Part shown: positions 1 to 64,000 of the stretch, in pieces | Layout: the number at the start of each line of letters is the position of its first letter | Position numbering within the stretch: position 1 is the first letter of the stretch | Assembly (NCBI RefSeq): GCF_029855125.1 | Contig: NZ_CP123229.1 | Coordinates: forward strand, 1,426,001 to 1,490,000 | DNA length: 64,000 bases | Direction of reading: 5' to 3' | From: Methylocapsa sp. D3K7 | GTDB taxonomy: Bacteria > Pseudomonadota > Alphaproteobacteria > Rhizobiales > Beijerinckiaceae | Program-made: the position numbers and the translations under genes | Notes under the pieces: generated by a model | Databases searched by the model: none | What the model saw: only the letters and a program-made list of their open reading frames with translations | Told to the model about the DNA's origin: nothing

Positions 1-267
1 GTCGGCGACATTATTGTCGTGTCGATCAAGGAGGCGATTCCGCGCGGGCGTGTCAAAAAGGGCGACGTCATGAAGGCGGTCGTCGTGCGCACCGCCAAGG
101 ACATCAAACGCGCCGATGGTTCGGTCATCCGCTTCGATTCGAACGCGGCGGTTTTGATCAACAACCAGTCGGAACCGGTCGGCACCCGCATTTTTGGTCC
201 CGTGCCGCGCGAATTGCGCGCCAGGAACCAGATGAAAATCATTTCGCTTGCGCCAGAGGTGTTGTGA
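1..267 (+). CDS. rplN: 50S ribosomal protein L14 (5' truncated by window edge)
   Basis: Large-subunit protein L14, which binds 23S rRNA at the subunit interface. The frame is open from base 1 and encodes the last 88 residues; the family is about 122 residues long, so roughly 34 N-terminal residues lie outside the window. The segments [11 protein letters not shown] and [12 protein letters not shown] are typical of L14. The stop codon shares one base with the start of rplX, as expected for translationally coupled genes of the spc operon. No sign of damage other than the window edge. Confidence 0.97.
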
Positions 268-584
268 TGGCGGCAAAAATCAAAAAAGGCGACCGTGTCG
301 TGGTCCTCACCGGGCGCGACAAGGGCCGTTCGGGAGACGTTCTCTCGGTCAAGCCCAAAGAAGAACGGGCGATCGTGCGCGGAATCAACACCGTGAAACG
401 TCACCAGAAGCAAACCGCCAGCCAGGAAGCGGGGATCGTCACCAAGGAGGCCCCGATCCACTTGTCGAACCTCGCGATCGCCGATCCGAAGAATGGCAAG
501 CCGACCCGTGTGGGATTCAAGATTTTGGATGATGGACGCAAGGTCCGTTACGCCAAGCGCTCCGGAGAATTGATCGATGGCTGA
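267..584 (+). CDS. rplX: 50S ribosomal protein L24
   Basis: Assembly-initiator protein of the large subunit. The 105-residue product has the usual length and carries a KOW motif near its N-terminus ([20 protein letters not shown]). A GTG lies one codon upstream (264), but the ATG at 267 overlaps the rplN stop by one base and is the more likely start. It lies in the spc operon between rplN and rplE and overlaps the start of rplE by 8 bases. Confidence 0.97.
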
Positions 585-1293
585 GTCGAAGACAGGCAAG
601 GGCGGCGCCAAGGGCGCGGGCAAACCCGCTGCCAAGGACGCCGCCAAGGAAGCGCCGAAGGCTGCTAGCAAGGCTAAGAAACCGCCGCGCGAGGACGCTG
701 GAGTGTCAGGGGCTGCGGGCACAGCGGAATCCTTCGCGCCGCCGGCGGACTATGCGCCTCGGCTTAAGAAACATTACGAAGAGGTCGTGCGGCCGCGGCT
801 CATCGAGCAATTTGGTTATAAAAACCGTTTCGAAGTGCCCGGCATCGAAAAGATTGTGCTCAACATGGGCGTCGGCGAAGCGGTGAACGACACCAAGAAG
901 GTCACCCTTGCGGCGGCGGATCTTGCCCTGATTGCCGGCCAGAAGCCGGTTATTACCCATGCCCGCAAGGCGATCGCGACATTCAAGGTGCGCGAAAACA
1001 TGCCAATCGGCGCAAAGGTGACTTTGCGCAAGACTCGCATGTACGAGTTTCTCGACCGCCTGATCACGATTGCCCTGCCGAGGGTCCGGGATTTTCGCGG
1101 CCTCAACCCGAAGAGTTTCGATGGCCATGGCAACTATGCCATGGGGATCAAGGAACATATCGTGTTCCCCGAAATCGACTACGATAAGACCGAAAGCATA
1201 TTGGGTCTCGACGTCATCGTTTGCACGACGGCGAAATCCGACGATGAGGCGCGCGCCCTGCTGGGCGCCTTCAACTTCCCGTTCCGGCAGTGA
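577..1293 (+). CDS. rplE: 50S ribosomal protein L5 with long Ala/Lys-rich N-terminal extension
   Basis: L5 contacts 5S rRNA and the P-site tRNA in the central protuberance. From about residue 58 ([16 protein letters not shown]) to the end the protein is a standard L5, including [11 protein letters not shown] and [10 protein letters not shown]. Before that are about 55 residues very rich in Ala, Lys and Pro. The product is 238 residues, against about 180-185 for most L5 proteins. The ATG at 577 overlaps rplX by 8 bases and has a GGAG 11-14 bases upstream, which supports the long form; a GTG at about residue 43 could give a shorter one. The extension is probably disordered and basic; its role is unknown. 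Confidence 0.96.
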
Positions 1294-1334
1294 AACCGGT
1301 GTGTTTCAAACGCGGACACCAGAGGTAAAGATTT

Positions 1335-1640
1335 ATGGCCAAGAAAAGCTCGATTGAAAAAAACAATCATCGTATGAAGCTGGTCAAGCAATATGCGGGC
1401 CGTCGCCGGCGCTTGAAAACCCTCGCGAACAACGAGGCCTTGACCATGGAGGAGCGCTTCGCGGCGCGCCTTAAGCTTTCCGAATTGCCGCGGAATTCCT
1501 CCGCTGGGCGAATCCGCAACCGTTGCGAAGTCAGCGGCCGGCCGCGCGGCTTTACCGGCAAAATGCGACTGTCACGCATCGCGCTGCGGGAATTGGGCTC
1601 GAAGGGCCTGATCCCCGGCCTCGTCAAGTCCAGCTGGTAG
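1335..1640 (+). CDS. rpsN: 30S ribosomal protein S14 (zinc-free long form)
   Basis: S14 binds 16S rRNA in the head of the small subunit. The 101-residue product is the long form without the CXXC zinc pairs of the short type, as is usual in proteobacteria. The conserved C-terminal block [13 protein letters not shown] is present. It is placed between rplE and rpsH as in the canonical spc operon. Confidence 0.97.
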
Positions 1641-1650
1641 GAGGCGGATC

Positions 1651-2049
1651 ATGTCCATGAACGATCCGCTAGGTGACATGCTCACCCGCATCCGCAATGC
1701 GCAAATGCGCCGTAAGGGCAAGGTGCAGACGCCAGGATCGCGTCTGCGCGCACATGTGCTCGACGTCTTGCAGTCGGAAGGTTATATTCGCGGTTATTCG
1801 ACGACCGAATATGGCAATGGCCGCACCGAATTTGAAATCGAATTGAAATATTCGGACGGCACGCCGGTCATTCGCGAAATCGAGCGTGTGTCGAAGCCGG
1901 GACGCCGTGTCTATGCGGCGGTCGATGCCATGCCGCGTGTCGCGAACGGTTTGGGCGTGACCATCGTTTCCACCTCGAAAGGGGTCATGGCGGATCATGC
2001 CGCGCGCGAGGCGAATGTCGGCGGCGAAGTTCTCTGCAAGGTGTTCTAA
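1651..2049 (+). CDS. rpsH: 30S ribosomal protein S8
   Basis: S8 binds the central domain of 16S rRNA and in many bacteria feeds back on spc-operon translation. The 132-residue product starts [18 protein letters not shown] and ends in the typical [10 protein letters not shown]...[14 protein letters not shown] about 7 bases upstream supports the ATG at 1651 over the second ATG at 1657. Normal length. Confidence 0.97.
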
Positions 2050-2092
2050 ACGCAGGGTCTTCTATTAAAGAGAAGAACCAGGAAAACAGATT

Positions 2093-2626
2093 ATGTCACG
2101 TATCGGAAAGAAACCGGTTATTATACCCGCCGGGGTCACGGCCAAAGTCGAGGGACAATCCATTGCCGTCAAGGGCGGCAAGGGGGAGCTCTCCTTCGTT
2201 GCGCCCGAGCATGTGAGCCTGGCTTTTGCCGACAACAAGATCGCGGTGACGCCACGCAACGACAGCAAGCAGGCGCGCGCGATGTGGGGAATGACGCGCT
2301 CGATCGTCGATAATCTCGTGACCGGCGTCTCGAAAGGGTTTGAGCGCAAACTTGAGATCACCGGCGTTGGCTATAAAGCCGCGGTCGCGGGCAAAAACCT
2401 GCAGCTTTCACTCGGCTACAGCCACGACATCAGTTTTCCGATCCCGGCCGGAATCGCGATCGTAGCCCCGAAGCCGACCGAAATTTCGATCACTGGTATC
2501 GATAAGCGGCAAGTTGGGCAGACGGCCGCCGAAATCCGCGCCTTGCGTCCGCCCGAGCCCTACAAAGGCAAGGGGATCAAATACGCCGGTGAATTTATCT
2601 TCCGCAAGGAAGGCAAGAAGAAGTAA
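2093..2626 (+). CDS. rplF: 50S ribosomal protein L6
   Basis: L6 sits near the factor-binding site and sarcin-ricin loop. The 177-residue product begins MSRIGKKPV, contains the L6 signature region ([12 protein letters not shown]) near the C-terminus, and has the usual length. It is preceded by an AG-rich leader (AAAGAGAAGAACCAGG) that includes the ribosome-binding site. Confidence 0.97.
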
Positions 2627-2653
2627 TAAAGTCAAAATCCAGGATTGGGCAGC

Positions 2654-3016
2654 ATGGCAAAGGACAATAAAACCACGAACCGCCGTCAGGCACGGGTCCG
2701 CCGTTCCTTGCGGGCGCATGCCTATGGCAAGCCGCGGCTGACCGTTTTCCGCTCCTCGAAGCAGATCTATTGCCAGATCATCGACGATGCCTTGGGCCGG
2801 ACTCTTGCCGCCGCATCATCCCTCGAGAAGGCTGAGCGGGAGGTTTTGAAAACCGGCGCAACCGTTGAGTCGGCGAAGATCATCGGCCAGCGGATTGCCG
2901 AGCGCGCGGCGCAAGCGGGAATCAGCGAAGTCGTTTTCGACCGCGGCGCTTACATCTATCACGGACGGGTCAAGGCGCTGGCGGAAGGGGCTCGCGAAGG
3001 CGGGCTTAAATTCTAA
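2654..3016 (+). CDS. rplR: 50S ribosomal protein L18
   Basis: L18 delivers and anchors 5S rRNA together with L5. The ATG at 2654 ([12 protein letters not shown]) gives 120 residues, the family norm; an in-frame TTG at 2645 is a less likely start. The C-terminus [23 protein letters not shown] is characteristic when read as two halves ([22 protein letters not shown]). Spc-operon position between rplF and rpsE. Confidence 0.97.
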
Positions 3017-3088
3017 AGCGCGCGGCGAACGAGATCACCGCCGCGCGGCATATCGAACACAAGGCGAATTTGGAAATGGAACAGACTC

Positions 3089-3658
3089 ATGGCGCGTGAA
3101 GGGGAAGGCGGCCGCGGCCGCGACCGCGAGGATCGCGATAGCGAGTTCATGGATCGTCTGGTCCATATCAACCGCGTCGCCAAGGTGGTGAAGGGAGGCC
3201 GCCGGTTCGGCTTTGCCGCGCTCGTCGTCGTCGGCGATCAGAAGGGCCGGGTCGGCTACGGTCATGGCAAGGCGCGCGAGGTTCCCGAAGCGATCCGCAA
3301 AGCGACCGAGTCGGCGAAGCGTTCGCTCGTCCGCATTCCCTTGCGGGAAGGCCGGACCCTCCATCATGACGTTCACGGGCGTCATGGGGCCGGACGCGTC
3401 GTGCTGCGCGCGGCGCCCGCAGGGACCGGGATCATCGCAGGCGGCCCGATGCGCGCCATTTTCGAAACGCTCGGCATGCACGACGTCGTCGCCAAATCGC
3501 AAGGTTCCTCGAATCCCTACAACATGGTCCGCGCGACATTCGACGCCCTGCAAAGGGAAGATTCACCCCGCGCCGTCGCGGCGCGCCGCAATATCAAGGT
3601 TTCCGCTCTGCAGGCGCGCCGCCAAGGTGGTGACGCTGAAGCACCCAGCGAAGCGTGA
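3089..3658 (+). CDS. rpsE: 30S ribosomal protein S5
   Basis: S5 acts in translational fidelity and mRNA helicase activity at the entry tunnel. The 189-residue protein has a charged N-terminal stretch ([15 protein letters not shown]), then the double-stranded-RNA-binding-like domain with [18 protein letters not shown], then the S5 C-terminal domain ([17 protein letters not shown]). Length and order are normal. Confidence 0.97.
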
Positions 3659-3668
3659 GGAACAGATT

Positions 3669-3896
3669 ATGACTTCCAGCACCCAGGCCCGGGTCATCGT
3701 CGAACAGATCAAGAGCCCGATCGGACGCCCTGCTTCGCAACGCGCGACGCTCATCGGGCTTGGTCTCAATAAGATTGGCCGCCGATCCTCTCTTGAGGAT
3801 ACGTCCGCCGTGCGGGGTATGATCGCCAAGGTGGCGCATCTCATTCGCGTCGTCGACGAGACCGCCGCAGATGGCGAAGTGAGGACAAAGTCATGA
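3669..3896 (+). CDS. rpmD: 50S ribosomal protein L30
   Basis: L30 binds 23S rRNA. The ATG at 3669 gives 75 residues, slightly longer than the roughly 60 usual, owing to a C-terminal tail. The core [18 protein letters not shown] followed by GLGLNKIGR is diagnostic. The stop overlaps the rplO start as ATGA, so the two are translationally coupled. Confidence 0.95.
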
Positions 3897-4381
3897 ATCT
3901 AAACGAAATCGCCGACAATCCCGGCTCGTCCCGCCCGCGTATGCGGGTCGGACGCGGGATCGGGTCTGGCAAGGGCAAGACTTGCGGGCGTGGCGTGAAG
4001 GGACAGAAGGCCCGGACCGGCGTCGCGATCAAGGGGTTCGAGGGCGGTCAGATGCCGCTGCACCGGAGACTGCCGAAGCGCGGCTTCCGCAACCCGTTTT
4101 CGATCCACTACAATGAGGTCAATCTCGGCCGCATTCAAGCGGCAGTTGACGCGGGCAAGCTCGACCCCAGCGCACAAGTGACGCTCGAATCGCTCATCGC
4201 TGCTGGCGTCTGCTCCAAACCGCTCGACGGGGTTAAGATCCTCGGCAACGGGACGCTCGCGGCAAAGCTTTCATTCGAAGTGGCGGCGGCGTCGAAGAGC
4301 GCCGTGGCGGCGATTGAAGCCGCCGGCGGCTCGATCGTGTTGTCACGCGTGCAAACCGGAGCCGCGGAGGCGGAGGCGTAA
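3893..4381 (+). CDS. rplO: 50S ribosomal protein L15
   Basis: L15 is a late-assembly large-subunit protein. The 162-residue product has the glycine-rich RNA-binding N-terminus ([20 protein letters not shown]) and [18 protein letters not shown]. It overlaps rpmD by four bases. It is followed by a 166-base gap before secY, longer than other gaps in the operon. Confidence 0.97.
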
Positions 4382-4547
4382 GGCCATCCCGACGCTGAGG
4401 CGGCGCTTATCACACACAGTGCAAGCGGAATTGTCTCGGATATCGTTGGCCAAACAAAGGTTGATCTTGCGAAGCATTTGGGACCCTTGACCCTTTGGAA
4501 GATAAACGAGAAAACATTCGGGCATCTTGGTGCCAAGGGAGCAGTAC

Positions 4548-5882
4548 ATGGTATCGGCGGCGGAACAGCTCGCGGCGAATATAAATTGGGGCGCTTTCGG
4601 CAAGGCCGAAGAGCTCAAAAAGCGCATCTATTTCACGCTCGCGGCGTTGGTTATTTATCGTCTGGGAACCTACATCCCCTTGCCGGGAATCGACCCCTCT
4701 GTTTTTGAAAAGAGTTTCACGGGCAACCGCCAAGGTGTCCTTGAATTGTTCAATATGTTCGCGGGCGGTGCCGTCCAGCGCATGGCGATTTTCGCCTTGA
4801 ACATCATGCCCTATATCTCCGCCTCGATCATTATCCAGATGCTGACATCGGTGTTTCCGACATTGGAAGCTCTGAAGAAAGAAGGCGAATCCGGGCGCAA
4901 GGTCATCAATCAATATACGCGGTATCTGACGGTCGTTCTTGCCGCCTTCCAGGCCTATGGCATCTCCGTAGGCCTCGAGGGACAGGCCGGCGTGGTGCTT
5001 GAGCCGGGGCTCTTCTTCCGCATCTCCACTGTGCTGACCTTGATGGGCGGCACGATGTTCTTGATGTGGCTCGGAGAACAAATCACCTCGCGCGGAATTG
5101 GCAACGGGTCCTCACTGATTATTTTCGCGGGCATCGTCGCGGCATTCCCGTCGGCGATCGTCAATACTTTGGAACTCGGCCGCCAAGGCGCGATCTCAAC
5201 GGGGCTCATTATCGGCGTGATGGTGATGTCGATCGGCGTCGTCGCCTTCATCGTGTTCATGGAGCGCGCGCAACGGCGTGTTCTGATCACCTACCCCAAA
5301 CGTCAACAGGGCAATAAAATCTACGAAGGCCAAACGTCTTTTCTGCCGCTGAAACTTAACACGTCCGGCGTCATACCACCGATTTTCGCATCGTCGCTTT
5401 TGCTGCTGCCTGTCACCATCGCCAATTTCTCGCAAAGCCAGGGCGGCACCGGCATTCTCGCAATGGTGACCACCTATCTCGGGCACGGCCGCCCGCTCTA
5501 TATGGTCGCCTATGTCGGGTTGATCGTCTTTTTCGCATTTTTCTATACCGCCATCGTCTTCAACCCGACGGAGACCGCGGACAATCTCAAGAAACATGGC
5601 GGCTTCGTCCCTGGCATCCGGCCGGGCGAGCGCACCGCGCAATATATCGATATGATCCTCACCCGCATCACAGTGATCGGCGCGGCCTATCTCGCCGTCA
5701 TCTGCCTCCTGCCGGAAATGCTGATCTCCTATGCGGCGTTGCCATTTTATTTCGGCGGAACCTCGCTTCTTATCGTGGTCAGCGTCACCATGGATACGGT
5801 CGCTCAAATCATGGGCCATCTGCAGGCCCATCAATATGAGGGGCTTGTAAAGAAATCAAAATTGCGGGGAAAACGTAGATGA
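4548..5882 (+). CDS. secY: Preprotein translocase subunit SecY
   Basis: Channel-forming subunit of the SecYEG translocon in the inner membrane. The ATG at 4548, 7 bases after GGGAG, gives 444 residues; an in-frame TTG at 4527 is unlikely. About ten hydrophobic segments can be followed, with the SecY motifs [12 protein letters not shown] near the N-terminus, [14 protein letters not shown] in the middle and [19 protein letters not shown] at the end. The stop overlaps adk as ATGA. Confidence 0.97.
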
Positions 5883-6484
5883 GGCTGGTTCTTCTTGGGC
5901 CGCCCGGCGCTGGAAAAGGCACTCAGTCGGCGCGTCTCACGGAGAAATATCGCATCCCTCAATTGTCAACAGGAGACATGTTGCGCGCGGCGGTCAAAGC
6001 CGCGACGCCGGTCGGGCTGGAAGCAAAAGCGGTCATGGACAAAGGCGGTCTCGTCCCCGACGAGACGGTGGTCGGGATTGTCGCTGACCGAATCGAAGCG
6101 CCGGACGCCAAAGGCGGCTTTATCTTGGATGGATTCCCCCGCACCGTCGCTCAAGCCGAGGCCTTGGCCAAAATGCTGCGCGCCAAAAATATGGAACTCG
6201 ATGCCGTCGTCGAACTCAAGGTCGACGACGCGGCATTGCTTGCCCGGATCGTCAATCGCGTGAAGGAGACGCTGGCGTCCGGGGGAACGGTGCGCGCCGA
6301 TGATAATCCCGAGGCCTTCAAAGTCAGGCTCGATGCTTATCACGCGCAGACGGCACCCGTTTCTGATTTTTATGCAAAGAACGCCCTCTTGAAATCGGTC
6401 GATGGAATGGCGCCGGTCGATGCCGTCACCCATGCGATCGATGATATACTCGAAAGCTCTCGCCGGCCGGCTCAGACCAGCTGA
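5879..6484 (+). CDS. adk: Adenylate kinase (short-LID type)
   Basis: Converts AMP + ATP to 2 ADP in the cytoplasm. The P-loop [10 protein letters not shown] is at residues 7-16, with the AMP-site motifs [12 protein letters not shown] and FILDGFPRT following. At 201 residues, with no cysteine-bearing insert in the LID region, it is the short-LID form common in alphaproteobacteria. It overlaps secY by four bases. The genes that normally follow in an alphaproteobacterial spc/alpha cluster (rpsM, rpsK, rpoA, rplQ) are absent here. Confidence 0.97.
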
Positions 6485-6544
6485 GGGTTAAGACGTCAAG
6501 CGCTACAGCTCTTCCTCCGGCTTGCCGCCTGTCCCATTGCGCCT

Positions 6545-6994
6545 TCAAATGCAATACATAAGATTTTCTTCCTCGCTCTCGGCGAGCAACCGCATCTCCG
6601 CCAGCGTCCGGTTGTCCAGCACAGTCGCGATCGCATTGCGTGCTTCGAGCATGATCAGGCGAACGCAGCAATTTTTTTCGTCCAGACAATCGTCGCACCG
6701 CCGGTAGGAATTCTTACTGGCGCAGGCGATCGGAGCGAGCGGTCCGTCAAGGACGCGGACAATGTGACCGACCTTAATGTCATGCGCCGGCCGGGCGAGG
6801 GTATAACCTCCGCCTTTGCCTTTTTTCGAAAAAACAAAGCCGGCGTTGCGGAGCTCCCCGAGAATGGTGTCGAGAAATTTTTTCGGGATTTCATTCGCGT
6901 TCGCGATATCGTTCACGAGCGTCGCTTCGCCCACGGGGCGGCCAGCAAGGTGGACCATGGCTTTCAAGCCATATTTCCCTTTTTTCGTGAGCAT
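6545..6994 (-). CDS. Rrf2-family transcriptional regulator with cysteine cluster
   Basis: Predicted winged-helix DNA-binding regulator of 149 residues. The N-terminal MLTKKGKYGLKAMVHLA and the wing KKGKGGGYTLARP are typical of Rrf2 proteins. Cysteines at 91, 100, 103, 109 and 110 could ligate an iron-sulfur cluster, but their spacing is not exactly that of IscR or RirA, so I do not assign either name. A 7-bp inverted repeat 70 bases upstream (7064-7086) is a candidate operator for autoregulation. It converges on adk with a 60-base gap and is not in an obvious operon. Confidence 0.85.
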   Translation of the reverse strand: MLTKKGKYGLKAMVHLAGRPVGEATLVNDIANANEIPKKFLDTILGELRNAGFVFSKKGKGGGYTLARPAHDIKVGHIVRVLDGPLAPIACASKNSYRRCDDCLDEKNCCVRLIMLEARNAIATVLDNRTLAEMRLLAESEEENLMYCI

Positions 6995-7063
6995 TCAGTC
7001 CTCGATCGCCAATTTCCACTGTCCCGCAAAGCAGAACTCCAACGCGGGTGCTGATCCCACATA

Positions 7064-7086
7064 ATATTGATCCAGTTCCTCAATAT
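7064..7086. promoter_or_regulatory. Candidate operator dyad upstream of the Rrf2 regulator
   Basis: Perfect inverted repeat ATATTGA-N9-TCAATAT in the region upstream of the Rrf2 gene. Its inner part reads TGA-N9-TCA, the form described for the iron-responsive operator bound by RirA, itself an Rrf2 protein. Position and symmetry suggest an autoregulatory site. The assignment is by inspection only, and a short motif like this can occur by chance. Confidence 0.45.
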
Positions 7087-7200
7087 CCACAAGTTTTATA
7101 GTCTTTGCTAGTGGCCCCGGCCCCCGCGCACCATAGAGAGGTTAAGGCGCCGGGCTGCGTCCACCAATCGCGCGGCACCTTAAAAAACAAGGGAGAATGG

Positions 7201-8763
7201 CTACCGCGCCTGCCAGGACGCCATCGCATCATCGATCGCGATCCGCCCCGACGGTCCTTTTTCAAAGGTGAGTTTCGCGATGTGGCCATCGGCAAGGACA
7301 ATTGGAATATCGAACCATTCGCGCGAACGGAGAAGGTCAAGATTGGCGGCCTCGCCAGCGCCACGGCTAAGACCGATAAGGAAAGAATTTTCCGTGACAG
7401 GGACGGTAATTCCCATCAACGCTTCGCCCGTAGGGGTATCTTCGCGCCGCATCAGCACAGTGACCTGCTTGATATTCGCCAATGGACTTCCCGCCGGCAC
7501 GGAAAAGTTCAGTTTGATGGTGTGGGATGCCGGCAGCGAGCTGTCAAAATTCTTTTGAATCACCATCGCCGCCTGCAGATTCGCGTCCGGTATGTCAACT
7601 TCGGCGCGAACCGCCATGCTCAAAGGCTCGTCGGGACCATTGCTGACATTATCGACCCGCCAGACAACCGTGCCGAGAACCGTCTTTACTTTGGATTGTT
7701 CCTCCGGTGCCTCCATCAGCAGTGCGGCCCGCCGGGCAACCGAAATGGCGGGATTTCCGGATTCAGCGCCAGCTTTCGCGGCCTCGCTGCGTTCCCCGGT
7801 CGAGGATGTTGCTGATGATCCGGGGGTCGCGGTGCCGGTATCAATACGATCCACGATCTTGCCGCTGGGGGCAGTCTCTCCCTGAACCATTGCGGAGGGT
7901 TGCAAACGCACCAGATCCTCGGGGCGGTCACGCAGCCTGTACGCAGCGGCGGCGACGAGGACGACGACCAAGCCCACAATGCCAACAACAATACCAACGC
8001 GCTTGGCTGCGCTGCGGTCTCTTTCGGCGTGCGGCGCGAAGGGATATTGCGCTTCGAGCCGCATCGTTGACGATGGTTCATAACTCCCATCGCTCGGGCC
8101 AATCGCTTCCGGGGCGAGCGTTTCAACGAACGGCGCGTCCCCTGCCCCGGATGTTTCCTCGCCTATCGGAGGCCGGACTGGCGCCAGACCTTGTGTCCCC
8201 TCCCGCGATGAAGGCGGCTTCGGCGCAGAAAAAGGCGCCGGCGAATCGCCTGGACCTGAAGGTGGCAGCGGTCCGGCGAGATTAGGGGCCGATCCCGGCC
8301 GTGGCGGCCGGATAGGCCAAGCGGACGGGGCTGCGCCAGGGGGATCCCGGCGGACTTTGATGGGAGTGCGAGGCGGCAATGGAGACGTGAGCGTCCGTTT
8401 TGCAGCCGGCCCTGGCTTATCCGTTCCGGGCGGAGTGGAGGCGGACGGCAGCTGCCTTCTTGGCTCGCGCGGCGGCGCCATTGGACCTGCCGGCGGTCCC
8501 AATCCGCTGAAATCCGTTCCAGGAAGAGTTTTATCTATTTCCGGGCTATATCGCGCCGTCAATTCCGTTTCAATCTGGGCGACGGCCCGTTCCAGCGATT
8601 GCGCCTCGCGTTCGATCGCGTCCTCTGGCACCGGAGGGTCAAGATTGCGCAATTGACCGTAAAGCGCCCGGCGCGCGCGTTCATAAACGGCCTGGCGTGC
8701 TTCGGGAGTCGAATCCGGCAAGCCTGCGACGGCCTTGGCAAGAAGCGGGTAGTAGTCAGCCAT
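7201..8763 (-). CDS. Proline-rich single-pass membrane protein of unknown function
   Basis: Unrecognised 520-residue protein. Residues 1-70 form a predicted helical, charged domain (MADYYPLLAKAVAGLP onward, with several Arg/Glu heptad-like stretches). Residues 80-230 are very rich in Pro, Gly and Ala and probably disordered. One hydrophobic segment at about 256-276 (GIVVGIVGLVVVLVAAAAY) is a membrane anchor, leaving about 240 residues as a likely periplasmic domain. The N-terminal block resembles proteins I associate with Hyphomicrobiales, without known function. It lies just downstream of purA on the same strand, with a 58-base gap. No catalytic motif is visible. Confidence 0.8.
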   Translation of the reverse strand: MADYYPLLAKAVAGLPDSTPEARQAVYERARRALYGQLRNLDPPVPEDAIEREAQSLERAVAQIETELTARYSPEIDKTLPGTDFSGLGPPAGPMAPPREPRRQLPSASTPPGTDKPGPAAKRTLTSPLPPRTPIKVRRDPPGAAPSAWPIRPPRPGSAPNLAGPLPPSGPGDSPAPFSAPKPPSSREGTQGLAPVRPPIGEETSGAGDAPFVETLAPEAIGPSDGSYEPSSTMRLEAQYPFAPHAERDRSAAKRVGIVVGIVGLVVVLVAAAAYRLRDRPEDLVRLQPSAMVQGETAPSGKIVDRIDTGTATPGSSATSSTGERSEAAKAGAESGNPAISVARRAALLMEAPEEQSKVKTVLGTVVWRVDNVSNGPDEPLSMAVRAEVDIPDANLQAAMVIQKNFDSSLPASHTIKLNFSVPAGSPLANIKQVTVLMRREDTPTGEALMGITVPVTENSFLIGLSRGAGEAANLDLLRSREWFDIPIVLADGHIAKLTFEKGPSGRIAIDDAMASWQAR

Positions 8764-8821
8764 TTCGGCTTGAGAGCATTTGAACGGCCTTCCGTCAATC
8801 CCGCCTTGAAAATTTGCTCAA

Positions 8822-10117
8822 TCAGTCGCGGAAAGGATCGTAAACCAGGATCGTATCGGCGCGCTCGGGGCTCGTGGAAAGAAGCGCCACCGGCGCCTCG
8901 ATTAGCTCCTCGATCCGCCGTACATATTTGATGGCCTGCGCCGGAAGCGCGGCCCAAGAGCGCGCGCCAGCCGTCGGACCGTCCCACCCCTCGATTGATT
9001 CATAAACCGGAACCACCCTGGCCTGCGCCGCTTGGCTCGCCGGCAGCCGGTCGACGCGCTTTCCGTCAAGCGTGTAGCCAACGCAGACTTTGATCTCTTG
9101 AAATCCATCAAGCACATCGAGCTTTGTCAAAGCGATTCCGTCGATCCCGGAGGTTTTGACGGCTTGGCGCATGAGAACCGCATCGAACCACCCGCACCGC
9201 CTGCGCCGGCCGGTGTTGGTTCCAAACTCATGGCCCCGGTCACCGATCCGCTCGCCCACCGCATCGGCAAGTTCAGTCGGAAAAGGCCCCCCGCCGACCC
9301 GCGTCGTATAGGCTTTGGCAATTCCCAGGACATAGCCGATCGCTTTCGGGCCAACGCCCGATCCGGTCGAGGCATTTCCGGCGACCGTGTTCGACGAGGT
9401 CACGAAAGGATAGGTGCCATGATCCACATCGAGCAACGCACCCTGCGCGCCCTCAAAGAGGATACGCTTGCCGGCCCGCCGCGCTGTTTCGAGCAGGTCC
9501 CAGGTCGCGTCCATATAGGGAAGGATTTTGCCAGCGACGCTGTCGAGTTCGGCCCGAACGGCTTGCGCGGTGACCGGCTCAAGCCCGAGACCCTTTCGAA
9601 GAGGCTCGTGATGGGCCAGCAGCCGGGCGATTTTTTGATTCAAAGTGTCCGGTTCGGCCAAATCCATGAGCCGGATTGCCCGGCGGCCAACCTTATCTTC
9701 ATAGGCGGGACCGATACCGCGCTTGGTGGTGCCGATCTTCAACGCTTCGCCGCTGGCCGACTCGCGATGCGCGTCAAGCTCCCGGTGCAGACCCAGGATC
9801 AGCGTCACATTCTCGGCGATCTTCAGATTTTTCGGGGAAATCTCAACGCCTTGTGCCGTGAGCATCGCAACCTCCTCCACAAAATGATGCGGATCGAGAA
9901 CGACGCCATTGCCGATGATCGAGAGTTTTCCCGGCCTCACGATGCCGGAGGGCAACAGAGTGAGCTTATAGACCTTTTTGTCGATGACGAGCGTATGCCC
10001 AGCATTGTGGCCGCCTTGAAAGCGGACCACAATATCGGCCTCCAGCGACAGCCAATCGACGATCTTGCCTTTTCCCTCGTCGCCCCATTGGGCGCCGACC
10101 ACCACCACATTCGCCAT
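8822..10117 (-). CDS. purA: Adenylosuccinate synthetase
   Basis: Joins IMP and aspartate with GTP hydrolysis, the first committed step to AMP. The 431-residue length is standard. Near the N-terminus are the GTP-binding loop [11 protein letters not shown] with the catalytic Asp and [10 protein letters not shown] with the catalytic His; further on are [16 protein letters not shown] and the aspartate-binding loop [20 protein letters not shown] region. It is transcribed away from rpmE; the 251-base gap between them must hold both promoters. Confidence 0.97.
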
Positions 10118-10368
10118 CGAACTCAGTCGCTTTGTGCGGCGGCCTCGAAAGGTTTACGGAGCCGCCAAAAATAAGCCCGGCGCAACCGCAACGGTCGCAC
10201 CGGGTCCATTGCGGAAACGGGGTACACTTTTGCACGGCCGGAGTAAAGCTTTGTCCGGTCCAAAAGCTTGTATAGAGGGAGTGGTTGGGCTATAGGGCGG
10301 CATAAATATTCAGCCCATCGAAGACGTTGCGCGCGGGCGGCTGCGGACCGAACTCAGAGGACTTTTCA

Positions 10369-10599
10369 ATGAAACCCGGTATTCACCCCCAATATCACAT
10401 GATCAAAGTGGTCATGACCGACAAAACCGAGTTTTTCACCCGCTCGACCTATGGCAGCCCGGGCGACACGCTGAACCTCGACATCGATCCGACGACCCAT
10501 CCGGCCTGGACCGGCGGCTCGCAGCAATTGCTCGATCGCGGCGGCCGTTTGTCGCGCTTCAATTCGCGGTTCGGCGGTCTCAGCTTCGGCAAGAAATAA
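10369..10599 (+). CDS. rpmE: 50S ribosomal protein L31 (zinc-free form)
   Basis: L31 bridges the subunits at the central protuberance. The ATG at 10369 starts [18 protein letters not shown] and gives 76 residues. There is no CXXC zinc motif, so this is the C-minus form. The normal signature [13 protein letters not shown] is at the end. Divergent from purA and 41 bases ahead of rnhB. Confidence 0.95.
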
Positions 10600-10640
10600 G
10601 CGCCTCAGATCAAGCTGCCTGCTGAACGGCGCGTCAAGCC

Positions 10641-11267
10641 ATGGGCCAGCCGCGAAAACCAGATTTTCGTGTCGAGCGGGCCTTGCTGAAGCGCGGCATT
10701 TGGCCGGTCGCGGGAATCGATGAAGCCGGACGCGGCCCCCTCGCGGGACCAGTCGCCGCCGCCGCCGTCATTCTCGATCCGCGCCGCCTGCCGCGCGGTC
10801 TCAACGATTCAAAGCAGCTTACACCCGAGGACCGCGACCGCCTCTATGAGGACATCCTGCGGCATGCCCTCGCCGTGGCGGTTGCCTTTGCAACGGCGGC
10901 GGAAATCGACCGCCTCAATATACGCCAGGCGAATTTTTTGGCCATGCGGCGGGCACTAAGGGCGCTTCCAATGGCGCCCCGCCATGTCCTCATCGACGGC
11001 AATGATCTGCCGCCCGATCTTTTCCAGCCCGCCGAGACGATCATCAAGGGCGACACCCTCAGCGGATCGATCGCCGCCGCCTCCATCATTGCCAAAGTTA
11101 GCCGCGACCGTCTCATGCGGCGTCTATGCGTTCATTACCCCGTCTATCGGTTCAGCACGCATTTTGGCTATGCCACGAAAATCCATCTCGCGGCGATCGC
11201 CGAGCACGGGCCCTGCCCTTTTCACCGGTTGAGTTTCCGGCCTTTCGCCGCCAGTCAACGCATCTAA
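10641..11267 (+). CDS. rnhB: Ribonuclease HII
   Basis: Removes ribonucleotides and RNA primers from DNA-RNA hybrids. The 208-residue product has the first active-site motif GIDEAGRGPLAGPV (Asp27, Glu28), then LIDGNDLP and the later block GDTLSGSIAAASIIAKVSRD typical of RNase HII. In many alphaproteobacteria, as here, rnhB is followed directly by the CcrM methyltransferase gene. Confidence 0.96.
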   Translation: MGQPRKPDFRVERALLKRGIWPVAGIDEAGRGPLAGPVAAAAVILDPRRLPRGLNDSKQLTPEDRDRLYEDILRHALAVAVAFATAAEIDRLNIRQANFLAMRRALRALPMAPRHVLIDGNDLPPDLFQPAETIIKGDTLSGSIAAASIIAKVSRDRLMRRLCVHYPVYRFSTHFGYATKIHLAAIAEHGPCPFHRLSFRPFAASQRI

Positions 11268-12584
<1,317 letters not shown>

Positions 12585-12596
12585 AACGACAAATTT

Positions 12597-13340
12597 TCAG
12601 GTGTGATTATTCGCCGTTTTCTTCAAAGCAACTTTGTCAAGGTTCCCCATTACATACGCGGAACCACTATCCGATAACCGGTAATAAAACGTGTCGGCTT
12701 CGCGACTGCCGCATTCTATGAGTTCTTGTCGAAGCAAGCTTTCAAGAGACGCTCTTGCCGCTAATTTAGTATACCCTAACCTATCCAAACCATTTACTAT
12801 ACGAGAATAAGATAGCCAGTGCGCTTGAGCAGCTTGGTTCTCAAATATTACACAGAGAGTGGTAAAATCAAGGGCAGATAAATTATCAGACTGCGCAACT
12901 GAAGGAGCGGCTAACATTGTCTCAATTTTGAGCTCTCTTTCCTGAATTGCAATAAATCTCTCAACTATGTTTTCCTTGAGCGAATTAAAATCGCTAGGAG
13001 AAGATGTTTTATACCTTATTATTTTGCGATGCTGAACATCGAACGGGAACTTTGTTCGCTCATACGAACAGACGATACAAATCGGCTTTTGTGCACAAAT
13101 TGCATATCCAAACTCGAACCATACATTGGGGTTATCAAGACTGATATCGACAAAGCAAACTGCCGAATCTTTTATTTCACTCTCTATATGTTGGATGGGT
13201 ATAGATGCACCCGGGTCACGGTCTACTCTATAGGCGTCGAAGCCAGCATTTTCGATAGCTTCCTTATATACCTCATCGAATCGCTTATCGAATTCTCCTT
13301 CGTCGAAAGGCTGCATCACGAAACATCGCGCCATCTTCAT
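12597..13340 (-). CDS. TIR/nucleoside deoxyribosyltransferase-like protein with C-terminal winged-helix-like domain
   Basis: A 247-residue protein. Residues 4-110 look like the TIR/nucleoside 2-deoxyribosyltransferase-like fold: CFVMQPFDEGEFDKRFDEVY, then ESEIKDSAVCFVDIS, then NPNVWFEFGYAI, where Glu76 sits in the E-x-G-x-A context of the catalytic glutamate. Related domains cleave N-glycosidic bonds, in some defence systems of NAD+. The last ~90 residues (SRIVNGLDRLGYTKLAARASLESLLRQEL in short blocks) suggest a winged helix. The gene is clearly AT-richer than its neighbours, which points to acquisition. Its first 25 codons are duplicated upstream (see repeat). Function in defence is inference; an enzyme or regulator of other role is possible. 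Confidence 0.75.
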   Translation of the reverse strand: MKMARCFVMQPFDEGEFDKRFDEVYKEAIENAGFDAYRVDRDPGASIPIQHIESEIKDSAVCFVDISLDNPNVWFEFGYAICAQKPICIVCSYERTKFPFDVQHRKIIRYKTSSPSDFNSLKENIVERFIAIQERELKIETMLAAPSVAQSDNLSALDFTTLCVIFENQAAQAHWLSYSRIVNGLDRLGYTKLAARASLESLLRQELIECGSREADTFYYRLSDSGSAYVMGNLDKVALKKTANNHT

Positions 13341-13513
13341 TCCTTTTTCGACTCAGTTGAAGGTTAAGGATGAAACATAATCCTCACCGATATACCTCAT
13401 CGAATCGCTTATCGAATTCTCCTTCGTCGAAAGGCTGCATCACGAAACATCGCGCCATCTTCATTCCTTTTTCGACTCAGTTGAAGGTTAAGGATGAAAC
13501 ATAATCCTCACCG
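13266..13513. repeat. 124-bp direct tandem duplication covering the start of the TIR-like gene
   Basis: Bases 13266-13389 are repeated without visible change at 13390-13513. Each copy holds the first 25 codons of the TIR-like gene (minus strand) plus 49 bases upstream. The outer copy therefore has the same ATG (at 13464) and ribosome-binding region, but its frame meets TGA one codon after the junction, giving a 26-codon upstream ORF. The identity of the copies suggests a recent event. Confidence 0.95.
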
Positions 13514-13575
13514 ACATCTATTAGCAACGACAAGCTTTCATTATGCTTCCGCAGTCCCCGTTCAGGAGAGCCAAA

Positions 13576-13815
13576 ATGACAGAACGCCAGATAGCCCAGA
13601 AGGCGCCGTATCCCGCCAACGTCGAGGCGGGGAAAACCTATTATTGGTGCGCCTGCGGGTTGTCGAACAAACAACCTTTCTGTGATGGCTCACACAAGGA
13701 CACCGGCATCACGCCCGTCGCCTGGACGGCGGAAAAAACCGGGACGTCCTATTTCTGCGGCTGCAAACATTCCAAAGCCGAACCGCTTTGCGACGGCAGC
13801 CACGCAAGACTGTGA
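13576..13815 (+). CDS. Twin CDGSH iron-sulfur domain protein
   Basis: Small (79-residue) cytosolic protein with two CDGSH motifs, each a C-x-C...C-x3-H set that binds a 2Fe-2S cluster: CACGLSNKQPFCDGSH near residue 30 and CGCKHSKAEPLCDGSH near the C-terminus. Related bacterial proteins are thought to act in redox or iron-sulfur handling. The ATG at 13576 has AGGAGAG a few bases upstream and is preferred over an upstream in-frame start at 13543. The flanking gene on the right, on the same strand, is a flavoprotein; a 61-base gap separates them. Confidence 0.93.
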   Translation: MTERQIAQKAPYPANVEAGKTYYWCACGLSNKQPFCDGSHKDTGITPVAWTAEKTGTSYFCGCKHSKAEPLCDGSHARL

Positions 13816-13876
13816 CCCTTCGTCCGGGGAGTACAATCCAGGTTGAGGATTTTTCCAGAAATGGTCTATGTAGCGG

Positions 13877-15376
13877 ATGAATCCAGCTTACGACGCGGAT
13901 GTTATCATCGCCGGGGCCGGGCCGGCAGGGGCAGCGGCCGCGTGCCATCTGACGCGCCTGGGAGCGTCCGTCATCCTCCTCGATCGCGCGGCTTTTCCCC
14001 GCGATAAGGTCTGCGGCGATTTTGTCGGGCCGTCCGCGCTGATCGAGCTGGACTCTCTCGGCATCTCGCAATCGGATGGCTACTCGAAAACCAATATCGT
14101 GCGACGGGCCGCGCTTTTTATCGACGGCGAAGCGCTGATCGCGCGGCCGTTCCCCGTCATCGAGGGCTTGCCGCCCTACGGCCGGGTGATTCCACGGTTC
14201 ACGCTCGACAATTTCATTCTCGATGCCGCGCGGCGTGCCGGTGCAAAGGTCATGGAATTATGTTCGCTGACGGATTTTGCCGCCAGCGCCGATTCTGTTT
14301 GCGTGGAAGTGGCGAGCGCAAAAGGTCCATTTACGTTGCGCTGCCGCCAGCTCATTGGCGCCGACGGCGGCAGTTCGGCGGTGGCAAGGCTCCTGCGCGG
14401 ATCGGCGCCGCCACGGCGCGACAGGTTTATCGCCTCGCGCGCCTACTTCACCGATGTCGAGGGACCCGGCGACCAGCTCGACGTCTATTTCGGCCGCAGC
14501 TCCTTTCCAGGTTACTGCTGGCTGTTCCCAACCGGCAATGGCGAGGCGAATGTCGGGCTCGGCATGGCGCTCGAAACCTGGCCCGCCCACAATCAAACTC
14601 CCGCGGATATGCTGCGCCGTCTGATGGACGAGGATGCGGCGCTTGCCGCGCGCCTGCGCCATGCGCAGCTGCGCGGCACCGTCAAGGGCTGGCCTTTGAT
14701 CACCTTCAATCCCCGGCTGCCGATCATGTCCGGGCGCGTCATGCTGATCGGCGATGCGGCGGGACTGATCAATCCGCTGAACGGCGAGGGCATCCAATAC
14801 GCACTGCTGAGCGGCCGCTGGGCAGCCGAGACGCTGGCGCCCTGTCTGCGAACGAATGATTTTTCGGCGCGCGCCCTCGCGCCCTATGCGGCGCGGGTCG
14901 AAAGCGAAATGCGCTACGACATGGCCTTCTCCCGGCTCATCGTGCAGCTCATCAGCAACCGGGCGCTCACGCCGTTATGGATCAAAGCATCAAAGGTCTT
15001 GGCGGAGCGCGCGCACGAGGATGCCAACACGGCCCGCATCGTATCCGGAGTCTTCGCCGGACTGTTACCGGCGCGCGACGCGTTCAAGGTGGTGGGCGGC
15101 ACGATGAGACAGGCGCTCCGGTCGTTTGTCCGCAAAGCGCACACCGGTTCGCGTGGCGCTGACGATGCGCCGCCGCGTTTTCATTTGGTGAGAGAGGCGG
15201 CAAAAGATCCTGCCGGGTTCGCCCGATGGTTGAAAGACATCGCCGCCGCAACGATAGAACTCGCCTCGCAAGCAACGAGAAATGCTATTCGTGGAAACCG
15301 GAAAGAGACTGCTGGAATGGCTGCTCTGAAGCCGATCGCATCCGTGAACCAGTTCGCCGATGAAGATCCCGGCTGA
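13877..15376 (+). CDS. FAD-dependent oxidoreductase, geranylgeranyl-reductase family
   Basis: A 499-residue flavoprotein. The N-terminal dinucleotide-binding motif GAGPAGAAAACHL is followed by RAAFPRDKVCGDFVGP, a signature of the geranylgeranyl reductase/hydroxylase family, and the second FAD motif LIGDAAGLINPLNGEGIQYA is near residue 290. Such enzymes reduce prenyl chains or hydroxylate lipids; the substrate cannot be told here. It is followed by an IS630 insertion 72 bases beyond the stop, so any downstream partner has been displaced. Confidence 0.85.
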   Translation: MNPAYDADVIIAGAGPAGAAAACHLTRLGASVILLDRAAFPRDKVCGDFVGPSALIELDSLGISQSDGYSKTNIVRRAALFIDGEALIARPFPVIEGLPPYGRVIPRFTLDNFILDAARRAGAKVMELCSLTDFAASADSVCVEVASAKGPFTLRCRQLIGADGGSSAVARLLRGSAPPRRDRFIASRAYFTDVEGPGDQLDVYFGRSSFPGYCWLFPTGNGEANVGLGMALETWPAHNQTPADMLRRLMDEDAALAARLRHAQLRGTVKGWPLITFNPRLPIMSGRVMLIGDAAGLINPLNGEGIQYALLSGRWAAETLAPCLRTNDFSARALAPYAARVESEMRYDMAFSRLIVQLISNRALTPLWIKASKVLAERAHEDANTARIVSGVFAGLLPARDAFKVVGGTMRQALRSFVRKAHTGSRGADDAPPRFHLVREAAKDPAGFARWLKDIAAATIELASQATRNAIRGNRKETAGMAALKPIASVNQFADEDPG

Positions 15377-15448
15377 CAAGGCCACAAAAATTTTGATGCT
15401 GCAGGTCGACGCTGGACCATGGAAGAGATCGACATGTGCTATGTTATA

Positions 15449-16607
15449 CTAATGGCCCCGCGGGATGACTCATTGAGTGGATTCCCTTGGCGGCGGTTTT
15501 CTGATTCCCTTGGCGCGGAGGATTCGCGCCATGCCATCAGCGGTGAAATTGCGAGAGGACTATTTGGCCAAGGAGCTTCGGGTGTTGGCCCGGCGCTCAA
15601 AGAACGTCAACCAGAGTCGCCGGCTGTTATCGCTGGCGGCAGTGCGGGACGGGATGGATCGGAGGGCGGCGGCCAAGATCGGCGGGATGGATCGGCAGAC
15701 GCTGCGCGACTGGGTCCATCGCTTCAACGCCACCGGGCCAGAGGGCCTCATCGACAACTGGACAGAGGGCCCCGCGCCGCGCCTGTCAGCCGCGCAGTTG
15801 GCCGAGTTCGCGACAATCGTCGAGGCCGGGCCGGATCGTGAGAAGGATGGCGTCGTGCGTTGGCGCCGGGTGGACCTCAGGCGCATCATCGCCGAGAGGT
15901 TCGGCGTCGACTTCCACGAGCGCTACGTTGGAAAGCTTTTGAAGAAGCTCGGCTTCTCGCACATCAGCGCAAGGCCGCGCCATCCAGCCCAGGACGAACA
16001 GATCGTCGAGGCGTTCAAAAAAACTTCCCGCGCGCGCTGAAGGCTCATCTCGACAAACTGCCAGAGACGACGCCGGTCGAAGTCTGGTTCCAGGACGAAG
16101 CCCGGATCGGCCAGAAGAATGGCCTCGTCCGCCAGTGGGCCAGGCGTGGAACGAGGCCAAGGCAGCCCGCCGACCAGCGCTACGACAACGCCTATCTGTT
16201 TGGCGCGATCTGCCCCGCCCGCGGCGTTGGGGCGGCCCTCGCGTTGCCTTATGCGGACACCGGCATGATGCAGCTCCATCTCGACGAAATCTCGCACAAC
16301 GTCGCCAAGGGTGCGCATGCCGTCCTGCTGCTCGACAGGGCCGGATGGCACACCACCAGCCAGCTCAACGTGCCCGAAAACATCACGCCGATCTTCCTGC
16401 CTTCGCGCGCGCCGGAACTGAACCCGGTCGAGAACATCTGGCAGTATCTGCGTCAGAACTGGCTCTCAAACACCGTCTTCGAAAATTACGATGCCATCAT
16501 CGACGCAGCCTGCGCCGCCTGGCGAAAGCTCATAGCCCAGCCTGAAACAATCACATCCATCGGGATGCGAGAATGGGCTCACGTCGGTCAGTCGCTATGA
16601 CCTTTGG
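15449..16607 (+). mobile_element. IS630-family element, copy 1
   Basis: A 1,159-bp element flanked on both sides by TA, the target duplicated by the IS630/Tc1 group. The imperfect terminal inverted repeats begin CTAATGG on the left and end CCTTTGG on the right. It appears identical to copy 2 at 17508-18666 (offset 2,059 bases) over all lines compared by eye, so transposition was recent. It lies between the geranylgeranyl-reductase-like gene and the interrupted membrane-protein gene. Confidence 0.93.
15531..16600 (+). CDS. IS630-family transposase (two frames joined by -1 frameshift), copy 1
   Basis: The first frame (15531-16040, MPSAVKLREDYLAKEL) encodes the helix-turn-helix part and ends after FKKTSRAR. 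The second frame continues as NFPRALKAHLDKLPE with the DDE-superfamily catalytic core: WFQDEARIGQ (first Asp), HAVLLLDRAGWHT (second Asp) and LPSRAPELNPVENIW (Glu). The frames meet at seven A residues (16017-16023), where a -1 slip yields FKKNFP, the sequence expected for the family. This is the known programmed frameshift pattern of many IS630 elements. A GGAGG precedes the ATG at 15531. Confidence 0.9.
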
Positions 16608-16693
16608 TATAAGTGGTTACAAACTTTCATATTGAACCGCGCCGCAGCCAAAAGTTTTAGGCACAAGCAGAAGTACCCCAATTTTCCTATTTT

Positions 16694-17505
16694 TTAGCCA
16701 ACTTCCCCCTTAGCGGAAGGTGCGTCCTCATCTGCCTCGCTGACGTTTTCCTGGTTATTGTCCGAACTAATTTCGTGACGGTCGATAACGTTATCCGCGT
16801 CATCCGCGCGGGGCCAAGATTCCGGCCTAAAGGACCGGTGATAAATCGCTCTACGACTCATCGCGGTCCAGAACCGCCGCTGGTCGTCCCCATTCAAAGG
16901 CAACTTATAACCGAGCTTCTTAGCCAAATCTGGCAGGTAACAATCAAAAGCTGCCTTGACCAACGCGCCCCACTCGTCAATTCTTTCGATCGAAAATTTG
17001 TAAGCTGCATTCGCCAGCAGCGCAGCGCAAAGAGCGATAAGTGCAAAAGCTATGCTGTTAGGAGCTAAAATACCTCCGATTTTAGTGACGGGTAGATCGA
17101 ATGGATTATCAACGTATAAACTTAATAAGAATCGGAACGAGGACAACATACATACTAATATTGCAAAATAAATCAAGTTTAGTAAAAAACTAACCTGCGC
17201 TCGAGCGTTTTCAACGGCGGCTTGAAAATCTTTTGGAATCACAGTACATAGGTGAATCCACAGGGCTATACTGTCGGCACCATAAATTCGTCTGGAATAA
17301 TCCTCAAACGCCCGAATAGCGTTTCCAAACCGCGTAGGAAGTATCAATCTTGGCTCAGACGGAAATTCAGCCACAAATTTCCTAAGAAGCTCCTCATATT
17401 GATGCTGGAGCTCATAAGGGAAGTCATCGCCCTCATCTATCCACTGTTGGCGCAGCAGTTCAAGCTGCTGGCTCTTTACTTCGAAGCGACGCTTTTCCCA
17501 ACTTA
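16694..17505 (-). pseudogene. C-terminal part of an IS-interrupted membrane protein gene
   Basis: Reading leftwards from the IS630 copy 2 boundary, the native sequence begins ...SWEKRRFEVKSQQ and continues for about 270 residues. It includes RLILPTRFGNAIRAFEDY, two hydrophobic segments (around VSFLLNLIYFAILVCML and IAFALIALCAALLANAAY) and an acidic tail. The block LPTRxGN...YGxD is familiar from a family of uncharacterised membrane proteins that open with an N-terminal membrane region ending in a ...EGY...P segment. That missing part is found at 19611-19881. An open frame extends into the IS, so a chimeric product is possible but unlikely to work. AT-rich compared with core genes. Confidence 0.8.
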
Positions 17506-17507
17506 TA

Positions 17508-18666
17508 CTAATGGCCCCGCGGGATGACTCATTGAGTGGATTCCCTTGGCGGCGGTTTTCTGATTCCCTTGGCGCGGAGGATTCGCGCCATGCCATCAGC
17601 GGTGAAATTGCGAGAGGACTATTTGGCCAAGGAGCTTCGGGTGTTGGCCCGGCGCTCAAAGAACGTCAACCAGAGTCGCCGGCTGTTATCGCTGGCGGCA
17701 GTGCGGGACGGGATGGATCGGAGGGCGGCGGCCAAGATCGGCGGGATGGATCGGCAGACGCTGCGCGACTGGGTCCATCGCTTCAACGCCACCGGGCCAG
17801 AGGGCCTCATCGACAACTGGACAGAGGGCCCCGCGCCGCGCCTGTCAGCCGCGCAGTTGGCCGAGTTCGCGACAATCGTCGAGGCCGGGCCGGATCGTGA
17901 GAAGGATGGCGTCGTGCGTTGGCGCCGGGTGGACCTCAGGCGCATCATCGCCGAGAGGTTCGGCGTCGACTTCCACGAGCGCTACGTTGGAAAGCTTTTG
18001 AAGAAGCTCGGCTTCTCGCACATCAGCGCAAGGCCGCGCCATCCAGCCCAGGACGAACAGATCGTCGAGGCGTTCAAAAAAACTTCCCGCGCGCGCTGAA
18101 GGCTCATCTCGACAAACTGCCAGAGACGACGCCGGTCGAAGTCTGGTTCCAGGACGAAGCCCGGATCGGCCAGAAGAATGGCCTCGTCCGCCAGTGGGCC
18201 AGGCGTGGAACGAGGCCAAGGCAGCCCGCCGACCAGCGCTACGACAACGCCTATCTGTTTGGCGCGATCTGCCCCGCCCGCGGCGTTGGGGCGGCCCTCG
18301 CGTTGCCTTATGCGGACACCGGCATGATGCAGCTCCATCTCGACGAAATCTCGCACAACGTCGCCAAGGGTGCGCATGCCGTCCTGCTGCTCGACAGGGC
18401 CGGATGGCACACCACCAGCCAGCTCAACGTGCCCGAAAACATCACGCCGATCTTCCTGCCTTCGCGCGCGCCGGAACTGAACCCGGTCGAGAACATCTGG
18501 CAGTATCTGCGTCAGAACTGGCTCTCAAACACCGTCTTCGAAAATTACGATGCCATCATCGACGCAGCCTGCGCCGCCTGGCGAAAGCTCATAGCCCAGC
18601 CTGAAACAATCACATCCATCGGGATGCGAGAATGGGCTCACGTCGGTCAGTCGCTATGACCTTTGG
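17508..18666 (+). mobile_element. IS630-family element, copy 2
   Basis: Second copy of the 1,159-bp IS630 element, with TA at both edges (17506-17507 and 18667-18668). It sits inside the membrane-protein gene that continues at 16694-17505, and its right edge is only five bases from an IS5 element at 18672. Orientation is the same as copy 1, so the pair forms direct repeats that could recombine and delete the intervening gene fragment. Confidence 0.93.
17590..18659 (+). CDS. IS630-family transposase (-1 frameshift), copy 2
   Basis: Same as copy 1: helix-turn-helix frame from 17590 to 18099, then the DDE catalytic frame to 18659. The two are joined at the A7 run at 18076-18082. Both frames translate identically to those of copy 1, so the element is probably still functional. 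Confidence 0.9.
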
Positions 18667-18671
18667 TATTA

Positions 18672-19607
18672 GTGTCCGTCCGGGAAGTAGTTGAATCGGA
18701 TGAATCATTTGTGATTCATTGGCGGCTGCCTGATTCGATGAGAGGCCGCCAATGTGGACGTCCGAAAACCGCCCGAAATACAATCGTGACAAACTGCGCT
18801 ATCCGAGCGATCTGACGGACGATGAGTGGTCGCACATCGAGCCGATTATTCCACCGGCCAAACGTGGCGGACGCAAGCGCTCTGTTGAGCCGCGGGAAAT
18901 CGTGAACGGTCTCATGTATGTGCTGAGCACGGGATGCCAGTGGCGTTACGTTCCCAAAGATCTGCCGCCCAAGAGCACGCTGTTTGGTTATTTCGACCTT
19001 TGGAACTGGGACGGCACGCTGGATCGCATTCATCACGCGCTCTACGTGAAGTGTCGCGAAGCCATGGATCGTGAAGCGAGCCCGACGGCCTGCGTCATCG
19101 ACAGCCAGAGCGTAAAGAGCGCGGAAAAAGGGGGCGCCGCATCGATCCGAGCGGCTATGATGCTGGCAAGAAGATCAAAGGCAAGAAGCGCCATATCCTC
19201 GTCGATACGCTAGGCCTGCTGCTGCATGCAGTGGTGCATCCCGCCGACATTCAAGATCGGGATGGTGGCGTGCTTGTTCTGTCGACCTTGTTCGGCTTGT
19301 ATCCGTTTTTACAAAAGCTCTTTGCTGATGGCGGATATCAGGGCCCGGTCTTTCAAAAGGCGTCGGCCAAAATCCTGCCGCATATACAAATCGAAATCGT
19401 CAAACGCTCCGATCAGGCCAAAGGGTTTGAGCTTCTGCCGCGACGTTGGGTTGTCGAACGCACCTTCGCTTGGCTTAATCGTTGCCGCCGCTTGGCCAAA
19501 GACTTCGAAAATCTCACCCGAAACGCACTCGCTTTTCTCCGTCTCGCCTCAATTCGTCTCACGCTCAGAAAGCTTTGTCTGAATTGATGAACTTTCCGGA
19601 CCGACTC
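18672..19607 (+). mobile_element. IS5-family element (IS427-like) next to IS630 copy 2
   Basis: A 936-bp element with imperfect terminal inverted repeats (left GTGTCCGTCCGGGAAGT, right mirrored in ACTTTCCGGACCGACTC) and a TTA repeated at both flanks (18669-18671 and 19608-19610). It inserted immediately beside the IS630 right end, within the same membrane-protein gene. Together the two elements separate the two halves of that gene. Confidence 0.88.
18752..19587 (+). CDS. IS5-family transposase (-1 frameshift)
   Basis: Frame one (18752-19213, MWTSENRPKYNRDKLRYPSD) includes LTDDEWSHIEPIIPP and the first catalytic Asp in ACVIDSQSVKSAEKGG. The rest, starting RRIDPSGYDAGKKIKGKKRH and holding FADGGYQGP and RRWVVERTFAWLNRCRR (DDE Asp and Glu regions), is in the -1 frame. 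The switch falls on the A5G5 run at 19125-19134, a typical programmed -1 slip site for the IS427 group. The element is probably intact rather than broken. Confidence 0.88.
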
Positions 19608-19610
19608 TTA

Positions 19611-19881
19611 GAGGAATCATCGAAACTGGCCATTTATAACCTTCAGCGATTTGATATAGCCGATGATTTAACATCATGGTAATAATCGATAGACACCATA
19701 CAGTCATTACAATATATATTATCTTCTCTACGTTACCAACATCGACTATGAATTTAGTTATATATGATATACTTGGTATGTCTGAAAATAAATAAAGCAA
19801 CGCTCCTAAAAACATAATCACGGGTGATAAAAAACCAATTATGAAGGCTTTGTCGGCCAATTTCGGTAATGTTGATAGCAT
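19611..19881 (-). pseudogene. N-terminal part of the IS-interrupted membrane protein gene
   Basis: About 90 native residues starting MLSTLPKLADKAFIIGF, with two clear hydrophobic segments (FIIGFLSPVIMFLGALLYLF and IIYIVMTVWCLSIITMML). They end HRLYQIAEGYKWPVSMIP, where the IS5 begins. On the far side of the two insertions the same strand resumes with SWEKRRFEVKSQQ (17505 and down). Removing both elements with one copy of each target repeat brings the halves together in the order expected for the family, but one base out of frame by my count. The gene is therefore disrupted twice over. Confidence 0.75.
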
Positions 19882-20169
19882 CTATACCTGCATAACTCGA
19901 TTGCCCAATCATTCAGGGTGCTCAGAAGATGTACCTGATCGTGGTGGCCGCAGTTCTCCATCATCGCCCCGACAACAATGCCTGCGATCATCGGAATCCA
20001 TGAGCCTGTCTTGGTGGCCACTATGACGAGGAGAGTGCAGATCCCACGGCTCTGGCCCACCACACCCTGTGCCAGGACATCCTGGTAATCTTTGAGCGTG
20101 GGAGATACCACCAGAAAATATGGCTAATAGCGTTGCGCCGAAAGCAATCTTCAGAATGCGCTTGAGCAT
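19839..20169 (-). pseudogene. Small secreted or membrane protein, apparently frameshifted
   Basis: From ATG 20169 the frame reads a clear signal peptide (MLKRILKIAFGATLLAIFS...ISHAQ) and then low-complexity residues without sense. Skipping one A just after the signal peptide gives DYQDVLAQGVVGQ... followed by a hydrophobic stretch LLVIVATKTGSWIPMIAGIV, running to a stop at 19839. A signal peptide plus hydrophobic segments in a small protein recalls VirB2/TrbC pilins, but the match is weak. It overlaps the start of the split membrane gene and may have been its operon partner. Confidence 0.35.
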
Positions 20170-20467
20170 GGCATTCCTGCTAAAATTAAACTGTTCACGC
20201 CATTGCACACTTTACGCATCGATGCTGGGAGCCTCCAAGACAGTAAAGCCTTCACCCAACGTAGAGTCAACTTATGGAATCAATGGACCTAAGTTTTACC
20301 ATATTAGATATATAGTAGGACCCATGGGATGAAAGCTCGCGCGAACCGGCGTGATTGTTCTTCTACACAATCGTCACTTACCATAGACCGTGTAATGTGA
20401 ATTGCGCAGTCATCGGGGGACGCAAATGGCCGGAGCATTACACGATCTTCTGCAGCACCTCCTAGCT

Positions 20468-20512
20468 AAAGATCGAGTCCAAATCGACAACGAAATCCAA
20501 CGCGTCTTCGGC
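20468..20512 (-). pseudogene. Remnant of a second copy of the Imm74-like gene
   Basis: About 45 bases match the middle of the intact gene at 22552-22818 (corresponding to 22669-22714) with only a few differences. The minus-strand translation reads AEDALDFVVDLDSIF, against EDPPDFIVDLDSIL in the intact protein, then a stop. The remnant sits directly beyond the stop of the PQQ dehydrogenase gene, while the intact copy lies on that gene's other side. Confidence 0.6.
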
Positions 20513-20525
20513 CTTCGCACAGAAC

Positions 20526-22307
20526 TTAATCGACTCCGAGAATGGAAACCTTGGCGGTGGTGATTTCCGTCGGCCACAGGATTTCGGTCAGGCCGGTGGC
20601 GACCGCGACCCGTTGCGATTGGCCCGCCATATAGGTGATAACGCCGCCGCCGACGGCGCCGCCGATTTTCCGGCCCCATAATTTATGCCCGTCCTTCGTG
20701 TCGAGTGCATAAAAATTGCCACCCATGTCGCCGAAAAAAACGATCCCCCCAGCAGTTGGCGTCATGCCGCTTTGGACCGGATAATTGGTCTTTGCCCGCC
20801 AGCGCCATTGGCCGCTATCGGCGTCGATCGCATAGACCCAGCCAGCCCATTGCCCGAACGGATCCTGCTTGCCCCAAACATTGAAAGGATTGATCGACGC
20901 CTCGCCAGCCCACGGTTGTCCCAGCTTGGCCGCTTTTAGTTGTTCCTGTTTTTGCAAGGTCACCGTCGTGCACCATTCCACCTCGCCAATCATGACGAGA
21001 TTGTTCGATGGATCGTACCCCGGTCCGTTCCATTCGGCGCCACCAATCGAGCCGGGGCAGAAATGGACCGGCTGGCCAGCTGCAAATTCGGCGTCGGCAT
21101 TCTCGACCTTCGTTACGGGCTCTCGATAGAGCAATGCCTGAGTTGCAAGGTCGAAACCATAAAGATGGCCGTCCTTCGGAGCGAGAACCATGACGCTTTT
21201 GCCTGCCGCCGTCTTAATGAGCACCGGTGCGCCGGACACATCCCAGTCGTGCCAATCTTTCGGAACGATCTTGTAATGCGTTTGATAATTTCCAGTTTTG
21301 GCGTCGAGGACGATAACCGAACCGGTATAGAGATTGCTGCCTTCCCGCATGCCAGTCGCAAAGTCAGGGGCGGGATTGCCGCCCGGGACATATAGCAGAC
21401 CGTTTTCGGGGTCGAGCGTATAGGATGTCCAGGTCGCGCCCCCCGTTATCGGTGAGTCGGGCGTCGTCAGCCAGGTGGAATCGTCAAGCGAAGATTTGCC
21501 TTGCGGCCCACGTTCAACGTCGCCAGGGGTTTTCGGGACAAGATAAAACTCCCAGACGATCTGTCCGGTCTTGGCGTCAAGCGCATACATGCGGCCCTTG
21601 ACGCCCTTGAGGTCTCCGCCGGCGTTGCCGATGAAGACAAGACCATTCCATGCAATCGGCGCGGCAGGCGCGCTTTCGCCCTTCTTAGGGTCGGCGATGG
21701 CCGTCTCCCAAAGCCGTTTGCCGGTTTTGAAATCATAGGCGAGAACACGCCCATCCTGCGTGCCGCGGAAGAGCGCGCCATCGAGATAGGCGGCGCCGCG
21801 AGACACACCCTGTGGCGTCGCCGCCTGATAGTCTTCGTGAGTGCGCCAGTTTTGGCTGCAATCATTGGGATCGATCGAAAAGATATCATATTCGGTTGTG
21901 AAAATCAGAGCGCCGCCGACCTTCAGCAAGCCGCTCGTAAATCCCGTATATTGCCCCGTGTCATAGGTGCAGAGAATCTTCAGATTTCCGGCATTGGCAG
22001 CGGTGATCTGGTTCAGCGGCGAAAAACGATTTGACGTCAGCGTTTTGTTGTAGCTCGGCCAATCGTCCCGTCCCGGATCGGCGTCATTGGCCGACGCAGG
22101 CGCGTTTTGGGACGTGGGCAATGGTTGCTTGAAGCCCGCCGCGACCTCGGTGGAGATGGTTCCGGCCGGCGCGCCCATATAGCGGATATAATTTACCCCC
22201 ATTGAGACAATCTGAACAGATTCGTTCCAGTATGCATAAATGGCCGCCGCTGCGATGGCGGCCACAATGAGCACACCGCCCGCGATGAATTTCATTGACC
22301 TGCCCAT
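20526..22307 (-). CDS. PQQ-dependent (quinoprotein) dehydrogenase, membrane-anchored
   Basis: A 593-residue beta-propeller dehydrogenase. It has an N-terminal hydrophobic anchor or uncleaved signal (FIAGGVLIVAAIAAAAIYAYW), then repeated tryptophan-docking blades (for example GRVLAYDFKTGKRLWE, GRMYALDAKTGQIVWEF, GWVYAIDADSGQWRW). The segment DWHDWDVSG carries the Asp pair typical of calcium-type PQQ alcohol dehydrogenases. FCPGSIGGAEWNGPGYDPS is the conserved block before the C-terminal blades. The vicinal Cys-Cys disulfide of methanol dehydrogenase is not seen, so it is not MxaF. The ATG at 22307 follows AGGAG. Substrate unknown; likely an alcohol or aldehyde, with electrons passed to the respiratory chain. 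Confidence 0.85.
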   Translation of the reverse strand: MGRSMKFIAGGVLIVAAIAAAAIYAYWNESVQIVSMGVNYIRYMGAPAGTISTEVAAGFKQPLPTSQNAPASANDADPGRDDWPSYNKTLTSNRFSPLNQITAANAGNLKILCTYDTGQYTGFTSGLLKVGGALIFTTEYDIFSIDPNDCSQNWRTHEDYQAATPQGVSRGAAYLDGALFRGTQDGRVLAYDFKTGKRLWETAIADPKKGESAPAAPIAWNGLVFIGNAGGDLKGVKGRMYALDAKTGQIVWEFYLVPKTPGDVERGPQGKSSLDDSTWLTTPDSPITGGATWTSYTLDPENGLLYVPGGNPAPDFATGMREGSNLYTGSVIVLDAKTGNYQTHYKIVPKDWHDWDVSGAPVLIKTAAGKSVMVLAPKDGHLYGFDLATQALLYREPVTKVENADAEFAAGQPVHFCPGSIGGAEWNGPGYDPSNNLVMIGEVEWCTTVTLQKQEQLKAAKLGQPWAGEASINPFNVWGKQDPFGQWAGWVYAIDADSGQWRWRAKTNYPVQSGMTPTAGGIVFFGDMGGNFYALDTKDGHKLWGRKIGGAVGGGVITYMAGQSQRVAVATGLTEILWPTEITTAKVSILGVD

Positions 22308-22551
22308 GCCGGCTCCTTCGAAATCAAATCATTTATGTCGCGGCGCAAAACTATCGTTTAGGAATGACCCATCGTTGACCGTTCCCGAAATTTCTTAAGA
22401 TCCGCAATTGGCGCAACGCAGGCCAACCACCTTATCTGCAATGCAAGGACCAAGCAGTGCAATGCGCATGCTCCGGCTGGCGCTGGATTTCAAACTCCCA
22501 GAATTGGGCATGGCTTTATTGCAAGACTCAGCCAAGTTTTAGGATCAAGCC

Positions 22552-22818
22552 CTAATCAAACTCCACCACGAGCCCGAGGGTGTCGAATTCTTCCTCGATC
22601 GCTTGCACGATCTTTTGCAGCTCCTCGACCTCGATTTCGATTTCGTCGTGCGGCGCGTCCCAATTCAAAATCGAGTCCAAATCGACAATGAAATCCGGCG
22701 GGTCTTCGGTATTGGCCGGGCTCGCCAGGGGCAGGATCGTCACAGTCCTCGGTCCCCAGTGAACACGGATGGACCCTTCCGTCAGGGTGATCCGAGGCTC
22801 CACGCTTTTTTTGGTCAT
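22552..22818 (-). CDS. Small acidic protein, Imm74-like
   Basis: An 88-residue acidic protein with IRVHWGPRTVTI, DFIVDLDSILNWDAPHDE and a helical acidic C-terminus. The layout resembles the Imm74 immunity-protein family, but no toxin partner is nearby, so the role is open. The start is three bases after the mutY stop on the same strand, so the two are probably cotranscribed. A remnant of a paralogue lies at 20468-20512. Confidence 0.6.
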   Translation of the reverse strand: MTKKSVEPRITLTEGSIRVHWGPRTVTILPLASPANTEDPPDFIVDLDSILNWDAPHDEIEIEVEELQKIVQAIEEEFDTLGLVVEFD

Positions 22819-22821
22819 CGG

Positions 22822-23907
22822 TCAATCCGCCCAGGCGGTGGCGGCGCTTTTGCGCGCGGCCTCGAGAACTTTACGCATTACGCCCGAAAATGCCTCTTTG
22901 TCGAGATCGCCTGCAGCCACAAACCGGCAGCCATTGGGTGCGCGCTGTCCGTTTGGGACTTCGGCGACATAAATCTCGAGCTGCAAGGCGAAATGGGTGA
23001 AGGCGTGAGCGACCACGTGATCGAGCTTCCGGTGTGGCGCTCTTACCGGTGACTGTTTGACCGCCAAGTCCGCATCGAAATCCTCTTCCCAGCCTGTTCC
23101 GGGCAATTCCACCATGCCGCCGAGCAGCCCCTTGGCAGGCCGCGTCCGGACCAGAACCGCGCCATCCTGGCGTCGCACAAAAAACGCGGCGCCCCGTCTC
23201 AGAGGACGCTGCGGACGCGGCGCCTTGTGTGGAAGGCTTCCGGCGATGCCTGATGCATAGCCAAGGCATAAGGCGCGCAACGGGCAAATATGGCATGATG
23301 GGGATCGCGGCGTACAGACCGTCGCGCCAAGGTCCATCATCGCTTGCGCGAAGTCGCCGGGCCGCGCCGCCGGCACCAGGCCAATCATTTTTGCCTTGAT
23401 CGCGGGCAACGCTGCTGGAAGCGGCGCGTCGATCGCAAAAAGCCGCGCGGCAACCCGCGTGACATTGCCATCAATGGCGGCCGCACGCTGGCCGAAAGCG
23501 ATCGCGGCGATCGCCGCCGCTGTATAAGGGCCAATTCCAGGCAGTTCGCGCAAGGACGCTTCGGTGGCCGGAAACGCGCCCTTGTACCGCTCCGCGATGA
23601 TTTTTGCGCAGGTGTGGAGATTGCGCGCGCGCGAGTAATAGCCAAGCCCAGCCCAGGCACGCATCACCTCTTCGCTTCTGGCGTCCGCCAAAAGCCCGAC
23701 ATTTGGCCAAAGGGATAGAAACGCCGCGAAATAAGGTTTGACGGCCGCCACGGTCGTTTGCTGCAGCATGATCTCGGACAGCCACACTTTGTAGGGATCG
23801 GCGGCCTCGCCGGGCGGGACGCGCCACGGCAGCTCGCGCCGGTGGCGGTCATACCACGCAAGCACGGCGGCGGCGGCATCTGCGTCAAGGCTCACGGGGA
23901 GGGTCAT
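22822..23907 (-). CDS. mutY: Adenine DNA glycosylase MutY
   Basis: Removes adenine mispaired with 8-oxoguanine. With the ATG at 23907 the protein has 361 residues: catalytic Glu45 in SEIMLQQT, helix-hairpin-helix LPGIGPYTAAAI at about 122-133, catalytic Asp146 in IDGNV, and the 4Fe-4S ligands Cys198, 205, 208 and 214 (C-x6-C-x2-C-x5-C). A NUDIX-like C-terminal domain that recognises 8-oxoG follows (GLLGGMVELPGTGW). The open frame extends 38 codons further upstream, but that part does not look coding. Confidence 0.95.
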   Translation of the reverse strand: MTLPVSLDADAAAAVLAWYDRHRRELPWRVPPGEAADPYKVWLSEIMLQQTTVAAVKPYFAAFLSLWPNVGLLADARSEEVMRAWAGLGYYSRARNLHTCAKIIAERYKGAFPATEASLRELPGIGPYTAAAIAAIAFGQRAAAIDGNVTRVAARLFAIDAPLPAALPAIKAKMIGLVPAARPGDFAQAMMDLGATVCTPRSPSCHICPLRALCLGYASGIAGSLPHKAPRPQRPLRRGAAFFVRRQDGAVLVRTRPAKGLLGGMVELPGTGWEEDFDADLAVKQSPVRAPHRKLDHVVAHAFTHFALQLEIYVAEVPNGQRAPNGCRFVAAGDLDKEAFSGVMRKVLEAARKSAATAWAD

Positions 23908-23974
23908 ACATGCGCCTCGTTTAGCCGTTTTCCTAACCCACCTATGAACAAAAGGTAAATCCGAGGGAAATGTG

Positions 23975-24442
23975 ATGAGTGCGCCGGTCAAGCCGATCCC
24001 CGAAGGCCATGAAGGGGCCATCCCCTATCTCAGCGTCAGCCACGGCAGCGAAGCCATCGCATTTTACAAAGAGGCGTTCGGCGCCAAGGAGGTGCTTTGC
24101 ATCGCGCATGAGGGAAAGGTCGGACACGCCGAGCTTGAAATCGGCGCCGCCCGCATCATGCTCTGCGACGAATTTCCCGACCATGACGCCTTGAGCCCGC
24201 AAACGATTGGCGGGACGCCCGTGATGATCCACCTTTATGTCACCGACGTCGATACGTTCACGGCCCGCGCGGTCGACGCGGGCTTGCGGGTTCTCCGGCC
24301 GGTGGAAGACCAGTTCTATGGCGATCGCGGCGGCAAGTTCGAGGATCCCTTTGGGCATCGCTGGTGGATCGCCACCCGCAAGGAAGATATTCCCCTCGAG
24401 GACCTGAAGCGGCGCGCGGAGGCCTTATTTGGCGCGGCCTGA
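23975..24442 (+). CDS. VOC-superfamily (glyoxalase/PhnB-like) protein
   Basis: A 155-residue protein of the vicinal-oxygen-chelate fold. It shows paired beta-alpha-beta-beta-beta modules: PYLSVSHGSEAIAFYKEAFGA and the second module with YGDRGGKFEDPFGHRWWIATR. The closest type is the PhnB/DUF1428-like group of unknown substrate. Conserved His and Glu residues could bind a metal. The ATG at 23975 follows GAGGGA; a GTG one codon upstream is less likely. It is divergent from mutY. Confidence 0.85.
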   Translation: MSAPVKPIPEGHEGAIPYLSVSHGSEAIAFYKEAFGAKEVLCIAHEGKVGHAELEIGAARIMLCDEFPDHDALSPQTIGGTPVMIHLYVTDVDTFTARAVDAGLRVLRPVEDQFYGDRGGKFEDPFGHRWWIATRKEDIPLEDLKRRAEALFGAA

Positions 24443-24483
24443 AGCCTGTTGCTGCCGCGGGCTAAGATAAGTATTCTCGGCTA

Positions 24484-24990
24484 ATGCGGAAAAATCGCCC
24501 CGGCAAAAACTCTTGGTCCCAGCCACTTGCAGAGTTCGTGCATACCGCGATCGGCCCGGTCGCCGCACGTCAAGGTTTCGGCCAGAGTGATCTGTTCTTG
24601 TTCTGGGAGGCCATCGCCGGCGAGCGGCTCGCCGCGATCTCGCAACCGGTCAAATTGCAATGGCCATCCCGGCGGCAGGAACACGCAGCAGACAACGGCA
24701 CCGCGCCGGCCACTCTCATCATTCGCGTCGAGAGCGGCTTCGCGCTTGAGATGCAACATCTCGCTCCCGTGATCATCGAGCGGGTGAATGCTCATTTCGG
24801 CTGGCGCTGCGTCGCGCGGATTGCGTTGAAACAAGGTCCCCTCGAGGCACGCCCCCCTGCCCGACGGGCGGCCCGCGTGCCAGATAAGGGTGCCGAGATG
24901 GCGGCGGAAGCGCTCGCCGGCGGGATCACGGAGGCGCCGTTGCGGGAGGCCTTGACGCGGCTCGGCGCCCGCGTTCTCGCGGGCCCGTAA
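24484..24990 (+). CDS. DciA-like protein (DUF721)
   Basis: A 168-residue basic protein with the DUF721 core: FGQSDLFLFWEAIAGERLAAIS, VRVESGFALEMQHLAPVIIERVN and GWRCVARIALKQGP in blocks. DUF721 includes DciA, which loads the replicative helicase DnaB in bacteria lacking DnaC. In alphaproteobacteria a DUF721 gene is commonly next to mutY, as here. A parS site lies 20 bases beyond the stop. DciA function is inferred from the family. Confidence 0.8.
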   Translation: MRKNRPGKNSWSQPLAEFVHTAIGPVAARQGFGQSDLFLFWEAIAGERLAAISQPVKLQWPSRRQEHAADNGTAPATLIIRVESGFALEMQHLAPVIIERVNAHFGWRCVARIALKQGPLEARPPARRAARVPDKGAEMAAEALAGGITEAPLREALTRLGARVLAGP

Positions 24991-25008
24991 CTCCACAGTT
25001 TGGCGGTG

Positions 25009-25052
25009 CAATCGTACCAAAATGTTTCACGTGAAACATTTTGGTACGATTG
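25009..25052. other. parS centromere site in a 44-bp perfect palindrome
   Basis: The 16-bp core TGTTTCACGTGAAACA at 25023-25038 is the canonical ParB-binding parS sequence. The symmetry continues outwards for 14 bases on each side without mismatch, giving a 44-bp perfect palindrome. It lies between dciA and the DUF167 gene. ParB loads here to form the partition complex, normally near the replication origin. Confidence 0.93.
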
Positions 25053-25136
25053 GACAGGCAAAACCGGCCAAAGCTCCGGACATGGGCGGCCTTCAATTCA
25101 GGACAATCACGCGGAAATTTTGTCTATTGGGCAGTT

Positions 25137-25484
25137 TTAAAAATGCCCGCCGCCAGAAGACAAGCGGGTCAGACCCGCCGCCAAGGTTCCGGCCTCCCCT
25201 TGCAGATGCAGCACCTTCAACCGGCCACTCGCGCCGGAGTCGAGCCGCACCGCGCTGGGGGACATGTGAAGTGCCTTGGCGAGAAGCCGGATTAGCGCCG
25301 CATTGGCCTCGCCGTCCTGCGGAACCGCCCGTACCTTTACCTTCAACACCGGCCGGCCATCGGAAAGGTGTTCGACGCCGCCAATTTGGTCGAGAGCGCT
25401 TTTGGGGGTCAGGCGAACAGTCAAGAGGAGGCCGTCGCCCCGCAGGGTCCATGGAACCTCGTTTGAGACGAGGTTAGAAGACAT
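25137..25484 (-). CDS. DUF167 (YggU-family) protein
   Basis: A 115-residue protein of the YggU/DUF167 family. The motifs LTPKSALDQIGG, VKVRAVPQDGEANAALIRLLAKAL and VRLDSGASGRLKVLHL are characteristic. Function is unknown. It is translationally linked to the upstream yggT gene (11-base overlap), the standard YggT-YggU pairing in proteobacteria. Confidence 0.9.
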   Translation of the reverse strand: MSSNLVSNEVPWTLRGDGLLLTVRLTPKSALDQIGGVEHLSDGRPVLKVKVRAVPQDGEANAALIRLLAKALHMSPSAVRLDSGASGRLKVLHLQGEAGTLAAGLTRLSSGGGHF

Positions 25485-25764
25485 TGGGATAAATATATTC
25501 CTCGATGACGCGCTGGAGGAAGAAGATCAGCAGCAGCAAAATAACCGGCGAAATATCGATGCCGCCAAAACTCGGTATTGTGTTCCGGATCGGCCGGAGC
25601 AATGGTTCCGTCAATGCGGTCACGAGATTCCAAATCGAGCGCACGACGTCATTGTAGCGGTTGACGACATTGAACGCGACAAGCCACGAGAGGATCGCCG
25701 AGGCAATAATCACGTAAACATAAAGCTGTAGAACGACTAAAAGCACGTCGAGAACTGCACGCAT
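25474..25764 (-). CDS. YggT-family integral membrane protein
   Basis: A 96-residue inner-membrane protein with two hydrophobic segments (VLLVVLQLYVYVIIASAIL and PVILLLLIFFLQRVI) around the YggT block FNVVNRYNDVV...ALTEPLLRPIRNTIP. The ATG at 25764 (MRAVLDVLL) is chosen over an in-frame start 23 codons upstream. Proposed roles include osmotic tolerance and membrane organisation near the divisome; nothing specific can be read here. Confidence 0.9.
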   Translation of the reverse strand: MRAVLDVLLVVLQLYVYVIIASAILSWLVAFNVVNRYNDVVRSIWNLVTALTEPLLRPIRNTIPSFGGIDISPVILLLLIFFLQRVIEEYIYPNVF

Positions 25765-25977
25765 TGGAACTCCGAACCGTTGCCAAGAACACGCTCGTTT
25801 ACGCGGCCTGGACCAGGCTGGCAAGTCCGGCAAAGAACTTCCAAAACGCGAGCGGCGGCCGGCGATTGAGTCTGGTCAACATCGTGCTCACGATGAAATT
25901 GGACCGGCTTGTGCCAGAGCCCCCCTAGGCCGAGCCCACTTGCATGCGCTTTTCCAGTCGCGTAAACAGCGGCTCGG

Positions 25978-26053
25978 GGGGCTGTAGCTCAGATGGGAGA
26001 GCGCTGCAATCGCACTGCAGAGGTCAGGGGTTCGATTCCCCTCAGCTCCACCA
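25978..26053 (+). tRNA. tRNA-Ala (anticodon CGC)
   Basis: A 76-base cloverleaf. The acceptor stem is GGGGCTG paired with CAGCTCC (one G-U), with a D-arm TAGCTCAGA..., an anticodon stem CTGCA/TGCAG around the loop ATCGCAC (anticodon CGC), a T-arm with GGTTCGATTCC, and an encoded CCA end. It reads alanine GCG codons. The sequence beyond it carries IS elements and few genes, so this could be an integration hot spot, though I see no integrase and no repeated 3' end. Confidence 0.97.
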
Positions 26054-26471
26054 CGCACCGTATAGACTCCGTATAGTTTAGCGGATTTTCGAATAGTCGC
26101 GGATGTACCGAAGGTTACAAGTAAGACTTTGAATGTCTTTCGGTCTCCCAAAGGATTTTCCAACTCACACACGACAAATTATACGTTATGGTCTCCGTCA
26201 TGACTTGCGCTTTCTTCAAGTCCAAGCGTTGCGGGGGTGCGCAATGTTCTAAACTTGCGTCAACAAAAAGGCCGACGCATTGAGGTGACCGATCTGCACG
26301 ATTCGTCGTCGCAATTCGAGAATGTTGTGCGGGAAAGTATCCGCCTCAATTTGCTGTTCCAGGCAGCAGCATATGATAATTCAACTTTTGAATCCTTACT
26401 GACGCCTATTATATAAGGGCGGTCAATCAGTTATGAACGGATCGGTAGGCATTGAGAACTTCCCGGCATAA
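26054..26471. other. Intergenic stretch between tRNA-Ala and a defective IS5 element
   Basis: No convincing gene, RNA or terminator seen. AT-richer than the core regions. No integrase fragment and no repeat of the tRNA 3' end were spotted. Confidence 0.5.
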
Positions 26472-27103
26472 GAGCCTGACTCAAAAGACAACTATCGGGC
26501 GAGTCGTCTGATGGCGATCTGGATCGAGGCGAGAGCGACGAAGGCTTGAAGCGTTGCGGCGAGATTTTCCCAATCCTTGACGAGGCGGCGGTTGCGCCCG
26601 AACCATGAGAGGGTTCTTTCGACAACCCAGCGGCGCGGCAGCAAGACGAAGCCCTTCATGTCGTCGCTACGCTTGACGATCTCAATGCGCAACGATGGAA
26701 CCTTGGCGACGGCCGCATTGACCTGATGGACGTTGTAGCTGCTGTCCGCCCAAACGAGCTCGAGCCAGGGAAAGCTGTTGCGGATTTTATCGAGCACGAA
26801 CGCGGAGGAAATCCTTCGCGGGGAAGATAACGCCACGGACAGCCCGTGCGCAGCAGATAAAAGATGGCATTGATTGCTGCTCGCATATTGGTCGTGCGTG
26901 GACGCCCGCCGGATTTGGCCGCTGGAATCAACGGCTCCAAGCGCGCCCATTCGCCATCCGTCATGTCGCTCGGATAATGCCCCTCGACCCGCGCGTAAGT
27001 CTTTCGATGCTGCTCGGTCCACATTCCGAATCACCCTCCGACGCTTCGGAATCTCCGTAATCATGCAACCAGCGCGCGTGCAACAATCTTTTGGGTCAGG
27101 TTC
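26472..27103 (-). mobile_element. Defective IS5-family element with internal deletion
   Basis: Terminal inverted repeats (left GAGCCTGACTCAAAAGA, right its near-complement) are flanked by TAA on both sides (26469-26471 and 27104-27106). The transposase reads [20 protein letters not shown] to [11 protein letters not shown] in one frame (27024 down to about 26810). It then jumps to [19 protein letters not shown] and ends RRWVVERTLSWFGRNRRLVK in another. The middle part with the first catalytic Asp is missing, so the copy cannot make transposase. The ends remain intact and could be mobilised in trans. Confidence 0.85.
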
Positions 27104-27215
27104 TAAGCGTATATAGTAACGCAATCTGAACAGCTTTTCATAGAGCGCGGGTTGTTTATCTGATTTCGAACATGTGCTCGGACAAGGTTACCAAGCATTT
27201 GCGGAGTTCGCCCTA

Positions 27216-28060
27216 GGGTCAGGACTCATTGATTGATCCAGAAGATGACGATTGCGGCGATGCAGATTGCTGACATGAAAGTATGGGCGCATCGGTCGTA
27301 ACGCGTGTGGATGCGCCGCCAGTCCTTGAGCCTGCCGAACATGTTCTCGATCTTGTGGCGCTCGCGATAGAGCATGCGGTCGTGTTCGATCGGTATTTTT
27401 CGATTGGACTTGGAGGGGATGCAGGCGGCGATTTTGCGCTTTGCGAGAGCCTGGCGGAACCAGTCGGCGTCGTAGCCCTTGTCGGCGAGGAGTTCCCTCG
27501 CCCGGGGCAGCACCGGCAGCATCAGTGCCACTCCCTTGTAATCGCTCATCCGCCCCTCGCTGAGCAGCATGACGAGCGGGCGTCCCTTGCCGTCGCACAC
27601 CCGCGTGCAGCTTGGAGTTCAGGCCGCCCTTGGTGCGCCCGATACGTCGGGGAATAGACCCTTTTTCAAAAGGCTGGCGGCGGTGCGATGCGCTTTGAGA
27701 TGCGTGGCGTCGATCATGATCCGTCCCGGCTTGCCGCCCTTGCGCGCCAGCTCGGCGAAGATCTTGTTGAACCCGCCCAGGCGGCTCCAGCGGATAAACC
27801 GGTTGTAGACCGTCTTGTGCGGGCCATATTCCCTGGGCGCGTCGCGCCAGCGAAGTCCATTCCTGATCACGAACACGATGGCGCTGACGATCTGGCGATC
27901 GTCCACCCGCGCGATCCCGTGCGACAGCGGAAAATAACCCTCAATCCGGCGCATCTGCGCCTCGGAGAGCAAAAACAAATCAGCCATGGCGAAGCCTCCT
28001 CGCCCCGCCTATGAATCAGCCGACTCACCTCAACGCAAGAACTTTAATGGGTCCTGAGTC
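27216..28060 (-). mobile_element. IS5-family element inactivated by a single-base insertion
   Basis: Inverted repeats (GGGTCAGGACTCATT at the left, near-mirrored at 28045-28060) are flanked by TA on each side. The transposase starts at 27987 (MADLFLLSEAQMRRIEGYF) and runs to KKGLFP. The expected continuation RRIGRTKGGLNSKLHA is in the -1 frame, as normal for this group. The remainder (VCDGKGRPLVMLLSEG... to the end at 27226) is in a third position because of one extra G near 27600. This copy therefore cannot produce full transposase. Confidence 0.82.
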
Positions 28061-28541
28061 TAGGGAGAACAGAAAGTGCATGGCTGAGTATTCGAGCTGA
28101 AAGCGATATAATTTGCGCCGCAATCGGGTCCAGCAGCTGATAGTCAGTTCGGGCGGCACCTGAAAGCCCAGATAAACGTTCGAAAGTGTTGTGAACTGCT
28201 GCATGCACTGAGAGAAATCTTTGGGTGGATCGAACGTTCTTGAACCCTTGCATCTTGGTAGCTACCGGAAAGCAAACCTGCGGCACTTACGCTCAACACC
28301 AATTGCAGACGTTGGTGCCTGAGCAAAGCGGTCATTTGAAAAGCCATGAATCAAACGCTATTCGGCTAGCTGTTAGTCAGCAGGCGCTGCTCAAGCCCTA
28401 CGTCAAGGTTCGCACCAAGACGGAAGTAATAAATCATCATCGCAGGCACGGCGGCTAAGTAGGTGCTTCCCCTTCAATAGAATCCGCGAGGCTACCCATG
28501 GCAGGCTTTTCCGCATCGAGAAGCACCTAAGAGAACGATGC
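28061..28541. other. Intergenic stretch between IS5 and the GH130 gene
   Basis: No convincing coding frame seen on either strand. An 8-base inverted repeat (AGGTGCTT ... AAGCACCT, about 28,460-28,530) lies just beyond the GH130 stop, but the loop is too long for a clear terminator. Confidence 0.45.
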
Positions 28542-29840
28542 TCAGCTTTCCATCGCCTGCATCAGCGCGGCAATCTTGATTGTTGCGAAATTGGAGAAGG
28601 TATCAGAGACCGCATATGGCAAGATGATCTGATCTTTATGTCGCATGGCGCCACACGTGTAGACAACATTTGGGACATAGCCTTCGCGCTCAGACATGTC
28701 TGGCCGGACCAACGGCTCGCGTGATCGCGCAAGAACCTTGGAGGGATCCTCCTTGTCGAGGAGAACCGCTCCGATCGAGTATTTCCGAATGGCGCCTACG
28801 CCGTGGGTCAGGAGCAACCAGCCGGTATCAAGCTCGATTGGCGATCCGCAATTACCGATCTGCACAAACTCCCATGGGAACTGTGGTTTCAAAATAACTT
28901 GGCCGCCGCTCCATGAGTATAGATCATCCGAGTAGATCAGGTAGAGGTTCTCATTGTCCTGCCGCCCAATCATGGCGTACCTGCCGTTGATCTTTCGGGG
29001 GAACAACGCCATGCCCTTGTTCTGCGCAGCGGTTCCCCTCAGTGGCGACATCCGGAAGGACGTGAAGTCGGTGGTCTGGATCAACTCGGATCTGATCGCC
29101 TTGCCGCTGTAGGCGGTATATGTCGCATAGAATGTCTTTCGCCCGCCCTCGTCGAATTCCACGAAGCGGGCGTCTTCGATGCCATTCGACTGCGAGTCCG
29201 TAATGGGAAAGATCACCCGTTCGCTGATGTGCTCGTCCGGCTTGAAGACCACCTCGACATCGTCGCCATCCGGACCCGATCTCCGATTGTGCACTTTGGG
29301 AATTGAAGCAAGACGGGCTGTCGGATCGATGGTCACGGTGCCGCCCGCAGCGATGGTTCCTGATCGAAACGTCAAGGAAGAAATATGCCCTTCTCCGACG
29401 GCGCGGAGACTCAGGATGAAGCGGTGCCCGCCTTCCGTCGCGCCAGACTGGTCAGGATGGGAGACAATGCTCGGATTGAACAATGCCGACGCTTCGAAGG
29501 AATATTCGTGCAGAAAATAGGCGCCGACCAGTTGCCGCTGTATCTTGCTGAAAATAGCATGAGCGGCAAAAGCGTTCTCCATTTCATTGGCGCGTGCCTC
29601 GAAAATCTCCAGCAGGTTACGGTGGCGGCCTTCGAAATTTTCGAGGACGTCAGCCAGTTGGCTGGCCGCCGTCTCGGGGTTAAGCGCTAGAATCCGATCA
29701 ACGATATGGTTCGCACGCGTCTTGTCGGTGGGATTGAGGTCTCGCGGCTCGGTTGCTGGCTTGAACGGGCGTACGACCACCCTCGCCGGATCAGGGCGCA
29801 GAAAGAGAGCCTGACGGTTCAGGAACGTGACTTGTGACAA
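28542..29840 (-). CDS. GH130-family glycoside phosphorylase/hydrolase
   Basis: A 432-residue protein of the five-bladed propeller GH130 family, whose members phosphorolyse or hydrolyse mannosides. Visible family features are FNPSIV, GIEDARFVEF (catalytic Asp region), YTAYSG, NKGMALFPRKINGRYAMIGRQD, GNCGSPIELDTGWLLLTHGVG and YVPNVVYTCGA. An N-terminal extension of about 130 residues, mostly helical, precedes the propeller; this is seen in some GH130 groups. It is the last gene of a three-gene minus-strand operon with manA and a glycosyltransferase, which fits a role in a mannose-containing glycan. Confidence 0.88.
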   Translation of the reverse strand: MSQVTFLNRQALFLRPDPARVVVRPFKPATEPRDLNPTDKTRANHIVDRILALNPETAASQLADVLENFEGRHRNLLEIFEARANEMENAFAAHAIFSKIQRQLVGAYFLHEYSFEASALFNPSIVSHPDQSGATEGGHRFILSLRAVGEGHISSLTFRSGTIAAGGTVTIDPTARLASIPKVHNRRSGPDGDDVEVVFKPDEHISERVIFPITDSQSNGIEDARFVEFDEGGRKTFYATYTAYSGKAIRSELIQTTDFTSFRMSPLRGTAAQNKGMALFPRKINGRYAMIGRQDNENLYLIYSDDLYSWSGGQVILKPQFPWEFVQIGNCGSPIELDTGWLLLTHGVGAIRKYSIGAVLLDKEDPSKVLARSREPLVRPDMSEREGYVPNVVYTCGAMRHKDQIILPYAVSDTFSNFATIKIAALMQAMES

Positions 29841-29876
29841 TGCGCCCTCGGATCGTTTGGGTGGATTTCAGGGAAT

Positions 29877-32153
29877 TTAAGCGTGTAAGGCCCGAAGCCG
29901 CGGGAGCTTCGCGCGATCGCCACTTATGAGAGCAAGCTGACGAATCTCCGCGAGGCCGAGAAGATAGGACAGGACGGATTCGGCGCCTCTGTTCTCGTTC
30001 GGACGGTCAGGGTGAAGCCCGTCGCGACAGCTACCCGTCTCCAGATCGACCAGCGGCAACGACAGATCATTGCCGCCAAGAAACCACCCGAACGCGCGCG
30101 CCGCATCGGCCCGCCATTTAGCATTGCCATCCGCCCGCAAAGCCGCAAGGCAGGCCGAGATCGTCGCCGATGCCTCCAATGGCTGCTGATCGAACGCCTG
30201 TGGCTGCGTCCGCTTGTCGCCGAAGCTCTTCGTGCCAATGGGCCTGAAATAGCCCTCTGGCGCCGTCTGTACCGTCATGAGCCAATGCAAGGACCTCAGG
30301 CCGGCCTCGACATAGGCGGCCATTCCGGTAGAAATCCCCGTAACGATCAGGGCTTGAGGCAAACGCGCATTGTCGTAAGCAAGCCCGTCCTCGAACCACA
30401 TCCAATCCTTCGTCTCAGCCAGCGACATGATGGAAATTAACCTGTCGGCAAGGAGATTTCGGACACGTCCGGTTAGAGAGTCCTCCGGAACTGCGGCGCA
30501 ATAGGCGTCCAGCCCGAGCAGCGTAAATGCCCAGGCGCGTGGCGAGCGAAAGCTCTCCACGATCGGCAGCGCTTCGGCAAACAGGCTAGCGGCCCACCGC
30601 CGCCGCAACAAAGTAGCATCGCCGCGGGCACACTCACCCAAGGCCCAGAGCGTCCGCCCATGGCTATCCTCCGAGCCCTTGTCTTCTAGCCAGCTTCGAT
30701 CGAATCCCATGAAGTTGCGAAACATCCTCGTGTCAGGATTCCACGCGTGCTGGACAAAGGCAGCCAGCCGGGCCGTCAATACCTCGGACAAGCGCCGCTC
30801 ACCCGGATTGTTGAGAGCACACGCCAATAGCAGCGCACGGGCATTGTCGTCGACGCAATAGCCGTGGGACCGGTCTGGAACCGAATGGACCGCATGCTGA
30901 AAAAGCCCGGTGTCATCGCACATGGACAGGAAATGACCGATCTGCATGTCTGGCGGCGCCTGGCCGCGCGAGGGCTGGCCTTGCTGCGCAATCATCCTAA
31001 GCCCATTCCCTCTCCGGACGTTTTCGAACGCAGTCTGATACCGATCCGCGGTTCGTTCCCATGTCATCGAGCGACTGCTTGCATATGCGCGTTCGCGCAT
31101 GGCCTGCCGCCGCGCATCGTCGGTCAGCAAACCCGCAATCTCGCAGCCTATGGCCGCGGCATCGCCAAATGGAACCAAAATACCGCGCCCATCGACTAGC
31201 AGTTCCCGCGCATGCCAATAAGGCGTCGAAACGACCGCCTTTCCCAGCCCGAAGCTATAAGCCAACGTGCCCGACGTCATCTGAGACTCGTTGAGATAGG
31301 GCGTGACGTAGACGTCGCACATCGAAATGAAGTCGAGCAGTGTCGCCTGGTCGACAAATTGGTCGAGGAACACGACATGGTCCTCGACTCCAATTTCCCG
31401 CACACGCGCCATGAGGCTCTCGCGATAGGCTTCGCCCTGCGTCCGAACGAGATTGGGATGGGTGGTGCCGAGAACGACATATACGGCGTCCGAGCGGCTT
31501 TTTAGGATGGAGGGCATGGCATCGATCATAACTTCGACGCCCTTGTTGGGCGAGAGAAGACCGAACGTCAGAATGACGGGCCGGCCGCTAAAGCCAAACT
31601 TGAATTTTGCTTTGTCAGGCTCGATGAATGGGAAGTCGGGAATCCCGTGCGGGATGACTTCAATCTTTTCCGCAGACGCCCGGTATACGCTTCTCAGCAG
31701 CTCCCGGCCTTTTTCGGCCATGACAACGACCCTCGACGACGCCTCGACGATCCTGTTCAAGATGCCGCGTTGCGCCGGCGTCGGCTCGGAAAGAACCGTA
31801 TGCAGCGTCGTTACGATCGGCATGTCCAGCCGCGAGAGCAGCGTCATGATATGGGCGCCGGCTTCACCACCAAAAATGCCGAATTCATGCTGGAGGGAAA
31901 CGACGTCGAACTGGCCGGCGTTCAGGACGGCGGCTGCATTGATGTAATCTTCTAATCTGGCGTCATTGACCTGAACGCGAACGGCCGGTGGATAGTCATA
32001 GGCGTGACCATGGTCGGTCATCGCCACGATTGCGGTCTCCACGTCCGCGCCTGACGTTGAGATTGCTTGCTGCAGATTGGTCGTAAAAGTGGCGATTCCG
32101 CAACGGCGCGGAAGCGAATTCCCGATGAAGGCTAGACGGCTTAGCTGGGTCAT
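29877..32153 (-). CDS. GT4-family glycosyltransferase fused to a helical C-terminal domain
   Basis: A 758-residue two-part protein. Residues 1-390 are a GT-B retaining glycosyltransferase of family GT4: GNSLPRRCGIATFTTNL, the linker HGIPDFPF, GLLSPNKGVEVMIDA and the donor-binding ExxxxxG region (LNESQMTSGTLAYSFGLGKAV). Residues 400-758 are mostly helical with many Trp and Arg (RSHGYCVDDNARALLLA, GRTLWALGECARGD), resembling an alpha/alpha-toroid glycan-acting domain. It overlaps manA by four bases (ATGA) and precedes GH130 by 36 bases. The substrate is probably a mannosyl donor, by context only. Confidence 0.85.
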   Translation of the reverse strand: MTQLSRLAFIGNSLPRRCGIATFTTNLQQAISTSGADVETAIVAMTDHGHAYDYPPAVRVQVNDARLEDYINAAAVLNAGQFDVVSLQHEFGIFGGEAGAHIMTLLSRLDMPIVTTLHTVLSEPTPAQRGILNRIVEASSRVVVMAEKGRELLRSVYRASAEKIEVIPHGIPDFPFIEPDKAKFKFGFSGRPVILTFGLLSPNKGVEVMIDAMPSILKSRSDAVYVVLGTTHPNLVRTQGEAYRESLMARVREIGVEDHVVFLDQFVDQATLLDFISMCDVYVTPYLNESQMTSGTLAYSFGLGKAVVSTPYWHARELLVDGRGILVPFGDAAAIGCEIAGLLTDDARRQAMRERAYASSRSMTWERTADRYQTAFENVRRGNGLRMIAQQGQPSRGQAPPDMQIGHFLSMCDDTGLFQHAVHSVPDRSHGYCVDDNARALLLACALNNPGERRLSEVLTARLAAFVQHAWNPDTRMFRNFMGFDRSWLEDKGSEDSHGRTLWALGECARGDATLLRRRWAASLFAEALPIVESFRSPRAWAFTLLGLDAYCAAVPEDSLTGRVRNLLADRLISIMSLAETKDWMWFEDGLAYDNARLPQALIVTGISTGMAAYVEAGLRSLHWLMTVQTAPEGYFRPIGTKSFGDKRTQPQAFDQQPLEASATISACLAALRADGNAKWRADAARAFGWFLGGNDLSLPLVDLETGSCRDGLHPDRPNENRGAESVLSYLLGLAEIRQLALISGDRAKLPRLRALHA

Positions 32154-33109
32154 GGTCGCGTCTCCATGGAGCGGACCAGCGAACCCGCTGTTGCCCGGTG
32201 ATGAGATGGGATTGTTTCCTGATCACTAAGCGAGGAACCGGTGCTCCGCCTATCAAGATTTTGCAACAGGCTTAGGCTCGGTTCGGGGCCTAAATAGGCC
32301 AGGAGGCCCTTCAGGCCTTCCGCTCCAACCTCGAAGCTGGCACCGTCTGCTTCCAGAAAGAAGGCTTCGCCGATAGACGCGTTGGTCAGCCCGATCCGGG
32401 CAGATCCCTCGAGGACGAGGATCCAGGTTTCGTGCTCGGCATTGAACTCCCAGTTCGATTTCGGCAAGAGGTCGATCCGCTCCAGGACGAATTGCGGGCA
32501 GGCGACGAGCAGGGTTCTGGCATCGGTCAGGCGCCTTGGAACGGACTGACGTTTAGGCGGCCCCGCGTTCGCCACCGCCACGGCGTTATCCGCATGAAGG
32601 TCCCGCTGCCGCCCATAATCGAAAAGACGGAACGTTGCATCGCTTCTCTGCTGGATTTCCGCGATCACGAGCCCCGGGCCTATGGCGTGGATCGTGCCCG
32701 CCGGGACGAAAATAACGTCGTCCTTCAGGACGCCGCGCCATTGAACCAGGTCAGAAATCGAGCCGTCCTCGATCGATGCCTGCAATTGTGGGATCGTCAG
32801 CCGCCACTTCAGTCCTAGGGCAATTTTGGCGCCGGGCGTTGCGGAGAGAATGTACCAGGCCTCAGTCTTGCCATGCTCCAAACCGATCGATTGCGCAAAG
32901 GCATCATCTGGATGAACTTGGATGGACAGCGGCTCCGTGGTGAATAGCAACTTGAGGAGTAGGGCCGGGTCCGGCGTGTTGACGCCGGGGCGTTGAAACC
33001 AGAGTTCGCCGATTGCGTCGCCATCGTTGTGCATGTTGCTCCATGGCTGCAGATCGATGCTACCCCAGGGTTTGCGCACTGCCCGAATGCTAGCATGTTC
33101 GATCGCCAC
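32150..33109 (-). CDS. manA: Mannose-6-phosphate isomerase, class I
   Basis: Interconverts mannose-6-P and fructose-6-P, feeding GDP-mannose. The 319-residue cupin-type enzyme has KPWGSIDLQPW, the zinc-ligand region IQVHPDD, KTEAWYIL, and FVPAGTIHAIGPG. The GTG start at 33109 has AGGAG at good spacing, and the frame upstream does not look coding. It leads the manA-GT4-GH130 operon, with a four-base overlap to the next gene. The C-terminal 40 residues are low-complexity. Confidence 0.9.
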   Translation of the reverse strand: MAIEHASIRAVRKPWGSIDLQPWSNMHNDGDAIGELWFQRPGVNTPDPALLLKLLFTTEPLSIQVHPDDAFAQSIGLEHGKTEAWYILSATPGAKIALGLKWRLTIPQLQASIEDGSISDLVQWRGVLKDDVIFVPAGTIHAIGPGLVIAEIQQRSDATFRLFDYGRQRDLHADNAVAVANAGPPKRQSVPRRLTDARTLLVACPQFVLERIDLLPKSNWEFNAEHETWILVLEGSARIGLTNASIGEAFFLEADGASFEVGAEGLKGLLAYLGPEPSLSLLQNLDRRSTGSSLSDQETIPSHHRATAGSLVRSMETRP

Positions 33110-33201
33110 GGTTTTCTCCTGGTCCTCTGCACTCTCATCGGGTCCGGATAATGCCGGACGATGCCGCTTTTGGACTACGCACCGATCGCCACCAAAGGCA
33201 G

Positions 33202-33477
33202 TCAATGGCGCCAATTTCGCGGAGTGCCTGGCAACTCCCCTATGACATCCACATGAGCGACGCCGCTCGCAGGAAGCAGCATTTTTTCGGAAAACCCGAG
33301 CTTGAAGAAACGGCCGTTGTCGGAAAACAGTTGATCATCCTTGTGACCGAAGACGTCCTTTAGAACGGTGGCGGCCAGCCGGATCTCGCCGCGGCTTGTG
33401 ACACCGGCCGGCTCGTTGAAGAATTCGTCAAAGTCGTAGGATGCACGAGCAATCTCTTCGCCGTAACATTTCAGCAT
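33202..33477 (-). CDS. Conserved small protein of unknown function
   Basis: A 91-residue acidic protein with no family I recognise. Reads MLKCYGEEIARASYDFDEFF and ends with a short hydrophobic stretch. AGGGAG precedes the ATG at a good distance. It lies 20 bases after the 44-codon gene at 33498 and about 90 bases before manA on the same strand, so it may be part of that operon. Confidence 0.55.
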   Translation of the reverse strand: MLKCYGEEIARASYDFDEFFNEPAGVTSRGEIRLAATVLKDVFGHKDDQLFSDNGRFFKLGFSEKMLLPASGVAHVDVIGELPGTPRNWRH

Positions 33478-33497
33478 GCTGCTCCCTGTTCCAAGTC

Positions 33498-33632
33498 TCA
33501 GATCTTCTCTTTCGGGATGCCGATCAGGGACAGCATCCCCTTGGTTAATGGCGACGCAACTGCGGCAGGCGGTGGCTTGTACGCTTTTGGTTTTCGGATT
33601 TCCCGATTGCCGCGCTTCTGCCCCTTGGCCAT
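33498..33632 (-). CDS. 44-residue basic protein
   Basis: A short gene: MAKGQKRGNREIRKPKAYKP, a Pro/Ala linker, then LTKGMLSLIGIPKEKI. Small proteins with the MAKGQKR.NREIRKPK start recur in alphaproteobacteria to my recollection, which supports it being real. A purine-rich AGGGGAAA precedes the ATG. Strongly basic, so it may bind nucleic acid. It probably shares a transcript with the 33202-33477 gene. Confidence 0.6.
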   Translation of the reverse strand: MAKGQKRGNREIRKPKAYKPPPAAVASPLTKGMLSLIGIPKEKI

Positions 33633-33681
33633 GTTAGGTTTCCCCTACGACGGATCCGGCATTGCACCCGACGAAAAAGAA

Positions 33682-33713
33682 TGGCCCCGCGACCTTCATG
33701 AGGTGCGGGGCCA
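33682..33713. terminator. Strong hairpin between the cold-shock gene and the 44-codon gene
   Basis: A 9-bp perfect GC-rich stem (TGGCCCCGC / GCGGGGCCA) encloses an inner ACCT/AGGT pairing and a 5-base loop. It lies downstream of the cold-shock gene on the minus strand. There is no long U-tract, so it may be a rho-independent-like or processing hairpin. Confidence 0.5.
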
Positions 33714-33851
33714 TAAGGCACGAGGCGCCTCGCCGGGCATCATCATGCTGCCACATCACCGCATATTAGCCGCCAGTACATCCGTGGTCGGCTTAAATGC
33801 GGCGATGCAGGATTGGCGCGCTCCATAAATCCAGCGCCGCCGACAGCGCAG

Positions 33852-34064
33852 TCAGCCCAGATCCTTGAGGTTATCGGCCGACATTTTGCCGCTCTTCCGG
33901 TCGGAGACGAGCTCGAAGCTCACCTTCTGACCTTCACGCAAATCACCGAGGCCAGAGCGCTCCACAGCGCTGATATGGACGAAGGCATCACTGCCGCCGT
34001 CGTCTGGTGCAATAAAGCCGAAGCCCTTCTGGATATTGAACCACTTTACGGTTCCCGTAGTCAT
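33852..34064 (-). CDS. Cold-shock domain protein (CspA family)
   Basis: A 70-residue single-stranded nucleic-acid-binding OB-fold protein. RNP1-like GFGFIAPDD and RNP2-like DAFVHISAV are both present, as are TGTVKWFN at the start. The ATG at 34064 is chosen; the frame continues seven codons upstream. The long AT-rich region upstream is typical of cold-shock genes with long leaders. Confidence 0.95.
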
Positions 34065-34897
34065 GGAAACTTCTTTCACAAACATAGATTCAGCTTGCCC
34101 GCGAAACCGCTGGCCGTCGAAATCGCATTTTCAGGCATGGATATTTTTAGGTTAGCGCTAGATTTTTCTGCGCATAGCCAAGTCATATGGCCTTGTATCG
34201 ACGTAGGCAATATAATCAGATACAGAAAAAACACAAGGGCGATTAGTAATTTTACTTGAAATGTAGAAATTTAATAGCAGAAAAAGTAATTATCTGGCGC
34301 AATTTTCTGGAGCGTCGTTTGACTGGGCATTTCTGGCTACGAACTGATTTATGACTTCCCAAAATCCACACACTTGATCGTGGTTCTTGGCCCCCATTTC
34401 ACCCGGACGTCGGACGTCATCGTGCCTGACTACCAGCCCTTCCCTGCCGGTCTTCCCCTCTCGCGATGTCTTCGGCAATTAGTGCAGCCGCATCGTCGCT
34501 CCTGACGGCCGAAACCCTACTCTTTCTCCTCGGGAGTCGCTGTGTCATTTAGTCAGAAGACTCGCGGTGTAAGACGCGCCTGTCCCGGAACACCCGTGAC
34601 AGAAGTACAAAACGATAAAGCTCAAGTTTAAATGCAACTGTAGATGCGAGTTATGTTGACTATCAAAATATATAAACCAACACAGACCGCGCAATTTTTA
34701 CTGCCTTGCTTAAGGAGAAGGATGGTGATTAATTGCGATCTGAAGTTAAACGATCAAGAAGAGCTAGTTCGAATTAATTCATTGTTTTTAGGATCTTAAA
34801 CGGCGGGACTCATCCAAAAAGGGGGAGGGTCTTCAGGGTCCGAAAAAAGTGCCTCTCTGCGAGTGGTTCTACGACCTGCGTAGAAGGATTGCTGGCG
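34065..34897. other. Long AT-rich intergenic region between cold-shock and LuxR genes
   Basis: More than 800 bases with no convincing gene. It must hold the promoter and leader of the divergent cold-shock gene (left part) and the promoter of the LuxR-type gene (right part). A 62-codon frame at 34290-34478 has no recognisable features and was not accepted. Confidence 0.6.
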
Positions 34898-36079
34898 ATG
34901 TCATCCGAGTCAGACATTCTCCCAATCATCACAAAAATATACGACAGCATCCTCGACCCGGGGTGTTGCGCTGAGATCGGTGAAGCCCTGGTCCGTCTTG
35001 CCGGAGGCCATATCGGGGTCCTTGTCACTCACAGTGGCGCCAGATCCATGTTTTTTCCGGAGATGGCCTACAATGTAGATGTCAAAGCGCGCGACGCTTA
35101 TCTGGCGCATTACGATCGGATCAGTCCATTTCATTCACTGGAAAGACTGTCACGGCCCGGCCAAGTTATCACAGCCTCAAATCTCGTGACGTCGAACAAT
35201 TACAAGAAATCGGCTTTTTATAATGAGTTCGCGAGAAAACGGGACCATTGGGATTATCTCGGGATCATGCTCTCGAAAGACGCCGCTGCGATGACTGGCT
35301 TTGCGATCTTGCGGCCCCACCAGGCTGGGCTCGTAACGGCGCTGGAAGTCGAGCGGATGAAAGCGATCGCTCCCCATTTACAGCGCGCCTTCATGATCAA
35401 GAACCGTCTGAATGAAAGCCAGTCACAGGTCAATGTATTGGAATCCGCGATCGACGGATCAGGCTTTGGTATCGTTATCGCCACGGCGACCGGATGGATT
35501 GCTTACGCCAATCGCGCGGCTGAGAATTTGTTGCGCGGGGGACGCGGCTTGCGGTGCGAGCGGGGACGGATCACCGCGACTGATTCCCTGACCGCGCAAA
35601 AATTGCAGGCGCTGATCACGGCCGCATCGCGCGTGACGGAAGATGCGCCGCCGGCAGGGTCGCTCCTTGTGCCCGACGAGTGCGGGACAGTATCGCTCGC
35701 CATCCATGTCGTCCCTTTCACTCCAGGTTCCTCCGACATACTTTTCGCCAGGCAACAACCCTTCGCTGGAGTTTTTATCGTCGACCGCAACGCCGGAATA
35801 AACGGCCGCGCCAAGCAGTTTGCATCGCTTTTCAAGCTGACGCCGGGCGAAGCGCGCGTGCTCTCCGAAGTGATCTCGGGCGAGGGAATTGCGAAGGTTT
35901 CCGAACGTCTCAAGATTACCGAACTCACGGCGCGCACCCATCTCAAACACATAGCGGCGAAGACCGATACACACCGGCAGGCGGAACTCGTGAAATTATT
36001 CTTCGAGACAACGATTCCAGGAGCCGAATATGTAAGGCCTCAGTCCATACTTGGCTGGCGCGGTTCTCAAAATCCCTGA
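34898..36079 (+). CDS. LuxR-family transcriptional regulator
   Basis: A 393-residue regulator with a C-terminal LuxR/FixJ-type helix-turn-helix (LTPGEARVLSEVISGEGIAKVSERL followed by TARTHLKHIAAKT). The N-terminal ~190 residues contain no recognised ligand domain, and a PAS-like stretch with ESAIDGSGFGIVIATATGWIAYANRAAE follows in the middle. The ATG at 34898 is likely; a TTG lies three codons upstream. Its stop is two bases from that of the convergent dihaem-cytochrome gene, which it may regulate; this is inference from position. Confidence 0.85.
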   Translation: MSSESDILPIITKIYDSILDPGCCAEIGEALVRLAGGHIGVLVTHSGARSMFFPEMAYNVDVKARDAYLAHYDRISPFHSLERLSRPGQVITASNLVTSNNYKKSAFYNEFARKRDHWDYLGIMLSKDAAAMTGFAILRPHQAGLVTALEVERMKAIAPHLQRAFMIKNRLNESQSQVNVLESAIDGSGFGIVIATATGWIAYANRAAENLLRGGRGLRCERGRITATDSLTAQKLQALITAASRVTEDAPPAGSLLVPDECGTVSLAIHVVPFTPGSSDILFARQQPFAGVFIVDRNAGINGRAKQFASLFKLTPGEARVLSEVISGEGIAKVSERLKITELTARTHLKHIAAKTDTHRQAELVKLFFETTIPGAEYVRPQSILGWRGSQNP

Positions 36080-36081
36080 TC

Positions 36082-37941
36082 TCACAACGTCTTGAGATAT
36101 TCGAGGAGCGCCTTGCGCTGGTCCTCCGGAAGCGTTGATCCAAATTCATGGCCAGTGTTGGCGTTTCCAGGTCTGGCATCGCCAGAAGCCGTTTGAGTTT
36201 CAAACAAAAAATCATTGTCGGCTGACGGCGTTGTCAGGAAGCCAATTTTTTCCGGATCGAATTCGCGGGTGCCGGTGAAGAATGTCTTTGGCCGCTGCGC
36301 CGCTGGGAGCAGCAAATCATAGAGCGTTGGAACTGAGCCATCGTGCAGATAAGGCGCGGTTGCCCAAATACCGGTCAAGGGCCGTGCTTTATAAGCCAGA
36401 AGAGCGTCCGTCGCGGTCAGACATTCGCTCCGGTGCTGCGCCACTGTCATGGCGGCAGCGCCGCAGTTGTCCTTGCATGGTTCGCCAGCGGCGGGACTGC
36501 TCGCATGGTCAGCAATAGGAAGTCCGATAGCCGGAAGAGAGAGGGGCGGCAGCGCTATATGAAAGATCTCGTCGAGGTAATGGTCAACGAGTTCGCGTTG
36601 ATCCTTTACAAGCGCTCCCAGCGCCACGATGTTGACCAAATCGCGCGCTGGAGCGGTGTCTCCGACCGGATCGAAAACAAGAAATTTGAGCGCGCCCCTG
36701 AGCGCCCCAGAAGCCGCCTTGGTGGCGTAGACGTTGCAGGCCATGCCGGGATCGGTTCCGGCATTTTCACCCGCCCCGGCGAAGGGAAGCATTGTAACGT
36801 TGAAATGCGTTTCCAGATCGGTGCGCGGTAAAGACCCATGACATCTTGCACATTGCGCGGCGAAGATCACAGATCCCTTTTGGACGAGAGTCGGATCGGG
36901 GGCTCCAAAAATGTCGCTCGGCCAGGCGGGAGGCAACAGACTTCGCAACTTGTCTTCGAACGCGATAATATTGGTGGGCTTCAGCGACGAATAAATTCCA
37001 AAAATAATCGGCGACGAGGTGACGTTCACGTCGATGAAGACACCAAGCATGCCGGCCGAGTTGCGGACAAGGGCGCCGGGATCGATTTTTGCCCCATGGA
37101 GGGAGAGAGGTTTGTTTGGAGCGATGCCATCCCACTGGACTTTGTCGTGCTGCGGCACATTCCACAGAAATGGATAACTCACAGGTGCATCGGACGGAAT
37201 CGGTTTGGGATTCTGGGCGCCGACGGAGAGGGCGATATCATTGAAGATATGGCCGAAAGCGTCGAGACGCCCGTAGCCGTCGCGCAAGGGCGCCACATTT
37301 GCGGCCTCGATGCGAAGGCGCCGCGCGGTGAATTGTTCAAGTGCATCCTTCAGACGCGCGCGGTCTTCTTGTGTGACGCCATCCCCAACAACGCGGGCTG
37401 CGAAGCGGTCCCATTTGGCGGGGTCATCACGGGTCGCGGTCAACGCTCGATCCAGAGCCGCCATAAAGGATTGAAAGTCCGCCAGCGTCGGCGCGCCCTG
37501 GACGCGTATTCGATTGCCTTTATAGGTCAGCTCAGCGGTATGACAAGCGGCACAATTCATACCGACCCATGGCTCGGTGTCGCCTTGCAAGGCCTTCCAA
37601 CGCAGCTTCGTCGCTTTGAGATTTTTGTCGCTTTGCGTGTCGACGGTGAACCCGAGCGGCAGAGGCAGGCCGCCCGAATTCACATGCGGCAAATAGCGAA
37701 ATTTAGCGATATGCGCGTCGTCGAGAAATTTGTTGTCATTGTCCGGCTGTTCGAGCGCCAATAGCCAGGAGAGGGGGATCAGCCGGGAGCCCGCCGACAT
37801 CTCGTACCATTCCTTGAGATCGGCTTGCGTCCAGCCCTGATCGACGGGAACCAACGCGTCCGCTTGCGCCGTTGACGCGATCGTCAACATGAATAGCGGC
37901 AGGCCGAGGACGGCGCCCAATTTCGCTGATCGAGCAATCAT
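36082..37941 (-). CDS. RoxA-like dihaem cytochrome c (paralogue 1)
   Basis: A 619-residue exported protein. The signal peptide at about 1-27 (LGLPLFMLTIASTAQA) is followed by two haem-c sites, Cys130-x2-Cys133-His134 (MNCAACHTAE) and Cys364-x2-Cys367-His368 (QCARCHGS). SRLIPLSWLLALEQ and ATAPYLHDGSVPTLYDLL place it in the RoxA-like/dihaem peroxidase-related family. RoxA itself is a dioxygenase cleaving rubber; other members have unknown substrates. The start at ATG 37941 follows a G-rich tract. Divergent from a paralogue at 38112, with a 170-base shared promoter region. Confidence 0.82.
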   Translation of the reverse strand: MIARSAKLGAVLGLPLFMLTIASTAQADALVPVDQGWTQADLKEWYEMSAGSRLIPLSWLLALEQPDNDNKFLDDAHIAKFRYLPHVNSGGLPLPLGFTVDTQSDKNLKATKLRWKALQGDTEPWVGMNCAACHTAELTYKGNRIRVQGAPTLADFQSFMAALDRALTATRDDPAKWDRFAARVVGDGVTQEDRARLKDALEQFTARRLRIEAANVAPLRDGYGRLDAFGHIFNDIALSVGAQNPKPIPSDAPVSYPFLWNVPQHDKVQWDGIAPNKPLSLHGAKIDPGALVRNSAGMLGVFIDVNVTSSPIIFGIYSSLKPTNIIAFEDKLRSLLPPAWPSDIFGAPDPTLVQKGSVIFAAQCARCHGSLPRTDLETHFNVTMLPFAGAGENAGTDPGMACNVYATKAASGALRGALKFLVFDPVGDTAPARDLVNIVALGALVKDQRELVDHYLDEIFHIALPPLSLPAIGLPIADHASSPAAGEPCKDNCGAAAMTVAQHRSECLTATDALLAYKARPLTGIWATAPYLHDGSVPTLYDLLLPAAQRPKTFFTGTREFDPEKIGFLTTPSADNDFLFETQTASGDARPGNANTGHEFGSTLPEDQRKALLEYLKTL

Positions 37942-38111
37942 GATCCCCCCCCCACTCACGACACACCACAACCACATGTGGAACGAAAACAACGATGCGT
38001 CCTCCCCTAAATAAGGGGTGCACGGAGACATGTCTTGTGGCCCGGTGCGGGCCAGGACAGAATGCCAGAATAGGGCGACGTTCACACTGGAGGTCAAAGG
38101 GGGGAACGGCA

Positions 38112-39875
38112 ATGCGCATGCAGCTGTTAATCGAGACAATGTTTTGCGGCATCCTATTTTGTGCCGCGACGACCGCCGCGCCGGCTGTCTTGGCCCAAGC
38201 GGTGGCTTCGGACGTCAAGACACTCCAGCAAGGGGACAATTGGAAGGACGTGGACCGCACCAATTTCTATAGCCAGGACCAGGGGTCGCAGATCATGCCG
38301 CTGGCATGGTTCCGGGCTCTGAAACAGCCCAACGGCCAGCCCTTTCTCGCCGACAGCCTCAGCCGCTACGGCTATCTGCCAAATCCGGCCTCCGACAACG
38401 GCCTTCCGATTGGATTTACCGCCTCTGGGCCGGAGAGCGTCGCTTTCGCGGGGATGACCTGTTCGGCCTGCCATACGCGCCAGATCACGGCCGATGGCAT
38501 CGCGTACCGGATCGATGGCGGTCCCGCCATCGTGGATTGGCAGAGTTTCAGTACCGATCTTGATGCGGCGGTCGCCCGGGTTCTCCAGAATGGTTCCAAT
38601 TTTCAGGAGTTCGCGTCTGCGGTGTTTGCTCCCGTCACGCCGCAGCCCGGTGATTTGAAGACCCTGCGCGAAAATCTGCAGCTTTGGTATGACCGCTATG
38701 ACGCATGGGCTAAGTCATTGCCGTCAAATACGCCCTGGGGTCCGGGCCGAATGGATGCCGTGGGAATGATCTTCAATCGGCTTACGGGCCTCGATATTGG
38801 GGAACCGCCGAGCCACTTAATCAAAGACAATATCAAAACAGCGGACGCGCCAGTGCGTTATCCGTTTTTGTGGAACGCGCCGAAGCAGAACTGGACGCAA
38901 TGGGCGGGCTTTGCTCCAAACGGCAGCGACATTCTTGCGCTCAATCGTAACCTCGGCCAAGTTTACGGGGTTTATGGCGTCTTCGAACCCACGAAAATGC
39001 ATGTGCCGGGTACCAAACTTCCGATCCCAGGGGTCATCGACTATCTCACAAACAATTCGGCCAACTTCAATGGCCTCGGCAAGCTGGAGAATTTGGTCAA
39101 AAAAATTGGTCCTCCGGCATGGCCTTGGTCCATCACTGAAGCCCTTCGCGCCCAAGGCGAGGCAATCTTCAGTTGGCCAAAGGAACAGGGAGGATGCGCC
39201 GAGTGTCATGGCAAGCAAGAACGGCATACGTTGCCGGGAATGACGACATGGGAGACGCCAGTACTGGCTGTCGGAACGGACTCGAGGCAGATGAGCCTTC
39301 TCAAGAGAGAGGCCCAAACGGGTGAGTTGAAAGGCGCGCTCGTGCTTCTCAATAGCCCCCTGAAGGAGACCGACGCCGCGATCCGCATCCTCACAGCGTC
39401 GGTGCTGGGAACCATCATCCAGAAATATTCGCCGGTGACCGGGCAAAGCTCGCAAAAGGATCTCACCATAAAGATTCGGCCTCCCCCGCCGCTGCGCACC
39501 CTGGAGGGCGTGGCCCCAGCCATCGACGGTTTCCTCCAGACTCCTGAGGGTGGCCAAGGCGTGGGCGGCAAATATGAAGCGCGAGTCCTCTACGGCATCT
39601 GGGCGGCGGCGCCCTACCTTCACAATGGATCGGTTCGATCCCTGGCCGAACTGCTCGAGCCTGCAAAAGACCGCACAGCCGACTTTAAGGTCGGCCCGGC
39701 CTATGACAAAGACGCTGTAGGGCTGGCGGCGGAGCAGCCGAAGTTTGATTATACTTTGCATACGACCGGTTGCGATGACCTGACGTCCGGCAATAGCCAT
39801 TGCGGTCATGAATATGGCACGCAGCTAAAGCCGGATGAAAAAAAGGCGCTGCTTGAATATCTGAAGTCGCTCTGA
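38112..39875 (+). CDS. RoxA-like dihaem cytochrome c (paralogue 2)
   Basis: A 587-residue exported protein. The signal peptide at about 1-29 is followed by haem sites Cys117-x2-Cys120-His121 (MTCSACHTRQ) and Cys362-x2-Cys365-His366 (GGCAECHGKQ). It matches the RoxA-like family more closely than its neighbour: SQDQGSQIMPLAWFRALKQ, FLADSLSRYGYLPN, YRIDGGPAIVDWQSF, YPFLWNAPKQNWTQW and AAPYLHNGSVRSLAELLEP. The two proteins share the same architecture and are clearly paralogous. A periplasmic oxygenase or peroxidase role is inferred from the family; the substrate is unknown. Confidence 0.85.
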   Translation: MRMQLLIETMFCGILFCAATTAAPAVLAQAVASDVKTLQQGDNWKDVDRTNFYSQDQGSQIMPLAWFRALKQPNGQPFLADSLSRYGYLPNPASDNGLPIGFTASGPESVAFAGMTCSACHTRQITADGIAYRIDGGPAIVDWQSFSTDLDAAVARVLQNGSNFQEFASAVFAPVTPQPGDLKTLRENLQLWYDRYDAWAKSLPSNTPWGPGRMDAVGMIFNRLTGLDIGEPPSHLIKDNIKTADAPVRYPFLWNAPKQNWTQWAGFAPNGSDILALNRNLGQVYGVYGVFEPTKMHVPGTKLPIPGVIDYLTNNSANFNGLGKLENLVKKIGPPAWPWSITEALRAQGEAIFSWPKEQGGCAECHGKQERHTLPGMTTWETPVLAVGTDSRQMSLLKREAQTGELKGALVLLNSPLKETDAAIRILTASVLGTIIQKYSPVTGQSSQKDLTIKIRPPPPLRTLEGVAPAIDGFLQTPEGGQGVGGKYEARVLYGIWAAAPYLHNGSVRSLAELLEPAKDRTADFKVGPAYDKDAVGLAAEQPKFDYTLHTTGCDDLTSGNSHCGHEYGTQLKPDEKKALLEYLKSL

Positions 39876-40113
39876 GGACCATCAACGGGCCAATCATGCG
39901 CGCCCGCGCGTGGTTGGCCCCTGCCCCTACGCAGGCCTTCCAATGACCGATCACGCAAATTTGCTTCACGGTATTTTTCTCGCTACGTGACCATCATAGA
40001 AGCCATAGATGGCGGCGCCGCCATCATCGGCTTTCCTTTCGACGGCAAATCTGGGAACACTCTATATAACCTCCCGCAGACACGCCTCGAATCGAACGAC
40101 CCATGGTGACCAC

Positions 40114-41040
40114 GTGCAGCCTATTATCTCGATTTCTGATCTCACCAAAACTTACGCATCCGGCTTTGAAGCCCTTAAAAAGATCAATCTTAACATCCTC
40201 GCCGGCGAGATTTTCGCCTTGCTCGGGCCAAATGGCGCCGGCAAAACCACGCTGATCAACATCATTTGCGGCATCGTCAATCCGACTTCGGGGACCGTCA
40301 TCGCCGATGGCTACGACATCGCCGCAAACTATCGAGCGGCACGTTCGAGGATCGGCCTCGTGCCGCAGGAATTGGCGACCGACGCATTCGAGACCGTCTG
40401 GGCCACCGTCAATTTTAGCCGCGGCCTCTTCGGCAAATCCGCCAACCCGGCCTATATCGAGAAAGTGCTGAAAACACTGTCCTTGTGGGACAAGAGAGAC
40501 AGCATGATCCGGATGCTGTCAGGCGGCATGAAGCGCCGCGTGATGATCGCCAAGGCGCTTTCGCACGAGCCGCGCATTTTGTTTCTCGACGAGCCCACTG
40601 CCGGCGTCGATGTCGAACTCCGCCGCGACATGTGGGAGATGGTGCGGTCGCTGCGCGCAACCGGCGTCACCATCATTTTGACGACCCATTACATCGAGGA
40701 GGCCGAAGAAATGGCGGACCGAATCGGGGTGATCAATAAAGGCGAGATCATTCTGGTCGAGGACAAAGCGGTGCTCATGAACAAGCTCGGCAAGAAGCAG
40801 CTGACGCTCCATTTGCGGAAGCGTCTGGACAGTGTTCCAGAGGTGCTTGCCCAGTACCAATTGGAGCTAGCGCATGAGGGAAGCGAACTCATCTACACCT
40901 TCGATGCGCAACACGACCAGACCGGGATCGCCGCCTTGATGCGGCAATTGAGCGAGCTTTCGATCGACTTCAAGGATCTTCAAACAACCGAAAGTTCGCT
41001 GGAGGATATTTTTGTCAATCTCGTGAGGGCAAAGCCATGA
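40114..41040 (+). CDS. ABC transporter ATP-binding protein (ABC-2/NodI type)
   Basis: Energises an exporter with the permease encoded next to it. Walker [10 protein letters not shown], the signature LSGGMKRR and Walker [14 protein letters not shown] with the switch His in [10 protein letters not shown] are all present. A C-terminal domain of about 80 residues follows, typical of drug/polysaccharide exporters. The start is uncertain: GTG 40114 ([14 protein letters not shown]) fits the family; the frame is open further up. The stop overlaps the permease start as ATGA. Confidence 0.92.
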
Positions 41041-41798
41041 ATATTCATGCAATCCGGGCGATCTATCTTTTCGAGATGGCGCGGACCTGGCGCACGTTGC
41101 TGCAAAGCATCGTTTCGCCGGTGATCTCGACATCGCTTTACTTCGTCGTCTTCGGCGCCGCGATCGGCTCGCGCATGACGGCGATCGAGGGGATCAGCTA
41201 CGGCGCCTTCATCGTGCCGGGACTGATTATGCTGTCGCTCCTCACCCAGAGCATCGCCAATGCCTCTTTCGGAATCTTTTTCCCGAAGTTTTCCGGCACG
41301 ATCTATGAACTCCTGTCAGCTCCCGTCTCCTCGATGGAGATCGTTGCAGGCTATGTTGGTGCCGCGGCGAGCAAGTCGATCCTCATCGGTTTGATCATTC
41401 TTGTGACCGCCCGGCTCTTCGTGCCCTTCCACATCGCTCACCCTTTTTGGATGCTTGCTTTTCTTATCTTCACCGCTGTCACCTTCAGTCTGTTTGGTTT
41501 CCTCATCGGAATATGGGCGGACGGGTTTGAAAAGCTGCAACTTGTGCCGCTGCTGATTGTCACGCCGCTGACCTTCCTCGGCGGCAGCTTCTATTCGATC
41601 AGCATGCTGCCGCCTTTTTGGCGGATGGTCACACTCGTCAATCCGGTCGTCTATCTGGTGAGCGGATTTCGCTGGAGTTTTTATGAAACCTCCGATGTCA
41701 GCGTCGGAGTCAGCCTCGCCATGGTCGTGACATTCCTGGCCCTCTGCCTGGTGGCAACGGGCTGGATCTTCAAGACGGGCTACCGCTTGCGCGCTTAA
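41037..41798 (+). CDS. ABC-2 type transporter permease
   Basis: A 253-residue inner-membrane permease with about six hydrophobic segments and the ABC-2 features [37 protein letters not shown], and [19 protein letters not shown]. It belongs to the NodJ/YadH-like group, which exports lipids, polysaccharides or drugs. It is translationally coupled to the ATPase upstream. The cargo cannot be read from the sequence. Confidence 0.9.
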
Positions 41799-41819
41799 GA
41801 CAGTCAGTGGCCGTCAAGC

Positions 41820-42569
41820 TCAGGAGGGCGCCATGAAACTGAGCACGCGATCCGCCGGAAAATCGTAAAGCTTGCCTGTGTGCGTCCATGCGGGCAAGCA
41901 AAGTTCGAGAATTTTCGGCGCGAACTCTTCCGGCGTTTGAAGACTCATCGGGTCTTCGCCGGGCATGGCCGCCGCGCGCATGCGTGTCCGCAGCGGCCCT
42001 GGATTGGCCGTCATGACCTTGACCTTCGAGATATTCATCGTTTCGGCGGCATAGGTGCGGGCAAGCGCGTCCAGCGCCGCCTTGGTGATCGCATAGGGTC
42101 CCCAGTAAGGCTTGAAATCGGCAGCATGCGCGGCGCCCGATGAGATAAAGACAACCCGCCCCGCATCCGCTGCGCGCAGCAAAGGATCGAGCGAGCGGAT
42201 CAGCCGCCAGTTGGCGGTCACATTGACCGCCAGCACATCCTCCCATTGTTTGGGTTCGACATGGGCGAGCGGCGACAGCGGCCCGAGCACGCCGCCATTG
42301 CCAATCAGAATATCGAGCTTGCCCCAGCGTTCAAAAATCGCGGCGCCGAGCCGGTCGAGCGCCTCGAAATCCTTGAGGTCGCAAGGCACCAAGGTCGCTT
42401 CACTGCCCGCGCCCCGGATCGCGTCGTCCAGTTCCTCGAGCGCGCCTTGGGTGCGGGCAAGCGCGATAATATGCGCGCCCGCGCGGGCAAGCTCCAAGGC
42501 CACGGCGCGGCCGATGCCGCGCGAAGCGCCGGTCACCAGGGCGATGCTTCCCTCAAGCAGGCGAGGCAT
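41820..42569 (-). CDS. Short-chain dehydrogenase/reductase
   Basis: A 249-residue NAD(P)-dependent oxidoreductase of the SDR superfamily. TGASRGIGRAVALELA is the Rossmann motif, NGGVLGPLSPL replaces the usual NNAG, and the catalytic Ser is in FISSGAAH and Tyr-x3-Lys in PYAITKAALD. It follows purF by 46 bases on the same strand, a conserved pairing in alphaproteobacteria. Substrate unknown. Confidence 0.9.
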   Translation of the reverse strand: MPRLLEGSIALVTGASRGIGRAVALELARAGAHIIALARTQGALEELDDAIRGAGSEATLVPCDLKDFEALDRLGAAIFERWGKLDILIGNGGVLGPLSPLAHVEPKQWEDVLAVNVTANWRLIRSLDPLLRAADAGRVVFISSGAAHAADFKPYWGPYAITKAALDALARTYAAETMNISKVKVMTANPGPLRTRMRAAAMPGEDPMSLQTPEEFAPKILELCLPAWTHTGKLYDFPADRVLSFMAPS

Positions 42570-42615
42570 GGAAAATATTGAACTGGGCGTTCGCGCCGTA
42601 ACTCACGCGCAAGGT

Positions 42616-44142
42616 CTAACCGGCCTCCGCGAGAAGCGAGAGTTGCGCCTTGGTGTCGCCGCCGCTGTCGGTGAGCGTGGTGGGATAGTCTCCCGTAAAA
42701 CAATGATCGGTATATTGCGGCCGGACAGGATCGCGGGCTTTTTCACCCATCGACCGGTAAATGCCATCGACCGACAGAAAAGCCAGCGAGTCGCAACCGA
42801 TATAGGCGCGCATTTCATCAAGCGTGTGGGTCGCGGCGAGCAATTTGTCGGCCTCTGGCGTATCGATCCCGTAATAGTCGGGATGGGTGATCGGCGGCGA
42901 GGAAATCCTAAAATGCACCTCGCTTGCGCCCGCGTCGCGCATCATCTGGACGATTTTCACGGATGTCGTCCCGCGCACGATGGAATCGTCGATGAGCACG
43001 ATTCGCTTGCCCGCGACAACCGCGCGATTGGCGCTGTGCTTCAAACGTACGCCCAATTCGCGGACGGATTGGAATGGCTGAATGAAGGTGCGGCCGACGT
43101 AATGATTGCGGATAATTCCGAGTTCGAACGGAATTCCTGAGTGTTGCGCGAAGCCGAGTGCCGCGGGCACGCCGGAATCCGGAACGGGGACGACGACATC
43201 GGCTTCGACCGGAGACTCGCGCGCGAGTTCGGCGCCCATGGCCTTGCGCACATTGTAAACGGGTTTGCCGTGCACGATCGAATCCGGGCGTGCGAAATAA
43301 ATATATTCGAAGATGCAAGGCCGCGCGGGTCGTGGAGGAAACGGCCGCAGGCTTTCGACACCCTCGTCGGAAATCACGACGATTTCGCCATTCGCGATGT
43401 CGCGCACGAAACGGGCGCCAATAATATCGAGTGCGCAGGTTTCCGAGGCGAGAATGTACCGTCCATCGAGTTCGCCAAGAACCAAGGGCCGGATTCCGAG
43501 CGGATCACGCGCACCAATCAGCTTTTTGTTGGTCAGCACCACAAGCGCATAGGCGCCCTCGATCATCCGCAAGGCTTCGATGAATCGATCGGTAAGCTGC
43601 GAGCGGCGGCTGCGCGCGACAAGATGAAGGATCGCTTCCGTATCCGATGTTGATTGATAGATCGCGCCGCCCTGCACAAGGTCGCGCCGTAGGGCCAAGC
43701 CATTGGTGAGGTTGCCATTGTGCGCGACGGCGAAGCCGCCCGCGCTAAGTTCGGCGAAAAGCGGCTGAACATTGCGGAGGATCGTCCCGCCGGTGGTCGA
43801 ATAACGCACATGGCCGACGGCGGATTCGCCGGGCAGACGGTCGATCGTGGATGCCTTCGAGAAATGGTCGCTGACGAGACCAAGCCGGCGTTCGGAATTG
43901 TATCTTTGGCCATCGAACGTGACGATACCAGCGGCCTCCTGACCGCGATGTTGCAAGGCATGCAGCCCCAGGGCCGTGATGGCGGCGGCGGCGGGATGGC
44001 CAAAGATTCCAAAAACTCCGCACTCTTCCCGCAGGCGGTCGGCGTCGAGATCAAAGCCGGGGTCGCTTTGATCGGAGTCCGTCGAATCCGAAACCTCTTG
44101 ACCCAGATCAGCGCCCCGTCCGGCATCCTCCGTGTCACCCAT
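42616..44142 (-). CDS. purF: Amidophosphoribosyltransferase
   Basis: First enzyme of de novo purine synthesis: PRPP + Gln to phosphoribosylamine. A propeptide of about 40 residues precedes the catalytic Cys in EECGVFGIFG (glutaminase half). The phosphoribosyltransferase half has the PRPP loop VLIDDSIVRGTTS. Cysteines in RPCIFEYIYF, YIGCDSLAFL and DHCFTGDYP fit the Fe-S-bearing Bacillus-type enzyme. ATG 44142 (MGDTEDAG) follows AGAGG and is preferred to ATG 44169. Part of the dnaB-radA-cvpA-purF-SDR order. Confidence 0.96.
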   Translation of the reverse strand: MGDTEDAGRGADLGQEVSDSTDSDQSDPGFDLDADRLREECGVFGIFGHPAAAAITALGLHALQHRGQEAAGIVTFDGQRYNSERRLGLVSDHFSKASTIDRLPGESAVGHVRYSTTGGTILRNVQPLFAELSAGGFAVAHNGNLTNGLALRRDLVQGGAIYQSTSDTEAILHLVARSRRSQLTDRFIEALRMIEGAYALVVLTNKKLIGARDPLGIRPLVLGELDGRYILASETCALDIIGARFVRDIANGEIVVISDEGVESLRPFPPRPARPCIFEYIYFARPDSIVHGKPVYNVRKAMGAELARESPVEADVVVPVPDSGVPAALGFAQHSGIPFELGIIRNHYVGRTFIQPFQSVRELGVRLKHSANRAVVAGKRIVLIDDSIVRGTTSVKIVQMMRDAGASEVHFRISSPPITHPDYYGIDTPEADKLLAATHTLDEMRAYIGCDSLAFLSVDGIYRSMGEKARDPVRPQYTDHCFTGDYPTTLTDSGGDTKAQLSLLAEAG

Positions 44143-44473
44143 CGACAGCCTCTCAAAAGCTTCCGGCATGATCTACGCGATCAGGGAGTGGCCTCCCGGC
44201 GTGGCCATGCATCAAGCAGCGGCGCTTACACGTGGTCCCGGCGTCTTAACCTCGACAAATTGTTTCGAACGGCTGGCCTTCGGACGATACCCGCCCGCAC
44301 CACGATTTCGCAGGATCGTCTTACAATTTACATAATAGACATCGCCGCGAATGTCAGCCTCGAAGATGCGGCCGCAGCCAGTTTGTTTCAGCGCTCCTGC
44401 GGAAGCGGCACGAAATCTTATAAAGTTTTCCCCAAGATTCCACGCGCAACCGGGGCGTCAGGCACAAGCCCGC
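44143..44473. other. Intergenic region between cvpA and purF
   Basis: Contains the likely purF promoter. No gene, riboswitch or clear terminator identified. Confidence 0.5.
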
Positions 44474-45082
44474 TTAGGTGCCCTTGCCCGCCGTCTCGGG
44501 TTTCTTGGGCTCCGGTTCCGTGTCGGGCACCGCATCCTCGCCGGTGCCACCGGGTGCTTTCGGCTTCAAGTGCTTATTCAAGAACCCTTCCACATCATCA
44601 GGCAGCGGCAGAACCGCCATGAGCTGATCGCCCGTCGCCTGCAAAAGCGGCCTCATCTTGGCGCTTTTGACCCATTCCGGCTGAGTCTGCACCGGCACCA
44701 GCCAATTGAAAAACACAAAAGCGATCACGCAGAGGAGCAGTCCCCGCACCGCGCCAAACAGGAATCCCAGCGACCGGTCCAGTGCGCCAACCTTGGAATC
44801 GAGGATGACATCCGACAATTTCACCGTGATCAGGGAGACGATGATCAAGGTCACGACGAACACCGACGCCGCGGCAAGACCCAACGCGACTTTCTCGTTG
44901 AGATCGGCTTTGATGTAAGTTTTGATGTAAGGCACCACCATCGGATGAAAGTAGAATGCCGCGACAGCGGCGGCACCCCAGGAGGCAATGGCCAAAACTT
45001 CGCGGGTAAAGCCGCGCAACATCGCAAGGAAGGCGGAAAGCAAGACGACGGCGATCAAGCCAAGATCGAGCCATGGTGGCAT
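44474..45082 (-). CDS. cvpA: CvpA-family membrane protein
   Basis: A 202-residue inner-membrane protein with four hydrophobic segments (LGLIAVVLLSAFLAML, ASWGAAAVAAFYF, FVVTLIIVSLITV, GAVRGLLLCVIAFVFF) and a Pro/Lys-rich cytoplasmic tail. LRGFTREVLAIASWG and the DRSLGFLFGAVRG block are typical of CvpA, a conserved protein linked to colicin V production and envelope homeostasis. The position between radA and purF is conserved in the class. Confidence 0.92.
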   Translation of the reverse strand: MPPWLDLGLIAVVLLSAFLAMLRGFTREVLAIASWGAAAVAAFYFHPMVVPYIKTYIKADLNEKVALGLAAASVFVVTLIIVSLITVKLSDVILDSKVGALDRSLGFLFGAVRGLLLCVIAFVFFNWLVPVQTQPEWVKSAKMRPLLQATGDQLMAVLPLPDDVEGFLNKHLKPKAPGGTGEDAVPDTEPEPKKPETAGKGT

Positions 45083-45213
45083 TATCTTTGGTCCTCGTCC
45101 TTTCGGCCCACAGCCAATGTTCGCGGTCCGCGCCGCGCGCCCGCGAAAATCGCTGGATGTGCTGGCTTTTCCCTTAATCGACGCGACAAAGCAAGAGGCT
45201 GAGACGCAAGTGT

Positions 45214-46632
45214 TTAATTTTCACGGACCGCCGGGATGCGTTTCGGCGGCCCGCCTCCGGCCGCGATGCCGGTGACAAGCCCTGAAATATGGGCACAATT
45301 TTGCACGCTCAAAACAGCAGCGGGAGCTTCACCCTTTTCTGGCGCGCCCTGCGGAATGGTGGCGCGGCAAAAGCCCAGTTTCGCCGCTTCCTTAAGCCGG
45401 GCCATGCCATGCGAGACAGGCCGGATCGCTCCCGAAAGAGCGATTTCGCCAAAATACACCGAATCGGCCGCAAGACTAATGCCGCTCAAGGAAGACACCA
45501 GCGCCGCCGCAGCAGCCAAATCAGCGGCCGGTTCGCCGACCCGCAACCCACCGGCGACATTGAGATAAATGTCATATTGGCCGAGCTTGACGCCGGCATG
45601 CGCCTCGAGAACGGCGACCACCATGGCGAGGCGCGCATTGTCCCAGCCGACAACCGCCCGGCGCGGCGTGCCAAGCGTGCTTGGCGCGACAAGCGCCTGA
45701 ACTTCAACCAGTAGCGGCCGCGTTCCTTCCATTCCCGCAAATACGGCGGCGCCGGGTGCGCTCGTGTCGCGCGACGATAAAAACAAGGCGGATGGGTTGG
45801 CGACCTCGGCGAGGCCGCGCCCGGTCATTTCAAAAACACCGATTTCATCGGTCGGGCCGAAGCGGTTTTTGACTGCCCGCAAAATCCGGAAACTGCGCCC
45901 GCCCTCCCCTTCAAAGGAAATCACCGCGTCAACCATATGCTCGACAACGCGGGGACCCGCGATTTGGCCATCCTTGGTGACATGTCCCACAAGGATCACC
46001 GCCGCGCCCGCCGTTTTCGCGAAACGGATCAGCGCTTGCGCGGCGCCGCGCACTTGCGAGACCGTGCCAGGCGTCGATTCGATGAGTTCGGTCCACATCG
46101 TCTGAATGGAATCAATGACCACGAGGGACGGCCGCTTGCCGTGGGAAAGCGTCGCGACAATATCCTCGACGCTCGTCTCGGCGGCTAGTTCGACGGGCGC
46201 TGCCGCAAGTCCCAGCCGCAAGGCGCGCAAGCGGATCTGATCGACCGCCTCCTCGCCAGAAATATAGACAACACGACGGCCTGCTCCGGCAAGCGCGGCG
46301 CAAGCCTGGATAAGCAGAGTGGATTTGCCGATGCCCGGTTCGCCGCCAAGCAGCAGCACCGAGCCCGCAACAAAACCGCCGCCCGTGACGCGGTCGAGTT
46401 CGCCAATGCCCGTCATGATGCGTGGCGGCGACGGCTGCTCGGCTTCGTGCAGATTGGAAAGACCGAAGACGCGGCCCTTGCGCGCGCCCTGGGCGGCCCT
46501 GGCGCCAATACCTGATGATGGGCTTTCCTCGACAATGCTGTTCCAGGCGCCACAGGACTCGCAGCGGCCTTGCCAGCGCTGCGCAACCGCCCCGCAATTT
46601 TGGCAAACAAAGGAGGCGTGAGATTTGGCCAT
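45214..46632 (-). CDS. radA: DNA repair protein RadA
   Basis: Branch-migration helicase of recombination. The 472-residue protein has the N-terminal zinc finger CQNCG...CESCG, Walker A GEPGIGKSTL, the RadA-specific motif VKNRFGPTDEIG, and a Lon-like C-terminal domain (GGLRVGEPAADLAAAAAL). Full length. It lies 35 bases downstream of dnaB on the same strand. Confidence 0.97.
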   Translation of the reverse strand: MAKSHASFVCQNCGAVAQRWQGRCESCGAWNSIVEESPSSGIGARAAQGARKGRVFGLSNLHEAEQPSPPRIMTGIGELDRVTGGGFVAGSVLLLGGEPGIGKSTLLIQACAALAGAGRRVVYISGEEAVDQIRLRALRLGLAAAPVELAAETSVEDIVATLSHGKRPSLVVIDSIQTMWTELIESTPGTVSQVRGAAQALIRFAKTAGAAVILVGHVTKDGQIAGPRVVEHMVDAVISFEGEGGRSFRILRAVKNRFGPTDEIGVFEMTGRGLAEVANPSALFLSSRDTSAPGAAVFAGMEGTRPLLVEVQALVAPSTLGTPRRAVVGWDNARLAMVVAVLEAHAGVKLGQYDIYLNVAGGLRVGEPAADLAAAAALVSSLSGISLAADSVYFGEIALSGAIRPVSHGMARLKEAAKLGFCRATIPQGAPEKGEAPAAVLSVQNCAHISGLVTGIAAGGGPPKRIPAVREN

Positions 46633-46667
46633 TGCGGTCCTTGATAAATCGTAACGGTCAATAACCG

Positions 46668-48170
46668 CTAATACCGCTCCGGCAGGCTTTCTTCCGGGGC
46701 AAGGTTGGCGAAGCGCGTCATCTCCGCTTCAAAGGCGAGCTCGATGGTGCCGGTCGGGCCATGCCGTTGCTTGCCGATGATGATTTCGGCCTTGCCATGT
46801 GCCCGTTCCATGTCGGCCTGCCAGGCAATGAATTCCTCGCTTCCCTCGCGGGGTTGCCTGTTGTTCAAATAATATTCTTCGCGGAAGACAAACAGGACGA
46901 CATCGGCATCCTGTTCGATCGAGCCGGATTCGCGCAAGTCGGAGAGTTGCGGGCGCTTGTCGTCGCGGTTTTCCACCTGCCGCGACAATTGCGAGAGGGC
47001 GATGACCGGAACGTTCAAATCCTTGGCCAATGCCTTGAGGCCCGTGGTGATCTCTGTCACTTCTTGGACCCGGCTGTCGCTTCGCGTTTTCGAGCCGCCG
47101 AGCAATTGCAGATAGTCGATGACCAAAACATCGAGGCCGCGCTGACGTTTGAGCCGCCGCGCCCGCGCCGCCAATTGGGCGATCGAAAGACCGCCGCTCT
47201 GGTCGATGTAGAAAGGAATCGTCTGCATTTCCCTAGCGGCTTCGACGATCCGGTGAAATTCGGGCTCGCTGATGTCGCCGCGCCGGATCTTGTAGGAGGC
47301 GACCGCTGCCTGCTCGGCGATGATGCGGGTTGCCAATTGTTCGGCCGACATTTCCAGCGAGAAGAACCCGACAACCCCGCCATTGACCGTTTCGGCCGTG
47401 CCATCGGGCTTTGAGCGGAACTGATAATTGCGCGCGACATTGAAGGCGATGTTGGTCGCCAGCGCCGTCTTGCCCATGCCGGGACGCCCGGCAACGATCA
47501 CGAGATCCGACGCCTGCAGGCCGCCCATTTTCGCATCGAGATCCTTAAAGCCCGTCGCGATGCCGGAAAGTTTCCCGTCCCGTTCATAGGCCTTCGCGGC
47601 CATATCGACAGCGATGGTCAGCGCCTCCGAGAATCGCTGGAAGCCGCCTTCGTAGCGGCCGGTCTCTGCCACCGAATAGAGCTTGCGCTCGGCCTCCTCG
47701 ATTTGTTCGCGCGGGCTATTGCCGACGGGCGCGTCATAGGCCGCGTTGACGATATCCTCGCCGATCAGGATCAAATCGCGGCGAAGCGCGAGATCGTGAA
47801 TGGTGCGGCCATAGTCCTCGGCGTTGATGATTGTCGTCGCCTCGGCGGCGAGGCGGGCCAGATATTGCGGCACGGTTACGCCGCCAAGATCATGCTCGCC
47901 CAGAAACGTCTTCAATGTAATGGGCGAGGCAAGCTTTCCCGCGCGAATGAGTTGCGCTGCGACATCGAAAATCCGCCGGTGCAGTTCCTCCGAAAAATGC
48001 TCGGCTTTGAGAAAATCGGAGATCCGGTCGAAAGCGTCATTGTTGACGAGGATCGCGCCCAGCAGCGCCTGCTCCGCCTCGACATTGTGCGGCGCCAAAC
48101 GAAACGTGGGATCAGGCTCCGTGGCGGTCGCGAAGCGGGTCCTCGCAGGAAGATTGTCGATGGCTGGCAT
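46668..48170 (-). CDS. dnaB: Replicative DNA helicase DnaB
   Basis: Hexameric helicase of the replication fork. With the start at ATG 48170 it has 500 residues: the N-terminal domain (PHNVEAEQALLGAIL), then the RecA-like domain with Walker A GRPGMGKTALATNIA, LDVLVIDYLQLL (Walker B) and QLSRQVENRDDKRPQLSDLRE in blocks. The frame continues 11 codons upstream, but 48170 fits the family. The usual rpsF-rpsR-rplI genes are not upstream here; a parS site and a transporter gene are. Confidence 0.96.
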   Translation of the reverse strand: MPAIDNLPARTRFATATEPDPTFRLAPHNVEAEQALLGAILVNNDAFDRISDFLKAEHFSEELHRRIFDVAAQLIRAGKLASPITLKTFLGEHDLGGVTVPQYLARLAAEATTIINAEDYGRTIHDLALRRDLILIGEDIVNAAYDAPVGNSPREQIEEAERKLYSVAETGRYEGGFQRFSEALTIAVDMAAKAYERDGKLSGIATGFKDLDAKMGGLQASDLVIVAGRPGMGKTALATNIAFNVARNYQFRSKPDGTAETVNGGVVGFFSLEMSAEQLATRIIAEQAAVASYKIRRGDISEPEFHRIVEAAREMQTIPFYIDQSGGLSIAQLAARARRLKRQRGLDVLVIDYLQLLGGSKTRSDSRVQEVTEITTGLKALAKDLNVPVIALSQLSRQVENRDDKRPQLSDLRESGSIEQDADVVLFVFREEYYLNNRQPREGSEEFIAWQADMERAHGKAEIIIGKQRHGPTGTIELAFEAEMTRFANLAPEESLPERY

Positions 48171-48409
48171 AGTGTTTCCCGAACGGCGCCGATGGCCCGG
48201 CATGTGCCGAATCAGTTCATGACATGCTCTTCTTGTGGCACGCCGAAGCGGCGAAAAGGAGGAAATTTTTGGTCAGTCCGCCCCCGGTCCCGCTATCCAC
48301 ATACCCAAAAAATTTTCAAAAAAATTTGGCTGGACGGGACTCGCAGTTAGATGCTGGCAAATATTTTGAGGGCAGCCGTCACGCGATTTCTTTGACCGAT
48401 TTCGCGGCC

Positions 48410-48453
48410 CAATCGGACAATAACGTTTCACGTGAAACGTTTTGGTACGATTG
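48410..48453. other. Second parS site with extended imperfect palindrome
   Basis: The core CGTTTCACGTGAAACG at 48424-48439 matches the 14-bp parS consensus GTTTCACGTGAAAC exactly. The flanks pair for a total of 44 bases with three mismatches per arm, and the right flank is nearly the same as that of the first site (TTTTGGTACGATTG). It lies in the 417-base gap between dnaB and the DMT transporter gene; nothing else is seen in that gap apart from AT-rich sequence just upstream of dnaB. Confidence 0.9.
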
Positions 48454-48587
48454 ACATCCGCAAACATTATACACGCGCAAGGCAGGAAAATCGTCTTTTG
48501 GGCAGAAGCTTTTGTCTGGTTTGGTAGAAAGCGGCATGGCGGCGCGGGGCGTTCGAGCCTCGGCACATTTTAAGTCAATCGCACATG

Positions 48588-49640
48588 TCACTGTGAGTGC
48601 TTATGGCCATGCCGGTGATGGAGATCGGGATAGTGGGGGTGCCGGTGCACGAGCGGCTTATGCTGGTGCCAATGGCTGTGCGGCTCGCCTTGCGGGTCGC
48701 TCGGCAGATGCGGGTGCTTATGGTGCGCATCATGGGTGTGCCGATGTTCATGCTCTAGCGCTTCGTGCGCATGTTCATGCTCGTGGCGTTCCGTGAGATG
48801 CAGCCATAGACCGGCCACCATCAAACTGCCCGCCGCGACCAGTCGAACCGTTAACGGCTCGTCAAGCAGAAACAGCGAGAGCAACGCGCCGATGAACGGG
48901 GCGAGCGAGAAATAGGCTCCCGTGCGCGCCGTCCCAAGATACCGCAGGCCGAGCACGAACAGGGCGAGGCTCACCCCGTAGCCGAGAAAGCCGACGACGC
49001 CGGCAGCGAGAATGGTGCCGGTGTCAGGCAATGCGGCGCCTTGCGCCAAGGCGAGCGTCAGGTTCACCGTCCCGGCGACCAGCCCCTTTATCATGGCGAT
49101 TTGTACCGGATCGGCCGATGAAAGCTTGCGGGTCAAGTTGTTGTCGATGCCCCACGACACGCACGCGGCGGCGATCAACAACGCCCCCCAATCGAGGGAC
49201 GCCCCGCCCTGCCATGACAACAGCGCCGCCCCCGACAGAATGGCGAACGCGCCGAGCAGCAAGCGGCGGTCCACGTATTCACGAAAGACCACCCAGGCAA
49301 TGCCCATCGTGGCCACGCCTTCGAGATTGAGCAACAGCGATGCCCCTGCGGCATCGGTGCGAGCCAGACCGAACATCAGAAACACGGGCCCGACAATGCC
49401 GCCCGCCACAATGACAGCGGCCAGCCAAGGCACATCCCCGCGGCGCAGCGGAGCTTCAACGGCCGGAACCCGCAAAGCTTTTCGAGAAATGTGCACAACG
49501 GCGAGGCCGAGCCCTGCACCAAGATAAAGCAACCCTGCCATCGTCCACGGATCGACGCTGCCCAGCACGATCTTTGCCAAGGGGGTGCTCGCGCCGAAGA
49601 GAGCGGCCGATAAGAGGGCGAGAAGAACACCGGTTTTCAT
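48588..49640 (-). CDS. EamA/DMT-family transporter with histidine-rich C-terminal tail
   Basis: A 350-residue membrane protein with about ten hydrophobic segments arranged as two EamA repeats (LLALLSAALFGASTPLAKIV; YFSLAPFIGALLSLFLLDEP). The last ~65 residues are hydrophilic, with 24 histidines mostly in H-x-H patterns. The EamA family exports metabolites; a His-rich tail normally binds divalent metals, so metal efflux or metal-regulated export is possible. ATG 49640 (MKTGVLLALL) is preferred over ATG 49658. No metal regulator is nearby. Confidence 0.87.
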   Translation of the reverse strand: MKTGVLLALLSAALFGASTPLAKIVLGSVDPWTMAGLLYLGAGLGLAVVHISRKALRVPAVEAPLRRGDVPWLAAVIVAGGIVGPVFLMFGLARTDAAGASLLLNLEGVATMGIAWVVFREYVDRRLLLGAFAILSGAALLSWQGGASLDWGALLIAAACVSWGIDNNLTRKLSSADPVQIAMIKGLVAGTVNLTLALAQGAALPDTGTILAAGVVGFLGYGVSLALFVLGLRYLGTARTGAYFSLAPFIGALLSLFLLDEPLTVRLVAAGSLMVAGLWLHLTERHEHEHAHEALEHEHRHTHDAHHKHPHLPSDPQGEPHSHWHQHKPLVHRHPHYPDLHHRHGHKHSQ

Positions 49641-49770
49641 GCGCCGATCCAAGCACACTTCGCATTGCCTGTCCCGAAGTACGAATAAGCAGGAGGCACG
49701 AAAATTGTCTTTGGGGCGGGATCTTTTGTTCGGTTGGGCGAGATATGACTTCTGGGAGCTGGCCCGCTAT

Positions 49771-49790
49771 GTTATAATTTTTGTTGTAAC
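49771..49790. promoter_or_regulatory. Candidate promoter and operator of the AbrB-Doc pair
   Basis: A perfect -10 box TATAAT (49773-49778) lies inside an inverted repeat GTTATAA-N6-TTGTAAC (one mismatch), 15 bases before the antitoxin ATG, with GGGAGG between. This suggests binding by the antitoxin at its own promoter. The -35 region is weak. Confidence 0.5.
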
Positions 49791-49804
49791 AAGGGAGGCG
49801 AGCT

Positions 49805-50026
49805 ATGAAGCTCAAGATCACATCTATCGGCAATTCCCTTGGCGTGATTTTGCCGAGGGAGGCGCTTGCCAAACTGAAGCTCACCGGCGGCGATGCGGTT
49901 TTTCTTACCGAGACGCCCGAGGGTTTCCGGATCACCCCTTATGATCCAGACTTCGAAGCGCAAATGAACGCGGCCAAGCAGGTGATGAAGAAGCGGCGCA
50001 ATGCGCTGCGCGAATTGGCAAAATGA
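49805..50026 (+). CDS. AbrB/MazE-type antitoxin
   Basis: A 73-residue protein with the swapped-hairpin AbrB DNA-binding fold (MKLKITSIGNSLGVILPREAL, then GDAVFLTETPEGFRI) and a basic, helical C-terminus that likely wraps the toxin. It overlaps doc by four bases (ATGA). Strong ribosome-binding site GGGAGG. Confidence 0.9.
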   Translation: MKLKITSIGNSLGVILPREALAKLKLTGGDAVFLTETPEGFRITPYDPDFEAQMNAAKQVMKKRRNALRELAK

Positions 50027-50397
50027 TTTGGATCGGTTTGGCGGCGGCCCTTGCCATTCATGACGAACAAATCGCCGAACATGGAGGTGCGAGCGGCGTC
50101 CGCGATGATGGTTTGCTTCGTTCGGCTCTCGACCGGCCCCAAAACATCGCGGCCTATGAGGAAGACGCGGATATCGCCCGGCTGGCCGCTGCCTACGGCC
50201 ATGGGATCGTCAAAAACCATCCCTTCATCGACGGCAATAAGCGGACGGCTCTGGTCGTCACGGAAACTTTTCTTAATCTGAACGGAGCGGCTTTATTAGC
50301 CGATGACGCGACCTGCGTCGCTGTCATCGAAGCCCTTGCCGGTGGGACGATGAAGGAGGACAAGTTTGCGTGCTGGATCAGGGACAATACAGCATAG
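50023..50397 (+). CDS. doc: Doc-type (Fic-fold) toxin
   Basis: A 124-residue toxin of the Fic/Doc family, which phosphorylates EF-Tu in the Phd-Doc system and so stops translation. The active-site motif HPFIDGNKRTA is at residues 66-76, with GVRDDGLLRSALDRPQ upstream. The partner is an AbrB-type rather than a Phd-type antitoxin, a known alternative pairing. Both genes look intact. Confidence 0.93.
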   Translation: MIWIGLAAALAIHDEQIAEHGGASGVRDDGLLRSALDRPQNIAAYEEDADIARLAAAYGHGIVKNHPFIDGNKRTALVVTETFLNLNGAALLADDATCVAVIEALAGGTMKEDKFACWIRDNTA

Positions 50398-50753
50398 AGC
50401 CGATCAAGCCATTGCTGAAACCACGGCCTAAGCCCGGTCGGGGCCCTTCAGCGCTCGCGTCATGAATTGCGGTGGCAAGGTAATATGTGGGCGGCATTCT
50501 CATGGGCTAAATCAGGATAAATCATGACCACATTTACTGCATCTAAGCCTTTCGAAATACGAATCAAAAAGCATTATGGTTATCTGACTTTGAGTGGGAG
50601 CCCGAGCCACACATTCTGGAAACAAGATGGTGCGTCAAATAGAAGGCGTGTTCGATTTTCGTGCCGGAAAAAAGCCGAAAGGGCGGTCGAATGAACATGC
50701 GGGTACTGTCTGTAGGATGTTCAAATTTTAGGAAGTGCAATGGAGCAACCACC
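50398..50753. other. Intergenic region between doc and hemB
   Basis: No convincing gene or RNA. Two convergent genes end here (doc on plus, hemB on minus); no clear terminator found. Confidence 0.5.
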
Positions 50754-52152
<1,399 letters not shown>

Positions 52153-52247
52153 TATAAGGATTGTCCTTTCGTCAATTTCCGTCCGTTGTTGACGCGCGCG
52201 GCTGGATGGCGCTCCCAGGTCTAGCCGCCCGGAATCAGGTATTTTTG

Positions 52248-52619
52248 ATGCAAAAGAGCATTCTGATCGTAGAAGACAATGAGTTGAACATGAAGCTGTT
52301 CAACGATCTTTTGGAGGCGCATGGCTACAAGACGATCCAAACGCGCAGCGGTCTCGAGGCGGTGGCGCTGGCGCGCCAGCACCGCCCAGACCTCATTTTG
52401 ATGGACATTCAATTGCCCGAGATTTCCGGTCTCGAGGTGACGCAAAAGTTGAAAAATGACGGCGATCTACGCCATATTCCGGTGATTGCGATCACCGCCT
52501 TCGCCATGAAGGGAGACGAGGAAAAAATCCTGCAGGGCGGCTGCGAGGCCTATCTCTCAAAACCCATTTCCATCGTGAAGTTTCTTGAAACCGTCCGCAA
52601 TCATCTCAAGGAAAATTAG
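52248..52619 (+). CDS. divK: Single-domain response regulator DivK
   Basis: Cell-fate receiver acting with DivJ/PleC on the CtrA pathway. The 123-residue product is a bare receiver: acidic pair Glu9-Asp10, phosphoacceptor Asp53 ([13 protein letters not shown]), and Lys in [11 protein letters not shown] 52248 is chosen; the upstream open frame looks non-coding. pleD, which often follows, is absent. Confidence 0.9.
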
Positions 52620-53027
52620 ACCGGGCGGGCGAAGCCTTTGCCTTAGCGCCGTCTAGCGACGAACCCCGGCCAGGGGCCAAGAAGCCAGTTGCATTTTGCC
52701 GCATTCACAGGTTAACTAAGGGTGCCGGGCATGATTTCTATCTAGCGGCGCGAAGCGGGATCCTGAAAGAAAGTCCTGCTCGCAGCTGTGCGTATCGTAA
52801 TGCGTATTCGGCGTTGAACTTCAGATACCCTGCGGAGTGCTCGGGTCCGCCGCATCTCCTGGGTCCGTAGGGTTGGCCGGCGTGCAGATGGTTATAGGAG
52901 TGGCCTCCTCGAAACGCCATTTGCCGCCGGCCACCTTCACCGGTCGCGCCGGCTGGCAAAATTCCCGAATCGGCAATCCCCCTTGATGATGATCTGAGGA
53001 GCTGCTCAAGCATTTGCAGCGCCGTCG
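52620..53027. other. Intergenic region between divK and parE
   Basis: About 400 bases with no firm gene. A minus-strand frame (52821-53009, 62 codons, TTG start) has protein-like composition but no family or ribosome-binding site that I can support. Confidence 0.45.
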
Positions 53028-55103
53028 TCAAACCACGACGAGTTCAGCGGCGGCGGCAAATGTGGCGCGCTCTTGTATGAAGGCGAATCGCGCCTCCGGC
53101 CGGTTGCCCATTAAGCGCTCGACCGAATCCGCCGTGCCTTCCTGGTCTCCGGCGAGGATGACCACCCGGAGCAGACTGCGCTTTTTCGGGTCCATGGTTG
53201 TCTCCTTCAGCTGCGCCGGAAGCATCTCGCCCAAGCCTTTGAAGCGGCTGACCTCGATTTTAGCTTTCCCCGTGAGGAGCGTTGCCGTCAATTGATCACG
53301 GTGCGCATCATCGCGCGCGTAAACTTGTTTGCTGCCCTGGGTCAGCCGGTAGAGCGGCGGGACCGCCAAGTAAAGATGGCCGTCCTCGATGAGTTTGGGC
53401 ATCTGGCGATAGAAAAACGTGATGAGCAAGGACGCGATATGGGCGCCGTCGACGTCGGCGTCGGTCATGATGATGATTTTCTCGTAGCGTAGGTCGGCGT
53501 CCTTGTAGTGCGCGCCGGTGCCGCATCCCAGTGCCTGAATAAGATCGCTCAGCTGTTGATTTCCGGCGAGCTTGTCGCGGGTGGCGCTGGCGACGTTGAG
53601 AATTTTGCCGCGCAGCGGCAGGATCGCCTGGCTGGCGCGGTCGCGCGCTTGTTTGGCCGATCCGCCCGCCGAATCGCCTTCGACGATGAAGAGTTCCGAT
53701 CCTTGCGACGAATTGTTTGCGCAATCGGCGAGCTTTCCCGGCAGCCGGAGCTTGCGCGTCGCGGATTTGCGCGCGACATCCTTTTCGGCGCGGCGGCGGG
53801 CGCGTTCCTCGGCCCGCTCAATCGTCGAATCGAGAAGTTTGGCGGCATGCGAGGGCGCCGCCGCCAGCCAATGATCGAAGGCATCGCGCAAGCTACCCTC
53901 GACGATCCGGGCTGCCTCATTGGTCAGAAGCCGGCCCTTGTTCTGGCCTTGAAACTCCGGCTCGCGAAGGAAAATCGAAACCATCGCGGCGCAGGACGCC
54001 ATGACATCGTCGGCGGTGATGAGCGCGGCGCGTTTCGCCTGACCCGTACGTTCCGCATGATCCTTGAGGGCCCGCGTCAGCGCGGTGCGAAGCCCCGCCT
54101 CATGGGTTCCGCCGTCGGGGGTCGGAATGGTATTGCAATAGGACCGGACAAAGCCATCGTCGAAGGCGAGCCAGGCCAGGGCCCATTCGAGCGATCCGTG
54201 ACCGCCGTCTTTCTCGATCTTGCCAGCGAAAATCTGATCGGTGACGAGGTCCTTGCCCTCGATATCCTGGAGCAGGCAATCCTTGAGGCCGCCGGGAAAC
54301 CGAAAGACGGCCTCGGCGGGAATCGTGCCATCCGGATCGAGCCGTTCCGGCGCGCAATGCCAGCGGATTTCGACCCCTCCGAAGAGATAGGCTTTCGATC
54401 TCGCCATTTTGAACAGGCGGGCCGGTTTGAAATGCGCGCCCTTGCCGAAAATCTTTTCGTCCGGTTTGAACCGGACACTGGTCCCGCGCCGGTTTTGCAC
54501 CTTGCCTAGTTTTTCGAGGGGCGATGCAGGGTGGCCCCGCTCGAAGGTCTGGCGGTACAGCAGCTGATTGCGCGCAACCTCCACTTCGAGCCGCTCCGAC
54601 AGCGCGTTGACGACCGAAATACCGACCCCATGCAGGCCGCCGGAGGTCTGATAGGTTTTTTGGTCGAATTTGCCGCCCGCATGCAGCGTCGTCATGATGA
54701 CTTCAAGGGCCGATTTTTTGGGGAATTTTGGATGCGGATCGATCGGAATGCCGCGCCCATTGTCGGTGACGGCGAGAAAACCTGAAGCTTCCAAACGGAC
54801 ATCAATGAAGGAGGCGTGGCCGGCGACGGCCTCGTCCATCGCGTTGTCGAGGGCTTCCGCGAAAAGATGGTGCAGCGCCGCCTCGTCGGTGCCGCCGATA
54901 TACATGCCAGGCCGGCGGCGGACGGGCTCCAGCCCTTCGAGCACCTCGATCGAGGCAGCAGTGTAGGCCGCCTCTCCCGCAGTTTCGAAGCTGGCTGCCC
55001 CGCTGGCCGTCTTTCGCGGGGGCGACTCTTGGCGTTTCACAGCTGACCGGGCCGGAGGCTCCTTACGTGCCGCATTGCCGAAAAGATCGCCATTCCTTGC
55101 CAT
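53028..55103 (-). CDS. parE: DNA topoisomerase IV subunit B
   Basis: ATPase subunit of the decatenating type II topoisomerase. The 691-residue protein has a variable N-terminal ~50 residues, then GHKL ATPase motifs (EALDNAMDEA, DNGRGIPIDPHP, TSGGLHGVGISVVNALS), the TOPRIM domain (VEGDSAGGSAKQARDR, DADVDGAHI) and the ending typical of ParE rather than GyrB (no 165-residue GyrB insert). Full length. Confidence 0.95.
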   Translation of the reverse strand: MARNGDLFGNAARKEPPARSAVKRQESPPRKTASGAASFETAGEAAYTAASIEVLEGLEPVRRRPGMYIGGTDEAALHHLFAEALDNAMDEAVAGHASFIDVRLEASGFLAVTDNGRGIPIDPHPKFPKKSALEVIMTTLHAGGKFDQKTYQTSGGLHGVGISVVNALSERLEVEVARNQLLYRQTFERGHPASPLEKLGKVQNRRGTSVRFKPDEKIFGKGAHFKPARLFKMARSKAYLFGGVEIRWHCAPERLDPDGTIPAEAVFRFPGGLKDCLLQDIEGKDLVTDQIFAGKIEKDGGHGSLEWALAWLAFDDGFVRSYCNTIPTPDGGTHEAGLRTALTRALKDHAERTGQAKRAALITADDVMASCAAMVSIFLREPEFQGQNKGRLLTNEAARIVEGSLRDAFDHWLAAAPSHAAKLLDSTIERAEERARRRAEKDVARKSATRKLRLPGKLADCANNSSQGSELFIVEGDSAGGSAKQARDRASQAILPLRGKILNVASATRDKLAGNQQLSDLIQALGCGTGAHYKDADLRYEKIIIMTDADVDGAHIASLLITFFYRQMPKLIEDGHLYLAVPPLYRLTQGSKQVYARDDAHRDQLTATLLTGKAKIEVSRFKGLGEMLPAQLKETTMDPKKRSLLRVVILAGDQEGTADSVERLMGNRPEARFAFIQERATFAAAAELVVV

Positions 55104-55265
55104 GTATCCGCCTGTCCTTGTGATTCGAAGGCCGTCGTTGCGGGCTGCTTATGCCACGAACAAGGCAGGAATGGAACGGAACGAAAACATTTTTCGGTTC
55201 ACAGACCCTGCATGAACGGCTCACTGGCCGTGTAGCCGCCGGACGCGGTCTCGAGCAAATGAAAA

Positions 55266-55291
55266 AAGGGGCGGCCGCCTGGCCGCCCCTT
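55266..55291 (-). terminator. Rho-independent terminator downstream of glnII
   Basis: GC-rich perfect stem GGGGCGGCC/GGCCGCCCC with a four-base loop, followed on the minus strand by a run of T residues. It lies 88 bases beyond the glnII stop in the direction of transcription. Confidence 0.85.
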
Positions 55292-55378
55292 CAATGATGA
55301 TGTGTCTTCAGCTCGGCAGCATCGACAAGGCGCGAGACGGCCAAAAAACGCCGCCCGTCCTCACCCTTGGCTGTGCTG

Positions 55379-56431
55379 TTAGCCGACCGCCTTCAAAGAT
55401 GGTGCAGCGCTTGCGGACGTTGGCACGGTAGCGACCGTCTTCAGAATCCGGGAAGCGATTTGGTAGGGGTCGCCTTGCGAGTTCGGACGCCGGTCTTCGA
55501 GGTAGCCTTTGTAGCCACTTTTCACGAAGCTATGCGGCACGCGGATCGAGGCGCCTCGGTCAGCAATCCCGTAGCTGAACATATCGATCGCCTGAGTTTC
55601 GTGCAGACCCGTGAGACGCATGTGATTGTCCGGCCCATAAACAGCGATGTGCTCCGCTTTGGCCTTATCAAACGCGTCCATCAGCTTCTCGAAATACTCC
55701 TTGCCGCCCGTCTCGCGCAGATAGGTGGTGGAGAAATTGGCGTGCATGCCAGAGCCGTTCCAGTCGGTGTTTCCGAGCGGCTTGCAGTGATACTCGACAT
55801 CGACGCCATATTTCTCGCACAAGCGTTGCAGGATGTAGCGGGCGACCCACATTTCGTCGGCGGCTTTCTTGGAGCCCTTGCCAAAAATCTGGAACTCCCA
55901 TTGTCCCTTGGCGACTTCGGCGTTGATGCCTTCGTGATTGATGCCGGCATCAAGACAGATATCGAGATGCTCCTCGACAATCTGGCGGGCCATATCGCCG
56001 ACATTCTTGTAACCAACACCGGTGTAGTAAGGGCCTTGTGGGGCTGGATAGCCGCTCTCGGGGAAGCCGAGCGGCCGGCCGTTTTTGTAGAAGAAATATT
56101 CTTGTTCAAATCCGAACCACGCACCCGGATCGTCGAGAATGGTGGCACGGGCATTTGTGGCGTGCGGCGTCACACCGTCAGGCATCATGACCTCGCACAT
56201 AACGAGGACGCCGTTTTTGCGGGTGCTGTCAAAGAAAACGGAAACTGGCTTTAAAACGCAGTCCGAACTTCTGCCCTCGGCTTGCTTGGTGGAGCTGCCG
56301 TCAAACCCCCATAGAGGAAGTTGATCGAGAGTAGGAAAGTTGGTGAATTCCTTGATTTGAGTTTTTCCGCGAAGATTTGGGACAGGCGTGTAACCGTCGA
56401 GCCATAGGTACTCGAGCTTGTATTTGGCCAT
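55379..56431 (-). CDS. glnII: Glutamine synthetase II (eukaryotic type)
   Basis: ATP-dependent synthesis of glutamine from glutamate and ammonium. The 350-residue length and the motifs LPLWGFDGSST, WFGFEQEYFF, GQWEFQIFG and RVPHSFVKSGYKGYLEDRRP in parts identify GSII, typical of rhizobia and relatives. It has a sigma-54-like promoter about 110 bases upstream and a terminator downstream. It forms the nitrogen-assimilation block with glnA and glnB. Confidence 0.96.
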   Translation of the reverse strand: MAKYKLEYLWLDGYTPVPNLRGKTQIKEFTNFPTLDQLPLWGFDGSSTKQAEGRSSDCVLKPVSVFFDSTRKNGVLVMCEVMMPDGVTPHATNARATILDDPGAWFGFEQEYFFYKNGRPLGFPESGYPAPQGPYYTGVGYKNVGDMARQIVEEHLDICLDAGINHEGINAEVAKGQWEFQIFGKGSKKAADEMWVARYILQRLCEKYGVDVEYHCKPLGNTDWNGSGMHANFSTTYLRETGGKEYFEKLMDAFDKAKAEHIAVYGPDNHMRLTGLHETQAIDMFSYGIADRGASIRVPHSFVKSGYKGYLEDRRPNSQGDPYQIASRILKTVATVPTSASAAPSLKAVG

Positions 56432-56541
56432 TATTTAGACTCCGTCCAGGATGATGCGGTAATGTCGCGGTTGAGTGCGGCGCTGGTTAATGGGCGCTGA
56501 TCAGCTGGGCCGTTTTCCAGCCCAAAGGAACCGCTTCTATG

Positions 56542-56557
56542 TGCATCATTCATGCCA
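56542..56557 (-). promoter_or_regulatory. Sigma-54-type promoter of glnII
   Basis: TGGCATGAATGATGCA on the minus strand: GG and GC of the -24/-12 elements are separated by ten bases, as sigma-54 requires, with two mismatches to TGGCAC-N5-TTGCA. The distance to the glnII ATG implies a leader of about 100 bases. Known rhizobial glnII genes are sigma-54/NtrC dependent, in agreement. No NtrC site was firmly seen; nothing else of note in the 353-base gap. Confidence 0.65.
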
Positions 56558-56784
56558 TTTTTGCCCGGTGGGTGATCCGCCATTTCATGGGTCCAACAGC
56601 CAAGGAGCGACGCTTTGACCTTGTCGTTTTGCGGCTCTTGGCATGACGCGAGACGGGGCCACACCAAGGTTTTTTTGGGCACTCTGCTCATGTTTTAGGC
56701 ATATCCAAACCAAAGAAACCCGAAAATAGGGGCGCCGGAAATCATCCCCAAATCCCAAAGGAAAAATCTTATTCAGGAGCACAC

Positions 56785-57612
56785 ATGGCCGCGATCGAAA
56801 ATGTCACCGGAACAGCATTCGTCGTGGCGGAATTCCGGGCCGAGGAGGCTGCCGAAGCCAAGCCCCTCTATGAAGACAAAATTGTCCCGGTGTTTCTCAA
56901 CGAGGACACAAAGCGCGCGGCGGCCCGTATTGCCGAGACCATTCCCGCCGTCAAGAAAATGGTCAGGATTAGAACGCGCTATCTCGATGACCGGCTGGAC
57001 GCTCAACTGCGGGATGGTTGCAAGCAAGTGGTGATCCTTGGCGCGGGCCTCGACACGCGCGCGATCAGAAAACAAGCGCCGGACGTCGTTTATTTCGAAA
57101 TCGATGACGAAACGACGCTCAGCTTCAAGAAAGCCACGCTTGCGGAAAACCGGCTGACTGCTGATGTGTCATTCATTTACGGCAACTATGTCACGGATGA
57201 TTTCATCCGTTTGCTCATATCGAATGGATTCGATGGCTCCCGGCCCGCCCATTTCATTTGGGAAGGCAACACGATGTATTTGACAGCCGATTCCATCAGG
57301 CAGGTAATGGCGGATATCGTGCGGCATGTTCCCCAATTCACGCTTTCTTTTGATTATTTCAAGGAAGACGTGATCAACGAGGCCACCGGCGATGCCGCCG
57401 CGACGCTCATCACCGAACGCTTCGCCGCCATGGGCGCTCCGTGGCGCACGGGTATCGGTGATATTCAACGGCTCGCCGATGAAGCCGCCATGCGGCTCGT
57501 CGACAATGTCGCGACCGCCGAACTCCATCGTGCCTATTGGCCAGGTAAAGCATTGGAGACAGCGATTTTCGATTATTATTTTTTATGCACGTTGCAATCG
57601 CCAGCGCGGTGA
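56785..57612 (+). CDS. SAM-dependent methyltransferase, LCM/TIGR00027-like
   Basis: A 275-residue class I methyltransferase of the leucine-carboxyl-methyltransferase-like family. It shows the SAM-binding motif QVVILGAGLDTRAIR and the acidic residue in VYFEIDDETTL, then FIWEGNTMYLT and QFTLSFDYF. Members methylate carboxyl groups of proteins or small molecules, often in secondary metabolism. It stands alone between glnII and glnA; its role there is unclear. Confidence 0.85.
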   Translation: MAAIENVTGTAFVVAEFRAEEAAEAKPLYEDKIVPVFLNEDTKRAAARIAETIPAVKKMVRIRTRYLDDRLDAQLRDGCKQVVILGAGLDTRAIRKQAPDVVYFEIDDETTLSFKKATLAENRLTADVSFIYGNYVTDDFIRLLISNGFDGSRPAHFIWEGNTMYLTADSIRQVMADIVRHVPQFTLSFDYFKEDVINEATGDAAATLITERFAAMGAPWRTGIGDIQRLADEAAMRLVDNVATAELHRAYWPGKALETAIFDYYFLCTLQSPAR

Positions 57613-57618
57613 TGAAAC

Positions 57619-57656
57619 GGCGCCGCCTATAGGCTGTAGAACCTACCGGCGGTGCC
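57619..57656. terminator. Hairpin between convergent methyltransferase and glnA
   Basis: Stem GGCGCCGCC/GGCGGTGCC with a 20-base loop in the 54-base gap between the two convergent stops. No U-tract, so efficiency as a terminator is uncertain. Confidence 0.4.
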
Positions 57657-57666
57657 AGGGTCAGTT

Positions 57667-59076
57667 TTATAGGGAATAATACATGTCGAATTCGACCGGA
57701 TGCGGGGTCATCTCGAAGCGCATCACCTCGGTCATTTTGAGTTCGATATAACTGTCGATGAAATCATCATCGAAGACCCCTCCCGCCTTGAGGAAATTGC
57801 GATCCTTGTCGAGATTGGAAAGGGCCTCGCGCAGCGAACCGCAGACCGTCGGGATTTTCTTCAATTCTTTCGGCGGCAGATCATAAAGATCCTTGTCCAT
57901 CGCCTGGCCCGGATCGGTTTTGTTCAGGATTCCATCGAGCCCGGCCATCAGCATGGCGGAGAAAGCAAGATAGGGGTTTGCCATCGGATCGGGAAACCGC
58001 ACCTCGACGCGCTTCGCCTTGGGATTGGACGTATAAGGAATCCGGCAGGACGCCGAGCGGTTGCGAGCCGAATAGGCGAGCAGGACCGGAGCTTCATAAC
58101 CGGGCACCAGCCGCTTGTAGGAATTTGTTGAGGGATTGGTGAAGGCGTTTAGGGTGCGGGCATGTTTGATGATGCCGCCAATATAATAGAGGCATTCCTG
58201 GCTCAAATCGGCGTATTTGTTGCCAGCGAAAACCGGCTTGCCGGCTTTCCAGATCGATTGATGGACATGCATCCCGGAACCATTGTCGCCGTACACCGGC
58301 TTTGGCATGAAGGTCGCTGTCTTGCCATAGCTGTGCGCCACTTGATGGATGCAATATTTGTAGATCTGTAGATGATCCGCCATCATCGTCAGCGGCCCGA
58401 ATTTCAAGCCCAGCTCATGCTGCGCAGAGGCCACCTCATGATGATGCTTTTCGACCTTGGCGCCCATTTGCGCCATGGCGGCCAGCATTTCGCCGCGCAT
58501 GTCCTGCGCCGAATCCTGTGGCGGCACTGGGAAATAGCCGCCCTTCGTCCGGATCCGGTGACCGAGATTGCCACCCTCGTAAGCCGTGCCGGTGTTAGAT
58601 GGCAGTTCCGTCGAATCGAGAGTGAAGCCGGTGTTGTAAGGGTCGGTGCTAAAGCGGACGTCGTCAAAGACGAAAAACTCGGCCTCGGGACCAAAATAGG
58701 TGGAGTCGCCGATGCCTGTGGAGACCGCGTAGGCTTCCGCTTTCTTGGCAATGCCGCGCGGATCGCGGTTGTAGGGCGCGCCCGTTGTGGGCTCGAGGAC
58801 ATCACAGACGATCGAGAGAGTGGGCGCCGCGAAAAAGGGATCAAGTACGGCCGTAGTTGGATCAGGCATCAAATTCATGTCGGATTCATTGATCGCCTTC
58901 CAGCCAGCGATCGAGGAACCATCGAACATTTGACCCTCGGTGAATGTTTCCTCTTCGATCAGCGAAATATCGAAAGTTACGTGCTGCCACTTGCCGCGCG
59001 GATCGGTAAAGCGGAAGTCGGCATATTTCACGTCATGATCCTTGATGTATTTAAGGACATCCTTCGCGGTCTTCAT
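57667..59076 (-). CDS. glnA: Glutamine synthetase I
   Basis: Dodecameric GSI. The 469-residue protein has [34 protein letters not shown] and [10 protein letters not shown], and the adenylylation-site Tyr in DLYDLPPKE, so it is probably regulated by GlnE. It lies 72 bases downstream of glnB on the same strand, the usual glnBA operon. Start [21 protein letters not shown] is standard. Confidence 0.97.
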
Positions 59077-59148
59077 GATTTACTCCCTATGTAGAATTTA
59101 TATTTTTGGGGCAAAGATGCAGTTGCCCAACTTAGCAGCAATTTCCAA

Positions 59149-59556
<408 letters not shown>

Positions 59557-59824
59557 ACCGGCTCATACCATCTGCCAAGCAAACCTGCCAAGGAAAACTC
59601 ATCAGGCGCGCAACGTGCTGAAATCAATGTGCAGGGAGGCCGTATCGCAGTACCCCCTCGCTATTTAGCCCTCGCCGGCGTGCCTAAAAATAGGGCGGCG
59701 ATTGGCGAGACAGTCCGCGGCGTCCGCTGCAATGCAATGCGATGCGGACTTAAAGGCCGGACTGCGGCGTCGGAAACCGCCGCTGCAGCCGGGCCTATTC
59801 AGTTTCGTACAGCTCTGCTGTCGT

Positions 59825-60436
59825 TTATTTCAGTGGCAGTTCTTTACAATTCTCAATGATCGAGTAGGTCGCATCCGGCGGGTTCGTCTTTTGAATAAGA
59901 ATACCCTCGGAAACGCTTTCTATATTGCCGCGATCGCCAGTCCCCGTGTCGTACACAACCTTGAAATTGTACTTATCGGCTTCCGGGCCGCCGGTTGGGT
60001 TATTTGTGGCGAGCGGGATAAGAAAATAGCCGGCATCGTCAAGTTTCTCGCCCTTCGCAACATCGGTCTGCGTAACGTATTTCGTGGCCAGGGCTTTCCC
60101 AATTCTTGGATCGGGATTTACGAAACGGCGAACCCAGCTATAGACATTTTTTTTCAGTGTTTCTGGATCGGATTGGTTCACATACAAGCGCTGCGGATCA
60201 AAGTAAAAACCAGACCCATTTTTCGTATTGTCGATCGTTTCGAGCTTGAAAACTGCAAAGGCTTCATCAGACTTTACTTTCTCTTCCGTGCCTGCTTCTG
60301 TCACATAGCTTTTGCACATACCGACTTGCTTGTAAGCAATGGTGGTCGGGTTGGCGGACTTGCCGCATCCTGACAGTGCGACCGACCCGGCAATCAATAG
60401 CGGAATCGACACGAAACATGTGCTTGACGTTTTCAT
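59825..60436 (-). CDS. Putative lipoprotein of unknown function
   Basis: A 203-residue exported protein. ATG 60436 (MKTSSTCFVSIPLLIAG) gives a signal peptide with a lipobox LSGC at about residue 22, so Cys is probably lipidated. The mature part contains no family I recognise: AYKQVGMCKSYVTEAG, FYFDPQRLYVN and a C-terminal ENCKELPLK. Two further cysteines could form a disulfide. No operon partner. Confidence 0.75.
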   Translation of the reverse strand: MKTSSTCFVSIPLLIAGSVALSGCGKSANPTTIAYKQVGMCKSYVTEAGTEEKVKSDEAFAVFKLETIDNTKNGSGFYFDPQRLYVNQSDPETLKKNVYSWVRRFVNPDPRIGKALATKYVTQTDVAKGEKLDDAGYFLIPLATNNPTGGPEADKYNFKVVYDTGTGDRGNIESVSEGILIQKTNPPDATYSIIENCKELPLK

Positions 60437-61073
60437 GGTACCTCTTTCCTTGGGATGAGTAACGCGGCGGGATCTTCTGAAGCTTGTTTTGTTTTGACGG
60501 TTCGCGAGCACTTGGGGGGAGACTTCGCGCTCTGATCATACAATGAGGGGAAAGTAAATCACCTGTGGGACTTCCAACGACTGCCTTGGAGGTTTGCTCT
60601 GGAGTTTACGAAATCAGCCATGGATCATCAGCTCCGGTGCGTTTTCTTTTCCTCGATTATTTGAAAAGCCGGAAACATAACACCTCAAACGCAACACATT
60701 TCTGCATGAACAGCGAACGTTGGATGACAAATAGCGAGCTATTTGGCCAATTGGCTGGAGTCGCGGAATTTGGCGCCTCGTCCACCAGACTAAAGTATGG
60801 CACTACAAACAAATTGACGCCGGATCAAGCTCGAAAGGTGGGCCCAGAGCTTCTCGCCGGTTACTTTGGCCAGAACCCAGCGTTAACCGCCGCGCCAAAA
60901 GAGCGGCACGCGGTGCCGGCAAAGCGGGAATGCTTGCCGTGCGGGACACCGCCTCATGTGTCGGCCAAGCCGGTAAGGAACGGCCTAGCAGAAGGTCAAA
61001 GCCTTCTCAGGCATTTTCCCCACAGCAGGCAAGAAGACCATCGTCCAAGCGCAGCTGCATCGGGGGATTGCTT
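60437..61073. other. Intergenic region before the receiver-protein gene
   Basis: A plus-strand frame runs 60565-61077 (170 codons), but it has no family resemblance or clear ribosome-binding site and overlaps the end of the receiver gene, so I do not call it. AT-rich near 60,600. No other feature seen. Confidence 0.4.
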
Positions 61074-61781
61074 TTAATCTCGGCGTCCATCCTGATCCGC
61101 CGGGAACGGTGCAATACGGGGGAGCACATCGTGAATCATTCGCAAGATTGCGGCGCGCGAGACCGGCTTTCGGAGGGAGGGCGTTGTGCGGGTCAGGGCC
61201 AGGACGGCACCGTCGTCAGCCGCCGTGCTGAGAACGATGATCGGCGTCGTCTTGAGCCCCGGAATGGATCGAAGCCATTTGATTGCCTCGTAGCCAGGAA
61301 CGTCGCGAAGCTGGACATCCATAACGATCAGAACGGGAGGGTTTTTGCGCGCGGAAATGATCGCATCGATACCCCTCTCCACGGCATCGACAGCCATCCC
61401 CGAACTCTCCAGAGCATCACGGCACAGCTGAAGGGTCGCAGGATCCGTTCCCACAATGAGCGCGCGCCAATCTGAGCGGCCAGGGGATGTCAAGAGCGAC
61501 GGCATTTGATCCTCCGGCCGAGATGGACGCGGTGATACCGCGCTTGTAGCTGGTACAGGTATCGTGACCCCAGCGACCGGCACTCGCGCCGTGAATGCCG
61601 CCATATCGGCATCCGCGAAGGGATGTTTGAGCAGTTGTTCTCCCGTCGTTTTGCGCGACTTGATCATGAAGAATAGTTTCCCAAGCGCAGGATACAGGCG
61701 AGCCTTTTGACCGATGGATGGCAAGAGGATCGTAAGCCCTGCTTGTCGCCTCTTCGCGAAGGCTTGAAATGGCTTGTTCAA
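61074..61781 (-). CDS. Receiver-domain (response-regulator-like) protein
   Basis: A 235-residue protein. The last ~130 residues form a receiver domain (WRALIVGTDPATLQLCRDALE, phosphoacceptor Asp in VLIVMDVQLRDVPG, and RKPVSRAAIL with the conserved Lys). The first position usually bearing an acidic pair reads GTDP, so the metal site is partly altered. The N-terminal ~100 residues have no known domain, and the true start could be at a later Met. It lies 41 bases downstream of the Crp/Fnr-type gene on the same strand. Confidence 0.7.
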   Translation of the reverse strand: MNKPFQAFAKRRQAGLTILLPSIGQKARLYPALGKLFFMIKSRKTTGEQLLKHPFADADMAAFTARVPVAGVTIPVPATSAVSPRPSRPEDQMPSLLTSPGRSDWRALIVGTDPATLQLCRDALESSGMAVDAVERGIDAIISARKNPPVLIVMDVQLRDVPGYEAIKWLRSIPGLKTTPIIVLSTAADDGAVLALTRTTPSLRKPVSRAAILRMIHDVLPRIAPFPADQDGRRD

Positions 61782-61822
61782 TCTTCTCCTTCCAGAGGCG
61801 TGCGCCGATGGGTTGGGGTGGT

Positions 61823-62536
61823 TTAGTAGCTGGTATCGCCATCGCCTGCAGCCAATTCCTCGAGCTGGTTGCGGTCAAGAATCTCCATGCGATTTGGCGT
61901 GGGGAGAGCGATGAGCCCATCCTGTTTCAACTTCGTAAATGTTCGAGACACGGTTTCGATGGTGAGGCCAAGGTAGTCGGCAATATCGCTCCGCGTCATT
62001 GGCACATCCACTTCCTGCGTGCCGTCCACGCCTTGCTGCTTGGCGATCGCCATGAGGAAACTTGCGACTTTCTCCATGGCGGTCTTCCGGCCAAGAAGCA
62101 GCATCTGCTCTTGAGCCGCACGCAGCTCATGCGATGTCACGGCGAGCAACCGTTTCGCGAAGCCGGGTGCCTCGTCGATCAGGCGTTCGAAGGCCACCCG
62201 CCCATAGCGGCAGAGCGTCACCTCTGTCACGGCCTCCGCAGTGTAAACATGGATGCCTTCCGGAGCGAGGCCGACGAGATTGCCGGCGGAGAGGAAGCCA
62301 GTGATCTGTCGCCGGCCATCCGGGAGGAGTTTGACAAGCCGGAGCATGCCGCGCACGATCTCATAAACGCTGTTCGTCTCATCCCCTTCCGAGAATAGCG
62401 TCTCTCCCGGCGCCTTCCGCTGCAACGAACTGATAGCCGTAAGATGGCTGTTGCCTTGGCGTTCTTGGCTGATGGAGAGGGAAAAGCCCGCGAAGTTGGT
62501 CTTGGCAACGGCGCTCGAGACAGCTTGTGCGTACAT
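61823..62536 (-). CDS. Crp/Fnr-family regulator, FixK-like
   Basis: A 237-residue regulator with a cyclic-nucleotide-binding-type N-terminal domain (LFSEGDETNSVYEIVRGMLRL) and a C-terminal helix-turn-helix (MTRSDIADYLGLTIETVSRTFTKLK), in which the E-x2-S-R contact residues match FNR/FixK. It lacks the N-terminal cysteine cluster of oxygen-sensing FNR, so it resembles FixK, which responds through FixLJ. GAGGAAGAGG precedes the ATG. It is divergent from the OmpR-type regulator at 62730. Confidence 0.85.
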   Translation of the reverse strand: MYAQAVSSAVAKTNFAGFSLSISQERQGNSHLTAISSLQRKAPGETLFSEGDETNSVYEIVRGMLRLVKLLPDGRRQITGFLSAGNLVGLAPEGIHVYTAEAVTEVTLCRYGRVAFERLIDEAPGFAKRLLAVTSHELRAAQEQMLLLGRKTAMEKVASFLMAIAKQQGVDGTQEVDVPMTRSDIADYLGLTIETVSRTFTKLKQDGLIALPTPNRMEILDRNQLEELAAGDGDTSY

Positions 62537-62729
62537 GGCTCAACCTCTTCCTCATATGGGACCTGGGCCGCCCCATGTGTCCGGTGAAGGTGAGGTTTAG
62601 AGGAGCCATGTCACTGGTTGATGCCGGACGACTTGGCTTTTAATATCCGAAAGAGACGGAATGTAACGCTTTGTGACAGGTTCTCCATGTTCGTTTTTTC
62701 CCCCGCGGGACACAAATCCCGGCTTTTAC

Positions 62730-63473
62730 ATGAGTGACCAATTGCATGTGCTGGTCGTCGATGACGAGCCGCGCATCCGGACGCTGCTATGGCGCTATCT
62801 CGCCGATGAGGGTTTCAAGGTAAGCGAGGCTGGAGACGGCGTGACAATGCGCGCCGTACTTGAACGCGAGGTGATAGATCTCGTGTTGCTCGATCTGATG
62901 ATGCCGGGTGAGGACGGGCTTTCCCTTGCCCGCTATATCCGGCAGCGGTCGGACATTCCCATTATCATGTTAACCGGGAAGGGCGATTTGATTGACCGCG
63001 TGGCGGGGCTCGAAACAGGGGCGGACGACTACATCACCAAACCCTTCGAACTGCGGGAAGTGCTTGCTCGCATTCGAACTGTCATGCGCAGGGCAGGTCC
63101 GCGCATCAGTGCCGCCGCGGTCCAGTCCGAGCCGGCCACCGGCGAGAATACCAGCGAGGTTCTTGTGTTCGAAGGCTGGCGGTTCGATTTGCTGAGGCGC
63201 GAACTCCGGCGGATGACGGGCGAACTCGTGCCCCTCACTGCCGGAGAGTTCGAACTTCTATGTGTCTTCGCCCGCCGTCCCAATCGCGTGCTGAACCGGG
63301 AACAATTGATCGACCTCGTCAAGGGACGCGAATGGGCCTCCTACGACCGGGGTGTCGATACGCAGGTGATGCGGTTGCGCAAGAAAATCGAGTCTGACCC
63401 AGGCAACCCCTGCCTGATCAAGACGGTTCGCGGCGCCGGCTATGTGTTCGCCGCAGCTGTGACTCTTGGTTGA
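62730..63473 (+). CDS. OmpR-family two-component response regulator
   Basis: A 247-residue response regulator: receiver (Asp11-Asp12, phosphoacceptor Asp55 in LLLDLMMPGEDG, Lys in TKPF) and a winged-helix DNA-binding domain (LTAGEFELLCVFARRPNRVL, RGAGYVFAA). ATG 62730 (MSDQLHVLVVDDEP) is the natural start; the frame is open 19 codons upstream. It converges on the hybrid kinase gene, with 11 bases between stops. Confidence 0.93.
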   Translation: MSDQLHVLVVDDEPRIRTLLWRYLADEGFKVSEAGDGVTMRAVLEREVIDLVLLDLMMPGEDGLSLARYIRQRSDIPIIMLTGKGDLIDRVAGLETGADDYITKPFELREVLARIRTVMRRAGPRISAAAVQSEPATGENTSEVLVFEGWRFDLLRRELRRMTGELVPLTAGEFELLCVFARRPNRVLNREQLIDLVKGREWASYDRGVDTQVMRLRKKIESDPGNPCLIKTVRGAGYVFAAAVTLG

Positions 63474-63484
63474 ACGGAACGCTG

Positions 63485-64000
63485 TCACCCGCCCAAGAGC
63501 TCGCGCAATTTGGCGTCGAGGTCATTGATGCTGTACGGTTTGCCAAGCCAATCCACATCCGCCGTTAGAGGACTGCCCTTGACGACTGCGGGCTCGGCAT
63601 AGCCAGAGGTGACCAGGACCTTTAGCTCGGGGCGCCGCTTCCGCGCCTCCTGCGCAAGATCGAGCCCCGTCATGCCGCCCGGCATTACAATGTCGGTAAA
63701 GAGCACATCGATTGGCTCTTCGCGGTCGAGAACAAGCAATGCAGCAGGACCGCTATCGGCCTCAATGACAGCATAGCCAAGCTCTTTCAGACGGCGCACG
63801 GAGACCCTGCGCACACGCGGATCATCTTCAACGACGAGGACAGTCTTCCCTAGGGATTCTGGCCCAACGGAAGCGGTGGCTCTCTCTGCCTCTGCTCTCA
63901 CGGCGCCGGCATGCTGCGGCAGGTAGAGTCGCACGGTCGTCCCATGCCCAGGTTCACTGTAGAGCTGCACATGCCCGCCAGATTGTTTCACGAAGCCATA
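63485..64000 (-). CDS. Hybrid sensor histidine kinase, C-terminal part (cut by window edge)
   Basis: The frame is open to the window edge. It begins with the last part of a HATPase domain (GFVKQSGGHVQLYSEPG, then HGTTVRLYLP) and continues into a receiver domain (VLVVEDDPRVRR, phosphoacceptor Asp in VLFTDIVMPGG, Lys in WLGKPYS). The sensor and HisKA parts lie beyond base 64000. An apparent GTG start at 63991 is inside the HATPase domain and is not the real start. It may pair with the OmpR-type regulator next to it. Confidence 0.9.
   Translation of the reverse strand, partial: YGFVKQSGGHVQLYSEPGHGTTVRLYLPQHAGAVRAEAERATASVGPESLGKTVLVVEDDPRVRRVSVRRLKELGYAVIEADSGPAALLVLDREEPIDVLFTDIVMPGGMTGLDLAQEARKRRPELKVLVTSGYAEPAVVKGSPLTADVDWLGKPYSINDLDAKLRELLGG

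Follow-up and report, generated by a model that had tools for sequence, protein, structure and literature searches.

The perfect 44-bp palindrome at positions 25009-25052 of the window (the whole 64,000-nucleotide stretch of Methylocapsa sp. D3K7 DNA analysed here, part of a single 4,151,390-bp contig) is one copy of a repeat that has an exact parS core and is dispersed round the chromosome. Judging from sequence comparisons, we put at roughly 60% the probability that this family is an inherited mosaic repeat whose core is a true parS, offering ParB dozens of extra putative loading sites. Its parts, parS and mosaic repeats, are of known kinds. What appears to be new is a parS-cored repeat in dozens of copies, at places shared by species. 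No description of dispersed parS repeats was met in the literature searched, which was covered mostly at the level of titles and abstracts and lay outside the main parS survey (Livny et al. 2007).

The palindrome is as exact as an earlier note on this DNA had claimed, being identical to its own reverse complement at 44 of 44 bases. Its central 16-mer, TGTTTCACGTGAAACA at 25023-25038, is a parS palindrome with no mismatch to the consensus TGTTNCACGTGNAACA. Symmetry ends at the edges of the element, where the next base is G on each side, and 22 matching pairs at one given position would arise by chance with a probability of about 1e-13. The element sits between a convergent pair of genes, one of the DciA family and one of the DUF167 family, and a second copy of the repeat lies further along the window (see table). 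Elsewhere in the window, two identical 300-base stretches (15444-15743 and 17503-17802, 2059 bases apart) each start one of two similar sets of open reading frames. The one frame tested from the first set encodes a DDE_3 transposase domain, and the two stretches are probably two copies of one insertion sequence.

Table. Coordinates within the window of the two repeat copies, their parts and the neighbouring genes.
Feature	Position	Strand	Remarks
Perfect palindrome, a member of the dispersed family with a parS core	25009..25052		44 bp
parS core GTTTCACGTGAAAC	25024..25037		14 bp; 61 exact copies in the genome
Left arm CAATCGTACCAAAAT	25009..25023		TAC type, the commonest inner arm of the family
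Right arm	25038..25052		Mirror of the left arm; both are the same variant
Weak outer box AAAACCGGCCAAAG	25060..25073		Type II outer module (our own classification, one mismatch allowed)
DciA-family gene	24484..24990	+	3' end toward the element, 18 bp from its edge
DUF167 (YggU) gene	25137..25484	-	3' end toward the element, 84 bp from its edge
Second repeat copy	48410..48453		Unequal arms; core at 48425-48438
EamA transporter gene	48588..49658	-	3' end 134 bp from the second copy, which lies downstream
DnaB replicative helicase gene	46668..48203	-	Other neighbour of the second copy; 5' end toward the copy

The 14-bp core occurs in 61 exact copies in the D3K7 genome (labelled G000 in our genome set), where about 0.009 would be expected from composition at an assumed 59% GC, and the reversed control pattern has no copies. 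Two of the 61 lie 3.5-3.8 kb from parB and appear to adjoin mnmG, which, like parA and the other origin-region genes, we named from our own reading of the sequence; the other 59 are spread round the chromosome. The suggestions of the earlier note (cruciform extrusion, a second binding protein or a lineage-specific preference of ParB) can be cast as an account in which the palindrome is a single origin-type parS with an extra symmetric flank. The conservation of the flanks across the family would fit that account, but 61 copies refute it as an explanation of a single site. The window site is moreover not origin-proximal, lying about 0.77 Mb from parB, its arms do not covary, and by eye none of 20 parS sites in 11 non-expanded genomes (five of the genus, six of other genera) carries the arms. 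We consider the account very improbable.

Alignment of the copies reveals a 44-bp unit with sharp edges, CAATCGTACCAAAAY-GTTTCACGTGAAAC-RTTTTGGTACGATTG, and weaker outer boxes near -30 and +40. Between positions -15 and +28, conservation among the 61 copies is mostly 1-2 bits (minimum 0.63), and it falls just outside. When one mismatch is allowed, recognised arms flank 57 of the 59 dispersed copies on both sides and the remaining two on one side. A search with the arms alone, blind to the core and permitting 6-34 bases between them, returned 39 copies in the D3K7 genome, with identical spacing in all and the exact core in 38. The main inner arm variants are of the TAC, TCC and TAA types. At the two parB-adjacent sites the full arms are absent; what these sites and the repeat have in common is AAAAAC-core-ACTTTGG, which may reflect a short flank preference of ParB. 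These two sites also carry, by eye, a TTAGAAT-N-ATTCTAA-like module on one side. Several D3K7 copies with outer halves of type II or I show, beyond the outer box, a further palindrome-like stretch, CTGATG...CATCAG or similar.

The proposal that the outer symmetry is conserved stands in one part and falls in the other, for the arms are indeed conserved beyond the 16-mer while the symmetry itself is not kept. Within a copy the two arms pair at a mean of 12.02 of 15 positions, compared with 12.11 when arms are reshuffled between copies. The window copy is one of four perfect palindromes among the 59 dispersed copies, against 5.75 expected from chance pairing of arm variants, and the symmetry itself is therefore not selected. 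Directly next to the core, the first pair of flanking bases is symmetric in 23 of 59 copies, if anything a lower number than the 30.9 expected (Fisher p 0.054). As far as the shuffle test shows, then, the arms of the repeat are conserved and the symmetry of any single copy is unselected; the perfect symmetry at 25009-25052 is best read as having no function of its own. The same lack of excess pairing speaks against selection for a cruciform or a long hairpin, and the cruciform extrusion put forward in the earlier note thus gains no support. The outer modules were also considered as hairpins and set aside, because box types are mixed within a half (inner CC with outer I in 10 and II in 6; inner AA with I in 6 and II in 4) and, judging from these counts, pairing is apparently not kept. 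A second protein may read the arms.

The dispersed copies are uniform in their distance from parB (KS p 0.49), with 25 on one side and 34 on the other. The origin was placed from parB and a weak GC skew; over the stretches fetched, this skew is in no more than loose agreement with an origin at 2.1-2.7 Mb. The gap between dispersed copies in which parB lies measures 407 kb (uncorrected p 0.02 for a gap that includes a fixed point, from one genome), which hints weakly at an origin zone free of them. The antipode of parB, at about 0.145 Mb and the presumed terminus, has copies nearby at 101271 and 109639. Genes were predicted by a simple codon-score caller, which left 6 of 58 copies with a called neighbour on one side only. 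One dispersed copy falls within a predicted gene, and 35 of the other 58 lie at most 60 bp from the facing 3' end of a gene; for intergenic positions drawn at random in the window, the share is 11.2% (p 3e-19). In 44 of the 58 the closest gene end is a 3' end (control 54%), and neighbours are convergent at 23 (control 21.7%).

Such positions would be natural for a bidirectional terminator or a stabiliser of mRNA 3' ends, in which AAAA-GTTTCACGTGAAAC-TTTT would give an A-tract, hairpin and T-tract in RNA of either strand, just after stop codons. Besides the proximity to 3' ends and the convergent neighbours, both resting on a crude gene caller, the stable fold of the window copy as RNA of either strand (z, flanks included, -7.0 and -6.3) argues for such a role. 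However, the long stem is not kept and the arms lack covariation, the second window copy folds less well (-16.6 vs -28.2 kcal/mol), the 25009-25052 site is absent from the result of a consensus terminator scan, and a terminator would have no need of one fixed 14-base sequence. A search of Rfam with window positions 24000-26000 gave nothing over the gathering score, the best match being to a microRNA family at 25.4 bits against a required 80. Taken as the reason for the repeat, termination seems to us quite improbable.

Within the genus, only some genomes are expanded. Among its 15 genomes, six have 14-61 exact cores and nine have exactly two; in the five two-core genomes with listed positions, both cores lie less than 5 kb from parB. 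The arms pattern was found in 5 of the 15, all of them core-expanded. A further 45 genomes of the family and order have 0-5 cores each, and 10 of 385 genomes across the class, D3K7 included, have at least 10. The sixth expanded genome of the genus, G012, has 47 cores and no such arm pair; in most of the copies read there, inspection by eye shows the core between a family arm and a TTAGAAT-N-ATTCTAA-like module. The copies fetched from four relatives covered part of their cores: 27 of 47 for G012, 6 of 14 for G010, and some of the total for both G003 and G005. In a ParB tree, the four expanded genomes included are grouped together by a branch whose support is 100/100; the tree leaves out the ParB pieces of G005, and G012, a 77% complete assembly, gave no ParB match. 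Six copies in G005 (contigs C174, C329, C448, C487, C490 and C571) have NN inside the palindrome. The repeat thus seems to break short-read assembly, and copy counts from metagenome-assembled genomes are therefore probably low.

Some other genomes of the class also have many cores. G290, an alphaproteobacterium of 1.8 Mb, has 79 exact parS cores on several contigs, many of them closely clustered, including an array at 37-bp spacing; near-parS variants stand between the cores in the stretch read. Its flanks are unlike those of the D3K7 repeat, and independent amplification is therefore probable. G430 and G352, which belong to the same genus as each other, have 19 and 12 cores. In the two stretches of G430 that were read, the spacing of the cores is 33-34 bp, and palindromic flanks, varying from copy to copy, surround at least three of them (GGT..ACC, GACT..AGTC, GAGT..ACTC), as if a stem were kept. 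G271 (2.8 Mb) has 18 cores; the six with listed positions are scattered within the initial 1.1 Mb of a single contig, and all five copies read are without D3K7-type arms.

Many copies have the same neighbouring gene in different species. In five relatives, 38 of 113 copies adjoin, in the same orientation, a gene that matches the neighbour of a D3K7 copy (21 of 42 in G006, 9 of 19 in G005, 6 of 19 in G003, 1 of 6 in G010 and 1 of 27 in G012). These matches come from one-way tblastn against the fetched D3K7 stretches, not from reciprocal best hits, and identity in the weakest few is as low as 38%; by a rough estimate from about 118 flanking genes out of perhaps 3,900, a few per cent would be expected by chance. 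Together they cover 27 of the 61 D3K7 sites, or 26 of 59 when the one site beside parB is left out. The copy at 25009-25052 also has a counterpart in G006, which follows a dciA of 74% identity at a distance of about 50 bp; on its other side, the 1.5 kb fetched from that genome did not contain the DUF167 gene. Arms at the shared places tend to follow the species, being TACCAAA in D3K7 and often GGACAAA in G006 and G005. Most of the relatives' copies were found through the core, so the core identity in this ortholog comparison is partly ascertained.

In a reciprocal test of core and arm constancy over five genomes, copies with an intact core but altered arms numbered 82, and those with intact arms but an altered core 13 (pooled p ~6e-9). 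These counts were taken by hand after subtraction of two presumed origin sites for each genome, and the contrast is inflated by the counting of alternative arm modules as changed arms. The core changes less than the arms in each of the five genomes; p is about 1e-4 in D3K7 and G006 and 0.04 in G010, and the test is not significant in G003 (p 0.17) and G005 (p 0.08). Among the 96 arm-selected copies free of N (a condition that removed 6 of the 24 arm matches of G005), the core is changed in 13, including 6 of 18 in G003, two of which have deletions. The core thus looks constrained, but not absolutely.

The main alternative is that the family is a selfish or neutral interspersed repeat, of the REP/REPIN or mosaic-element type, that carries a parS core to which ParB may bind without benefit. 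Shared descent, gene conversion or the mode of spread would then account for the uniform core, and the position after genes would be what remains once insertions that harm genes and promoters have been filtered out. Its arms are modular and exchangeable, and at shared places they tend to differ by species as they would under gene conversion or renewed spread. The decay of the core in 13 of 96 arm-selected copies points the same way, as do the placement of copies after genes and the presence of just two cores in 9 of the 15 genus genomes. On the other hand, the core changes less than the arms in the pooled test, and the places look old, since half of the G006 copies (21 of 42) share a neighbour with a D3K7 copy. 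Nor was a transposase found tied to the repeat in the loci inspected, and searches of plasmid, phage and viral collections turned up no carrier of the arms. We regard a purely selfish or neutral origin as rather unlikely.

With its 59 dispersed copies, one of them called inside a predicted gene, the family has the character of REPIN-like extragenic palindromes. Y1_Tnp matches, IS200-like by our own reading, occur in 3 of the 15 genus genomes (D3K7, G003 and G006), that is, in three of the six with the repeat and in none of the nine without it. However, of the five Y1_Tnp loci inspected out of six, four have neither core nor arm motif and one has a weak arm match. A RAYT-driven REPIN is thus not supported, as no RAYT gene flanked by the repeat was found in these loci. 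Transposon ends were rejected: what lies between two copies spaced 1.67 kb from each other is a permease-like gene (our own reading), not a transposase. In the plasmid and phage collections, the latter judged from 20 of 24 records, no record among the matches listed covered 80% of the 52-bp query, and matches reached no further than 23-25 bp round the core; among viral contigs there was no exact match to the core plus short arms. Among phages, four small genomes from rodent samples (H11 and H22-H24, 4.6-5.8 kb) have an exact match of 23-24 bp to AAATGTTTCACGTGAAACATTTT, a parS-like palindrome in small phages that are not expected to need partition.

The protein predicted to use the copies is conventional. 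A ParB-family profile gives one match over the cut-off in the D3K7 genome, the ParB encoded at 2220048-2220947, whose motifs for CTP and DNA binding are the same as in the non-expanded relatives. Alignment to the solved Caulobacter ParB places R and G at the equivalents of R173 and G201, the residues that distinguish a parS-reading ParB from Noc (PMC7383237). Since this is a canonical ParB with parS-type specificity residues, its binding to the copies is to be predicted. Two weaker family matches apparently join a ParB-type N domain to a DNA-methylase part, by our own reading. The special ParB preference suggested earlier finds little to recommend it, given the canonical ParB, the two parB-adjacent sites without full arms, and the retention of the core with a different one-side module, by eye, in most of the G012 copies read.

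The copies might alternatively be bound by a Noc-like protein distinct from ParB, with a DNA specificity that resembles parS. Noc sites are not known to occur near the terminus, whereas two D3K7 copies lie near the antipode of parB, where the terminus is presumed to be. With a single ParB-family match over the cut-off, the genome offers no candidate gene for such a protein, and a Noc paralogue was rejected when the genome profile search found no second ParB with Noc-type residues. The wide scatter of the copies round the chromosome does resemble that of Noc sites in Bacillus (PMC4331003). Even so, a Noc-like reader strikes us as very unlikely.

A parS is thought to work when it is confined near the origin. 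In the mosaic-repeat reading that we favor, the 44-bp unit, with looser outer modules to about 82 bp, would have spread in an ancestor of one Methylocapsa/USC-alpha clade and would then have been inherited at many of the same places. The single ParB would likely nucleate at the copies as it does at any parS, which would provide about 59 auxiliary loading sites away from the origin. Less firmly, the core may have been kept because ParB binding helps, through organisation of the nucleoid or through retention of ParB or SMC along the chromosome arms. Alternatively, it is conceivable that the copies are tolerated, each of them being a single site after a gene.

The mosaic-repeat reading also faces difficulties. 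In Caulobacter, a member of the same class, an extra parS cluster is strongly disfavoured in mid-arm but is tolerated near the terminus at +1800 kb (PMC5815017). Many working mid-arm sites should therefore be costly, and if the analogy holds, the lineage must either pay this cost or avoid it. Moreover, 9 of the 15 genus genomes do without the repeat. A more ambitious version of the reading, which we advance as possible but doubtful, is that this lineage of methane-oxidising Alphaproteobacteria would use ParB-parS as a genome-wide chromosome organiser, with a repeat, kept at fixed post-gene places in several species, loading ParB, and perhaps SMC, on both arms, and with an origin zone of about 0.4 Mb free of such sites that would protect the true centromere. 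Whatever the mechanism, 59 exact cores round the chromosome mean that the rule of origin-confined parS is broken, or that the action of ParB has changed (in amount, spreading, or coupling to division or SMC), or that the repeat has spread against a strong potential cost. The occurrence of many copies beside the same gene in sister species is not predicted by current rules of chromosome segregation, and the nine two-core genomes of the genus are natural controls.

The D3K7 family can be compared with several known systems. With the chromosomal parS of ParABS it shares the exact 14-bp core, a canonical ParB and two copies less than 4 kb from parB, but it differs in the 59 further copies that lie round the chromosome inside a repeat. 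The intergenic mosaic elements of Alphaproteobacteria (RIME/ABC type) are dispersed and consist of exchangeable modules; by description alone, they resemble our repeat in modules, intergenic place and dispersal, and differ in that ours has a parS core. REPINs and REP elements with RAYT (PMC3116915) are likewise short, palindromic, dispersed, extragenic and present in many copies, whereas the D3K7 repeat has no RAYT tied to it in the inspected loci, has parS as its core, often occupies places common to species, and does not keep a long stem by covariation. The Noc-binding sites of Bacillus (PMC4331003) are also palindromic sites of a ParB-family protein scattered round the chromosome, a use that is putative in D3K7, where the sites are parS and not NBS, no Noc paralogue was found, and copies occur near the presumed terminus. 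Finally, the half-parS binding described for Pseudomonas aeruginosa ParB (PMC7022226) likewise brings ParB to many places off the origin, as predicted for D3K7. However, the sites in P. aeruginosa are 7-base halves, whereas those at which we predict binding in D3K7 are full palindromic sites inside a repeat.
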